Shown: piece by piece, positions 1-42,137 of the stretch
Numbering within the stretch: the first letter of the stretch is position 1
Layout of the letters: every line of letters begins with the position of its first letter
IMG/VR virus record: IMGVR_UViG_3300044691_000200
Location: 1 to 42,137 of that record
DNA: 42,137 nucleotides
Origin: a virus
Direction: 5' to 3' (one strand)
The notes under the pieces: model-generated
Told to the model about the DNA's origin: nothing
The model's input: only the letters and a program-made list of their open reading frames with translations
Database searches by the model: none
Translations under genes and position numbers: made by a program

Positions 1-62
1 CCTCCAACTCATCGACCGTCTACGCCTACGGCTCATCGACCGTCCGCGCCTCCGACTCATCG
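1..62. repeat. Terminal direct repeat, left copy (identical to 42076-42137)
   Basis: These 62 bases match the last 62 bases of the window exactly. Both copies have the same codon phase, so collapsing them leaves the repeat gene in frame, while simple end-to-end joining would break it. The likeliest reading is an untrimmed assembly overlap of a circular or circularly permuted genome. A true short terminal redundancy is less likely because the ends lie inside a coding repeat. Confidence 0.85.
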
Positions 63-836
63 ACCGTCCGCGCCTCCGACTCATCGACCGTCCGCGCCTA
101 CGGCTCATCGACCGTCCGCGCCTCCGACTCATCGACCGTCTACGCCTACGGCTCATCGACCGTCTGCGCCTCCGGCTCATCGAACGTCCGCGCCTCCGAC
201 TCATCGACCGTCTACGCCTACGGCTCATCGACCGTCCGCGCCTCCAACTCATCGACCGTCTACGCCTACGGCTCATCGACCGTCCGCGCCTCCGACTCAT
301 CGACCGTCCGCGCCTCCGACTCATCGACCGTCCGCGCCTCCAACTCATCGACCGTCTACGCCTACGGCTCATCGACCGTCCGCGCCTCCAAGTACACCGC
401 CGTGCACCTGGAATCGAAGCTCGCGAAAGTCGAGGGCGGCACCGTCATCGATCACGTCAAACAGGATCGAAGTAAATGGAAAGGTTGGGCCGACTATCAC
501 GGTATCGAGTTCACCCCTGATGGGGACGCGATTCTGTACAAGGCGGTCGACAAGAACCTGAATTCTGGTCGCGGGTTCGCATACCCGGTCGGGGAACGTG
601 TGGAAGCCCCAGATTGGAAGGCGGGCGATTTCTGCGGCAACGGCCTCCACTTCTCCCCATCGCCAACACACGCCCAGTACTACTTCGAGGACGCAACCCG
701 GTTCCTGAAGGTTGCGGTGCGACTGACGGAGATCAGCGTCATTGAGGGCAACTCGACCAACGTTCCGAAGGTGAAGGCCAAGGGTGCGTTGGTGCTGGCT
801 GAGGTTGACGGCTTCGGTCGGGTGGTGACCCAGTGA
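1..836 (+). CDS. SSTV-repeat protein with C-terminal DUF7666-like domain (3' part; 5' part at 41847-42137)
   Basis: The frame is open from base 3 to the stop at 834-836 and has no start of its own, because the gene begins at 41847 on the other end. Merging the 62-base overlap gives one 354-residue protein: about 47 N-terminal residues, 20 units of an 8-residue repeat (SSTVYAYG or SSTVRASD/N types), then 147 C-terminal residues. The C-terminus carries ILYKAVD, a DWKAGDFCGNGLHFSPSP stretch and TRFLKVAV, the pattern I associate with the DUF7666 family; its function is unknown. The repeats look like a beta-solenoid spacer (inference). The next gene starts inside the stop (GTGA). A GTG at 402 is an internal codon, not a credible start. 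Confidence 0.85.
   Translation, partial: SNSSTVYAYGSSTVRASDSSTVRASDSSTVRAYGSSTVRASDSSTVYAYGSSTVCASGSSNVRASDSSTVYAYGSSTVRASNSSTVYAYGSSTVRASDSSTVRASDSSTVRASNSSTVYAYGSSTVRASKYTAVHLESKLAKVEGGTVIDHVKQDRSKWKGWADYHGIEFTPDGDAILYKAVDKNLNSGRGFAYPVGERVEAPDWKAGDFCGNGLHFSPSPTHAQYYFEDATRFLKVAVRLTEISVIEGNSTNVPKVKAKGALVLAEVDGFGRVVTQ
9..392 (+). repeat. Tandem 24-bp coding repeats, 16 units
   Basis: Sixteen in-frame 24-base units encode SSTV-x-A-x-x octapeptides. The main versions are SSTVYAYG, SSTVRASD and SSTVRASN; single variants are SSTVRAYG at 81, SSTVCASG at 153, SSNVRASD at 177 and SSTVRASK at 369. Near-identity at the DNA level suggests recent expansion or homogenisation by slippage or recombination. 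Copy number may be mis-assembled. Confidence 0.95.
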
Positions 837-1198
837 CCATGACGCAGGATACGGAGTTGGACTTCACCGCCCTCCCACAAATCGTGACCGCAGGTGACAC
901 AGCCAGAGCGCGACTCACGGACCCTTGGTCGTCTCACCTTGCCGCAGACCGGTCCCAGGACTCGAAGCCCCAAGTGAAGGCTGCCGTGCTGGCGTTGATC
1001 CTGTCGCATGGCCCGCTGGTTGGTTCGCGGCTGAATGACCTTTACGAGGCCGGACGCGAGGGTGCGGGCTGGCCTGATGTGCACCGTGATTCACCGCGCA
1101 AGAGAGCTGGGGAACTCGCCGCTGATGGGATCCTCCGCGTCACGAACGCTGACTCCCCGCGCGGGCATGAGCACGAGTACGAGTTGGCGCTCGCATGA
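833..1198 (+). CDS. Winged-helix DNA-binding protein (putative)
   Basis: This encodes 121 residues from GTG at 833, overlapping the previous stop; an ATG at 839 is an equally good start. After a variable N-terminus comes DPWSSHLAAD, a helical stretch (KAAVLALILSHGPLVGSRLNDLY) and SPRKRAGELAADGILRV. I recognise this layout from actinophage wHTH proteins, where the SPRKR segment is the recognition helix and the end a wing. It is probably a regulator or an accessory to replication; the target is unknown. The downstream gene overlaps by ATGA. Confidence 0.7.
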   Translation: MTMTQDTELDFTALPQIVTAGDTARARLTDPWSSHLAADRSQDSKPQVKAAVLALILSHGPLVGSRLNDLYEAGREGAGWPDVHRDSPRKRAGELAADGILRVTNADSPRGHEHEYELALA

Positions 1199-1431
1199 CC
1201 GACCTAAGTTCAAGCCAATTCGCCTACGAGCAGCCCAATGACGGCTGGAGTAATGCCGAGGAAAAGCAGATCGAAGACGGCATTAGGTCAGCGCTGAAAT
1301 TCCTTGTATCGGACGCCACCCTAATTGCTGATTGGGTCGAAGGCGCGCTGGACCCAACCCAATACAGCGATGACGTCTATGGCGAGATTCTGGATGGCGT
1401 TGGCAAAACCCTGAAAGGACTTCTCGCATGA
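1195..1431 (+). CDS. Hypothetical acidic small protein
   Basis: This encodes 78 residues, acidic and predicted mostly helical (EEKQIEDGIRSALKFL, TLIADWVEGAL). It has ATGA overlaps on both sides, so it is translationally coupled within the early operon. There are no membrane segments, cysteine pairs or catalytic motifs, and I do not recognise a family. Confidence 0.7.
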   Translation: MTDLSSSQFAYEQPNDGWSNAEEKQIEDGIRSALKFLVSDATLIADWVEGALDPTQYSDDVYGEILDGVGKTLKGLLA

Positions 1432-1652
1432 CCGCCCTCGCGAATGGTGGCACCGGCCGGAAGGTGACAGTCCCCCGCCGTCCCTCGTACAGCATCGGTT
1501 CAACGGTTGACCCGCGTGTGGCGTTGGGGGCGGAGTTAGCTGTCCGGGCGAAAGCGGTTGAGGCTGCCCGCCTGTTGGTGATTCGTCGGTGTTCGGATGA
1601 GGTCGAGTTGGCGAACGTGTTGGGGATGCTCGGGATTGCGGTGACCTCGTGA
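1428..1652 (+). CDS. Hypothetical small protein
   Basis: This encodes 74 residues: a basic N-terminus followed by an alanine-rich helix (GAELAVRAKAVEAARLLVI) and a short C-terminal helix (DEVELANVLGMLGIAV). It overlaps the gene before by ATGA and the gene after by GTGA. The family is unknown; coding status rests on packing and codon periodicity. Confidence 0.65.
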   Translation: MTALANGGTGRKVTVPRRPSYSIGSTVDPRVALGAELAVRAKAVEAARLLVIRRCSDEVELANVLGMLGIAVTS

Positions 1653-1879
1653 CCCCGCGTCTGGATTGGCACCACCGTGACGCGGCAACAATCCCGAAGC
1701 TCCACGTAGGCGATGAGGTGATACCTGACCAACATCCGCCTGCATGTGCCCGCTGGACGGTCATTGAGACGGATGGCGCTATGGCCCTCATCGAAGCGAC
1801 AACCGCATGTACCCCGTCGCGGATCAGGCGTCATGCCCGCGATGTTCGTATCGCCGCTCGGGAGGTGAGGTTCGAGTGA
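1649..1879 (+). CDS. Hypothetical small protein
   Basis: This encodes 76 residues from GTG at 1649. The sequence (LHVGDEVIPDQHPPACARWTVIETDGAMALIEATT, read in parts) suggests a small beta-barrel, as in short SH3-like or KOW-like folds, followed by a basic tail. That fold guess is weak. The gene is coupled to its neighbours by GTGA overlaps. Confidence 0.6.
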   Translation: MTPRLDWHHRDAATIPKLHVGDEVIPDQHPPACARWTVIETDGAMALIEATTACTPSRIRRHARDVRIAAREVRFE

Positions 1880-2052
1880 CCGGTATCCCCGTCCTCCTAA
1901 TCCTGGTCCCGGCCCTCTACGTGTCCATCACCCCCAACATTCCCACCCCCACCCTCTGCCTCGCTGTGGTGTTGGTGTGGGCCGGGTTTTCTGTCTGGTT
2001 GGGGCGGACGCTCCGACGTGAATCTGCTGAACGAAAGGCAATACGAAAATGA
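1876..2052 (+). CDS. Small two-segment membrane protein
   Basis: This encodes 58 residues from GTG at 1876, overlapping the previous stop. Two hydrophobic stretches (about residues 4-20 and 26-44) are followed by a strongly charged C-terminal tail (RRESAERKAIRK) expected in the cytoplasm. The role is unknown. It lies far from the lysis cassette, so a holin role is unlikely; membrane signalling or host exclusion is possible. Confidence 0.6.
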   Translation: MTGIPVLLILVPALYVSITPNIPTPTLCLAVVLVWAGFSVWLGRTLRRESAERKAIRK

Positions 2053-2576
2053 GCAACGACCTGAGCGTCACCGAACTCGAAGACATCATCGACGCGGAGG
2101 TGATCGAAGACATCACCGAGCCGACAGCATTGACACCTCGTCAGCAGCAGCTATCAGAACTGCGACGACTGGTGGACATGCTTGAACGGCACCCTGAGGT
2201 TCCCCTTCCCCACAACTTCGGGAAAGGCCCCTACGACCCGATCGGCTGGTTCGCGAAAGACGTAACCGAAGCCGCCGCGATCAGTCGCGCGGTCGGTGGC
2301 CCGTGGAAGAAGAACGATCCCAACGATGGTGACTGGGATGCCAACAACCTGCAACTGACCCGCATCCTCGACCGAGAACTGCATGTGCGGATCATCGTCT
2401 CGCGGGAGAAGGTGTGCGAGAAGAAGGTCATCGGAACCGAGAAGAAGAAGGTCAAGAAACTCGTCACCGAAGCCGTCTACGAAGAAGTCTACGAAGACGC
2501 TGACGTGGTGGAGTTCGAGTGCAAGTCGCTCCTCTCTGTCGCCGCTCAGATCGAGTTGGATCGGCTCGCCTCATGA
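2049..2576 (+). CDS. Hypothetical protein with charged C-terminal half
   Basis: This encodes 175 residues from an ATG that overlaps the previous stop. The N-terminus is acidic; the middle holds FGKGPYDPIGWFAKDV and GGPWKKNDPNDGDWD. The C-terminal part has a lysine-rich stretch (EKKVIGTEKKKVKKLVTEA) followed by acidic YEEVYEDADVVEF, suggesting a beta hairpin with opposite charges. No enzymatic motif is visible. It sits upstream of the recombination genes. Confidence 0.65.
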   Translation: MSNDLSVTELEDIIDAEVIEDITEPTALTPRQQQLSELRRLVDMLERHPEVPLPHNFGKGPYDPIGWFAKDVTEAAAISRAVGGPWKKNDPNDGDWDANNLQLTRILDRELHVRIIVSREKVCEKKVIGTEKKKVKKLVTEAVYEEVYEDADVVEFECKSLLSVAAQIELDRLAS

Positions 2577-2770
2577 GCCTCTACGACTACGAGCAGGGCC
2601 GCGAGATCGAGTCTCAAGGCCACCCGTTCTATGCCCTCGTTCAGGCAGCAATGCGTCAGGCCGACAGTGACAACATCCTCCGCTTGCAGGCAGCGTTCCC
2701 CGAGGTTCACGCGGAACTGACGGCACGCTACAACGCGCCTGGCGGACTACTCGAAGGTGAGGTTCAGTGA
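2573..2770 (+). CDS. Small helical hypothetical protein
   Basis: This encodes 65 residues (start MSLYDYEQGREIESQG), overlapping the previous gene by ATGA. The sequence is predicted helical throughout (FYALVQAAMRQADSDN, LRLQAAFPEVHAELTARY). Similar short proteins often sit beside phage recombination or replication genes, but no function is known to me. Confidence 0.75.
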   Translation: MSLYDYEQGREIESQGHPFYALVQAAMRQADSDNILRLQAAFPEVHAELTARYNAPGGLLEGEVQ

Positions 2771-3129
2771 TGACGACCGATGACATCCGTGCTGTCGCGT
2801 TTGCGAACGTGACCCCCACCGAAACATTCGACCCCACCCCCGAGACACCGAAACATCGGGAGGAATGGCCGACCACAGGATTCGCCGACGCACCATCACC
2901 GGACACCCTGGCCGAGTACCAACGTCATGACCCGACCGGGCGCCCATGGGTTCAACTCACCTACTGGCCCGACAACCACACCGACCGGACGGAAGAATTC
3001 TTCGGCCCCGTCACAGAAGAATCCGATGATGTGATCCGCGTCGATCTGGGTCACCGTCATCCGACTGCGTTCCTGAAACGGTTCGCCGTCATCAAGCGGG
3101 TCAACACCCCAAACGAAGGAACCAACTAA
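2770..3129 (+). CDS. Hypothetical protein
   Basis: This encodes 119 residues. ATG at 2770 is preferred because it gives a TGATG overlap with the previous stop; GTG at 2767 is the alternative. The N-terminus is proline and threonine rich and probably disordered; the C-terminal half alternates hydrophobic and polar residues (RPWVQLTYWPDN, DVIRVDLGHRHP) and ends near the exonuclease start at 3129. I do not recognise a family. Confidence 0.65.
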   Translation: MTTDDIRAVAFANVTPTETFDPTPETPKHREEWPTTGFADAPSPDTLAEYQRHDPTGRPWVQLTYWPDNHTDRTEEFFGPVTEESDDVIRVDLGHRHPTAFLKRFAVIKRVNTPNEGTN

Positions 3130-3977
3130 TGAACGACAACGGAATCATCCTCGGCATGGACGAAGCCGACTACCACTCCCGGCGTGAACTCAGCTCCACC
3201 GAGGCGCGCATGATCCTCCGCACCCCAGCCGAATACCGATGGCACAAAGACCACCCGCCACTCGTCGCCCCGTCCAAGAAATTCGATGTCGGCTCGGCAA
3301 TCCACGCGAAGGTACTCGGCACGGGATACGAAGTCGACGTCATCCCAGACGACATCCTCGCGTCGAATGGTGCCGTGTCCACGGCGGCGGCGAAAGCGTT
3401 CGTTGCAGAGTCCCGCGCGGCTGGACGAATCCCGATGAAGCTCGCTGACTTCGAAGCGATCGACGGACCGGCCGAAGCCGTGCTTGCGCATCCCGGAGCG
3501 AGACAGTTGCTCACCCAACCCGGCAACGCGGAAGCATCCGTGTTCGCAACCGACCCGGGAACGAACGTAGAGGTGCGGGCACGGTTCGACTTCCTGCCCA
3601 ACCTCTCGGATGGGCTGCGGGTTGCCGTGGATCTGAAATCCACTCGCGACGCATCCAAGCGCGCGTTCGAAACAGCGGTCGCACGGTACGAGTACCCGAT
3701 ACAGCGCAGTTGGTACTTGGATGCCCTCCGTTTCGTGACCGGTGAGGCCGCCGAAATGGTCTTCATCGCCGTCGAGAAAGATCCCCCCTATCTGACGGCC
3801 GTGTACCAACTCCCTACCGTGTGGGCGCTCAAAGGCCACACAGCCGCAGCGAAAGCACGCCGCCTGTATGCCGAGTGCGTGGCATCCGGTGAATGGCCCG
3901 GGCTGCCCACGACCGTCCAGTTTCTTGACGAGCCAACGTGGCACGTCTACCAGTTCGAGGAAGAGAACCCAGAATGA
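3129..3977 (+). CDS. RecE/Cas4-like PD-(D/E)XK exonuclease
   Basis: This encodes 282 residues resembling phage exonucleases of the RecE C-terminal (exodeoxyribonuclease VIII-like) class. Visible are an N-terminal YHSRRELSST with a helix before GSAIHAKVL (motif I histidine), then ARFDFLP, VDLKSTRD (the D...DxK catalytic core) and QRSWY, which fits the QxxxY motif of RecB-type nucleases. Known role of the family: 5'-3' resection of double-stranded ends to make single strands for annealing. It lies directly upstream of the RecT-like gene (ATGA overlap), the usual RecE-RecT pair. Confidence 0.88.
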   Translation: MNDNGIILGMDEADYHSRRELSSTEARMILRTPAEYRWHKDHPPLVAPSKKFDVGSAIHAKVLGTGYEVDVIPDDILASNGAVSTAAAKAFVAESRAAGRIPMKLADFEAIDGPAEAVLAHPGARQLLTQPGNAEASVFATDPGTNVEVRARFDFLPNLSDGLRVAVDLKSTRDASKRAFETAVARYEYPIQRSWYLDALRFVTGEAAEMVFIAVEKDPPYLTAVYQLPTVWALKGHTAAAKARRLYAECVASGEWPGLPTTVQFLDEPTWHVYQFEEENPE

Positions 3978-4819
3978 CCGATGTAGCTACCACCTCCGAC
4001 CGGAGCGCCTCGCAGGCCACTGCCGTCGAGCAAGCCCGCGCGGTCGCGGAAGTTGCCGCCGCCGTCCGTGTTGCACAGGATTTCCCCCGAGACATGTCCC
4101 GAGCTGTGGAGCAGATGCGCATGTCCTGCTCGCAGCCGTCGCTGGCGCAGCGTGCCTTCTACTCGGTGCCCCGCGCTGGGGGTCGGGTGGAAGGGTCAAC
4201 CGTTCATCTTGCCAAAGAGTTGGCCCGCTGTTTCGGCAATGTCGAGTATGGCATTCGGGAAACCCGCCGCGACGACGAAGCCGGAATCTCCGAAGTCCTG
4301 GCGTGGGCGTGGGATCAGGAGAACAACGTCCGCCAGTCGCGCGGGTTCGTGGTCCCCCACCAGATCATGAAACAGGGCGGGCGGAAGCAACTCACCGACC
4401 TGACCGACATCGCGAACAACAACAACTCGGTCGCCGCCCGCGCACTCCGCGAGTGCATCCTCACGCTGCTGCCCGTGTGGTTCCGCGACGCCGCAGAAGT
4501 CGCCGCCGCTCGCACCCTGAACGGCGAAGGCGCAACCCAGCCGATGCCGAAACGGATCGCGGATGCCCTCGCCTACTTCGCCCGCGAATTCAACGTCACC
4601 GCCGAACAGTTGGAGGTACGCCTCGCGCGTCCTCGAGCCAAGTGGACTCCCGGCGACCTCGCGACCTTGAACGTGATCGGGTCAGAGATAGGTCGCGGAG
4701 AGAAATCGATCGAGGACGAATTCCCTGACCAGCCGATTGACCTCAAGTCGCTGCCCTCCGGTGAGGGAAGCCAACTCGACCCTGCTGACCCGTCCTACAT
4801 TGCCCCCGAGGAGTCCTGA
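3974..4819 (+). CDS. recT: RecT-like single-strand annealing protein
   Basis: This encodes 281 residues. The core (FYSVPRAGGRVEGSTVHLAKELARCFGNVEYGIRE, read in parts) and the QIMKQGGRKQLTDLTDIANNNNSVAARALRECIL region are typical of actinophage RecT-family annealases, and an acidic, proline-containing tail follows. The family coats single-stranded DNA and pairs complementary strands, working with the exonuclease encoded just upstream. ATG at 3974 overlaps the previous stop by ATGA; the longer upstream frame has no independent support. Confidence 0.88.
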   Translation: MTDVATTSDRSASQATAVEQARAVAEVAAAVRVAQDFPRDMSRAVEQMRMSCSQPSLAQRAFYSVPRAGGRVEGSTVHLAKELARCFGNVEYGIRETRRDDEAGISEVLAWAWDQENNVRQSRGFVVPHQIMKQGGRKQLTDLTDIANNNNSVAARALRECILTLLPVWFRDAAEVAAARTLNGEGATQPMPKRIADALAYFAREFNVTAEQLEVRLARPRAKWTPGDLATLNVIGSEIGRGEKSIEDEFPDQPIDLKSLPSGEGSQLDPADPSYIAPEES

Positions 4820-5073
4820 TGACTGTCACGTTCGTGGGCCGCATCGAACGCATTGTGCTCACCGAGGATGACTTCGTGGAGGTGTACGACGCCGTTGGCG
4901 GACGGTTGCGGATGGCACCAAACGGGGCGCGTGGTCTTCACCGGGAGTTGGGGAAGTTCCTCGCCGCACGCAATGACGCGACACCGTTACCGCTGCCCAC
5001 TCGTGGCGACTTCAAAGCCCTAGTCGCCCGGGTGGAAAAGCTCGAGCAGCGAGACAGCGAAGGAACAATCTGA
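4819..5073 (+). CDS. Hypothetical protein downstream of recT
   Basis: This encodes 84 residues with TGATG coupling to recT. It starts with beta-type segments (VTFVGRIERIVLTEDDFVEVYD) and ends in a short charged helix (KALVARVEKLEQRDSE) that could form a coiled coil. The position suggests an accessory of recombination, but nothing in the sequence shows a function. Confidence 0.65.
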   Translation: MTVTFVGRIERIVLTEDDFVEVYDAVGGRLRMAPNGARGLHRELGKFLAARNDATPLPLPTRGDFKALVARVEKLEQRDSEGTI

Positions 5074-5213
5074 TGCCCGGCAAGGACGGCAAGCGACTCA
5101 TCCTCTGCTGGTGCAACTGGGCCAAACATGCCGGGTGCATGATCTTCCACCCGGAGAACAACAAGGTCACCTGCGATTGTGGCTGCCATGTGAAGGCGGC
5201 GACTAACGCGTGA
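5073..5213 (+). CDS. Cys-rich zinc-binding microprotein
   Basis: This is a 46-residue gene, coupled at both ends (TGATG at the start, GTGA at the stop). It contains CWC, GC, and CDCGCH with histidines at spaced positions, a pattern suited to binding one zinc ion. Many phages carry such zinc-ribbon microproteins; the function is unknown. Confidence 0.6.
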   Translation: MPGKDGKRLILCWCNWAKHAGCMIFHPENNKVTCDCGCHVKAATNA

Positions 5214-5431
5214 TTGACGAGAGGGTGGAGCGTTGCGCTCGAGCCGCATACCAGTCCGTTGTTGCTGACGCCGCACCGCGCAAAGCCACTTGGGATGACC
5301 TCCCCGAGTGGTGGCGGAAGGTCTACCGCAAAATGGCCATTGCCGTCCTGAACGAATCCATGGCAGATAGCCGGTTGACGGCATCTGTTACGACGTCGCA
5401 GGCGTCCTTCAACTTCGGGGCGATCTCATGA
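5210..5431 (+). CDS. Small helical hypothetical protein
   Basis: This encodes 73 residues from GTG at 5210, overlapping the preceding stop. The core RCARAAYQSVVADA and WWRKVYRKMAIAVLNE looks like a short helical domain common in phage early operons, often beside recombination genes. No catalytic residues are evident. Confidence 0.65.
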   Translation: MIDERVERCARAAYQSVVADAAPRKATWDDLPEWWRKVYRKMAIAVLNESMADSRLTASVTTSQASFNFGAIS

Positions 5432-5898
5432 ACACCAGTCTCGGTTCGGGTGACGGTCTCATGCCCACCACCACACAAACACCCGAAACGCAGCAATCGT
5501 TCCTGTGCTGGATAGTCGGCACCCCCGTACCGCAGGGGTCGAAGACGGGGAAGGTAATTAAGGGTCGGGCGATCCTCTACGACGACAACGCGAAAGTGTT
5601 GAAGCCCTGGCGGAAACTTGCCGAACGAACCGCCGCCATTGCGATGGCCAGGAGAACGACCCTCACCGGACCACTCCATGTAACCCTCGATTTCTGGTTG
5701 CCGCGCCCCGCATCGGTGAAGCGTGCCCGCCCCTCAGTGAAACCCGACATTGACAAACTGACCCGCGCGATCTTCGACGCGATGACGGCCGCTGATGTTT
5801 GGGAGGACGACGCCCGAGTGGTGTCCCTCACGGTCAACGAGTGGTATGCGGACAACACTCCGGCTGGGGTTCGAGTACACGCCGGGAGCATCGCATGA
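5428..5898 (+). CDS. rusA: RusA-like Holliday junction resolvase
   Basis: This encodes 156 residues (start at 5428; an in-frame ATG at 5461 would remove 11 residues). The family pattern is clear: GTPVPQGSKTGKV, then LDFWLPRPASVK, then KPDIDKLTRAIFDAM and WEDDARVV, which carry the conserved aspartates that bind the metal ion. RusA-type enzymes are dimers that cut four-way junctions and tidy recombination or replication intermediates before packaging. It completes an exonuclease, annealase and resolvase set between 3.1 and 5.9 kb. Confidence 0.88.
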   Translation: MNTSLGSGDGLMPTTTQTPETQQSFLCWIVGTPVPQGSKTGKVIKGRAILYDDNAKVLKPWRKLAERTAAIAMARRTTLTGPLHVTLDFWLPRPASVKRARPSVKPDIDKLTRAIFDAMTAADVWEDDARVVSLTVNEWYADNTPAGVRVHAGSIA

Positions 5899-6164
5899 AG
5901 CGCCTGCTCATTGGCGGGAGTCACAACGGCGAGCGCGTCGAGATACCCGAAGATGCCCCCATCTGGAACTTGCCCGCGAAAACAGTGAGCAAGTTCGTCA
6001 CCAAGGCTGAAGCGCTCGCCCCCACCGTGGAGGCATTCGCCGTCGAACGCTATGCGGTCTTCCGTCTCGCAGCGTTCAACCGTCACTACATCCTCTACGT
6101 CATCTATGACGGCCTCGGCACGCCCGATGAGCACGTCCGCAAATGGATCGAGCAATTCCTGTGA
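5895..6164 (+). CDS. Hypothetical protein
   Basis: This encodes 89 residues from ATG at 5895, overlapping the rusA stop by ATGA. It opens with KRLLIGGSHNGERVEIPED, a pattern I recall from small phage proteins that begin with a beta strand and a glycine turn, and ends HYILYVIYDGLGTPDEHVRKWIEQFL (read in parts). The function is unknown. Confidence 0.7.
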   Translation: MKRLLIGGSHNGERVEIPEDAPIWNLPAKTVSKFVTKAEALAPTVEAFAVERYAVFRLAAFNRHYILYVIYDGLGTPDEHVRKWIEQFL

Positions 6165-6316
6165 CCGCCCCCGTTGTCTTCACCAACTCCCGCCAACCCT
6201 GGCACCTAAGCGAAACACCCCACGACGGAGACCGGCACACGAAAGACGGGTTCTACGCGGTCGGGCAGCTTTGGGGTCGCGTTGCTGAGGGACATACGGA
6301 ACAGGGGGAAGCATGA
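6161..6316 (+). CDS. Hypothetical small protein
   Basis: This is a 51-residue frame from GTG at 6161, overlapping both neighbours (GTGA and ATGA). It is polar with WHLSETPHDGDRHTKDGFY and no clear fold. It exactly fills the gap between the neighbouring genes, which supports it as a coupled gene. Confidence 0.5.
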   Translation: MTAPVVFTNSRQPWHLSETPHDGDRHTKDGFYAVGQLWGRVAEGHTEQGEA

Positions 6317-7008
6317 GCGCGCCAAAATTGCTTGATCTTTTCTCCTGCGCCGGAGGTGCAGCGATGGGCTACCACAAAGCCGGATTCGAAGTTACCGGGG
6401 TAGATAAGGACAAGCAGAAAAACTATCCATTCGAGTTCATCCAAACCGACGCGATCGAGTACCTCTTCGAGCACGGCCATGAGTACGTTGTGCGTCATGC
6501 TTCCCCGCCTTGCCAACTGTTCTCGACCACGAAGCATTCACACGCTGACAAAGGAGAGCACCCCGATCTGCTGGTGCCAACCCGTAAAGCACTGATCGAG
6601 GTCGGCGGCATCTATGTAATTGAGAACGTCGAGGGCGCGCCCCTGATTGACCCGCTCACGCTATGCGGCTCCGAGTTTGGGCTCCGAGCTCCCGATGTTG
6701 ACGGCCTGCCGCTGGCACTCAAACGGCATCGCCTGTTTGAGTCGAACGTCTGGCTGGTCGGTGCGGGTGGGTGCGCCCACGACAACACGCAAATCGCAGG
6801 CTCATACACGGCTGGTCGACACCGCACTCCCGAGCACAGGGATAACCCTGCAAGGCGAGGCGGCTACACGCCCGCGCTATCCGTTCGGGCAGCGCTCCTC
6901 GGCATCGACTGGACCATGAACGAACATGAACTAGCCCAGGCCATCCCCCCCGCGTACACGGAGTTCATCGGCGACCAACTGATCAAGGCTTTGGCGGTGG
7001 CGGCATGA
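6313..7008 (+). CDS. DNA cytosine-C5 methyltransferase (orphan)
   Basis: This encodes 231 residues. SAM-binding motif I is LLDLFSCAGGAAMGYHKAG; the catalytic motif IV is SPPCQ (the Cys attacks C6 of cytosine); motif VI is ENV (YVIENVEGAP); KRHRLFES matches motif VIII; and IPPAYTEFIGDQL matches the end region that closes the SAM site. The protein is short with a small target-recognition part, as in compact phage C5 enzymes. No restriction endonuclease is encoded nearby, so it probably protects phage DNA or alters gene control. Confidence 0.9.
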   Translation: MSAPKLLDLFSCAGGAAMGYHKAGFEVTGVDKDKQKNYPFEFIQTDAIEYLFEHGHEYVVRHASPPCQLFSTTKHSHADKGEHPDLLVPTRKALIEVGGIYVIENVEGAPLIDPLTLCGSEFGLRAPDVDGLPLALKRHRLFESNVWLVGAGGCAHDNTQIAGSYTAGRHRTPEHRDNPARRGGYTPALSVRAALLGIDWTMNEHELAQAIPPAYTEFIGDQLIKALAVAA

Positions 7009-7196
7009 ACGCGCAGATCGCTTTCGACCTCGAACTTGAACCCGTGTACTTCACCAGTCTGTCGGCCGCGGATAGGTGCCGTGACTGCGGGCGCAAAGTC
7101 GACGGCCGTTGGTCGCGTTGCTGGCAAGGGCGCGACGCGAAGGGTTGCTGGGTTGTCTGCGACGACTGCAACCCGTTAGGACCGGTGCCGCGGTGA
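7005..7196 (+). CDS. Zinc-ribbon microprotein
   Basis: This encodes 63 residues. CRDCGRKVDGRWSRC and CWVVCDDC provide paired cysteines for a zinc ribbon. It is coupled to the methyltransferase (ATGA) and to the next HNH gene (GTGA). The role is unknown. Confidence 0.65.
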   Translation: MNAQIAFDLELEPVYFTSLSAADRCRDCGRKVDGRWSRCWQGRDAKGCWVVCDDCNPLGPVPR

Positions 7197-7600
7197 GCGC
7201 CCCGAAGTCTGTCCCTCCAACGAAACGGGAGGAAACCGAAGCATACGAACTCGTGGACCTCCGAGACGGTGCATGCGTCCGCTGCGGCGCTCAAGGGCTC
7301 GTCTCCCACGACCACCGCAAGAACAGGAGCCAGGGCGGGCAGACAACCTCGCAGAACATCCAGATCCTTTGCGGGACCGGAACCCTCGGCTGTCACGGAT
7401 GGGCCACTACCCACCCCGAGGATGCGGTACGTGACGGGTTTGCCGTCCCGGGTTGGCCTACCGCTGATCCTGCCGCATGGCCTGCCCGTCGACTGGTCTA
7501 TGGCGTTCTGCGGTGGGTTCTATACGGTGCAGGAACAGACTTCGCGGTCATCCCTAACGCGACCGCCGAAGCGTATCTCGAATCGAAAGGGGTCCGCTGA
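7193..7600 (+). CDS. HNH endonuclease-like protein
   Basis: This encodes 135 residues from GTG at 7193. CVRCGAQGLVSHDHRKNRSQGG carries a CxxC knuckle and the His of an HNH beta-beta-alpha-metal fold; SQNIQILCGTGTLGCHGW supplies the Asn and second zinc ligands (N...C...CHxW), the pattern of phage HNH proteins. The C-terminal part is unlike other families I know. Targets are unknown. Confidence 0.75.
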   Translation: MSAPKSVPPTKREETEAYELVDLRDGACVRCGAQGLVSHDHRKNRSQGGQTTSQNIQILCGTGTLGCHGWATTHPEDAVRDGFAVPGWPTADPAAWPARRLVYGVLRWVLYGAGTDFAVIPNATAEAYLESKGVR

Positions 7601-8016
7601 TGGCTCGGTTGGATAGAAGAATCTGGTTCGATCCGGCTTGGCGAGCGCTCACGAATCAGCAGCAACTGTTCATCATGATGTGCATGCTATTCGGCCAGTC
7701 GGGGGCGATTACCGACGCGCGACTGATGCGTAAAACGGGATGGTCGCTCGAATGGATTACTGCGCGCCGGCTCGAGATGATCGGCAGTCCCTTCGAACGC
7801 TATCTCGCCGGGAACCCGAAGCGACGAAAAGTGTCCAAGACAATCTCGGCCTTCGTGTTCGCGCGCGACAACTTCAACTGTGTCGTGTGCGGCGACACAG
7901 AGAACCTTACGGTCGATCACATTCATCCCGTCAGTCGCGGTGGCAGCGATGACCTCGAAAATTTGCAGACCCTGTGTAAGTCGTGCAACTCCCGCAAAGG
8001 AAATCGAATTGCCTAA
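7600..8016 (+). CDS. HNH endonuclease with N-terminal replication-protein-like wHTH segment
   Basis: This encodes 138 residues. The C-terminal half is a compact HNH nuclease: FARDNFNCVVCG, VDHIHPVSRGG, NLQTLCKSCNSRKG. The N-terminal 70 residues (IWFDPAWRALTNQQQLFIMM and onward) instead look like the start of actinophage replication-initiation wHTH proteins, including the one encoded next. It may be a homing-type nuclease that captured the front of a neighbouring gene. It starts at the previous TGA (TGATG) and overlaps the next gene by 8 bases. Confidence 0.8.
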   Translation: MARLDRRIWFDPAWRALTNQQQLFIMMCMLFGQSGAITDARLMRKTGWSLEWITARRLEMIGSPFERYLAGNPKRRKVSKTISAFVFARDNFNCVVCGDTENLTVDHIHPVSRGGSDDLENLQTLCKSCNSRKGNRIA

Positions 8017-8665
8017 GGAATATGGCCAACTCCGTCATGACATCTGGTCAGACGATGACTGGCTCAATCTCACCGTGGCCGCCCAGCACCTCTATATGAC
8101 GCTGCTTGCGGACGCCGGCCTGAGTTATTGCGGAGTCGCGGATTGGCGTCCCGGAAAGATCGCGCAGCGCGCTACCGAGAATCCAACTACGGCCACAATT
8201 CTCGCCGCTCAGGAGTTATCGTATGCGTTCTTCATCGTGGTTGACGAGGACAGCGAAGAGGTTCTCATCCGTTCATACCTGAGGCACGATCCGATCCTCA
8301 AGAACCCCCGCCTGGCCGTAACAATGTCGAAAGAATACGGCACGATCGGTTCACGCAAGATCCGCGCCGCTCTTGTGCACGAGCTGACTCGTCTTAGGAA
8401 AGAAAACCCTGACTGGCCCGCATGGGAAAAACCCTCGGTCAAGACAATTCTTCGCCAGACATCAGTGAATCCGCGAGAGATGGTTACCGACCTTACCCAA
8501 GCGGTAGAGATGTTTTTACCCAGCGATAAAGGGAACGGCGATGTCGCGCTTACCAGCGGCCTACAACAGCAACGTGTAACTACAACACCAACAGCAACAT
8601 CTTCTAAAGAAGATGCGGCCTCGCGGAAGAAGAGTTATCCACACCCTGTCAAGGCGGTGTCGTGA
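8009..8665 (+). CDS. Replication-initiation-type winged-helix protein
   Basis: This encodes 218 residues from TTG at 8009, chosen because AAAGGA at 7997-8002 is well spaced and the protein then begins LPKEYGQLRHDIWSDDDW, as homologues do. The N-terminal domain (LTVAAQHLYMTLLADAGLS, ELSYAFFIVVDEDSEEVLIRSYLRHD) matches phage replisome-organiser proteins that bind the origin and load helicase. A helical stretch follows, then a polar, basic tail. No dedicated helicase, primase or polymerase is visible, so the host replisome is probably used. Confidence 0.75.
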   Translation: MPKEYGQLRHDIWSDDDWLNLTVAAQHLYMTLLADAGLSYCGVADWRPGKIAQRATENPTTATILAAQELSYAFFIVVDEDSEEVLIRSYLRHDPILKNPRLAVTMSKEYGTIGSRKIRAALVHELTRLRKENPDWPAWEKPSVKTILRQTSVNPREMVTDLTQAVEMFLPSDKGNGDVALTSGLQQQRVTTTPTATSSKEDAASRKKSYPHPVKAVS

Positions 8666-8712
8666 TGCGTTGTTCAAGGATTTCGGTTTGCGATGAATCG
8701 GCGGTGGCCTGA
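8665..8712 (+). CDS. Possible 15-residue coupling minigene
   Basis: This tiny frame begins at ATG in a TGATG overlap with the replication gene and ends in a TGATG overlap with the gene at 8712. It exactly bridges the two neighbours, so ribosomes could pass through by termination-reinitiation. It may be chance; the peptide has no recognisable features. Confidence 0.3.
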   Translation: MRCSRISVCDESAVA

Positions 8713-8966
8713 TGCCTAAGCGAATCCCGGTCTATTTCATGGCTCGCCCTGTCTCGTCTCGAGGGGTTGAGTGTTTCGCCTTCCAGTGGATTGGTCAGCC
8801 GTTGTCGTCATGCGATAACTGCGGGCACCCATTCTGGGAGCACACTCACGAAGTCACGCAGGCGCCCGGCAAGGGGCTAGGCCACTACCTGCACAAGGTC
8901 ATTCGGCAGGAAATGCGTGACGCGGTTGAACGTAAATGGGGAACGTCCGGCGAGGTGCGCTCGTGA
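8712..8966 (+). CDS. Hypothetical protein with CxxCxH knuckle
   Basis: This encodes 84 residues. After a beta-type N-terminus it carries CDNCGHPFWEHTHE, two cysteines and three histidines that could bind zinc, then a charged helix (HKVIRQEMRDAVERKWG). Small proteins with this CDNCGHPFWEH pattern occur in actinophage early operons; the function is unknown. Confidence 0.7.
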   Translation: MPKRIPVYFMARPVSSRGVECFAFQWIGQPLSSCDNCGHPFWEHTHEVTQAPGKGLGHYLHKVIRQEMRDAVERKWGTSGEVRS

Positions 8967-9163
8967 GCGATTGGCTGAACCTCGACGGGATGTGGCGTTG
9001 CCCGTGGTGCGGCAAGCGTTACAAGAAGCCTTCCGTGTCCGGGTGGGAGCAGCAGAACTTGACCACGAAGGTCTACATGCCGATGTGCAACAGGTGCGCC
9101 ACCTACAGACTAAACAACCCTTACGCCGCGCTGTTGCCAATGCGACGGGTGGTGGCATCGTGA
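8963..9163 (+). CDS. Zinc-ribbon small protein
   Basis: This encodes 66 residues from GTG at 8963, overlapping the previous stop. WRCPWCGKRYKKPS and MCNRCATYR form two CxxC pairs about 40 residues apart, typical of a zinc ribbon. It may bind nucleic acid or a host protein; there is no direct evidence for either. Confidence 0.65.
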   Translation: MSDWLNLDGMWRCPWCGKRYKKPSVSGWEQQNLTTKVYMPMCNRCATYRLNNPYAALLPMRRVVAS

Positions 9164-9369
9164 CCGCCGCATTCCGCTACAACCCCTGCGGTTGTGGCTG
9201 CGGTCTCCTGGCGCAGGGGAAGTTCTGTCGGGGCCACAACCATGTGCCCATATTCGCACCGGCCGGGATGACCCCTGAGCGGGCGTTGCAGATTGCGTGT
9301 GACGTGTTCGATGCGGCATCGCCGGTGTTGCAGTTGCGGTGGTTATCGAGGATGAGGAGAGACCTGTGA
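9160..9369 (+). CDS. Cys-rich small protein
   Basis: This encodes 69 residues from GTG at 9160. The N-terminus CGCGCGLLAQGKFCRGHNH is a compact Cys/His cluster, seen at the start of many phage small proteins. The rest (PERALQIACDVFDAASPVLQ) is helical. It is coupled to the methyltransferase gene by GTGA. The function is unknown. Confidence 0.65.
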   Translation: MTAAFRYNPCGCGCGLLAQGKFCRGHNHVPIFAPAGMTPERALQIACDVFDAASPVLQLRWLSRMRRDL

Positions 9370-9806
9370 GCCGCATCGTATCGAGCACCAACGTGTTCCT
9401 GTCATCCCAGACCGTGGAGTGGGCCACCCCTCAAGGAGTGTTCGACAAGCTCAACGATGAGTTCGGATTCACGATCGATGTCGCGGCCACCCCGACGAAT
9501 ACGAAGTGTCCGAGGTTCTACACGATAGACGACGACAGCCTTTCGCAATCATGGGATAGGGAGACTGTCTGGTGTAATCCGCCGTATGGCCCACAGCTCA
9601 CGCATTGGGTTTACAAGGCGGCTACGTCTGCCGCGACGGTGGTCATGTTGGTGCCAGCGCGGACTGATGTGAAGTGGTTCCACAACTACGTGCTCGGTCG
9701 TGCAGACATCCGGTTCATCAAGGGGCGCCTGACGTTCGGTGAAGCGAAAGACCCGGCACCGTTCCCGTGCATGCTGCTCATTTTCAGGAATGAGGGCATC
9801 GCATGA
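9366..9806 (+). CDS. DNA N6-adenine methyltransferase (phage Dam family)
   Basis: This encodes 146 residues from GTG at 9366. The family start (EWATPQGVFDKLNDEFGFTIDVAAT, read in parts) and the catalytic NPPYG at about residue 74 after VWC are diagnostic of the phage N-6-adenine methyltransferase family. Later VVMLVPARTDVKWFH and GRLTFG belong to the same family pattern. The enzyme methylates adenine in a short DNA site. It is the second methyltransferase in the operon, consistent with protection from host restriction. Confidence 0.9.
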   Translation: MSRIVSSTNVFLSSQTVEWATPQGVFDKLNDEFGFTIDVAATPTNTKCPRFYTIDDDSLSQSWDRETVWCNPPYGPQLTHWVYKAATSAATVVMLVPARTDVKWFHNYVLGRADIRFIKGRLTFGEAKDPAPFPCMLLIFRNEGIA

Positions 9807-10102
9807 CGTTCACGGTGCGTGTGGAGTTGTCAGGCCCGGAGTTGTCGCTGTTGACGGATGCTGCGGAGTCACGCCAGGAGCCGGTGTCGGCGTTGCTGCG
9901 GCGGGTAGGTCTGGCGGCGATCAGTAAGCCAGTGCGGGTGTCGGTGGCGGCGCAAACGGCGGAGGCGGTGGAGTTGTGGGATTTGGGTTGGTCGGCGTCG
10001 GAGATTGGGCGTCGTCTGGGTGTGTCGCGTGAGACGGCAACACGTCGTATTGAGGGCGCTGTTCGGCGTTCCGGGTTACCGATGGAAGGGAACAAGAAAT
10101 GA
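9803..10102 (+). CDS. Helix-turn-helix DNA-binding protein
   Basis: This encodes 99 residues. An N-terminal helical part (RVELSGPELSLLTDAAESRQ) may be a ribbon-helix-helix-like or dimerisation segment. It is followed by ELWDLGWSASEIGRRLGVSRETATRRI, a classical HTH of the resolvase/sigma-70 region 4 type. It is probably a transcription regulator of the early operon. Confidence 0.65.
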   Translation: MTFTVRVELSGPELSLLTDAAESRQEPVSALLRRVGLAAISKPVRVSVAAQTAEAVELWDLGWSASEIGRRLGVSRETATRRIEGAVRRSGLPMEGNKK

Positions 10103-10443
10103 CAGGAACACCGGAATTGTCGGAGGCGGAGAAGGTGAAAGTGGCCGCGTTCGGACTCGACCGAGCCGAGCCAACCCTGACGAGTCACGAGGCGGACGTT
10201 GCGATTGGCAAGATTCTCGATCTCGTGCCAGACGCCGAGTTGCCCGAGCACAAGGTTCGTGTCCACGGGGATGGCAGCGAGTGGGCTCAGTTTGGCGGAA
10301 TTGGGTACGGGATCGGATCAGCGAAACGCAACGGCGTCCTAGATCCATCCGTGCATCGTCGGTCAGGGATGACGGACCTTCTGCAACAGGAAGTCGTCTA
10401 CCGACTCGACCTCGCGCGCCAGGAGTCGGCGGTGTCGTCGTGA
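10099..10443 (+). CDS. Hypothetical protein
   Basis: This encodes 114 residues, acidic and mainly helical at the N-terminus, with a glycine-rich turn (FGGIGYGIGSAKRNG) in the middle and a C-terminal helix. It overlaps both neighbours by ATGA or GTGA. I do not recognise a family. Confidence 0.6.
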   Translation: MTGTPELSEAEKVKVAAFGLDRAEPTLTSHEADVAIGKILDLVPDAELPEHKVRVHGDGSEWAQFGGIGYGIGSAKRNGVLDPSVHRRSGMTDLLQQEVVYRLDLARQESAVSS

Positions 10444-10736
10444 CTGCTGTTGACCCGTCCGACCTCATCGCAGAAGCGCGGAAATGGATCGCAGGCGAGG
10501 CTTGCAGTTTTGTCGGGCCGAACCGGACTACGGAATTAGTCGAAGCATTTATCGTGGCTCTCGAATCCCAGCTTGCGGAGAACACTGAACTCCGGGCCGT
10601 CATCGAACAGGCGATGCGTGTCGAGGATCACAACCTCGATAAAGGCTTCATGTGGCAGGTCGGCAAGATGCGCGGAATCCTCGAACAGGCTCTCGCGTCG
10701 GTTGTCCCAGTGTCACCCGAGGGGCTGACCGAGTGA
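10440..10736 (+). CDS. Hypothetical helical protein
   Basis: This encodes 98 residues from GTG at 10440, overlapping the previous stop. It is helical and acidic (LIAEARKWIAGEACSF, VEAFIVALESQLAENTELRAVIEQ, read in parts), with a likely coiled coil around residues 35-60. The function is unknown. Confidence 0.6.
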   Translation: MTAVDPSDLIAEARKWIAGEACSFVGPNRTTELVEAFIVALESQLAENTELRAVIEQAMRVEDHNLDKGFMWQVGKMRGILEQALASVVPVSPEGLTE

Positions 10737-10927
10737 GTGCCCGCATGGCTCAGACTCCACCGAGCGCATACACGCCGGTTGGCATGACGGACTGTATGGC
10801 CGAGTGCAATGAGTGCCATATCGAGTGGGCGTGGGGCGCACCGGTCGAGAAGATCGAGGAATACGTCGCTGAGCACAACGTGACGTTCCACCCGGTGTCA
10901 CCCGAAAAGAAAGCAGGCACGGAATGA
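10733..10927 (+). CDS. Cys/His small protein
   Basis: This encodes 64 residues from GTG at 10733. DCMAECNECHIEWAW and a later HNVTFH supply zinc ligands (CxxxCxxCH...HxxxxH). It is one of several zinc-knuckle microproteins in this operon. The role is unknown. Confidence 0.6.
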   Translation: MSARMAQTPPSAYTPVGMTDCMAECNECHIEWAWGAPVEKIEEYVAEHNVTFHPVSPEKKAGTE

Positions 10928-11139
10928 CAACACAGCTTGAGGCTGCGGAGCAGGAGCTTTACGAGTGGGCGATCGGGCAGCGCTCGTTCATCAACGAGCA
11001 GATGAGTGTCGAAGGCGAAAGCCGTGGGGAAACCCTCGTACTCACGGCTCAACGTGATGCCGCTGAAATTCAGGCTGCATATTGGAGAGTCATGGGCCTG
11101 CGGTTACTTGGTCAGGTCGAAAAGGAAGCAGGGAACTGA
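10924..11139 (+). CDS. Hypothetical helical protein
   Basis: This encodes 71 residues, almost entirely helical and charged (TQLEAAEQELYEWAIGQ, LTAQRDAAEIQAAYWRVMG). It could be a small coiled-coil protein. It is coupled by TGATG to the next gene. I recognise no family. Confidence 0.6.
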   Translation: MTTQLEAAEQELYEWAIGQRSFINEQMSVEGESRGETLVLTAQRDAAEIQAAYWRVMGLRLLGQVEKEAGN

Positions 11140-11333
11140 TGAATAAGCCGGTCGATGTAATCTGCGGCGAGTGTGATGAGGCGGTTGGGCGCGCGTTCCC
11201 AGACAACGCGGAAGGGGTCTTCCGTGCCCACCTCGAAGCGGTCCATCCGAAGCTGTCGCGCACTCTGAAAATGACGGAAGACCCCCGATCCATTCATATT
11301 CCTTGGCCACCTAAAACGGAAGCAGGGAACTGA
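11139..11333 (+). CDS. Zinc-finger-like small protein
   Basis: This encodes 64 residues. CGECDEAVGRAF followed by VFRAHLEAVH gives a C2H2-like set of ligands (CxxC, HxxxxH). The end of its sequence (EAGN) repeats the end of the gene before it, both being followed by TGATG, so the two ends share a short duplicated segment. The function is unknown. Confidence 0.6.
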   Translation: MNKPVDVICGECDEAVGRAFPDNAEGVFRAHLEAVHPKLSRTLKMTEDPRSIHIPWPPKTEAGN

Positions 11334-11512
11334 TGAGCGACGACACCGCCACTGCACGGGTTGCATACCTTCGGTTATTGAAAGACGAATTCAATCGCGT
11401 CTGGCCTCACGGTGCAATCCGTTCTAGCGAGCCCGACGAGCGAGAGGCATTCCGTGTGGCGAAATGGAAGATCGAAGATTTGACTCAAAGGATTGAGAAG
11501 GAACTGCGATGA
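11333..11512 (+). CDS. Hypothetical small protein
   Basis: This encodes 59 residues between TGATG at the start and ATGA at the end. It is helical and charged (VAYLRLLKDEFNRVW and FRVAKWKIEDLTQRIEKEL). It fills the gap between its neighbours exactly, which supports it as a gene. Confidence 0.55.
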   Translation: MSDDTATARVAYLRLLKDEFNRVWPHGAIRSSEPDEREAFRVAKWKIEDLTQRIEKELR

Positions 11513-11742
11513 GTGAGTCGAGTGGAGCAACCCGCGAACCTGTGCGGCTGAACGTGAATCTCGACGCTGAAACGGCGACAGCGCTCAAAGGGCTGGCGGA
11601 AACTCATGGGATCTCACTGACTGAGATTGTGCGCCGTGCGATCAGCGTCTACCGCTATTTCGATACCGAGACTCGTTCCGGTCGTCGCATTCAGACAATC
11701 AACCGCAATGGCACTGATGTGAAGGAGTTGGTATTGCTATGA
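11509..11742 (+). CDS. Ribbon-helix-helix (CopG-like) DNA-binding protein
   Basis: This encodes 77 residues. VRLNVNLDAETATALKGLA is the strand and first helix, and HGISLTEIVRRAISVYRYF the second helix of an RHH fold; dimers of such proteins bind operator DNA with the paired strands. The C-terminus (GRRIQTINRNGTDVKELVL) is extra. It may control the early operon. No toxin partner is visible next to it. Confidence 0.75.
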   Translation: MSESSGATREPVRLNVNLDAETATALKGLAETHGISLTEIVRRAISVYRYFDTETRSGRRIQTINRNGTDVKELVLL

Positions 11743-12686
11743 CCGACAGTGGAGCAACCCGCGAGAAGACGGCCGCAATACGGGCACGAGCCGAAGTGGC
11801 GACCGCAGGGCCGTGGTTCCGCGAATACAATTCGGCGGTACTCGCGGGCCCGGACGAAGACTCAAGTAGTGCCGAGTGGGATGCTGCCCAGATTGCCCAT
11901 TGCGGTAAGCCTCGCGACAAGCGCGACCTGCAACGTATCAACGACGCCGATTTCATCGCTCACGCTCGTGAGGACATCCCGTACCTGCTCGGCCTGTTGG
12001 CGGCGCTTGCCCCTGAACCCGCCGAGACGGTTGCTCCCGAGAACTCAACCATCCTCGATGGCGCGACCAGCCCGGGCAACCTGTACGCGTATCCCGCTAC
12101 GCCAGAAGAGTTCGCTGCTCGCTGGAATTCATGGTCTAAGCCAGAGCGGTCGGAGTGGTTGAAGGTGCGCATTGAGCGCGATCAGTCTGCTCATGATCTC
12201 ATCGTCGGAAACATAGTCAACGACGAAGCGGCGACCCTGTTTGACATCGCGCGGCAAGCAGATGAGTACTTCGGAATGCTCGCCGAACCGGCGCGATGGT
12301 TGCGGCTGAAAGCAGAAGCTTTCCGAGATCTTGCCGTGGAACCCGTACCCGCCGACGCTAGTGAAAGTAGATCGCCTGATACTTACATTTCGTCGGAGCA
12401 ATTGAAAGCCGTACCAGCCGATGGGCTGAGCGGAGAGCGTGAACTTTCGGTCACGGGTAACGACAAGCCGTGGATACCAGTACCGGGTGAGCATGCCGTT
12501 CGCAGCGCGCAGGGCGGAACGCTGTGGAACGCACCCGACGAGCCGAAGGCGCTCGACCTCGACCCGGAACCGTGGCTTGATTCCAACGGAAATCGTTGGC
12601 ATACCCAAATGTGGGGGGACTGGACCTTCACCCCGCGCCCCGGTTACGAGCAATCAGAGTCCAAGTACCCGGGAGGGCAACGATGA
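11739..12686 (+). CDS. Hypothetical protein, probably modular and partly disordered
   Basis: This encodes 315 residues. The first 90 residues (GATREKTAAIRARAEVATAGPW ... DADFIAHAREDIPYLLGLL, read in parts) match a widespread small phage and bacterial domain seen in proteins annotated only as hypothetical. A proline-rich linker follows, then a helical part with SAHDLIVGNIV and DEYFGMLAEPARWLRLKAE, and finally a tryptophan-rich C-terminus (LDSNGNRWHTQMWGDWTF). The first residues echo the preceding gene's SGATRE. The function is unknown. Confidence 0.7.
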   Translation: MTDSGATREKTAAIRARAEVATAGPWFREYNSAVLAGPDEDSSSAEWDAAQIAHCGKPRDKRDLQRINDADFIAHAREDIPYLLGLLAALAPEPAETVAPENSTILDGATSPGNLYAYPATPEEFAARWNSWSKPERSEWLKVRIERDQSAHDLIVGNIVNDEAATLFDIARQADEYFGMLAEPARWLRLKAEAFRDLAVEPVPADASESRSPDTYISSEQLKAVPADGLSGERELSVTGNDKPWIPVPGEHAVRSAQGGTLWNAPDEPKALDLDPEPWLDSNGNRWHTQMWGDWTFTPRPGYEQSESKYPGGQR

Positions 12687-12997
12687 GCAGGCGCAGCCCG
12701 GACGAGTACATACGCGACACCCGGAGCAACAGCGAGGTCCACGCCGACATGCTCAACGCGATCCGAACCGCGCGGTGCCGGTCGACCGTCACAGCCCAAA
12801 CAGACCCGTACGTCGAACTAGGCAGCGGGCTGGTCAAGACGCGGCCGGTGTCGTTCCGTTGCACGCTGCTGGTAGGGCATGACGGGAACCATCTGGCTGA
12901 GGTTGGGACGCTCACCGAGCCTCGACAAATCGTGTTCCCCCGTGATGGGCGTGAGGATGTTCTCTCGCCTGAGATTCGACAGGAGTTGGGGCGATGA
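12683..12997 (+). CDS. Hypothetical protein
   Basis: This encodes 104 residues from ATG at 12683 (ATGA overlap). After a basic helical N-terminus it has a beta-rich segment with FRCTLLVGHDGNHLAEVG, which includes the CxxxxGHxGxH pattern found in several short phage proteins and possibly binding a metal. The function is unknown. Confidence 0.65.
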   Translation: MSRRSPDEYIRDTRSNSEVHADMLNAIRTARCRSTVTAQTDPYVELGSGLVKTRPVSFRCTLLVGHDGNHLAEVGTLTEPRQIVFPRDGREDVLSPEIRQELGR

Positions 12998-13272
12998 GCG
13001 ACACACGAGAGCCAAACGACGACGCGATGATCCTCGCTCGGGAACAAGCATGGCGTACCTTCCGTGACGCGCACCCGCGCATGAATATTCCGTACGCCCT
13101 GCCGCTATTTTTCGGCGGGTGGGACGCCGCTCGCGCATCCCAACCCGAAGCCCTGGCGGAAGCATGGGATGAAGGCGCAAGGTGGGCGGCTGTCGAGATG
13201 GGTGTTTACCCGAACGAGTCGCAGCAATGGTTGGTTCCGTCCGACAACCCGTACCGGAAGGCCACCCAATGA
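12994..13272 (+). CDS. Hypothetical protein
   Basis: This encodes 92 residues. It contains FFGGWDAARASQPEALAEAWDEGARWAA (read in parts), a pattern common in phage proteins of unknown function that pair GWDAA with AWDEG helices. It ends with DNPYRKATQ and overlaps the next gene by ATGA. Confidence 0.7.
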   Translation: MSDTREPNDDAMILAREQAWRTFRDAHPRMNIPYALPLFFGGWDAARASQPEALAEAWDEGARWAAVEMGVYPNESQQWLVPSDNPYRKATQ

Positions 13273-13550
13273 CGTGTTGTGCTCGTTGCAAACGCGGCAC
13301 CCGAGGTTTGGGCGATTTCCCGTGTGGTGATGACCAGTGCAGGTGCCACGTAAACGACTTGCATCCGTTCGCGGTGGAGATCGCAGCGGTGTACCCGAGA
13401 CTCGCGGCGCAGCATTTGCCCTCCATTGCCGTCCTGCCGCCTGCTGGGGACGTTTTGACGGCGAATACGGACGAATACTTGTCTGAAGGTCTGATAGAGG
13501 CGCACAGGGCGAAAATCGAAGATCAGTTCAGGAAGACGGAGACACCATGA
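13269..13550 (+). CDS. Cys-rich hypothetical protein
   Basis: This encodes 93 residues from ATG at 13269. The N-terminal 28 residues are a zinc knuckle (CCARCKRGTRGLGDFPCG then CRCH). The rest is helical with an acidic C-terminus. The function is unknown. Confidence 0.6.
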   Translation: MTCCARCKRGTRGLGDFPCGDDQCRCHVNDLHPFAVEIAAVYPRLAAQHLPSIAVLPPAGDVLTANTDEYLSEGLIEAHRAKIEDQFRKTETP

Positions 13551-14227
13551 ACGACGACAGCAATCACCTGTTAGATGCGGTCGATGCCCTGACGAAACCG
13601 CAGAAGCACAAAGTCATCCAAGACGGACCCCTTGGAACCGGGCTGGCTGGCCAGAAAATTGTGAAGGTCGAGCTGCCGCCGTTGCTCCTGCAACTCGATG
13701 AGGCAATCCGCGGCAGCATCGGCATTGGAGGCTCCGGGGCGTTGAAGTCTCAACGCAACATGCTCGACGCCGATGCGCTGTTCCGGTTCTCGCTGATCAG
13801 TTCGCAGATCAAGGACTGGGCACGCCAGGTGAAAGCACCCGTCACCCCTGACGCTTCTGAGACGTTGCGGGCATGGTATCTGCGGTACACCGACAAGACC
13901 GCCAACGGGGCCGGGGAACGGTTTTACGTCAAGCAGTTGCGGTCATGGAAGACGCAGATTGAGACGAAGCTCGAACCGCCTCGTGTTCGGGAGCTGCTGG
14001 ACGGGTCGAACCAGTCACAGGCGTGCCCGATCTGCGGGGCAACAGAATGGTGGAACCCTGACGACCCGAAACTTCCGTACCGTCACCCGGTGGTGATCCT
14101 GTACCGGCCGTACAAGTCAGGGTGGGTTGAGGACGCGCAGGGCATGTGTCGCGCGTGCGGTGAGGTGTGGTCTGTGCGCCAGTTGGCATGGGACATTGAG
14201 CAGGCCGCAAAGGCAGCAAACGCATGA
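13547..14227 (+). CDS. Hypothetical protein with C-terminal zinc ribbon (DUF7341-like)
   Basis: This encodes 226 residues. A helical N-terminal region (LLDAVDALTKPQKHKV, LLLQLDEAIRGSIGIGGSG) resembles a conserved actinophage protein I associate with DUF7341. The C-terminus has ACPICGATEWW and GMCRACGEVWSV, a two-CxxC zinc ribbon like those of replication or transcription factors. It may act in DNA metabolism, but this is inference. Confidence 0.7.
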   Translation: MNDDSNHLLDAVDALTKPQKHKVIQDGPLGTGLAGQKIVKVELPPLLLQLDEAIRGSIGIGGSGALKSQRNMLDADALFRFSLISSQIKDWARQVKAPVTPDASETLRAWYLRYTDKTANGAGERFYVKQLRSWKTQIETKLEPPRVRELLDGSNQSQACPICGATEWWNPDDPKLPYRHPVVILYRPYKSGWVEDAQGMCRACGEVWSVRQLAWDIEQAAKAANA

Positions 14228-14475
14228 CACGTTCGAAGCGCGGAAGGATTGCGGTCGCTGGACGGGAGTGTCACTACTGCGGCGGCCCAGCCGATACCCG
14301 CGATCACATCGTTCCGGTCAGCCGCGGAGGCACCTATGCGCAGATCAACCTTGTGCCGAGCTGCAAACGCTGCAACGAAAGTAAAGCGGACGACTGGCCG
14401 ACTTGCAATTGCGAGTATTGCCAGTACGCGATCGCGTACTTCGGGGAGTTGATCGCGCGCGAATCCAAGGGCTGA
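14224..14475 (+). CDS. HNH endonuclease
   Basis: This encodes 83 residues. CHYCGGPADTRDHIVPVSRGG and NLVPSCKRCNESKADD form a complete small HNH nuclease (DH, N and H positions with two CxxC zinc pairs). It is the last gene of the tightly packed early block; a promoter-like element and the tRNA follow. Confidence 0.85.
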   Translation: MTRSKRGRIAVAGRECHYCGGPADTRDHIVPVSRGGTYAQINLVPSCKRCNESKADDWPTCNCEYCQYAIAYFGELIARESKG

Positions 14476-14496
14476 CGACACGCCGTCCAGAGGTGC

Positions 14497-14525
14497 TTGA
14501 CTATATAGCCTCCGACCTATCTAAT
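14497..14525 (+). promoter_or_regulatory. Promoter-like element upstream of tRNA-Trp
   Basis: TTGACT at 14497-14502 and TCTAAT at 14520-14525 are 17 bases apart, close to the sigma-70 consensus and unusually good for this GC-rich genome. It lies in the first sizeable gap after the early operon and would drive the tRNA and following accessory genes. Confidence 0.6.
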
Positions 14526-14559
14526 TGGTGGTGCGTTCCTACACCCATCGAATCAGTCA

Positions 14560-14636
14560 GGTTAGGGACGTTTCCCATTTCTTCGGCTGCTCTCCCCACA
14601 CGTGTTATCGACCTAACCGGGATCGAAGCAGCCGAA
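14560..14636 (+). other. Interleaved inverted repeats (possible RNA pseudoknot)
   Basis: GGTTAGG at 14560-14566 pairs with CCTAACC at 14612-14618, and TTCGGCTGCT at 14582-14591 pairs with AGCAGCCGAA at 14627-14636. The arms alternate (A, B, A', B'), the topology of a pseudoknot or of two mutually exclusive stems. It lies between the promoter-like site and the tRNA and has no coding gene. Confidence 0.45.
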
Positions 14637-14641
14637 CACCC

Positions 14642-14716
14642 ATCGGCGTAGCTCAGTCTGGCCAGAGCGCTCGTCTCCAAAACGAGAAGTCGCAGGTTCG
14701 AATCCTGCCGCCTTTG
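14642..14716 (+). tRNA. tRNA-Trp (CCA), degenerate acceptor stem
   Basis: The D arm (GCTC/GAGC), anticodon stem CTCGT/ACGAG with loop CTCCAAA (anticodon CCA), and T arm GCAGG-TTCGAAT-CCTGC are perfect. G73, expected for Trp, is present. The acceptor stem pairs only at positions 4-7 with 66-69 and at 1-72; positions 2-71 and 3-70 mismatch. No CCA is encoded. It could be a decaying or specialised tRNA. Confidence 0.8.
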
Positions 14717-14720
14717 CCTT

Positions 14721-14793
14721 TCCTTGTCGCTTATCCCCGCCTTGATCGAGCGGTCTGGGTACAGCCCGTGCAGGTCGGGCCGACAAGGAGTTG
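14721..14793 (+). terminator. Long-loop hairpin after the tRNA
   Basis: TCCTTGTCG at 14721-14729 pairs with CGACAAGGA at 14781-14789, followed by GTTGTTTT. The 51-base loop is long for an intrinsic terminator, so it may instead be a processing or structural element. A smaller GCCGC-GCGGC hairpin precedes the AAAGGGG ribosome site of the next gene. No other signal is seen in this 142-base gap. Confidence 0.35.
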
Positions 14794-14858
14794 TTTTGCA
14801 ATGCTTCTCCGCGCGATGCGGGGTAGGCCGCGTGATGCGGCTAAGCGAAAGGGGCAAC

Positions 14859-15215
14859 ATGCCCAGTCAAGTAATCCAGCGCTCCAAGGTCATTGTCCAG
14901 TCACCATTCGACACAGAGGGCATCGATCCGGCCGAAGCAGCAGTCGGCACCTACGAAGTGCCACTCGGGTCGCGCGACTATCCGAAGGACTTCCCCAAGG
15001 GATCACGCCTGACGGGCGGGCCACAGGTTCACGTGGCATGGCAACGTGCGGAGAACAGCGCCGAGGCCTCGCACGACGGTTGGGTGCAGGTTCACATCGA
15101 GAACGAAGCCAAGGGCGAGCATCTCGTGAGTGACGTTTTCACGCGCCGCGAACTCCTCGATTTCATCCGCGTTCTGCGACGTGCTTGCGCTGCCGCATTC
15201 GAGGCGGACGAGTAG
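14859..15215 (+). CDS. Hypothetical accessory protein
   Basis: This encodes 118 residues from ATG at 14859, selected because AAAGGGG lies just upstream; a longer frame would run back over the tRNA end. The sequence looks like a single beta-rich domain (VHVAWQRAENSAEASHDGWVQVHIENEA, read in parts) ending in a helix (RRELLDFIRVLRRACAAAF). It has its own promoter region and is not overlapped by neighbours, as expected for cargo. I recognise no family. Confidence 0.65.
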   Translation: MPSQVIQRSKVIVQSPFDTEGIDPAEAAVGTYEVPLGSRDYPKDFPKGSRLTGGPQVHVAWQRAENSAEASHDGWVQVHIENEAKGEHLVSDVFTRRELLDFIRVLRRACAAAFEADE

Positions 15216-15222
15216 CAGAGAG

Positions 15223-15257
15223 GGGCGCGAGCGCCATTCGGGTTGGTTCTCGCGCCC
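15223..15257 (+). terminator. Hairpin downstream of 15215
   Basis: GGGCGCGAG at 15223-15231 pairs with CTCGCGCCC at 15249-15257, a strong 9-bp GC stem with a 17-base loop. It sits 8 bases after the stop codon. The following ACCTTTC is only weakly T-rich, so termination may be partial. Confidence 0.5.
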
Positions 15258-15295
15258 ACCTTTCGCTGTCAGGTCACATCAAGGGAGACACAACA

Positions 15296-15508
15296 ATGGC
15301 CGATTCAATCGCCACAGCACGCGAACGTTACTTCACCGCATCCGAGGATCCCCGAGTCGTCCAGTTGCGCGAGATCATCGTCCAGCTCGGCGCAACGATC
15401 GATGACCTCGTACCCAACGGCCGCAACAAGTCCCTCGCGTTGACTGCCCTCGAAGACGTGCAGATGCGCGCCAACCGTGGCATCTTCGCCACAGGCCCAA
15501 CCGCCTGA
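15296..15508 (+). CDS. Acb2/Tad1-hairpin-like small protein, candidate cyclic-nucleotide sponge
   Basis: This encodes 70 residues, with AGGGAGACACAACA just before ATG at 15296. Two helices are expected: DPRVVQLREIIVQLGATIDDLV, then after PNGRNKS the helix LALTALEDVQMRANRGIF. This arrangement (helix, P-x-GR turn, LALT-LE-x2-M-x-AN helix) resembles the Acb2/Tad1 hairpin family. Acb2 proteins (for example T4 Vs.4) are hexamers that bind cyclic di- and trinucleotides and block CBASS defence. The resemblance is by eye and ligand binding is inference. Similar uncharacterised copies are common in phages. Confidence 0.6.
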   Translation: MADSIATARERYFTASEDPRVVQLREIIVQLGATIDDLVPNGRNKSLALTALEDVQMRANRGIFATGPTA

Positions 15509-15526
15509 CTCGGTTAGGGAGACACA

Positions 15527-15718
15527 ATGGCAACGACGCCAACGACGTTCGCTTGCGGGAACGCGCCTGCGCTAGAAACAGCCACATGTCATTGTGGGCA
15601 GCCTCCTATTTGGCATCCCGCCGAGTCGTCCTTCGCTAGCGGTGGATTCACCCGCAGCCTCTGCGAACACTGCGACGCAGTACGTTGCGACGCTTACCCC
15701 GGAGACTGCGGGCGATGA
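15527..15718 (+). CDS. Cys-rich small accessory protein
   Basis: This encodes 63 residues from ATG at 15527 behind AGGGAGACACA, the same leader as the previous gene. CHCGQPPIWHP and SLCEHCDAVRCDAYPGDCG provide many cysteines for zinc binding. It overlaps the next gene by ATGA. The function is unknown; being next to the Acb2-like gene suggests a shared accessory operon. Confidence 0.6.
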   Translation: MATTPTTFACGNAPALETATCHCGQPPIWHPAESSFASGGFTRSLCEHCDAVRCDAYPGDCGR

Positions 15719-15873
15719 CCACCATCGGCCCCGCGAGCGTCACCAACCCGTCCTACCCAGACGGTGCACCCCTACTAGCGACACTCAGTGATGACCCAGG
15801 GCGCGTTCTACGCTCGAGCGAAGTCATCGGGTGGAACAGCGACACAACCGAATCGACTGACGCAGTAGAATAA
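15715..15873 (+). CDS. Hypothetical small protein
   Basis: This encodes 52 residues from ATG at 15715, overlapping the previous stop. It is polar and probably mostly disordered (TNPSYPDGAPLLATLSDDPG), ending in an acidic tail. Coding evidence is limited to coupling and position. Confidence 0.45.
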   Translation: MTTIGPASVTNPSYPDGAPLLATLSDDPGRVLRSSEVIGWNSDTTESTDAVE

Positions 15874-15886
15874 ATGTACGAATAAA

Positions 15887-15914
15887 CCCCGCGTCTGCGA
15901 CTAACAGACCGGGG
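15887..15914 (+). terminator. Hairpin before the homing-type HNH gene
   Basis: CCCCGCGTCTG at 15887-15897 pairs with CAGACCGGGG at 15905-15914 with one bulged base and a 7-base loop. It follows an AT-rich stretch just after the stop at 15873 and may end the small accessory operon. There is no T-run. Confidence 0.4.
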
Positions 15915-15942
15915 CCATGACCGAACTGATTTGGAGTTCGAT

Positions 15943-16695
15943 ATGCAGAAGCCTACCCGTCCGATCGATGTCGCCGCGTTGGGCATAACCTCTGACTTTC
16001 TTCTCGAAAGATCACATGAGGTCATCCGAGACCCACAGATGGGCGCCTGTCGTGAATGGGATGGCCTAACGAACCCTGCGGGATATGGGCTGATTGCGTC
16101 ATACCGATTCGGCAATCTGTTCGCACATCGAGTCAGCTACGCGCTCGAGAATTCCGACCCGGGCCAACTGATCATCTGCCACCGCTGCGACAATCCGCCA
16201 TGCATCGAGCCAACCCATCTATTTGCAGGCACCTACAAAGACAACTCCCTAGATGCAAAATCCAAAGGGCGAACCGCGCATGGAGCGGGCGTTGCGAACG
16301 CGGCCATTGTCGACTCGGACGTTTCAGATATTCGGCGTATCCACGCATCCGGCATGGCCAGCCAAGACGATCTTGCAGAGACCTACGGCATGAGCAAGGG
16401 TAGCGTCAGTCGCATCATCCGCAACGAAATGTGGCAGCACGTCCCGCCATTCATCGGTCCCGCCTTCCCGACATCGAAACGACGTCCAGGATTCAGGCAG
16501 TCACCTCGACGAGCTCTTGATGAGAACCAAGTCGAATGGGCGCGCAAGCAAGTCGCCGCAGGATTGAGCCTAAACAAAACAGCCGCAGCGCTTGGCGTAG
16601 CACGCGAGACAGTAAAGCTCGCAATCAGCACAACCTCGAAGGCCCGAACGGAGAATCTGCATGGAAGATCCAGACTGGCGCCTTCCGGCAGGTAG
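15943..16695 (+). CDS. HNH homing-type endonuclease with HTH tail
   Basis: This encodes 250 residues from ATG at 15943, with TTGGAG upstream as ribosome site. CREWDGLTNPAGYGLI, HRVSYAL and CHRCDNPPCIEPTHLFAGT are the zinc-binding loop and catalytic centre of HNH-3-type homing nucleases. Two HTH-like segments follow: QDDLAETYGMSKGSVSRII at about residue 145 and GLSLNKTAAALGVARETVK near the C-terminus, which would help sequence recognition. Such genes are self-spreading. Its last 35 bases overlap the next gene. Confidence 0.82.
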   Translation: MQKPTRPIDVAALGITSDFLLERSHEVIRDPQMGACREWDGLTNPAGYGLIASYRFGNLFAHRVSYALENSDPGQLIICHRCDNPPCIEPTHLFAGTYKDNSLDAKSKGRTAHGAGVANAAIVDSDVSDIRRIHASGMASQDDLAETYGMSKGSVSRIIRNEMWQHVPPFIGPAFPTSKRRPGFRQSPRRALDENQVEWARKQVAAGLSLNKTAAALGVARETVKLAISTTSKARTENLHGRSRLAPSGR

Positions 16696-16891
16696 CACAC
16701 CCGAACTAGCAGGCTTCAACCTGGCCGATGTACTCGACGCAGCCAAACACACCTGGACCACCACCGTCGCAGACCACATCACCAGTGAAGAACATGCCGC
16801 ATTACTGCGCATGGCTGGCATCACCCACGATGTACTCGACATCAACGGGACCGGCTACATCATCGACAGGCTCGACAACAACCACGAGTGA
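16661..16891 (+). CDS. Hypothetical small acidic protein
   Basis: This encodes 76 residues. ATG at 16661 lies inside the end of the HNH gene. It is acidic with a probable helical core (NLADVLDAAKHTWTTTVADH, EEHAALLRMAG). It overlaps the next gene by GTGA, hinting that it works with the HExxH protein. The family is unknown. Confidence 0.6.
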   Translation: MEDPDWRLPAGSTPELAGFNLADVLDAAKHTWTTTVADHITSEEHAALLRMAGITHDVLDINGTGYIIDRLDNNHE

Positions 16892-17337
16892 TCGAGCGCA
16901 AACAGTTCCGCATCAGCATCGACCCAGACGAGATACGCCATACCATCACCGTCCTAGTCTTCAAGACCCGCGACGACCTCGGGTCATACCTTGTCGGCGT
17001 AGATCCAGCACATGACTGGAACGCGCTCCCTGCCGACGTGAAAGGTATCCAGAACTTCGGACTATCCGGCGCGTTCTGGGCCGACAACTTCAACCTCGGT
17101 GATGCCGGTCACTCGGGAACCATTGCCCTCAACGAGACCGACCTGAACCTCGAAGTCATCACCCATGAGGTAGCGCACGCGGCCCAGCACATCTACGCCA
17201 TGCGCTTCGCCACCCACCACGGACTTGTCATGCGGCACATGCACGGCAGTAATGAACGCTTCGCCTACCTGATGGGGTTCCTCACCCAACGCATCGCCCG
17301 ACGACTACAGGACAGCGGATACCGCATCTCCGCGTAG
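16888..17337 (+). CDS. Putative HExxH zinc metalloprotein
   Basis: This encodes 149 residues from GTG at 16888. The centre has EVITHEVAHAAQHIY, an HExxH zinc-binding and catalytic motif at residues 93-97. E123 in SNERFAYLMGFLT could be the third ligand, as in Glu-zincins such as SprT- or ImmA-like proteins. The N-terminal half is beta-rich. There is no signal peptide, so it should act in the cytoplasm. Substrate unknown; possible roles include host-factor cleavage or repressor processing. Confidence 0.65.
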   Translation: MIERKQFRISIDPDEIRHTITVLVFKTRDDLGSYLVGVDPAHDWNALPADVKGIQNFGLSGAFWADNFNLGDAGHSGTIALNETDLNLEVITHEVAHAAQHIYAMRFATHHGLVMRHMHGSNERFAYLMGFLTQRIARRLQDSGYRISA

Positions 17338-17378
17338 TAGACAGACCTGTTGGGTGCCAAGAAACACGGGGTTACACC

Positions 17379-17735
17379 ATGCGTGTCTGCTCTGTCCCTG
17401 GTTGCGCCACCATCTACGACACCACACAGTCACGCTGCCCCACCCACGAGACAGCAGCCAAACAGAAGCACTGGGCACACACCAAGGCATACAACACCAA
17501 AGGCCACCGCATCACCTTCCGCCTCGCAGTACTACGACGCGACCCCATCTGCACCATCTGCCACCTCGCACAGTCCGTCGTCGCAGACCACTACCCATCA
17601 GGCAGAGACGAACTAATCGAACTCGGCCTCGATCCCAACGACCCACAACATGGACGCGGACTCTGCACCCCATGCGACAAGACACAGACCGCAGCACGGC
17701 AACCCGGTGGATGGAACAACCGCCAGCAGCAGTGA
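17379..17735 (+). CDS. HNH endonuclease beside the terminase
   Basis: This encodes 118 residues. CSVPGCATIYDTTQSRCPTH is an N-terminal zinc knuckle; FRLAVLRRDPICTICHLAQS, VADHYPSG and HGRGLCTPCDKTQTA make the HNH core. HNH proteins next to TerS/TerL are common in such phages, and in well-studied systems they stimulate terminase cutting during packaging. That role is inferred here from position. Confidence 0.85.
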   Translation: MRVCSVPGCATIYDTTQSRCPTHETAAKQKHWAHTKAYNTKGHRITFRLAVLRRDPICTICHLAQSVVADHYPSGRDELIELGLDPNDPQHGRGLCTPCDKTQTAARQPGGWNNRQQQ

Positions 17736-17925
17736 ACAGATGTTCGAACCTCGATCAATAGGCCGTGACCTATGGGTGGGGGGTCACCCCTTGCCGAGGC
17801 GTCATCGGGACGCGCCGGGGAGGTCGTTTCTAGGTGCGGAGGGTTCAAAACTTCCAATCTGTACAAGTGTTCGAATGTCCTATCCCCGCACGGGGTTGCC
17901 GCACGGCAGGGAATGAGTGATCCAA
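17736..17925 (+). other. 190-base non-coding gap upstream of terS
   Basis: No credible gene is seen. The gap holds GTGACC at 17765-17770 pairing with GGTCAC at 17782-17787 around a G-rich loop, and two TTCGAA sites near 17744 and 17871. It could carry a late promoter or a packaging (pac) signal, since pac sites often lie in or near terS; neither can be shown from sequence. Confidence 0.35.
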
Positions 17926-18462
17926 ATGGCTTCTGGCGGTGCACGCAACAGGTCTGGCCCTCAACCTGATCCGCGGTCTGGTCGGTCTGATCGTCGCGGC
18001 TATTCCTTGACCGCTTTGCCCTCTGAGGGTTTCCGCGGTGAGGTCCCCAGGTTTCCGCTACAGCCGATCGTGATGTTCCTCGACCACTTCGAGGGCACTG
18101 GTCGTGAGCGGACCAAAATCAAAGAGCGCGACGACGGTGAGACCGAATCGTTCCGCGACCGCGAGCAGGATGTCTGGGCTGAGGCGTGGAGCACTCCGCA
18201 GGCGTGCGCATGGTCAATGGAATCCTGGCGTTGGCCTGTCGTGGGCGAATACTGCCGGCTGAAGACGATCGTGGAGTTCGATCCGAGCGCGTCGGCGGCT
18301 CTGGTCGGCCAGTTGCATCGTTATCGCGACCAGCTCGGCCTAACTCCGGCCGGGTTGAAAGATAACGGTTGGGCGATCGCGGCGGACGAGGTTGGCGCGA
18401 AGCGGGAGCAGTCTCCTGCGCGTCTTGCCCCGGTTCGCCGCCTCCGTGCGGCTCGTGACTGA
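17926..18462 (+). CDS. terS: Terminase small subunit
   Basis: This encodes 178 residues. ATG at 17926 is chosen because the protein then begins MASGGARNRSGPQPDPRSG, the typical start of actinophage small terminases; GTG at 17917 adds three residues. SLTALPSEGFRGEVPRFPL, the EQDVWAEAWSTPQACAW region and FDPSASAALVGQLHRYRDQLGL fit the family. The subunit recognises phage DNA and guides the large subunit. It overlaps terL by 8 bases. Confidence 0.85.
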   Translation: MASGGARNRSGPQPDPRSGRSDRRGYSLTALPSEGFRGEVPRFPLQPIVMFLDHFEGTGRERTKIKERDDGETESFRDREQDVWAEAWSTPQACAWSMESWRWPVVGEYCRLKTIVEFDPSASAALVGQLHRYRDQLGLTPAGLKDNGWAIAADEVGAKREQSPARLAPVRRLRAARD

Positions 18463-20206
18463 ATTCGTTGTCGACTTCCCCACTCTGGGGGATTTGGGCG
18501 AGGCGTGGATTCGGCAGCACTGTCGGGTGCCGCAGGGATTCACTCGCGGCAAGCCATTTGAGATGGCTGATTGGCAGTTCTGGTGTCATGCGAATCGGTA
18601 TCGGGTTCGCGACGGTGCGGTCTTCATCCCACCTGAGCGTGTGGGTCCAGATGAGCCGCCTGTTTTGAACCAGGCATTCTTCTACCGCATGACGATGGTG
18701 GTCGCGCCGCAGAAGACAGGCAAAGGGCCCTACTCCGCCACGCAGGTGGCGTTCGAGGCGTGTGGTCCTTCCGTCTTCGCTGGCTGGGCAAAGGAGGGCG
18801 ACTTTTACGCCTGCTCCGATAACGGGTGTGACTGTGGGTGGGAGTATTCCTACATCGAAGGCGAGCCGTTGGGGATGCGGCACCCGTCTCCACAAGTTCA
18901 GATCACCGCCAACTCCGAAGACCAAGCGGACAACATCTACAAACCGCTCCGGGCGATGATCCAGCTCGGCCCGTTGAAGAACCTGCTTGCGGTACGCGAG
19001 GGATTTATCCGCATCGTCGGACTGTCAGACCAGGAAGACCTTGACCGCATCGACGTCGTAACGTCTTCGGCCCGCTCACGACTCGGTAATCCGATCTCGG
19101 ATGCTGAGCAGGATGAGGTTGGCCTGTACACGAAGTCGAACAAGATGCTCGCCACCGCGGACGCGCAGGCCCGCAATGCTGCGGGCATGGGTGGTCGCAC
19201 ACATCTGACAACAAATGCGTGGGATCCAACCGAGAATTCATACGCCCAGCAGATTTACGAAGCCCACGAAGACGACGTATTCGTCTTCTACCGCAACCCG
19301 GACGAGTTTCTGCGTGGCGAGGACGGCCACCCCCTCAAATATTCGGTTGCTGCCGATCGGCGGAAGATTCACGAGTACGCCTACGAGGGTTCGTGGTGGG
19401 TTCCCATGGATTCCATTGAGGCCCAATCGCGAAGCCTGATGAAACGCGACCCCGCACAGGCGGAACGGTTCTTCGGCAACCGTCTGGTCTCCGGCTCCGG
19501 CAAATGGGTAACCGTCGAGGACTGGGACACCAAGAAGGGCATCGAGCACTTCGTCGTGGCCCCCCGGACCGCGGTCTGTCTCGGGATGGACCTGTCGAAC
19601 AACAATGACTGGACGGGCATCCGCCTTGAAACGGCTGACATGTACCAGTTCACCCCGACATACAACGTGGGCGGCGATCTTCGGCCAACCGTGTGGAATC
19701 CGGCCCTGTTCGGCGGTTTCATCCCTCGCGGTGAAGTCAGATCCGCGATCGACTACTTGGCAATCGAATATCGAATAGTTCGCGCCTATATCGATCCGGC
19801 CGGCTCAGCGATGGGTGCCGTGGCGGATGCGGACGTTGAAGACGATTCATGGCGAACTGAGCTTTCGCAGTGGGCGGCGAAGTACGGGCCGAAGGTCTTT
19901 ATGCCGTGGTCGTGCGCACGGGTAACACCGACTCACGCGTCCCTTGAACAACTCAGGTCCGCAATTCGCAACCCGGAGAGCAATTTCCGTCACGACTGGG
20001 ATGAAGTGACTCGGCTCCACATCGGCAATGCGGTGATGGTCGCCAAAACGGCCGGCCGATATGTCATCGGCAAACCGTGGGGTGCTGATCACCAGAAGAT
20101 CGACCAAGCGATGTCCTCAATGCTCGCCCATGAGGCAGCGATGGACGCGATCGCCGCAGATGAATTCACCGCCCCGATTGACAACACCGTTCTCGTTCTC
20201 AGATAG
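18455..20206 (+). CDS. terL: Terminase large subunit
   Basis: This encodes 583 residues from GTG at 18455 within the terS end (GTGACTGA). The ATPase carries a Walker A-like APQKTGKG at residues 84-91 and an acidic Walker B candidate around ISDAEQDEVG. The C-terminal nuclease has LGMDLSNNNDW and later RAYIDPAGSA. It cuts concatemeric DNA and drives it into the prohead through the portal. A short insert with CSDNGCDCGWEYSY after the Walker A region could bind zinc. Confidence 0.93.
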   Translation: MTEFVVDFPTLGDLGEAWIRQHCRVPQGFTRGKPFEMADWQFWCHANRYRVRDGAVFIPPERVGPDEPPVLNQAFFYRMTMVVAPQKTGKGPYSATQVAFEACGPSVFAGWAKEGDFYACSDNGCDCGWEYSYIEGEPLGMRHPSPQVQITANSEDQADNIYKPLRAMIQLGPLKNLLAVREGFIRIVGLSDQEDLDRIDVVTSSARSRLGNPISDAEQDEVGLYTKSNKMLATADAQARNAAGMGGRTHLTTNAWDPTENSYAQQIYEAHEDDVFVFYRNPDEFLRGEDGHPLKYSVAADRRKIHEYAYEGSWWVPMDSIEAQSRSLMKRDPAQAERFFGNRLVSGSGKWVTVEDWDTKKGIEHFVVAPRTAVCLGMDLSNNNDWTGIRLETADMYQFTPTYNVGGDLRPTVWNPALFGGFIPRGEVRSAIDYLAIEYRIVRAYIDPAGSAMGAVADADVEDDSWRTELSQWAAKYGPKVFMPWSCARVTPTHASLEQLRSAIRNPESNFRHDWDEVTRLHIGNAVMVAKTAGRYVIGKPWGADHQKIDQAMSSMLAHEAAMDAIAADEFTAPIDNTVLVLR

Positions 20207-20219
20207 GAGACCTGACCCC

Positions 20220-21602
20220 ATGGCCCTATCCGTAACCGAGCAGAGCCTGTTCAACAACCTGTCTGCGACCCTCACAATGTCTCGCCCTGAGACCGACCGG
20301 CTCAATGGCTACTACGAGGGCAACCACAGGCTCGAGCAGCTCGGGTTGTCGATCCCTGACGAACTGCGGTACTTCACCGTATTTTTGGGTTGGCCGCGTA
20401 CGACCGTCGATGCAGTGGAACGTCGCCTGGATGTTCAGGGCTTCCGGATGCCGAACGGTGTTGCCGACAAGTCACTGTGGGACATCTGGCAGTACAACAA
20501 CATGGATGAACGACAGACGTTCGCTCACACGGATGCGCTCGCTCTCGCGCGCTCGTATGTATGCGTTGGAACTAACGACGACGACCCGGAGTACCCGCTG
20601 ATCACGGTCGAGTCTCCGAAGGAAATGATTGCCGTCCGCGACCCTCGCACTCGACGGGTCACGTCGGCGCTACGCATGTATGGGCCATTGCTGCCTAACG
20701 GTGACGCGACGGCGGGGTTCGCTCTCCCGGGCGCGCAAGTGCAGCGCGCGACCTTGTACCTGCCGAACCAGACTCGCTGGTTGATCCTCGATGACGGGAT
20801 ATGGCAGGACGAGTTTGACCCTGATGTGCACAACCTGGGTACTCCACCGGTGGTGCCGTTGGTGAACCGGAATCGTGCGACCCGGAAGTTCATGTCCATC
20901 GTTGAGGGCATTTCGGAGATGGCAGACGTTATCCCTATCTCCGATTCCGCTTCCCGCGCGGTGACGAATGCGCAGTTGGCGCAGGAGACCATGGCTGCCC
21001 CGCAGCGCGGCGTGCTCGGTGCCACGAAGGGGGACTTCGTGGACAAGGACGGCAACGTTCTGGACGCATGGAAGGCATACTTCGGTTCTGTCTGGGCCCT
21101 CTCAAATCCAGAAGCGAAGACCTTCCAATTCGACGCCGCCGACCTGTCTAACTTCGAAAACATCGTCAACATGTATGCCCGTCTCGCGTCCGGGGTGAGT
21201 TCACTCCCGGTCGAGTACTTCGGGTTGAATACCCAGAACCCGCCATCTGCTGATGGTCAGCGTGCGGGTGAGACTCGGCTGATCAAGAATGCGGAACGGA
21301 AGCAGACAACGTTCGGTCATGGGTGGGAGTCGGTGCAGCGTCTTGTGCTTCGGTTCCGTGATGGTGAATGGAACACCGACGCTCGCGGCATGGAAACCAT
21401 TTGGCGCGACGCGGGTACGCCGACTGTCGCACAAGTGACTGATGCGATCGTGAAGCGGTACCAAGTCGGTCTCATCGACTGGGAGACCGCCCAGGAGCAG
21501 TTGGGCGAGTCGCCGGCCACGATCGATCAGATGAAGACCCGCAGGCAGGCTGATTCCGCGATCGCGCTCGGCTTCGGTGTTCAGGCGGCGGCTAACAGCT
21601 AA
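20220..21602 (+). CDS. Portal protein
   Basis: This encodes 460 residues from ATG at 20220, 13 bases after terL, with AGGAGA upstream. YYEGNHRLEQLG, NMDERQTFAHTDALALARSYV and the PVEYFGLNTQNPPSADGQRAGETRLIKNAERKQ stretch (read in parts) are typical of SPP1 gp6-like portals of actinophages. Twelve copies form the DNA entry ring at one capsid vertex. The stop overlaps the MuF-like start (TAATG). Confidence 0.93.
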   Translation: MALSVTEQSLFNNLSATLTMSRPETDRLNGYYEGNHRLEQLGLSIPDELRYFTVFLGWPRTTVDAVERRLDVQGFRMPNGVADKSLWDIWQYNNMDERQTFAHTDALALARSYVCVGTNDDDPEYPLITVESPKEMIAVRDPRTRRVTSALRMYGPLLPNGDATAGFALPGAQVQRATLYLPNQTRWLILDDGIWQDEFDPDVHNLGTPPVVPLVNRNRATRKFMSIVEGISEMADVIPISDSASRAVTNAQLAQETMAAPQRGVLGATKGDFVDKDGNVLDAWKAYFGSVWALSNPEAKTFQFDAADLSNFENIVNMYARLASGVSSLPVEYFGLNTQNPPSADGQRAGETRLIKNAERKQTTFGHGWESVQRLVLRFRDGEWNTDARGMETIWRDAGTPTVAQVTDAIVKRYQVGLIDWETAQEQLGESPATIDQMKTRRQADSAIALGFGVQAAANS

Positions 21603-22828
21603 TGGATTCAGTGGCGCAGATTGCGCTTGCACGGCGTGATCGCATCGTGTCGGTCGCTGACACTGCTCGGGCCAGGTCGTTGCGGGTTTGGCGGCAGATG
21701 GATTTCAAGAACCTTGACGCTTCATGGTACGCGATCGCCCCAACGATTAGCCAGCAGGTTTCAGCAGCCCAACTGGTTCTCGCAAACGAATCAGACCGCT
21801 TCACGAACGCCATCACTAGAGCGTCTGGTGCCCAGCAGCCGAGGGGCGAAATTCAGTCCCAAGCGTTCGCGGGCGTCGACGGTGCGGGCCGTGATCTGAG
21901 CGGCACCCTCGAGGGCGCTGTGACTACCACGAAGACAGCCATCGGGAGTGGCCTCGGGGCAACCGAATCGTTGCAGGCGGGTGCAAGTTATCTCGCCGCG
22001 ATCGTAAAGACTCTGATTGCCGATGCTTCGCGGTCTGCTGATCTTGTGGCGGCCGCAAGCAGCAGCTACACCTACTATGTGCGCGTCGTGGGTGGTTCCG
22101 CATGTTCGAGGTGCGCCATCCTCGCCGGCATTCGCTCTGGCTCAGAAGCGTTCGCGCGGCATGCGTCCTGCCAATGTTCCGCTGCGGCTGTGACGGAAAC
22201 CCGCAAGGAAGGCGACAGGTATTCCACCTACGACAAGTCGGCCATCAAGGATGGCCTATTTGATGGGCCATCCGAGTATTTCGATGCCTTATCCGCTGTG
22301 GAACAGGACCGCATCTTCACCAAAGCAGGCGCCCAAGCAATCCGTGACGGCGCTGACATCAACAAGGTCGTGAACGCCAGGCGCGGGGCAAATGGCATCG
22401 GCTATTCGTCTGCTCGAGGCGGCGCGACGAAGGTACCCGCGCCTCGTGGACGTTTTCAGAAGACGACCATCGGGGTGAGAGCCGATGGAAGCGTTGTGCG
22501 GGTCTACACAACCGCCGAGAGCGCAACCATCCGCGGGGGGTTCGGCAAAGCGCAACGGGATTTCTCCGCAAATCAGATTCTTCGGGGCGCGCGCTACGCG
22601 AGCACAGGTCGCATCCGGCTAATGCCCGAATCAATCATCGAAATATGCGGTGACAACTTGCCTCTCCGCCAAGCATTCCTCCGGGACGCCGGCTACATCT
22701 CCTACATTCCGTCCCACGGGTATGACAACCAGGGGAAATGGATGCAGGAGCTCGCGGACCAGAAACATGAAGATCGCATTCTTGTGAACCGCGCCACCCT
22801 CCGATTCAACAACTTCGTTCTCGGATAA
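21602..22828 (+). CDS. MuF-like minor capsid protein
   Basis: This encodes 408 residues. The N-terminal helical part with RVWRQMDF, a central VRVVGGSACSRCAILAG and HASCQCSA zinc knuckle, and the position directly after the portal identify the MuF-like class. The C-terminal 150 residues differ from the core and include MPESIIEICGDNLPLRQAF; MuF proteins often carry variable C-terminal domains, some toxic or ejected with DNA. Function of this tail is unknown. Confidence 0.85.
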   Translation: MDSVAQIALARRDRIVSVADTARARSLRVWRQMDFKNLDASWYAIAPTISQQVSAAQLVLANESDRFTNAITRASGAQQPRGEIQSQAFAGVDGAGRDLSGTLEGAVTTTKTAIGSGLGATESLQAGASYLAAIVKTLIADASRSADLVAAASSSYTYYVRVVGGSACSRCAILAGIRSGSEAFARHASCQCSAAAVTETRKEGDRYSTYDKSAIKDGLFDGPSEYFDALSAVEQDRIFTKAGAQAIRDGADINKVVNARRGANGIGYSSARGGATKVPAPRGRFQKTTIGVRADGSVVRVYTTAESATIRGGFGKAQRDFSANQILRGARYASTGRIRLMPESIIEICGDNLPLRQAFLRDAGYISYIPSHGYDNQGKWMQELADQKHEDRILVNRATLRFNNFVLG

Positions 22829-22857
22829 CCCCAAGCCTTCCGTCCCTTGACGGATTG

Positions 22858-22888
22858 AAGCCCTTTCCAACGCGGATGGGGCTTTTTT
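22858..22888 (+). terminator. Rho-independent terminator after the MuF-like gene
   Basis: AAGCCC at 22858-22863 pairs with GGGCTT at 22879-22884 and runs into TTTTTT. It sits in the 135-base gap between the MuF-like and scaffold genes, so it may uncouple expression of the very abundant scaffold and capsid from upstream genes. A promoter for the downstream genes was not recognised. Confidence 0.65.
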
Positions 22889-22963
22889 CATGCCCGAAAT
22901 CGGGCCTACAGCCTGTGACCGCATGGCCGCATGACAGGCATCCCGCATGGGAGAGGAACTGCA

Positions 22964-23461
22964 ATGCCCGAACCAACACCAGCCCCAATCGCTGAACCAA
23001 CCGTTGAGGTACCCAAGCCGACCCCGCCCACAGAGGTAACGCCCGAAAAGGACGAAACCGACTGGAAGGCAGAGTCGCGCAAGTGGGAGACCCGCGCCAA
23101 GGAAAACAAGACCGCCGCCGACAAATTGGCTGTGATCGAAGAAGCGCAGAAGACAGAAGCGCAACGACTCGAAGAACGCGCCGCGACCGCCGAAAAGGCG
23201 CTCAGTGACAAAACCCTCGAAGCCGAACGCGCTCTGGTTGCGCTCGAGAAGGGGCTAACCCCTTCCCAAGCGAAACGGCTGATTGGCACGACCCGGGAAG
23301 AACTCACCGCAGATGCGGACGAGATCATCGCCGAGTTTGTGACCACGAACAAGCCCGGGCAGGTTCGCGCAGATCCCTCGCAAGGCCCCAAAACAGCAGA
23401 CGCCCCAACCGATCCGGCCCAAGCGTTTGCACTCGCTCTCAATACAGCCCGCGGCCGTTAG
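22964..23461 (+). CDS. Scaffolding protein
   Basis: This encodes 165 residues from ATG at 22964, behind GAGAGGAA. A proline- and acid-rich N-terminus is followed by a long charged helix (ESRKWETRAKENKTAADKL, EEAQKTEAQRLEERAATAEK) and GLTPSQAKRLIGTTREEL, then a disordered tail. This is the standard layout of actinophage scaffolds, which direct prohead assembly and are later removed. It sits directly before the capsid gene. Confidence 0.88.
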   Translation: MPEPTPAPIAEPTVEVPKPTPPTEVTPEKDETDWKAESRKWETRAKENKTAADKLAVIEEAQKTEAQRLEERAATAEKALSDKTLEAERALVALEKGLTPSQAKRLIGTTREELTADADEIIAEFVTTNKPGQVRADPSQGPKTADAPTDPAQAFALALNTARGR

Positions 23462-23486
23462 GCCGCATCACATCTAAGGAGCCACC

Positions 23487-24752
23487 ATGGCTATCAACTC
23501 AACTGCGCTCGCCAACGTCAACGGCACTCTGCTGCCGCCGACCGTTGTCGGACCAATCTTCAACAAGGCGGTCGAACAGTCCGCCGTGATGGGACTCGCA
23601 CGCCGAGTCCCGCTATCTGTCACTGCCTCAACTGCGATCCCCGTCCCGATGGACGTTCCGGTCGCTGACTGGGTCGGAGAAGGTGGCGTCAAGCCTGCCT
23701 CGCAGGCTGGTGTCGGCGTCAAGATCATGACAGGCAAGAAAGTTGCCCTGCTCGTTCCGATCTCGGATGAGGTTGCCAACACCAACCCGGCTGGGATCTA
23801 CGCCCAGCTCGAGCAGGATCTGCCAACGGCGATCGCCCGCGCGTTCGACTACGCTGCAATCAACGGCAAGTCGATCCGGACTGGTGCTGCCGGCCCGTTC
23901 GCCGACTACCTGGCGCTTGCAACCAACACGGTCGCTCTCGGTACCGCGACGCAGGCGACTGGTGGTCTGTATGCCGACATCGTGACGGGTGCAGGCAAGG
24001 TCATTGACAAGAACTACGACTTCACCGGCATTGCCGCTGATCCACGGTTCAAGGTTGATGCGCAGCTCTCCACTGACACGCAGGGTCGTCCCCTGTTTGT
24101 CGACACCCACTCCACTGCTACCGGGAATGCTCTTGGCGGCGGCGACCTCGCCGGCTACCCGACAACGTTCGGTAAGGGCGTTTCCGGTAAGTACTGGCGT
24201 GCAGGCGACAGCGTGCAGACGATCACCCTCGTCGGTACGCCGACCGGTGGCACGTTCAACCTGTCCTCGGGCGGCAACACCACCACGCAGGCATTCAACG
24301 TCTCAGGGGCAACCCTTCAGACAGCGGTGCAGGCGTGGGGTGGCGTTTACTCCACGGTGACCATCAGTGGCACCGCTCCCGGCCCGTACACGGTCACCTT
24401 CCCGGCGATCTCGACTGGTGTTGCTGCTCCTGCTGCGCCGTTCACGGTCAACCAGAAGGCGCTGACGGGTGGCACGGCGGCAACGTCGACCGCCACGATC
24501 GTCGCTTCGGGGGCAGGCGGCACGGACTCGCTGCTGCGCGGTATCGGTGGCGACTGGTCACAGGCCGCGTACGGCGTTGGCATGGACATGACGGTGAAGG
24601 TGTCGACGGAAGCTAACTACTTCGACGGCACCACGTGGCACTCCGCGTTCCAGGAGAACCTGACCCTGCTTCTGGTGGAGGCGTTCTACGGCTTCGTGCT
24701 CGGTTCGCCGGATGCGTTTGTCGCATACACCAAGGGTTCGGCCGCGTTCTAA
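23487..24752 (+). CDS. Major capsid protein with inserted Ig-like domain
   Basis: This encodes 421 residues, HK97-fold by family pattern: VPMDVPVADWVGEGGVKP, KKVALLVPISDEVANTN, then the C-terminal GDWSQAAYGVGMDMTVKVST and VEAFYGFVLGSPDAFVAY. Residues about 242-342 are an extra beta-rich domain (ITLVGTPTGGTFNLS, PYTVTFPAIS, ALTGGTAATST) that interrupts the core; without it the protein would be about 320 residues, the usual length. The insert is probably displayed on the capsid surface. AAGGAG precedes the start. Confidence 0.93.
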   Translation: MAINSTALANVNGTLLPPTVVGPIFNKAVEQSAVMGLARRVPLSVTASTAIPVPMDVPVADWVGEGGVKPASQAGVGVKIMTGKKVALLVPISDEVANTNPAGIYAQLEQDLPTAIARAFDYAAINGKSIRTGAAGPFADYLALATNTVALGTATQATGGLYADIVTGAGKVIDKNYDFTGIAADPRFKVDAQLSTDTQGRPLFVDTHSTATGNALGGGDLAGYPTTFGKGVSGKYWRAGDSVQTITLVGTPTGGTFNLSSGGNTTTQAFNVSGATLQTAVQAWGGVYSTVTISGTAPGPYTVTFPAISTGVAAPAAPFTVNQKALTGGTAATSTATIVASGAGGTDSLLRGIGGDWSQAAYGVGMDMTVKVSTEANYFDGTTWHSAFQENLTLLLVEAFYGFVLGSPDAFVAYTKGSAAF

Positions 24753-24784
24753 ACCGTTTCATCTAGTCGAAAGGAGGGTGCGTG

Positions 24785-25216
24785 ATGGCTTCCAATCCTG
24801 CATCCGCTTCGGATCTCATTGCGAGGTCGCTGCGCACCCTCACTTCGACGGAGCAAACAGTCGGGGCAACCCTACTAAACGACGCGTTCACCATCCTCGT
24901 TACGGAAGCTCCTGCCGTTGTCGCTCGACTAGATGCCGACCCGGTTGATGCCAATTTCGTCGCTCTGGTTGTCCAGATCGAATGCGCGATGGTTCTGCGT
25001 GTGCTCGCCAACCCGGATGGTGTGCTCGAAGAAACCGGTGATGATTACACGCGTCGCCTCGATGCCGCCCGCTCTACAGGCGCTCTCTATCTCTCCTCCG
25101 TCGAGGCGGCGCTACTCAGCGCCAGCGATGGGGCATCCGATGGGGCATTCACCATCAAGCCTGCTGGCCTTGGCCCCTTCGCCACCCGCACGTTGTCATC
25201 CTGGCCTTGGTTCTAA
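24785..25216 (+). CDS. Head-tail connector (adaptor)
   Basis: This encodes 143 residues; ATG at 24785 is preferred over GTG at 24782 because AAGGAGG is ideally placed. The helical domain (VVARLDADPVDANFVALVVQIECAMVLRVLANPDGVLEE, read in parts) and C-terminal SSWPWF match the gp6/gp15-type adaptor ring that docks onto the portal. It comes right after the capsid gene, the normal place. Confidence 0.82.
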   Translation: MASNPASASDLIARSLRTLTSTEQTVGATLLNDAFTILVTEAPAVVARLDADPVDANFVALVVQIECAMVLRVLANPDGVLEETGDDYTRRLDAARSTGALYLSSVEAALLSASDGASDGAFTIKPAGLGPFATRTLSSWPWF

Positions 25217-25611
25217 TGTCCCGCGACAGCATCATTGCGGCGGGTCGGATTTTCATGGAAGCGGGCATGGAGTCCACCTGCATCATCACCCGCAAAACGG
25301 GTTCAACCGTCGACGCGGGCGGCAACAACGTTGATACTTTTGCCACCATCTACTCGGGTCCGTGTCGCCTCCGGTACCCCTTCGTGCGCCCGCAGGAAGT
25401 TGTTGCGGAGGGTCAGTCAATCGCCCGCGACCGCGCGATTCTTTCCCTCCCAGCGGTCGGCAATTCGGCCAACGTCCGCGCCAACGATCTCGCGGTAGTG
25501 ACGATCAGCCCAGTGTTGGACCCGGGGACGACGGTGAAGGTGCGCGTGGAGACCCCGTTCGCCCAAACTCATGCGACCGCTCGCAGGTTCCCTGTGGAGG
25601 TGTCGAACTGA
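25216..25611 (+). CDS. Head-tail stopper-like protein (DUF6093-like)
   Basis: This encodes 131 residues from ATG in a TAATG overlap. STCIITRKTGSTVDAGG, YSGPCRLRYPF and the beta-rich C-terminus resemble actinophage neck proteins that I associate with DUF6093 and with stopper function below the adaptor ring. It is coupled to the next gene by TGATG. Confidence 0.72.
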   Translation: MSRDSIIAAGRIFMEAGMESTCIITRKTGSTVDAGGNNVDTFATIYSGPCRLRYPFVRPQEVVAEGQSIARDRAILSLPAVGNSANVRANDLAVVTISPVLDPGTTVKVRVETPFAQTHATARRFPVEVSN

Positions 25612-26021
25612 TGGCCGACAACATTACTATTGACGACTCCGAAATCTACCTACTCGCCGCGGACCTTGGTAAGGCCCCGGAGCGGGCTGGCCCGAAGATC
25701 GTTCAGGCGTTGCAGTTTGGTGCGACGAATGTGAAGAAGTCGTGGGCGCAGAAACTTGAAGGCACTCCCGATGTTCCGCATGGTGCCCGTTCGATCACCT
25801 ATGACATCATCACCGGGCCCCTCGTGGGCGGTTTGGCGGACGAGGTAAGCGCCGTGATTGGTGCGGAGGATGGCCGGGACCAGGCGCCCATTGTGGCGGT
25901 CCTCGAGTTCGGGGCGCCCGGCCAGAACCTTCCCCCTCACGGTTATGGTGCTGCTGCCTTGCAGGAGGAAACGGCGGACTTCGAGTACGGCCTCGCGCTG
26001 GCGATTGGGGAACCGCTGTGA
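25611..26021 (+). CDS. HK97 gp10-like neck/tail component
   Basis: This encodes 136 residues from ATG at 25611. A helical start (LGKAPERAGPKIVQAL) is followed by WAQKLEGTPDVPHGARSITYD, AVLEFGAPGQNLPPHGYG and a final helix. The VxEFG followed by PPHGY is characteristic of the HK97 gp10 family, which helps join head and tail. It overlaps the tail terminator gene. Confidence 0.8.
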   Translation: MADNITIDDSEIYLLAADLGKAPERAGPKIVQALQFGATNVKKSWAQKLEGTPDVPHGARSITYDIITGPLVGGLADEVSAVIGAEDGRDQAPIVAVLEFGAPGQNLPPHGYGAAALQEETADFEYGLALAIGEPL

Positions 26022-26446
26022 GCTGGAATGACACCCTCGCAATGGTCGCCTACGTCGAGCAGGTCGGCGCATTGGCTGCTTCAACCTTCGTCACCCAACT
26101 AGACAAGCCCGCGACAGGGCAGCCTCCGCAGACAACCCCGTACGCGCTAGTTCATCCCGCAGATGGTATCGATGAGGCCACGCGCCTCACTGGCCCTCCG
26201 GTGACGGAGCATCCCGAGTTCACCATCCACATTGTGGGGACGACCGCGAATCAGGTGAAGGTCGTATCGGACCTTCTAAAGCATGTCCTCTTCCCGACCG
26301 GCTTCGGCGTCACCCCAACCGTCACGGGTCGCCGTTGCGGGAAGGTGTTCTGGCGTTCCCCCCTCCCGGTGCAGACCGATAAGAACATCACTCCGCCGTT
26401 GTGCTTCGCCGTAATCGAAGTCGGCTGGCGGAGCGACCCCGCCTAA
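26018..26446 (+). CDS. Tail terminator protein
   Basis: This encodes 142 residues from GTG at 26018. The size, beta-alpha layout (PYALVHPADGIDEATRLTG, FTIHIVGTTANQVKVVSDLL) and position between the gp10-like gene and the major tail gene fit the tail terminator (gpU-like) ring that stops tube growth and contacts the head. Confidence 0.75.
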   Translation: MSWNDTLAMVAYVEQVGALAASTFVTQLDKPATGQPPQTTPYALVHPADGIDEATRLTGPPVTEHPEFTIHIVGTTANQVKVVSDLLKHVLFPTGFGVTPTVTGRRCGKVFWRSPLPVQTDKNITPPLCFAVIEVGWRSDPA

Positions 26447-26487
26447 CCATCCCCCACCCGTCAACGCCCTTAGGAGGGTTCATTGCC

Positions 26488-26694
26488 ATGCCATTTATTC
26501 GAGTGAAGTCCAAAGGCGGTCCGGCCGGCGAGTTCTACGTCGGTGTCGAGGAAGCCACTGTGAACGCTGACCTGTACGTCGTGGTCGATAAGGAACCGGT
26601 TGAGTTCCCGCTGCCGATCGAACCGCTGGAACCGGAAACGGTGAAGGCCCCCAAAACCTCCGTGGGTGACCCCGAAAAGGAGAACCAACCATGA
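26488..26694 (+). CDS. Small virion-region protein
   Basis: This encodes 68 residues from ATG at 26488 with TAGGAGGG upstream. VGVEEATVNADLYVVVDKEPV forms a short beta region, followed by a proline- and acid-rich tail. Similar small genes are regularly found just before the major tail gene in actinophages; their role is unknown. It overlaps the next start by ATGA. Confidence 0.65.
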   Translation: MPFIRVKSKGGPAGEFYVGVEEATVNADLYVVVDKEPVEFPLPIEPLEPETVKAPKTSVGDPEKENQP

Positions 26695-27191
26695 CAGCGG
26701 AATCCGTTCCAGCAGGGCAGGCGTCTGACGGATTTTTCACCGTCAAATTCGTGCCCACCATCGCCAACACCGCCGCGCCTACTGCCGTTGAATGCAACGC
26801 GGCCGGTGCGAAGTTCCTGACCTATTCCATTGAGGCGGGCGGCTACATCCACACGGTCACCATCAACCAGATCAAGACGAGCCGTCTGACGCTCCCCCAG
26901 GTCATCCAGTCAGATGGCACGATCGAGGACGCCCTGTCCATCAAGTATGCGTACACCAACACTGCTGGCGATGTGGTCCGCCTGATCCTTCCGACTGGGC
27001 AGGCCGGTTACATCGTGGAGCGTTGGGCGCTCGCGAACGCGACCACGTGGGTTGTCGCGGACATGGTTGATGTCATCCCGATCAAGGCATCCGTTGCCCT
27101 GAAGGATGCACCTGTCGCAAACCAGGAGCTGACGCGCACGCAGGTGCTCAACGTCACCGCACCTGTCATGCGGGATGTGGCGTTGGCCTAA
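26691..27191 (+). CDS. Major tail tube protein
   Basis: This encodes 166 residues. The position before the chaperone genes, the beta-rich sequence (FFTVKFVPTIANTAAPT, YIHTVTINQIKTSRL, RLILPTGQAGYIVERWALAN, read in parts) and the following strong terminator-like hairpin identify the tube subunit, which stacks in hexamers around the tape measure. Confidence 0.82.
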   Translation: MTAESVPAGQASDGFFTVKFVPTIANTAAPTAVECNAAGAKFLTYSIEAGGYIHTVTINQIKTSRLTLPQVIQSDGTIEDALSIKYAYTNTAGDVVRLILPTGQAGYIVERWALANATTWVVADMVDVIPIKASVALKDAPVANQELTRTQVLNVTAPVMRDVALA

Positions 27192-27198
27192 CCAAACT

Positions 27199-27238
27199 CC
27201 GGCCCGGGCGTAAACCACCCACGGAGCGCCTGGGCCGG
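27199..27238 (+). terminator. Strong hairpin after the major tail gene
   Basis: CCGGCCCGGGCG at 27199-27210 pairs with CGCCTGGGCCGG at 27227-27238 with a single G-U pair and a 16-base loop, followed by TCTTCTCTCT. It probably lowers transcription beyond the abundant tube gene, so that chaperone and tape-measure genes are made in smaller amounts. Confidence 0.65.
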
Positions 27239-27276
27239 TCTTCTCTCTATCTGTGGGGTGAATCCGTGGGAGAACC

Positions 27277-27831
27277 ATGTCTTTTGATGAAGATCTAGAT
27301 GCTGCGTTGGCGGCGGAAGTTGACTGGGTGACGGTCGATGTTTCGCTGAATGGCGTGCTGCGCACTTTCCGTTTCGACCGGATGGATGGGCAGGAGTACG
27401 ACGCCCTGACGAACCTGTACCCGCCGCGTCTGACCGCGACACTTGACAAGTTTTACGGGTACAACATTCACGACGTTGCCCTCGCGTGCGCGCCCCTCAG
27501 CGGTCGACTTGTCGACGGCGACACGTTGGTCGAGCTGTCCGAGGATCAGTGGCGCAAGTATTTCAAGGGCGCTTCGGGGGCTGCTGTTGGCCGGATCAGG
27601 GATGCCATTTTCAACCTGAACGAGTACATGCCAGCGCAGGAGGTTGAGGCGGCAAAAAAAGCGTTCGCGGTCGAGTCCGTAAAGAACTTGCTCTCGCCCG
27701 CGCCCTCGGAGTCTCCCGCCGCAGGCTCACCGGATGGGAGCCCCGACAGTTCACCCGATACGAGTACGACGGCGACCGGATTGTCGGAACCGTCACCTAC
27801 CGGGAACCCGAGTTCACCCGCAAGGAAGTAG
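27277..27831 (+). CDS. Tail assembly chaperone, short form
   Basis: This encodes 184 residues. The first 128 residues are the folded part (VDWVTVDVSLNGVLRTFRFD, ALTNLYPPRL, GYNIHDVALACAPLSG); the tail after the slippery site is serine- and proline-rich and low in complexity (SPDGSPDSSPDTSTT), unlike the rest. This is the upstream member (gpG-like) of the gpG/gpGT pair. These proteins bind the tape measure during tail assembly and are not in the virion. Confidence 0.85.
   Translation: MSFDEDLDAALAAEVDWVTVDVSLNGVLRTFRFDRMDGQEYDALTNLYPPRLTATLDKFYGYNIHDVALACAPLSGRLVDGDTLVELSEDQWRKYFKGASGAAVGRIRDAIFNLNEYMPAQEVEAAKKAFAVESVKNLLSPAPSESPAAGSPDGSPDSSPDTSTTATGLSEPSPTGNPSSPARK
27654..27660 (+). promoter_or_regulatory. 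-1 ribosomal frameshift site (A AAA AAA)
   Basis: In the zero frame the codons read GCA AAA AAA GCG, so A27654 plus two AAA codons form a perfect X-XXY-YYZ slippery heptamer. A -1 slip enters an open frame that runs without stop to 28097. This is the standard arrangement for tail chaperones of long-tailed phages. Confidence 0.88.
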
Positions 27832-28097
27832 CTCTGCTGCTGGCCTCGGTTGAGGTTGAGGCGGAGGTTGGTTCGCACGGGCATCCGATGTCTGAGGCGA
27901 TTTCCACTGATGTGACGGTCCCGGGCCGTGCGGGGAAGTACCACTACGAGGCTGGTGTGCCGATCCGTGATTTCGCGGCCGCGGCGATCGCGGGCGCCCG
28001 CGCCAAGTACGAGAAGCAATACCCAGACGCCGACATGTCTGGGCTGATCTGGCTTGCCACAAAAGTTGACGACACGGAGGTGCCTAATGCCCGATAG
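27660..28097 (+). CDS. Tail assembly chaperone, frameshift extension (gpT-like)
   Basis: After the slip at A AAA AAA the ribosome reads 145 residues (SVRGRVRKELALARALGVSR ... EVPNAR). Joined to the first 128 residues, this gives a 273-residue fusion. The extension contains RRLTGWEPRQFTRYEYDGD and FAAAAIAGARAKYEKQYP, matching actinophage chaperone second halves. It has no start of its own and its end overlaps the tape-measure start at 28087. Confidence 0.85.
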   Translation, partial: SVRGRVRKELALARALGVSRRRLTGWEPRQFTRYEYDGDRIVGTVTYREPEFTRKEVALLLASVEVEAEVGSHGHPMSEAISTDVTVPGRAGKYHYEAGVPIRDFAAAAIAGARAKYEKQYPDADMSGLIWLATKVDDTEVPNAR

Positions 28098-30870
28098 GAC
28101 AACCAAGGTCACCCTCACAGCGACAGTTAGCAACTATCTCGCCGGGATGGAAGCTGCCCGTGTTGGCACGGTGAAGGTCACCAAGTCGCTGGCGGAGCAG
28201 AAGGCTGCCGCTGCTGAGGCTGCGGTCAAGCAGGGCGAAGCGTCAAAGAAGATCGGTACCGCGTTCCTTGCTATCGGGGCTGTGGCTGCTGTGGCTACCG
28301 CGTTGGCGATCAAGGAGTTCGCGGACTTCGACGCGAAGATGTCCCAGGTTGCAACCCTGTCCCATGCGAACGCCGCGGACATGACGTTGCTGACCACGGC
28401 AGCGTTGCGTGCGGGACAGAAGATCGGGTTCACCGCGAATGAGGTTGCGGATGCCGAAATCGAGATGGTCAAGGCAGGTATCTCGGTGAAGGACATTCTT
28501 GGTGGTGCGCTGCCGGGTGCGTTACAGCTCGCGGCGGCGGGTCAGATCGATGTGGCGCAGGCGACGGAGATTGCCACGATCGCGATGACCCAGTTTGGGC
28601 TGAAGGGCAAGGACATCCCCCATGTGGCGGACCTTCTGGCGGCGGGTGCGGATAAGGCTCTGGGTAGTGTCGGTGACCTTGGCGAGGCGTTGAAGTCGGG
28701 CGGTCTTGTTGCGTCCCAGTTCGGCATTTCCCTAGATGACACGATCGGCACCCTGTCGGCCTTCGCTAACGCGGGTCTGATTGGTGAGGTTGCTGGTACG
28801 GACCTGCGGCAGATGTTGCTGAAGCTTGCGAAGCCGTCGTCGGAGGCGGCCGCGACGATGAAGAGTTTGGGCATCAGCGTCTATGACACCAACGGGCATT
28901 TCGTTGGCATGGATGGTCTTGCCGGTCAGTTGCAAACGAAACTGTCCAGTTTGTCTGAGGAACAACGCAACTCGACGTTGGCGACGATCTTCGGTTCCCG
29001 CGCGATCGCGGGCGCGAATGTTCTCTACAAAGAGGGCGCTACTGGGATCGACAAGTGGAATAAGGCTGTCAACGCTGCCGGGTTCGCGCAGCAGCAGGCC
29101 ACCGGGAAGATGGACAACCTCAACGGTGACCTGAAGAAGTTGCAGGCGGCATTCCAGACGGATGTTATCGAGGGCGGCTCTGGGGCGAATGACACGCTGC
29201 GGGAAATGACGCAACTCCTGACCGGGCTGGTATCCGGCGTCGGAGATTTGCCTCAGCCGTTGTTGCAGGCAGGTCTGGGCATCGGTGCAGTAGTCGCGGT
29301 TACAAGCCTGCTGACGGGCGGGGTTCTGAAAGCCATTCCCGCGTTGGCGGCGGCGAAGGCAAATCTTGCGAGCGTCGGCATTTCGGGGCGAACCGCAGCG
29401 CTCGGCATCGGGGCAACCGCTATTGCGGTGACCGCTCTCGTTGCGATCCTTGCGGCGTACGCGCAAGCGAATGCCGAAGCGGCAGCACGGACGGATGAGC
29501 TGGGGCAGACGCTAGATGCCGTCACTCATCAGGCAACCGCCGCGACGGCCGCTTCGATTTCAGCAGGGCTTGCCCTGAAGTCCACATTCTTTGGCATCAC
29601 AGCAAAATATTCTGCTTTCGACGCAGCGAAGGCGCTTGGCTATTCTCTCGGGGACGTCACCAAGGCGGCACTGGGCCAGGCGGGCGCGCTGAACAAATTG
29701 CAGCCGATCCTGACCGCGCATGTTGGCGTGTACGACAACGTGTCGGAAGCGGCGATCAAGGCTGGACTCTCGAGCGATGACTACAAGGCCGCTGTCACCG
29801 CAGTGCAGCAAGGCGTGGGGCAGTGGAATTCGTCACTGACCAATTCGGTGAAGATTTCGAAGCAGAAGGCCGCAGCCGATAAGGAGGTGGCCGACTCGAC
29901 CAAGGCGGCAACCACGGCGGGGAAACTCGATCAAGGCATGCTACAGGATGTGTCGGCGGCAGCACAGGATGCGTCGAACAACATCTCGGGTCTTTCGGAC
30001 ACGCTGAAGAATTTCGGCAAAACGTCGTTGGATGCCCGCTCGGCTCACCGTGCGTTTCGGGCTGCGATTGATGATGCGCAGGCAGCGCTGAAGACCAACG
30101 GTAAGACCCTTGACGATTCGACAGTCAAGGGTCGCGCGAATGCTGCTGCGCTGGATGCCATCGCGGCGGCAGCGAACCAGGCGGCGGGGTCCCAGTATGC
30201 CCTGAACGGCAACTCGGCGCAGACGGCGAAACTGTTGGACAGCGGACGGTCTGCGTTCATCCGGCAGGCGGAAGCGATGGGCCTTTCAGCCAAGGCCGCG
30301 AATACTCTTGCTGATGCCGAGCTCGCCACAGCGGGCGATTTTATCGGCACCGTGCAGATCAAGGGAATTGATGCGGCCCAGAATGCGCTCAACGAGTTCA
30401 TCCGGCAGAACAAGAACCACCAGATCAGCATCCTTCTCCGTTCGCAGTTGACCGACCTGAACGGCAACCAGTCGGGCAGCGGACGGGGTGGGACGTTCGC
30501 GAATGGTGGGGTCCGGGCGTACGCGTCGGGTGGGGTGTCGTCGGGGATATATCCGGGTGGTACTCCGATCTACAAGTTCGCGGAACCAGAGACCCGGTGG
30601 GAAGCGTTCATCTCGGGTAAGCCGTCCGAGAATGCGGCGAACCGCGGGTATGTCCTCGATGCGGCATCGCGGTTGGGGATGCTACATCGCCCCCCGCTGG
30701 CTGCGGCCCAGTCGCGTCAGACCGTTATCAACAATTACAGCCTCACAGTTCCGGTGGCGATGAGCGGGCACGTGATCGGCAACGATTTGCAGGCCGCTAA
30801 GACCCTCACTGATCTTGTGACGAAGGCTGTCAACGCGGGCGTTGTCTCGCAGGGATGGAATAGACAGTGA
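28087..30870 (+). CDS. Tape measure protein
   Basis: This encodes 927 residues from ATG at 28087. The N-terminal part (MSQVATLSHANAADM, RAGQKIGFTANEVADAEIEMVKAG, AQFGISLDDTIGTLSAFANAG, read in parts) is the TP901-type tape-measure domain. Central hydrophobic helices (LLTGGVLKAIPALAAAK, ALGIGATAIAVTALVAILAA) are probably membrane-active. The rest is long and helical, ending in a short beta-type region. At about 0.15 nm per residue the tail would be near 140 nm. No peptidase domain was noticed. Confidence 0.93.
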   Translation: MPDRTTKVTLTATVSNYLAGMEAARVGTVKVTKSLAEQKAAAAEAAVKQGEASKKIGTAFLAIGAVAAVATALAIKEFADFDAKMSQVATLSHANAADMTLLTTAALRAGQKIGFTANEVADAEIEMVKAGISVKDILGGALPGALQLAAAGQIDVAQATEIATIAMTQFGLKGKDIPHVADLLAAGADKALGSVGDLGEALKSGGLVASQFGISLDDTIGTLSAFANAGLIGEVAGTDLRQMLLKLAKPSSEAAATMKSLGISVYDTNGHFVGMDGLAGQLQTKLSSLSEEQRNSTLATIFGSRAIAGANVLYKEGATGIDKWNKAVNAAGFAQQQATGKMDNLNGDLKKLQAAFQTDVIEGGSGANDTLREMTQLLTGLVSGVGDLPQPLLQAGLGIGAVVAVTSLLTGGVLKAIPALAAAKANLASVGISGRTAALGIGATAIAVTALVAILAAYAQANAEAAARTDELGQTLDAVTHQATAATAASISAGLALKSTFFGITAKYSAFDAAKALGYSLGDVTKAALGQAGALNKLQPILTAHVGVYDNVSEAAIKAGLSSDDYKAAVTAVQQGVGQWNSSLTNSVKISKQKAAADKEVADSTKAATTAGKLDQGMLQDVSAAAQDASNNISGLSDTLKNFGKTSLDARSAHRAFRAAIDDAQAALKTNGKTLDDSTVKGRANAAALDAIAAAANQAAGSQYALNGNSAQTAKLLDSGRSAFIRQAEAMGLSAKAANTLADAELATAGDFIGTVQIKGIDAAQNALNEFIRQNKNHQISILLRSQLTDLNGNQSGSGRGGTFANGGVRAYASGGVSSGIYPGGTPIYKFAEPETRWEAFISGKPSENAANRGYVLDAASRLGMLHRPPLAAAQSRQTVINNYSLTVPVAMSGHVIGNDLQAAKTLTDLVTKAVNAGVVSQGWNRQ

Positions 30871-32963
30871 CTATTTGGACACCGGTTCACCAGTTCGAGA
30901 TCGCATGCGGCATTGCGGGTGCGTTCGTTGATGTGACGGCGAAACTTCTCGTTGATGAGGGTGGCCTTGTCCGTTCGTGGGGCCGCAAGTCGGCATTTCA
31001 GGATTTCCCGGGCGGGACGTTCGCGTTCACGTTGGACAACTCAGATGGTAGGTTCACGCCGGATACCCCGAATGCGGGGGCCACTGCGTTGTCGGAGGGT
31101 CAGACTGTTTCGTGGTCGACAACGAATGGGACTGTGACTCGTTTGGTGTCGGGGACGATTGCGGTTGGGGGTGGGCTGCAACTCATTTTCCCTGACCCGG
31201 GCGTTCCGGGGTCGGCACGTATCCGTGTGACCGTTGGGGACATGTTGGTGTCGGCGGGGCGCAGGACGTTGGGGTCACTGGCTGGGTCGATGGTCATGGG
31301 GTCCAGCCCGTACTTGTACTGGCCGTTGAATGACCCAGCGGGGTCGACCGCGGCGACAGAGGTTTCAGGGAATAGTGGGCTTCCACTGTTTTCGGCTGGT
31401 CCGTCTATAACTACCTTTGGAGTGGCTGGCGTTCCTGCTTGTGGGGGTGACACGCAGCTGATGTCTTCGCAGGTGGATCTGGCAGCTCAGGTGCCTTATC
31501 CCGGCGTGATGGCAACTCCGGCGTACCTTCCAGGTTCGCTCGGATTTGCTGGCGTGTGGATAACACCGAATACGTTGACGAGCGGTACTGCGTCCGTAAA
31601 TCTAAAATGGGGCGGTGGCCCTCAGGCGTTGCAGGTGGGCGTAAATTCGACAGGGTATTTCGTACAATTCTGGTTGCCCTTGTCGACCTTCATTTTTCTG
31701 CCGTCTGTTGCGCCCGCCGTGGTGGGACAACCTGCGTATATCAGTGCGGGCGTGACGTATGTAAATACGTCTGGCGCAATCTACAACTGGGCGCTAAACG
31801 TTTACGTGAATGGCGCACTGGTTGCCACGCATACAAATACCAACATCGTGGGGATCCCTGCTTTAAGTCTCAACTTTGCGGATGTCGTCGTTTCAGGCCC
31901 GGACTCGTTTTCGTTCTCCCATCTTTCTCACACACCAACGCTTGTCCATGAAGAATATGCGGGTATCGGCACCGAGGCGATCCGATTGCAGTCCATCGAT
32001 GCCACGACCCCGGATGTCACGCTCGGCGCGTTGCCTGGGGATCTTTCGACCGTTCCAATCGGTGCCGCGAACACTGCTGGTCAATCAGCCCTTGACGCCT
32101 TCAATGATGTGATGCGCACCGAACAAGGCCAACTGTTCACTACGACCAGCGGATCTGTTGGCGCACCTGTGCAGACCGTGGGGGTTCGCGCCCGCAACCG
32201 CCCCTCCGCCATCACATCAGCGTGGACCGCGAACAAAGAAATTCAAGGCTCCGACGCACAACCTGTCCGCGACCTCTCCTATACCGTCTCCGAAGTTGAC
32301 GGTGTAGGGATCGGCGTCGCCGCGACCATCACCGATGTCCTCCTGAAACAAAAGGTCGGATCGGCCAACACCGGGTTTGCTGTCATCAACAGCAACACCA
32401 CCGACGTATACACGGCAGCATCAGACCGCCTCAACCGTGGCCGCAAAAACGGCTTCGACATCCCCCAAATCACCATCAACTCAATGTCTACCGACATGGA
32501 CCGGTCAACCGAACTGCTCAGCCTCACCCTCGGAGACCGCCACCAAGCTGCCGGTCTCCCCGCAACCCAACTCGGGGCCGCAACGAAAGACGGCTGGCTG
32601 TGCGGGGTGGACGAGGTGTGGACATCAGTCACAGCCGATTTCACTCTGTACATGGAAGCCGCACCTGCCGCCACCGCCATCTACGACACCAGCCGGTACA
32701 TGGCCAACGGCGACCTGTCCCTCTCAGCCAGTTTGACGGCAGGAGCAACCAGCATGAGTGTCGCCACCATCGGCGCAAAACTGTCCACCGCCGAAACCCC
32801 GTACACGCTCCTGATCGACACCGAACAGGTCACCGTCACTGCCTGCACGGGGGCAACTCCCCAGGCTGCGAATATCACCCGGGGCGTCAACGGAACTACG
32901 GCAGCATCCCACCTGAGCGGTGCGCTCATGGACCTTGCAATATCAAGCCTCTACGCTTACTAA
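30867..32963 (+). CDS. Minor tail protein with LamG-like domain
   Basis: This encodes 698 residues from GTG at 30867. The N-terminus (WTPVHQFEIACGIAGAFVDVT, DFPGGTFAFTLDNSDGRFTPD, read in parts) matches tail proteins that sit at the baseplate after the tape measure. Residues about 150-380 form a LamG/concanavalin-like insert starting PYLYWPLNDPAGSTAATEVSG, likely to bind host surface sugars. The C-terminal part returns to the usual phage sequence and ends with RGVNGTTAASHLSGA. The usual separate distal-tail gene is absent, so this protein may do both jobs. Confidence 0.82.
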   Translation: MTIWTPVHQFEIACGIAGAFVDVTAKLLVDEGGLVRSWGRKSAFQDFPGGTFAFTLDNSDGRFTPDTPNAGATALSEGQTVSWSTTNGTVTRLVSGTIAVGGGLQLIFPDPGVPGSARIRVTVGDMLVSAGRRTLGSLAGSMVMGSSPYLYWPLNDPAGSTAATEVSGNSGLPLFSAGPSITTFGVAGVPACGGDTQLMSSQVDLAAQVPYPGVMATPAYLPGSLGFAGVWITPNTLTSGTASVNLKWGGGPQALQVGVNSTGYFVQFWLPLSTFIFLPSVAPAVVGQPAYISAGVTYVNTSGAIYNWALNVYVNGALVATHTNTNIVGIPALSLNFADVVVSGPDSFSFSHLSHTPTLVHEEYAGIGTEAIRLQSIDATTPDVTLGALPGDLSTVPIGAANTAGQSALDAFNDVMRTEQGQLFTTTSGSVGAPVQTVGVRARNRPSAITSAWTANKEIQGSDAQPVRDLSYTVSEVDGVGIGVAATITDVLLKQKVGSANTGFAVINSNTTDVYTAASDRLNRGRKNGFDIPQITINSMSTDMDRSTELLSLTLGDRHQAAGLPATQLGAATKDGWLCGVDEVWTSVTADFTLYMEAAPAATAIYDTSRYMANGDLSLSASLTAGATSMSVATIGAKLSTAETPYTLLIDTEQVTVTACTGATPQAANITRGVNGTTAASHLSGALMDLAISSLYAY

Positions 32964-32973
32964 GGAGAACCAA

Positions 32974-33462
32974 TTGGCAGTATTCACTCCCGCAGCGGTC
33001 GGCGGGAAAATCCCCGCAGGCGCTGTGAACGCATTACAAGCCGCCCTCCCCGACGCAGGTTTCGCGAGGTCGGGTTCCCAATCGCTCGCGAATGGTGGCA
33101 CAGCCGCAACTGTCACGACGATGAACGCTGGCGAGTTCACGACTACCCCGGGATTCACAGTCGCCGCAGGAGTGTTCACTGCGACTATCGCCGGAATGTT
33201 CCTGGCCAGCATCAACGCGCTCGGCGCAACGTCGGCGGCGGGCCAGTACGGTTCCGTGACCATCACCCACAACGCCACCGCATATGTCTGTCAGGTCCAC
33301 TCCGGCTCTAACGCCTCAGACCAGTTCGGCGGGTCGTTCACGAAGCTTCTGAAGATCGCCGTTGGCGACACCATTTCGTTCCAGATCCGGCAGGTGTCTG
33401 GGGCGGTGCAGACGGTGAGCTACACCGTTGACTGCAACTACGTCGCCACACCGATCGCGTAA
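32974..33462 (+). CDS. C1q-like minor tail protein
   Basis: This encodes 162 residues from TTG at 32974, chosen because AAGGAG lies 5 bases upstream. The C-terminal 110 residues (FTVAAGVFTATIAGMFLASI, YGSVTITHN, FGGSFTKLLKIAVGDTISFQI) follow the alternating strands of a C1q/TNF-like jelly roll, a fold often used for host recognition. It would form trimers at the tail tip (inference). Terminator follows. Confidence 0.72.
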   Translation: MAVFTPAAVGGKIPAGAVNALQAALPDAGFARSGSQSLANGGTAATVTTMNAGEFTTTPGFTVAAGVFTATIAGMFLASINALGATSAAGQYGSVTITHNATAYVCQVHSGSNASDQFGGSFTKLLKIAVGDTISFQIRQVSGAVQTVSYTVDCNYVATPIA

Positions 33463-33483
33463 CCCTTTTCTTCGATCCTTCCG

Positions 33484-33507
33484 AGCACCCGACGTGGTGC
33501 TTTTTTT
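33484..33507 (+). terminator. Rho-independent terminator after the tail genes
   Basis: AGCACC at 33484-33489 pairs with GGTGCT at 33496-33501, then a run of seven T. It separates the tail operon from the lysis genes and is one of the cleanest terminators in the window. Confidence 0.85.
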
Positions 33508-33531
33508 GTGCCCGAATCTGAAACGGATCCC

Positions 33532-34356
33532 ATGACAATCACTGAAACGCAGCGCACCGTCGATGAGGCGGCCGCATGGATTCACGCACACCCAACAAAG
33601 CATCAGGGTGGCCCGTGGGCTACGACCGCGGACTCGTGGTGTGAGCAACTGATGAACAACGCGGGCGGCTTCTCGCAGGCGTTCGCGACCGCGACCGCTG
33701 CCGGTAACGCCTCGGGCACCCTCAACTCGGATATGGGGAGTGCGAAGCCGGGTGAGTTCGTCTACTGGACCAATCATGTCGGTCTTGTGGTTCGTCCCGG
33801 TGTGATGTTGTGCGCCTCCACTTCGTTCGCCGGGAACGGGTCCGGGTGGGGCGAGATGCAGATTGCGAAGTATTCGGCCTTGCACCCGAACCAGCATTTC
33901 CGTGGACACTCGTACCGGCACGGCTCGCAGACTTTGAAGAAGAGGGCGACTGTCCCTGCCGAGGTAAAACCTCCCGTGGTGGTCAAGCCTCCGACAGTGA
34001 AGCCTCCGGCACCGGATCGGGTGGTCATCCCGACCGGTGTGGTGATCCGCCCGGGTGACTCGTACAAGATCGGCAGCTACGAGTTCGGCGTCAACGCGGA
34101 CGGTACATGCACGGTGACCGTCACCGCCACCGGGCATGTGCACGTGCTGCTGTTCACAGGACACCCGGGCAGCTACGCCGAGTACCAGCCGGACGGAAAC
34201 TTCGTCGGCAACTGGATCGACGCGAAGGGTAAACGTCACGTCCAATTCGCTTCCAAGACACAGTTCCGGGCGCGAGGTGGAGAGATGGCGCTCACCGTCG
34301 CGGGGTCGCTGGCGATCTTCAACCGGAAGCACGTCCTTGTCAAACGGTGGGGCTGA
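33532..34356 (+). CDS. Endolysin (Cys/His peptidase plus C-terminal wall-binding domain)
   Basis: This encodes 274 residues from ATG at 33532. The first 130 residues look like a papain-like peptidase of the NlpC/P60 or CHAP type: DSWCEQLMNNAGG carries the Cys and FVYWTNHVGLVVRPG the His. A linker of PPVV/KPP repeats follows. The C-terminal 100 residues are beta-rich with YAEYQPDGNFVGNW, which recalls mannose-lectin-type repeats and could bind the cell wall. No signal peptide, so a holin is needed for release. Confidence 0.8.
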   Translation: MTITETQRTVDEAAAWIHAHPTKHQGGPWATTADSWCEQLMNNAGGFSQAFATATAAGNASGTLNSDMGSAKPGEFVYWTNHVGLVVRPGVMLCASTSFAGNGSGWGEMQIAKYSALHPNQHFRGHSYRHGSQTLKKRATVPAEVKPPVVVKPPTVKPPAPDRVVIPTGVVIRPGDSYKIGSYEFGVNADGTCTVTVTATGHVHVLLFTGHPGSYAEYQPDGNFVGNWIDAKGKRHVQFASKTQFRARGGEMALTVAGSLAIFNRKHVLVKRWG

Positions 34357-34361
34357 CCGAC

Positions 34362-34862
34362 GTGCCCGCGCTCGATTATGCGCACCTCCCCCCGTTCTGG
34401 CAATGGGTGCTCCTAATCGGGGCAATCCTCACCGCCCTCGCGATCCTCTACGGGTTCGGGCGCCGTCTGTGGAAAGCACTCGGGGTCATTGCCCGTCTCA
34501 CCGCCGCAGCACCCGCACTGATGGACCTGCCCCAGTTCATGATCACCACCGCCCACACCCTCGCCGACCAGGACGAGAAGATCAAAGAAATCCACCACGA
34601 GGTCCAGTTCAACAACGGCTCATCGGTGAAAGACGCAGTAACCCGCGTCGAAACGGTCCTGACCGAGAACACGAAGAAACTCAGCACCCAAATCGCAGCA
34701 CAACGCCGCATAGAGAAGGGCGTCAAAGGACTCTACGACCGCGTCGACCAGAACGAAGCCGACGCCGCCGTGGACCGCAAGAACATTGCCGCAGCGCAGA
34801 AGGAACTCGAGGACACCCGCCCGGTTGTCAAACGACGCACGTACAAACCAAAGGAGCAGTAA
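34362..34862 (+). CDS. Membrane-anchored lysis-region protein with coiled coil
   Basis: This encodes 166 residues from GTG at 34362; an upstream GTG at 34347 is less likely because no ribosome site precedes it. One membrane segment (FWQWVLLIGAILTALAILYG) near the N-terminus is followed by long helices rich in E, K and Q (HTLADQDEKIKEIHHEVQ, VDQNEADAAVDRKNIAAAQ). Such proteins sit between endolysin and holin in actinophages and may assist or regulate holin action. Confidence 0.7.
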   Translation: MPALDYAHLPPFWQWVLLIGAILTALAILYGFGRRLWKALGVIARLTAAAPALMDLPQFMITTAHTLADQDEKIKEIHHEVQFNNGSSVKDAVTRVETVLTENTKKLSTQIAAQRRIEKGVKGLYDRVDQNEADAAVDRKNIAAAQKELEDTRPVVKRRTYKPKEQ

Positions 34863-34864
34863 CC

Positions 34865-35116
34865 ATGAGCAACACCGTCCCAACCAACGTCCAGCCCGTC
34901 ATCGACGCCACCGAGGCAATCGTCCCCGCCGTCAAAGTCACCGGTGCTAAGGCATGGTTCAAGCGTTACCTGAAAGGCGAAATCGCACTCGTCGGTACCG
35001 TTGCATCCCTCGCCCTCGCCTACGTCCCCGCAGGTGGTTCGCTGTACCACTACGCCAGCATCATCGTCTCCGCCGTGACCATCATCGGCGTGGTCGAAGC
35101 GAACAACGGCATCTGA
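34865..35116 (+). CDS. Holin
   Basis: This encodes 83 residues from ATG at 34865, preceded by AAGGAGCA. Two hydrophobic segments are seen (IALVGTVASLALAYVPAGG and YASIIVSAVTIIGVVE) with a charged N-terminal helix before them. Size, topology and place after the endolysin fit a holin that opens the membrane at the time of lysis. Confidence 0.75.
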   Translation: MSNTVPTNVQPVIDATEAIVPAVKVTGAKAWFKRYLKGEIALVGTVASLALAYVPAGGSLYHYASIIVSAVTIIGVVEANNGI

Positions 35117-35117
35117 C

Positions 35118-35723
35118 GTGGATGATCCCCGCATCCTCGCGCTCGCGCCCTTCGTCTACGGCGGGGTGATGACTCCCGGCTTCGGGGACCACTACCTGTT
35201 CCTCGTCGGCCGGGACGACTGCCACAGCATCCTCCATCACCTGATCCCCGAAGAGAAGATGGCGTTCAAGTTGAACATGTTCGGCTTCGACGACGACGAG
35301 CTCAACACCGACATCCTGGCGCTGATGAAGTCCCCGGCCGTCCGTGTGCAGGGCACCCTCGACTCGTCGCAAGCTGGCGGTGTCCACGAGCGGAAGATCC
35401 TCGACGCCGATGTTGCCGCAGATCCGACGTTCTACAACTCGTTCGCTGTCGGTCAGTCCGCCACGCACCAGATCACCCACACGAAAGGCGGCGTATTCGT
35501 CGGCCAGGGCATCGCGTTCGAAGGGTCAATGAACTGGTCAGCATCAGGTGAAGGCATCGGCATCAGCCTGCGACCCGACCTGCCCAACGCACCCGGGTTC
35601 AAAGCACAGAACAACACATTTCTCGTGTCGACGAACCCGGTATTCGTGTCCCACTTCGGTGCCCGACTCGACGCCGAGCACCAGACTGCCCTGCAACAGC
35701 AGGCAACTCGAGTAGCCAAGTAA
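35118..35723 (+). CDS. PLD-like protein in the lysis cassette
   Basis: This encodes 201 residues from GTG at 35118, one base after the holin stop. Near residue 116, HQITHTKGGVFVGQ is followed by GIAFEGSMNWSASGEG, the HxK plus GSxNW core of phospholipase-D/Nuc-like folds. The motif's usual Asp is not at the standard place (Val there), so activity is uncertain. A single-motif protein would have to dimerise. There is no signal peptide. It could be a nuclease or a lipid-acting lysis aid, or merely share the fold. Confidence 0.65.
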   Translation: MDDPRILALAPFVYGGVMTPGFGDHYLFLVGRDDCHSILHHLIPEEKMAFKLNMFGFDDDELNTDILALMKSPAVRVQGTLDSSQAGGVHERKILDADVAADPTFYNSFAVGQSATHQITHTKGGVFVGQGIAFEGSMNWSASGEGIGISLRPDLPNAPGFKAQNNTFLVSTNPVFVSHFGARLDAEHQTALQQQATRVAK

Positions 35724-35736
35724 CTCGCACACACGA

Positions 35737-35777
35737 AACGCCCCCGCGCCTCTCACGAGGTGGTGGGGGCGTTCTTT
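35737..35777. terminator. Strong terminator between lysis genes and lipoprotein gene
   Basis: AACGCCCCC at 35737-35745 pairs with GGGGGCGTT at 35765-35773, with a further inner stem of CCTC with GAGG, then CTTTC. It lies between converging genes and probably works in both directions. Confidence 0.8.
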
Positions 35778-35804
35778 CGTCGTTACCGTTCGGGCGGATA
35801 ACGA

Positions 35805-36260
35805 CTAGCCGACCGTGATACTCACACCCGACTTCGCCTTAGCTCGGTCGTACTTCACAACCCCTCGCGCCACATTCCCAACATGCACCCCGTAGAACGC
35901 CGAACTAGCTGGCACCTTCACGGAGAACTTGTAGACACACGTTGCCCCGATGATCGTCGTCGGATCGTCCCCTGCGACGAGCACTCCGGCCTGAAGCGTG
36001 GTGAGACCGATCGTCTTACCGCCCGCATCAGACACGTCCACCTCAGCAGCGACAGCAATGTCCTCGAAGTTGGTGGCTGACGCACATTGGTGGCCGATCA
36101 CATGGCCCGTGTCGCCTGGTGCGACATAAGTGAACGATGCGGGTGTTGACACATCCCCCGCGAGGACGAAAGTCTGCGGCTTCGGCTTGACGGTCGCGCA
36201 ACCGCCCGCGAGCACGGCGACCGCTACGGCCGTAACCACGACGAGGGAGATCCGATTCAT
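35805..36260 (-). CDS. Secreted lipoprotein (possible superinfection exclusion)
   Basis: This encodes 151 residues; the start at 36260 is chosen because it begins with a signal peptide: MNRIS, a hydrophobic core (VVVTAVAVAVLAGGC) and the lipobox AGGC at about residue 21. A longer frame would hide the signal. The mature part is beta-rich (TSTPASFTYVAPGDTG-like, GATCVYKFSVKVPASSAFYGV) and resembles small Ig-like DUF4352-type lipoproteins. Opposite orientation and place next to attP suggest expression in the lysogen. Blocking of related phages is inference. Confidence 0.78.
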   Translation of the reverse strand: MNRISLVVVTAVAVAVLAGGCATVKPKPQTFVLAGDVSTPASFTYVAPGDTGHVIGHQCASATNFEDIAVAAEVDVSDAGGKTIGLTTLQAGVLVAGDDPTTIIGATCVYKFSVKVPASSAFYGVHVGNVARGVVKYDRAKAKSGVSITVG

Positions 36261-36612
36261 GGCACTCACAGTACCGGTAGCCAGTTCCAGAGTCGATCCC
36301 CTCAAAGGGGCTGGCAACATTTCTGTCAATGGCTGTCGGAATGGCTATACCGGCTGGCTGTGATTCCGGCTGATTCCCTGTATCTATATGGTGCACCCCC
36401 CGGGACTTGAACCCGGAACCCACTGATTAAGAGCTATACGGACTGCCTTATATAGGGCAGTAAATAGGCGGAAGTTCGCGGAAATACAGGGGTACGCCTG
36501 TTACAGGACGTTACACGGGGGTATCGCAATGGCTATACAATGGCTATAGTTGAATGGTTCATATAGGTCAAACTGTCCTAAATGGAACAAACCAACAGGA
36601 AGAAGCAAGGAC
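36261..36612. other. 352-base intergenic region with attP and repeats
   Basis: No gene is seen. The region contains the attP core at 36389-36433 and copies of AATGGCTATA at 36340-36349, 36528-36537 and 36539-36548, with weaker copies near 36328 and 36552. The copies flank the core, so they are good candidates for integrase arm sites. The right part is AT-richer than the genome and likely holds promoters. Confidence 0.7.
36389..36433 (-). other. attP core: 3' part of tRNA-Lys (CTT)
   Basis: On the minus strand the sequence reads from the anticodon loop (CTCTTAA, anticodon CTT) through a perfect T arm (CCGGG-TTCAAGT-CCCGG), the acceptor 3' strand, A73 and CCA. The 5' half of a tRNA is missing and the bases before the loop do not pair as an anticodon stem. 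This is the usual form of an attP that rebuilds the host tRNA gene on insertion. Confidence 0.85.
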
Positions 36613-36855
36613 ATGGACGCGTTGAGTTACGGCATTGAGTCTGCGCTGAACCTCATGGCATTGGCGGGCGAGGTTGAGGTAAAGCGCTCGCCGAGCCGAG
36701 CCTTCAACCAGATCAGTTCACGTACGGCTGGCGCATTGGAACGCCGCGGTTGGGCCGACCGTATCTATACGGGCCACCAGTCAGGCAAGCTCGTTCTCAC
36801 CGATGCCGGACGCGTCGCCGCCAATGAACTGCCTGACTATGAGTACGACGACTGA
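36613..36855 (+). CDS. Small wHTH-like hypothetical protein
   Basis: This encodes 80 residues from ATG at 36613 with AAGGA upstream. RTAGALERRGWADRIYTG followed by KLVLTDAGRVAANEL matches the recognition helix and wing of PadR/MarR-like small winged-helix domains. It lies between attP and int, and may regulate the integrase. A hairpin follows. Confidence 0.65.
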   Translation: MDALSYGIESALNLMALAGEVEVKRSPSRAFNQISSRTAGALERRGWADRIYTGHQSGKLVLTDAGRVAANELPDYEYDD

Positions 36856-36894
36856 ACCTAAACCTCATTCATTCCAACCGGTCTGAATGACAAA

Positions 36895-36920
36895 GGGCCA
36901 GGAGCGGTAACTCCTGGCCC
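36895..36920 (+). terminator. Perfect inverted repeat between 36855 and int
   Basis: GGGCCAGGAG at 36895-36904 pairs perfectly with CTCCTGGCCC at 36911-36920 around a 6-base loop. No T-run follows. It could be a terminator or a control element ahead of the integrase. Confidence 0.6.
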
Positions 36921-36956
36921 GAGCACCACCCAACCGCTAGAGAAGGATGGAACCAA

Positions 36957-37076
36957 ATGAAGCCTAATCCCCGCTTCGTCCGAAGAAGAGCCCAGCACGT
37001 AGGCGTACTGAGTGATGGCATGTGGTGTGCACACGCCAGAAGACTCCCAACAGAGAGCCAACATGACAACACCTAA
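36957..37076 (+). CDS. Possible 39-residue leader peptide upstream of int
   Basis: The ATG at 36957 has a good site (AAGGATGG) and the frame ends 14 bases inside int. The peptide is basic (PNPRFVRRRAQH) and contains no known motif. Translation through the int start region could couple or hinder integrase synthesis. Speculative. Confidence 0.4.
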   Translation: MKPNPRFVRRRAQHVGVLSDGMWCAHARRLPTESQHDNT

Positions 37077-38427
37077 CAAACGATCGAAGGGTCAGGGCAG
37101 CGTCTACTATCGCGCCAGCGACAATCGTTGGTGCGGGACGCTGGCGCTGCCCTCCCCCGATGGGCGACGACGACGCAAAACTGTGACGGTCAACCCCGAA
37201 GGACTCACCGAACAACAAGCCATCAAGAAAGTCGAAGCCTTGCTCCTGATCCAGCTGCGGAAGCTGAAAGCCGAAGGCGACATCGCCACGTCAACGCAAA
37301 CCCTCGGTTCGTGGATCGACGTGTGGTTCAGGACCATCGCCCTGAAAAAGGTCCGACCCAAAACGGCTGCGACATACCGGTCGCTGATCGAGACACACAT
37401 CAAACCCGCGATCGGATCGGTGCAGCTCGCAAAACTCACCCCGACGCATGTCCGCCGTGTCGAAGAAAGGATCACCACCACCCTGAAGAACAAGAACAAT
37501 CCCGACCTCGGGTACCTGTCCTCCACGACCGCCATGCAGGCTCACCGGATCGTGGCAGTGGCACTCAAATATGCGGAGCGCGAAGGCCGGGTCACGAAGA
37601 ACGTCGCAACGCTCACAGACGCCCCTAGGCGGGCACGGCGCGACCTCACCATCCTTACCGCCGACGACGCCATGAAAGTGCTCCTGACCGTGCGAGACGA
37701 CCGGCTCCGGTCGCGGTGGGCGGCAGCGTTCTACACGGGCGCCCGGCAAGGGGAGCTGCTCGGCCTCGAGTTCGATCGGGTAACCGACGAACTGGACCTC
37801 TCATGGCAGTTGCAACGCCTCTCATGGGAGCACGGGTGCGGCGGCGGGTGCGGGCACAAGTCCGGCACCGGTTGCCCGAAACGTAAAGTCACGTTCCCGC
37901 CCGACTGGGATCACCGGTACCTGCACGGCGGGTTCTGGTTGTCGCGTCCGAAGTCGCAGGCTGGCTACAGGATCATCCCGTTGGTCGACCCGCTGCGGGG
38001 AATGATCGAGCAACGCATAGCGGACGCCTCAACCGAGCCAAACCCTCACGGGCTGCTGTGGACGTCGAACCCGAAACGGAACCCAGCTCACACCGGAATG
38101 CTCCCCCTCGACGGTCTACCCATCGATCCCTCCTGGGATAACAAGGAGTGGCATCGCGTTCTCGCCCGCGCCGGCGTTCCTGACGCGCGTCTCCATGATG
38201 CCCGGCACACGGCCGCGTCGATGCTGCGGAAGGCAGGTGTCCCAATCGGGACTATTACTCTCCTGCTTGGGCATTCGACGCAGGCCATGTCTGAGGCGTA
38301 CATCGACACCGACCGGGAGCAGACTCGCGCCGCGATGGTTTCGTTGTCGCGTCAACTTCAGATCGGCACAGACGTACCCCCGCTTCAGGGCACAAATGGC
38401 GACAGTGTCGACCGAGGTGCCTCGTAA
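37063..38427 (+). CDS. int: Tyrosine integrase
   Basis: This encodes 454 residues from ATG at 37063. N-terminal GQGSVYYRASDNRWCGTL is the arm-binding domain start; then the core-binding domain (TLGSWIDVWFRTIALKKVRPKTAATYRS, read in parts). Catalytic residues are R228 (TGARQGE), K297 (RPKSQAG), H378 and R381 (LHDARHTA), H404 (LGHST) and Y413 (AYIDTD). A Cys-rich loop (CGGGCGHKSGTGC) inside the catalytic domain is common in actinophage integrases. It recombines attP with the matching tRNA-Lys gene of the host. Confidence 0.95.
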   Translation: MTTPNKRSKGQGSVYYRASDNRWCGTLALPSPDGRRRRKTVTVNPEGLTEQQAIKKVEALLLIQLRKLKAEGDIATSTQTLGSWIDVWFRTIALKKVRPKTAATYRSLIETHIKPAIGSVQLAKLTPTHVRRVEERITTTLKNKNNPDLGYLSSTTAMQAHRIVAVALKYAEREGRVTKNVATLTDAPRRARRDLTILTADDAMKVLLTVRDDRLRSRWAAAFYTGARQGELLGLEFDRVTDELDLSWQLQRLSWEHGCGGGCGHKSGTGCPKRKVTFPPDWDHRYLHGGFWLSRPKSQAGYRIIPLVDPLRGMIEQRIADASTEPNPHGLLWTSNPKRNPAHTGMLPLDGLPIDPSWDNKEWHRVLARAGVPDARLHDARHTAASMLRKAGVPIGTITLLLGHSTQAMSEAYIDTDREQTRAAMVSLSRQLQIGTDVPPLQGTNGDSVDRGAS

Positions 38428-38545
38428 ACGACTGGAAGTCATTCGCGACGGAAGCGCTTCGCGCCATGCTGCCCCTGCTCGGGGTGGAAACTGTCGTCTG
38501 CTTCGCCTATGGTCGGGGTACCGAACGCAACAATTAGGGGAATCC

Positions 38546-38734
38546 GTGGCATCTCATTTGGCATTCACGGTGGCGGGGGCAGCAAAATCGGTGGGCGTTT
38601 CCGAACGAACCATCATTGAGGCCGTCGACGCGCGGCGTCTCAAGGCACGAAGGATCGATGGCAGGGCAGTGCTGCTCGCCACCGATCTGCAACTCTGGCT
38701 CGATCAACTCCCAAGTTACCTGACAGCAAAATAG
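38546..38734 (+). CDS. Excisionase-like helix-turn-helix protein
   Basis: This encodes 62 residues from GTG at 38546, with AGGGGAA well placed upstream; a longer frame would overlap int. FTVAGAAKSVGVSERTIIEAVDARRLKARRIDGRAVLLATDLQLWLDQLP (read in parts) is a MerR-type winged HTH as in excisionase-family proteins. The place right after int fits a recombination directionality factor, although a second similar gene occurs at 39349. Confidence 0.75.
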   Translation: MASHLAFTVAGAAKSVGVSERTIIEAVDARRLKARRIDGRAVLLATDLQLWLDQLPSYLTAK

Positions 38735-38736
38735 GT

Positions 38737-38767
38737 GAAGTCGCCCCCAAGATTACGGGGCGACTTC
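38737..38767. terminator. Bidirectional terminator between converging genes
   Basis: GAAGTCGCCCC at 38737-38747 pairs perfectly with GGGGCGACTTC at 38757-38767. It stands between the converging xis-like and repressor genes and includes two bases of the repressor's stop codon. An 11-bp perfect stem is strong evidence. Confidence 0.8.
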
Positions 38768-39038
38768 ATTCAGTGAACTGGCGGCCTTCAGTGGCCCGCT
38801 GCGCGACCTCTATTACTTCGCGGGTCATGTTCAACCCCAGAGCGACGCAGAGCGCTTCTAGCTGTTCGATGTCGGCCTGTTGAAGCCCGCGGACGATGTC
38901 GCTCACCATTGTTCGGTGCAGGCGGCTGTCCGCGGCCAGCTGTACTTTGCTGACCCCGCGACGGCCCATGCGCTCGCGAAGAATCGAGGCGACCTCTAGC
39001 GAGAGTGGCCCGGGTGGTGGTTTTGCGGCGCGTGGCAT
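38766..39038 (-). CDS. XRE-type immunity repressor (putative)
   Basis: This encodes 90 residues. The HTH covers GVSKVQLAADSRLHRTMVSDIVRG, followed by ADIEQLEALCVALGLNMT, the standard XRE layout. It is divergent from the Cro-like gene across a 68-base operator region, the classic genetic switch. It lacks any C-terminal peptidase or dimerisation domain, so control by RecA-type self-cleavage is not expected. A longer, separate repressor was not found. Confidence 0.75.
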   Translation of the reverse strand: MPRAAKPPPGPLSLEVASILRERMGRRGVSKVQLAADSRLHRTMVSDIVRGLQQADIEQLEALCVALGLNMTREVIEVAQRATEGRQFTE

Positions 39039-39106
39039 AGGTCGAACACTACCTCATATGAGTCATTTCTGAAATAGACTTGCGTTAATGAGTTATATAC
39101 GTCAGT
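39039..39106. promoter_or_regulatory. Divergent promoter/operator of the genetic switch
   Basis: This AT-rich 68-base gap contains the palindrome CTCATATGAG at 39053-39062 and a repeated ATGAGTCAT/ATGAGTTAT pair at 39058-39066 and 39088-39096, spaced 30 bases. These are candidate operators. TATATA near 39094-39099 could be the -10 of a rightward promoter producing a short-leader or leaderless mRNA. Confidence 0.65.
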
Positions 39107-39352
39107 ATGACTTTTATGACACAGGCTGTGATCAACAGAAGAGCGAAACTCGCCGGGGAGATCCGGGCGGAACTCGCCCGCCAGAACAAGTCGGTTGCCG
39201 CGCTAGCCAAAGCAATCAACATGGATCCAGCGACCCTCGGCCGCAGACTCAAAGGCAACAAACCGTTCTACTTCGAAGAGCTTGAAGCCGTCTCGCAGTT
39301 TCTGGGATTCCGTCTATCGGAGTTCACTGCCCGGACGGACGACCCCGAATGA
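39107..39352 (+). CDS. Cro-like HTH regulator
   Basis: This encodes 81 residues; start ATG at 39107 or at 39119 (no clear ribosome site for either). The XRE fold is visible: LAGEIRAELARQNKSVAALAKAINMDPATLGRRLKGNKPF (read in parts), then FEELEAVSQFLGFRLSEF. It is the first gene of the rightward operon and faces the repressor, so it probably competes for the same operators and favours lytic growth. Confidence 0.78.
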   Translation: MTFMTQAVINRRAKLAGEIRAELARQNKSVAALAKAINMDPATLGRRLKGNKPFYFEELEAVSQFLGFRLSEFTARTDDPE

Positions 39353-39564
39353 AAACCCCCGTCTCGAAAGCGCCTCTGGCGTACAGCCTCACCGAAGCTG
39401 CACAAGCAGTCGGCATCAGTGTCGAACTTCTCAAGACGAAGATCCGCGCCGGCGACATCAACCCCCGCTATGTGAATTCGAAGCCGGTCATTCCGGTGAC
39501 CGAGTTGCAGGCATGGGTTGACTCTCTCCCGCTCGAGAGCCGCACCGAACGGGGGCGCATCTGA
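39349..39564 (+). CDS. Excisionase-like helix-turn-helix protein
   Basis: This encodes 71 residues. YSLTEAAQAVGISVELLKTKIRAG and NSKPVIPVTELQAWVDSLP form a MerR/excisionase-type wHTH. Overlap with the Cro-like gene (ATGA) ties it to lytic expression, which would suit a true excisionase better than the gene after int. Which of the two acts on attL/attR cannot be decided here. Confidence 0.72.
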   Translation: MKTPVSKAPLAYSLTEAAQAVGISVELLKTKIRAGDINPRYVNSKPVIPVTELQAWVDSLPLESRTERGRI

Positions 39565-40520
39565 TGTCCCCGGAGGAGGAGGAAGGCCCCCGCTGGAACG
39601 AGGGCCTTCAGGGAACAGAAGGAGATCAGTCCTTGTCCGATGCTCAGACTACCAGCGTGACCACCGACGTGGCCATGCTCGAAACGCTCGATCCCGCCAG
39701 CCGCGAGGTTGCCGTTACGTCGATGCTCGACCAGGCGCGGCAGTGGTTAGAGCGGGCGAAGGAATCCACGATGCCCGCGCAGGATGTGGCGGAGTTCAAA
39801 GCGTTCGTCGCGACCGTGGCCGAAGCGGCAAAGCAGAAGAAGCTCTCCGAGGAAATCCAACTAGACGCCATCGAAATGGTTCGGCGCTCAGAGCGGGCGC
39901 TAGGCGTGGCGATCCGACAAGGACAGGTCGCCGGAGAGGTCATGAGCAAAGGTGGCGATCAACACCGTCGAGCGACGGCACCCACGGATGCCGTCGCCCC
40001 GTCGCCCAAGTCATTCTTCGCGACGCGGAAAGAATACGACGACACCTACGCGATGACAGACAACGCCACAGATGAACAGTTTGAGCTGGCTCTCGAATCC
40101 GCGAAGGAGGAAGGGAACCTGTCTCGCCGCAACGTCGTAGCGAAGGTGAAAGAACTCAGTAGTTACCGTGACCAACGCGTTGCCAGGTGGGAACGCGTTG
40201 CACGTCTCGCAGCAAACGGCACACCGAGCTCTCAAGTCCTTGCCGAGGTCGGCGGGTACAGCCGTGAAGACAGTTTCCGCAAAGCGGCCCGCGATCGAGG
40301 CATCACCTTCCCCGCCGACAAACTGTCGAACTTTCGTCGCATCGACCCTCTCTATGTGGTCGAGCAGATCGTCCTCGGTCTTGAGGTCACCCTTACAACT
40401 CTCGATCTCGTGACATACGAGAACGTGACCCCGGAGCAGGCAGAGCAGTGGCTGGAACGACTCGTGTCCCCTCTTCGGGCTATCCGCAAGATGCAAACCG
40501 AATTGAAGGAGATCAAATAA
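39564..40520 (+). CDS. Hypothetical DNA-binding partner of the ParB-like gene
   Basis: This encodes 318 residues from ATG at 39564 (TGATG); TTG at 39633 has the better ribosome site (GAAGGAG) and would give 295 residues. The central region is helical (MLDQARQWLERAKESTM, EIQLDAIEMVRRSERALG), and RLAANGTPSSQVLAEVGGYSREDSFRKAARDRG (read in parts) looks like an HTH. It directly precedes the ParB-like gene and overlaps its start, so the two probably act together. Confidence 0.7.
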   Translation: MSPEEEEGPRWNEGLQGTEGDQSLSDAQTTSVTTDVAMLETLDPASREVAVTSMLDQARQWLERAKESTMPAQDVAEFKAFVATVAEAAKQKKLSEEIQLDAIEMVRRSERALGVAIRQGQVAGEVMSKGGDQHRRATAPTDAVAPSPKSFFATRKEYDDTYAMTDNATDEQFELALESAKEEGNLSRRNVVAKVKELSSYRDQRVARWERVARLAANGTPSSQVLAEVGGYSREDSFRKAARDRGITFPADKLSNFRRIDPLYVVEQIVLGLEVTLTTLDLVTYENVTPEQAEQWLERLVSPLRAIRKMQTELKEIK

Positions 40521-41347
40521 TGCCCACTCCGAACGATGTCCCGAAGAAGATCAAACGTCAGGCATCCATCCGCACCGTGAAGCTTGGCGAGATTCGCGTC
40601 AGCCCCACCGGGCAACGCGACCTGAACGAGAACCGTGTCAAGAAGATCCTGAACAACTTGGACATGGAACGCCTCGGCACCCTCACCGTCTCTCACCGTG
40701 ACGGGTTCTATTGGCTGATCGACGGCCAGCACCGCTTCAACGCCCTCAAGGAATTCTTCGGAGAAGGCTATGAGGAATGGGAGGTGGAGGCGTGGTGCTA
40801 CTTCGATCTCACCGAAGAGCAGGAAGCGGAGAAGTTTCTACAGCACAACGAAGTTCTGGCCGTCGACGCATTTGCGCGCTTCAAGGTCGGCGTCGCTGCT
40901 GGTCGGACGATGGAAAACGATGTTGACCGGATCGTCCGTTCGCTCAACCTGAACATCTCCAAGGGAATTTCCCACGGCTCCGTATCGGCCGTCTCTGCCC
41001 TCACCGACACCTATGTGAAGTACGGCCCCCACGGCCTCGTACAGACGCTGTGGACGATCCGCGAAGGCTTCGGTGACCGCGGCTTCGAGTCCGTGATCAT
41101 CTCGGGTGTGGCACGTTTCATCGCGCGTCACGAAGGACGCCTCGACCCGGACCGTCTAGTGAAGAAGCTCTCCACCGTCATGGGCGGGTCGAAGGGACTT
41201 CTGAACCGGGCTTACCTCGTTCGAGAACGTACCTCACAGCCGATCCCCGAGTGCATCGCCGCGTCAATCTCTGACATTTACAACGCCGGACTTCGCGGCA
41301 CCGCATCGCTCGGCTCGTGGTGGAAAGACGGAAAGGTTGCCGCCTGA
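40520..41347 (+). CDS. ParB/Srx-fold nuclease-domain protein (DUF6551-like)
   Basis: This encodes 275 residues from ATG at 40520, overlapping the previous stop. VKLGEIRVSPTGQRDLNENRVKKIL, TLTVSHRDGFYWLIDGQHRF (GQHR motif) and FLQHNEVLAVDAFARFKVG (read in parts) match the ParB N-terminal fold as used in phage proteins I associate with DUF6551. Members may bind or nick DNA or hydrolyse CTP, but that is known only for other ParB families. The C-terminal half is helical. No parA gene is present. Confidence 0.8.
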   Translation: MPTPNDVPKKIKRQASIRTVKLGEIRVSPTGQRDLNENRVKKILNNLDMERLGTLTVSHRDGFYWLIDGQHRFNALKEFFGEGYEEWEVEAWCYFDLTEEQEAEKFLQHNEVLAVDAFARFKVGVAAGRTMENDVDRIVRSLNLNISKGISHGSVSAVSALTDTYVKYGPHGLVQTLWTIREGFGDRGFESVIISGVARFIARHEGRLDPDRLVKKLSTVMGGSKGLLNRAYLVRERTSQPIPECIAASISDIYNAGLRGTASLGSWWKDGKVAA

Positions 41348-41475
41348 TGCTCGTCACCCCAGCCACCCACCACGCCATGCGCCAAGTCCTCGCTGACTAC
41401 CTGAACCCGCCACCCCCGTTGTCTCGGTGGGCCAGGTTCGTGCGGTACCTCAACCGCCCTATGACTGCCGGGTAG
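41347..41475 (+). CDS. Possible 42-residue protein
   Basis: The start is a TGATG overlap with the ParB-like gene. The product (LVTPATHHAMRQVLADYL, PPPPLSRWARFVRYLNRP) has one helix and a basic proline-rich part. Coupling supports translation; nothing else is known. Confidence 0.5.
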   Translation: MLVTPATHHAMRQVLADYLNPPPPLSRWARFVRYLNRPMTAG

Positions 41476-41490
41476 ATACCCACCCCGGCT

Positions 41491-41542
41491 AGGTGGCTGC
41501 GGACAGACCCCCGAACTGTCTCCCCCCGCGCAGCCACCACCT
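41491..41542 (+). other. Structured hairpin in the 222-base gap 41476-41697
   Basis: GGTGGCTGCG at 41492-41501 pairs perfectly with CGCAGCCACC at 41529-41538, and GACAG at 41502-41506 pairs with CTGTC at 41516-41520 inside it. It has no T-run. It could be an attenuator, terminator or small structured RNA within the early operon. The rest of the gap shows no convincing gene. Confidence 0.5.
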
Positions 41543-41697
41543 ACAACTTCATACAGATTCCCGTGATGCCCACTCTGGGCTATTGCCAACGGGAAGGCCA
41601 GCGGGCTCGTCCGCCACTTGAGCGTCGCCCGGCACGCAAGAAGCCGAAAGCCGGGCACCCAAATCTTCACCCACCGAACCGATCGAGGAGCAATCCA

Positions 41698-41850
41698 ATG
41701 AAGTCGAAAGAACTGAAACGGGCCGAAGCGGCCGAACGTCAGGAACGGTACGACGCCCTGACGCCGCTCGACAAGGAGTTGCAGGCGACCCTGCGACCCG
41801 GGCGATCACGCCGCGAACTGCAACGACTCAACGAGGAGAAGACCGCATGA
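41698..41850 (+). CDS. Small charged hypothetical protein
   Basis: This encodes 50 residues from ATG at 41698, chosen because GAGGAG lies upstream; a frame extending further back lacks a ribosome site. It is a highly charged single helix (KSKELKRAEAAERQERYDAL, then SRRELQRLNEEK). It overlaps the repeat-gene start by ATGA. Confidence 0.7.
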   Translation: MKSKELKRAEAAERQERYDALTPLDKELQATLRPGRSRRELQRLNEEKTA

Positions 41851-42137
41851 GCACCACCGTCACTACGCAGCAGGAACTCACAGCCGCTCTCGCGGATGAG
41901 ACAGTGCGCGAGATCGTCATCAACTCCCCCAAGAGTGTGGTGCTTGAGATCACGGACAGCAAGGACAAGACCGTCCGCGCCTCCAACTCATCGACCGTCT
42001 ACGCCTACGGCTCATCGACCGTCTACGCCTACGGCTCATCGACCGTCCGCGCCTCCGACTCATCGACCGTCCGCGCCTCCAACTCATCGACCGTCTACGC
42101 CTACGGCTCATCGACCGTCCGCGCCTCCGACTCATCG
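41847..42137 (+). CDS. SSTV-repeat protein (5' part; continues at base 63 through 836)
   Basis: ATG at 41847 overlaps the previous stop. The N-terminal 47 residues (TTQQELTAALADETVREIV, INSPKSVVLEITDSKDKTV) are a small beta-type cap. The 8-residue repeats begin at 41988 and are cut by the end of the window after six full units. With the 62-base overlap merged, the frame continues without shift into the 1-836 part. The cap-plus-repeat layout suggests that the repeats stack on the first domain (inference). Confidence 0.85.
   Translation, partial: MSTTVTTQQELTAALADETVREIVINSPKSVVLEITDSKDKTVRASNSSTVYAYGSSTVYAYGSSTVRASDSSTVRASNSSTVYAYGSSTVRASDSS
41988..42137 (+). repeat. Tandem 24-bp coding repeats, right end
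   Basis: Six full units (YAYG, YAYG, RASD, RASN, YAYG, RASD types) and a partial seventh. The last two full units and the partial one fall in the 62-base overlap with the left end, so about 20 distinct full units remain in the merged gene. A degenerate TVRASN unit precedes the tract. Confidence 0.95.
42076..42137. repeat. Terminal direct repeat, right copy (identical to 1-62)
   Basis: These 62 bases equal bases 1-62 and share codon phase. A longer overlap was tested by eye at the earlier SSTVYAYG unit (from 41988) and fails because the next unit differs, so 62 is the full match. Confidence 0.85.

Follow-up and report, generated by a model that had tools for sequence, protein, structure and literature searches.

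A short acb2-like gene between a tRNA and the terminase

The window analysed here, the whole of a 42,137-base IMG/VR virus record, holds an open reading frame that begins with ATG, ends with TGA and encodes a protein of 70 amino acids (MADSIATARERYFTASEDPRVVQLREIIVQLGATIDDLVPNGRNKSLALTALEDVQMRANRGIFATGPTA). The gene sits among small genes between tRNA-Trp and the terminase, and the main features of the locus are as follows:

15296..15508, + strand: acb2-like gene, with an Acb2/Tad1 hairpin domain at residues 14-64 (PF24729, E=1.9e-14; phrog_1454, E=3e-12; AlphaFold)
15281..15288, + strand: ribosome-binding site AAGGGAGA of the acb2-like gene, read in the sequence
14642..14718, + strand: neighbouring tRNA-Trp (CCA); in Wolfstar, MalagasyRose and Marcie the homologue likewise has tRNAs nearby
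18392..20206, + strand: terminase large subunit, about 2.9 kb downstream (phrog_19179, E=5.6e-165)

The acb2-like gene is separated from the preceding gene by 80 bp (15216-15295) and from the next by 18 bp, and AAGGGAGA stands 7-8 nt ahead of the ATG. It had been described as having its own leader; this is no more than the 80-bp gap, with no promoter found in a sigma-70-type scan of 14400-16100. We prefer the ATG at 15296 because relatives also start with MAES or MADS ahead of an RFFTA motif. A longer in-frame start at TTG 15185 was rejected, since it overlaps the preceding gene and relatives begin at ATG. Compared with its relatives, the gene has a pN below pS in 14 out of 14 cases (pN 0.15-0.32, pS 0.26-0.54), and by this sequence measure it is under purifying selection.

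The surroundings are much as the original prediction had them, with tRNA-Trp(CCA) and small genes of no known family, such as the next gene at 15527-15718, beside the acb2-like gene. A near-identical leader, AGGGAGACACAA(C)AATGG, is common to the acb2-like gene (15281-15298) and this next small gene (15515-15529). Ahead of the terminase, the acb2-like gene is surrounded by three HNH endonuclease genes (14224-14475, 15931-16695 and 17379-17735). Other phages show a comparable placement, with a tRNA nearby, the terminase downstream, or both: the Wolfstar neighbourhood consists of three tRNAs, HNH, the hairpin gene and terminase, that of MalagasyRose of two tRNAs, the hairpin gene and terminase, and on the contig of L002 the hairpin gene is likewise found ahead of the terminase.

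The record also carries portal, head maturation protease, major head, tape measure and integrase genes, and this set of structural and integrase genes, terminase included, makes this a temperate phage of the siphovirus type. Arthrobacter and Gordonia phages have terminases about 50% identical to this one, and a DNA-level comparison of the first 25 kb with known phages gave no match. We infer an actinobacterial host, perhaps one of the Microbacteriaceae judging from the relatives of the acb2-like gene. A 24-bp tandem repeat, CCTCCGACTCATCGACCGTCCGCG, occupies both ends of the record (1-389, about 16 copies; 41969-42137, about 7), so that the contig was probably cut within a single repeat array and the genome is probably near complete, circular or circularly permuted. 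The left-end array is protein-coding, with a DUF7666 domain following it. Two DNA methyltransferase genes (6313-7008 and 9339-9806, PHROG matches) are possibly protective against restriction. Between the tail/lysis genes and the integrase, a minus-strand gene at 35805-36329 encodes a 174-residue protein with a lipoprotein-like signal (VAVLAGGCATV); it had no Pfam or PADLOC match and is a candidate superinfection-exclusion lipoprotein.

Assignment to the Acb2/Tad1 hairpin family

The profile search proposed for the family call gave a clear answer: the protein matches the Acb2/Tad1 hairpin model PF24729 with 54 bits, against a curated gathering cut-off of 27 bits, and residues 14-64 cover profile positions 6-57 of 58. 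Searching the phage's own genome with the profile repeats this match, and none was found in 14 control genomes. On the same model, T4 Vs.4, the proven T4 Acb2, scores 71 bits, the crystallised and biochemically proven protein of Pseudomonas phage p26 66.5 bits and the Wolfstar homologue 48 bits; the comparison with Vs.4 is thereby borne out through a shared model. Direct comparisons made without the Pfam model were weak, which is to be expected of a short, diverged helical domain. A single-sequence PDB search with the protein matched no solved Acb2, the best PDB match of the clade profile, 'Acb2 homolog 43' (9ptq), reached only E = 0.07, and T4 Vs.4, compared directly by profile, gave a probability of 9% (E = 0.0037). 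The placement at sequence level thus goes through the curated profile and intermediate sequences. NCBIfam, PADLOC and plasmid collection searches returned no match for the protein.

The AlphaFold single-chain model (pLDDT 91.6) has helices at residues 2-11, 19-38 and 43-63 and no strands, and so contains the two-helix pattern that had been read from the sequence. The model begins with a short helix, continues with two antiparallel helices that form a hairpin, and has no extra domain; this is the layout of Acb2, for which a short N-terminal helix and two long antiparallel helices have been described (PMC12043709, PMC10419184). Only about 13 residues precede the hairpin domain, and the N-terminal beta-sheet domain of Tad1 is missing, which makes the protein Acb2-type. 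In Foldseek searches, for which a 70-residue helical hairpin is a poor query, no Acb2 entry was among the PDB matches; the best matches in the viral library were mostly named Acb2/Tad1 hairpin, with probabilities up to 1.00 and E-values above 0.05. The protein is confirmed as a member of the Acb2/Tad1 hairpin family, of the Acb2 type.

Relatives are numerous. A tblastn search found them in 79 phage records, 35 of them Microbacterium; scans of virus contigs yielded 22 and then 30 homologous loci, and bacterial genomes, when scanned, gave 7 homologues, six of which belong to Microbacteriaceae (Microbacterium, Leifsonia, Clavibacter and Rhodoglobus). A family-like consensus served as one query for more hairpin-family phage genes, and no conclusion rests on it. 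In the record of Wolfstar, a Microbacterium phage, the product is already called 'cyclic oligonucleotide sequestering protein', and a 2026 announcement lists Acb2 in Microbacterium phage Statler (gp57, known here by annotation only) and other EG-cluster phages (PMC13348362). An Acb2 has also been reported in two cluster E mycobacteriophages, Xandras and BigBubba (PMC11953737). This kind of protein is therefore already known in Microbacterium phages, and the gene at 15296-15508 is a further member. Our search for biochemical tests of Acb2-annotated Microbacterium phage proteins found none. We compared Wolfstar gp30 and its homologues DejaVu gp30 and Jacko gp30 with the 70-residue protein. All three have the PF24729 domain, an RFFTA-like N-terminus lacking the tyrosine and a C-terminal F, at about 47-60% identity over the matched part only; in each of them I replaces N60, and in Wolfstar K also replaces T50.

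Residues of the predicted ligand site

Three ligand-binding residues of T4 Acb2 can be located in the protein by alignment:

15335..15337, + strand: codon of T14, at the place of T4 Acb2 Tyr8, not aromatic
15413..15445, + strand: turn and start of the second hairpin helix, P40-x-G-R43-N-K-S-L-A-L-T50, in which T50 corresponds to T4 T68
15485..15487, + strand: codon of F64, aligned with T4 F82

In T4 Acb2, Y8A disrupts binding (PMC12657218, PMC12657230), F82 stacks on the bound cyclic dinucleotide and F82C lowers binding (PMC12657218), and T68M lowers ligand affinity (PMC12657230). Two of these three residues are kept here, T68 as T50 and F82 as F64. The P-x-GR turn noted originally is present as P40-N41-G42-R43; the helix motif that had been written LALT-LE-x2-M-x-AN lies at residues 47-60, but with three residues rather than two between LE and M (LE-DVQ-M-R-AN). 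T4 Acb2 (Vs.4; PDB 7uq2) is 88 residues long, with Tyr8 and an extended insert separating the helices, whereas the protein described here has the tight P-N-G-R turn and Thr14; the FQPEE tail of T4 Acb2 is resembled by a C-terminal F-x-P in several clade members. In the PaP2/PaMx33-type Acb2 (p26; PDB 8h2j, 8ixz), a P-G-R followed by A-x-x-K-T parallels P-N-G-R followed by A-L-T. Acb2 homolog 43, on which our literature search found no paper, is also short (76 residues) and reads PEGREKS...TKLEEAM.

Across the 23 members of the clade, place 50 is T in 21, place 64 is F in 22 and Y in the remaining one, R43 is invariant, and place 14 is non-aromatic throughout. The p26 protein is the reverse, with the tyrosine of its K-G-Y motif at place 14 and Ala at the place of F64, and the stacking phenylalanine is thus not universal in Acb2. 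In an alignment of 41 sequences, with histidine at place 14 scored as aromatic and p26, which the aligner gapped, placed manually by its KGY and RAIA motifs, 23 are non-aromatic at 14 and aromatic at 64, 16 are the reverse, T4 is aromatic at both and one sequence at neither. The 23 clade sequences lie together on one side of a branch with good support (98/91); they represent one evolutionary event and not repeated covariation, and the count carries no statistical weight. At the N-terminus the register of T14 carries some uncertainty from a length difference directly after place 14, and an alternative register anchored on the following proline likewise puts no aromatic at the Y8 place. Aromatics do adjoin place 14 in the clade (F12/F13-type; Y12/F13), and these neighbouring residues could stand in for the missing tyrosine. 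The tyrosine at the Y8 place is a functional residue that lies outside the curated family definition.

The Acb2 branch common in Microbacteriaceae phages therefore does without the tyrosine on which binding by T4 Acb2 depends; given this loss, its ligand range should not be assumed, and the clade may prefer a ligand different from that of T4 Acb2. We entertain, as a doubtful but possible reading, that this branch rebuilt its ligand site, the pocket aromatic having moved from an N-terminal tyrosine to a C-terminal phenylalanine, together with a changed ligand range. Under the same tentative proposal, the changed range might be a preference for trinucleotides or for an uncharacterised actinobacterial CBASS or Panoptes-type signal. 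If the ligand range does differ, the clade proteins would be useful for finding which CBASS signals matter in Actinomycetota.

Proposed function and alternatives

We consider it very likely that the gene encodes an Acb2-type sponge of a temperate actinobacterial siphovirus, one that sequesters cyclic di- and/or trinucleotides and blunts CBASS; the anti-CBASS activity is assigned by analogy with the family. By homology the protomers would form a compact oligomer, and the Acb2 proteins of T4 and the Pseudomonas phage suggest a hexamer as its probable state; the ligand pockets would lie between protomers. Made during infection, the sponge would bind and hold the cyclic di- or trinucleotides from a CBASS synthase, and with the signal sequestered the host's suicide effector would stay off and the phage could complete its replication. 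The dinucleotide pocket would retain F64 and T50 without the N-terminal tyrosine, a change that may affect the ligand. The gain is a confidently placed counter-defence gene in an uncultured actinobacterial phage, while the family assignment is in itself ordinary.

CBASS is a plausible target because its markers occur in the inferred host group: 300 sampled Microbacteriaceae genomes included 19 with SMODS (CBASS) synthases, 9 with SAVED effectors and 27 with ThsB-type TIR proteins, all counted as family markers and not as complete systems. The hairpin domain itself occurred in 5/300, with four of the five over the cut-off. One genome, Microbacterium sp. BR1 (G010), has a close prophage-type hairpin homologue and three SMODS matches. 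Two adjacent SMODS synthase genes were noted in this genome alongside a prophage-type hairpin gene of the clade (C10:103181-105397 and C6:85673-85834).

The alternative that survives best is a member of the hairpin family that no longer binds nucleotides and has taken another phage role, for example as a small structural or regulatory oligomer. The absence of the dinucleotide-binding tyrosine from the whole clade would fit such a loss, as would L010 and L012, in which the hairpin domain is joined to a phage domain unrelated to it, but the near-invariant T50 and F64 and the invariant R43 suit a retained ligand site, and we regard the loss of binding as unlikely. Still less likely, in our judgement, is a Tad1-like sponge, or a dual one, that sequesters the gcADPR signals of Thoeris as well. 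The original prediction had named both anti-CBASS and anti-Thoeris sponges, and its hairpin family stands, but the Thoeris arm is the weaker. Acb2 and Tad1 share the PF24729 model, and thereby the helical hairpin, and ThsB-type TIR proteins outnumber SMODS in the sampled genomes; however, the gcADPR pocket of Tad1 is built from conserved loops and the C-terminal tail of one protomer together with the hairpin helices of another, and a beta-sheet forms the N-terminal part of that protomer (PMC12043709), whereas the 70-residue product has no such domain and its model no strand at all. A reading of the protein as Tad1 itself was rejected on the absence of the beta domain. A chance open reading frame with a fortuitous helix pattern, conceivable for 70 codons of helical sequence of a kind that also draws noise (weak additional Pfam matches to Sarcoglycan and Hyccin), is refuted to near certainty by the match above the curated cut-off, dozens of homologues, the start with its ribosome-binding site and pN < pS, and the open reading frame is real, as originally called.

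Other hairpin-family genes

Several observations concern hairpin genes elsewhere. Two loci, L010:3698-4198 and L012:3674-4192, carry the hairpin as the C-terminal part of a fusion with a very common phage domain that is normally a stand-alone protein; we found no function for this N-terminal domain, and among 61 readable open reading frames that have it, two carry the fusion. That the domain might be the beta domain of Tad1 was unsupported, given its usual stand-alone form. The fusion may hint at a counter-defence role for it. On the contig of L009 (G003:C1:23889-25938), the hairpin gene lies between the ATPase and nuclease halves of a split terminase large subunit gene. Many hairpin-family genes of Paenibacillus phages are annotated '(putative) phosphomannomutase', for example L076 (Likha, LIKHA_60), whose product scores 88 bits on PF24729; the label is a misannotation that has spread among these phage genes.
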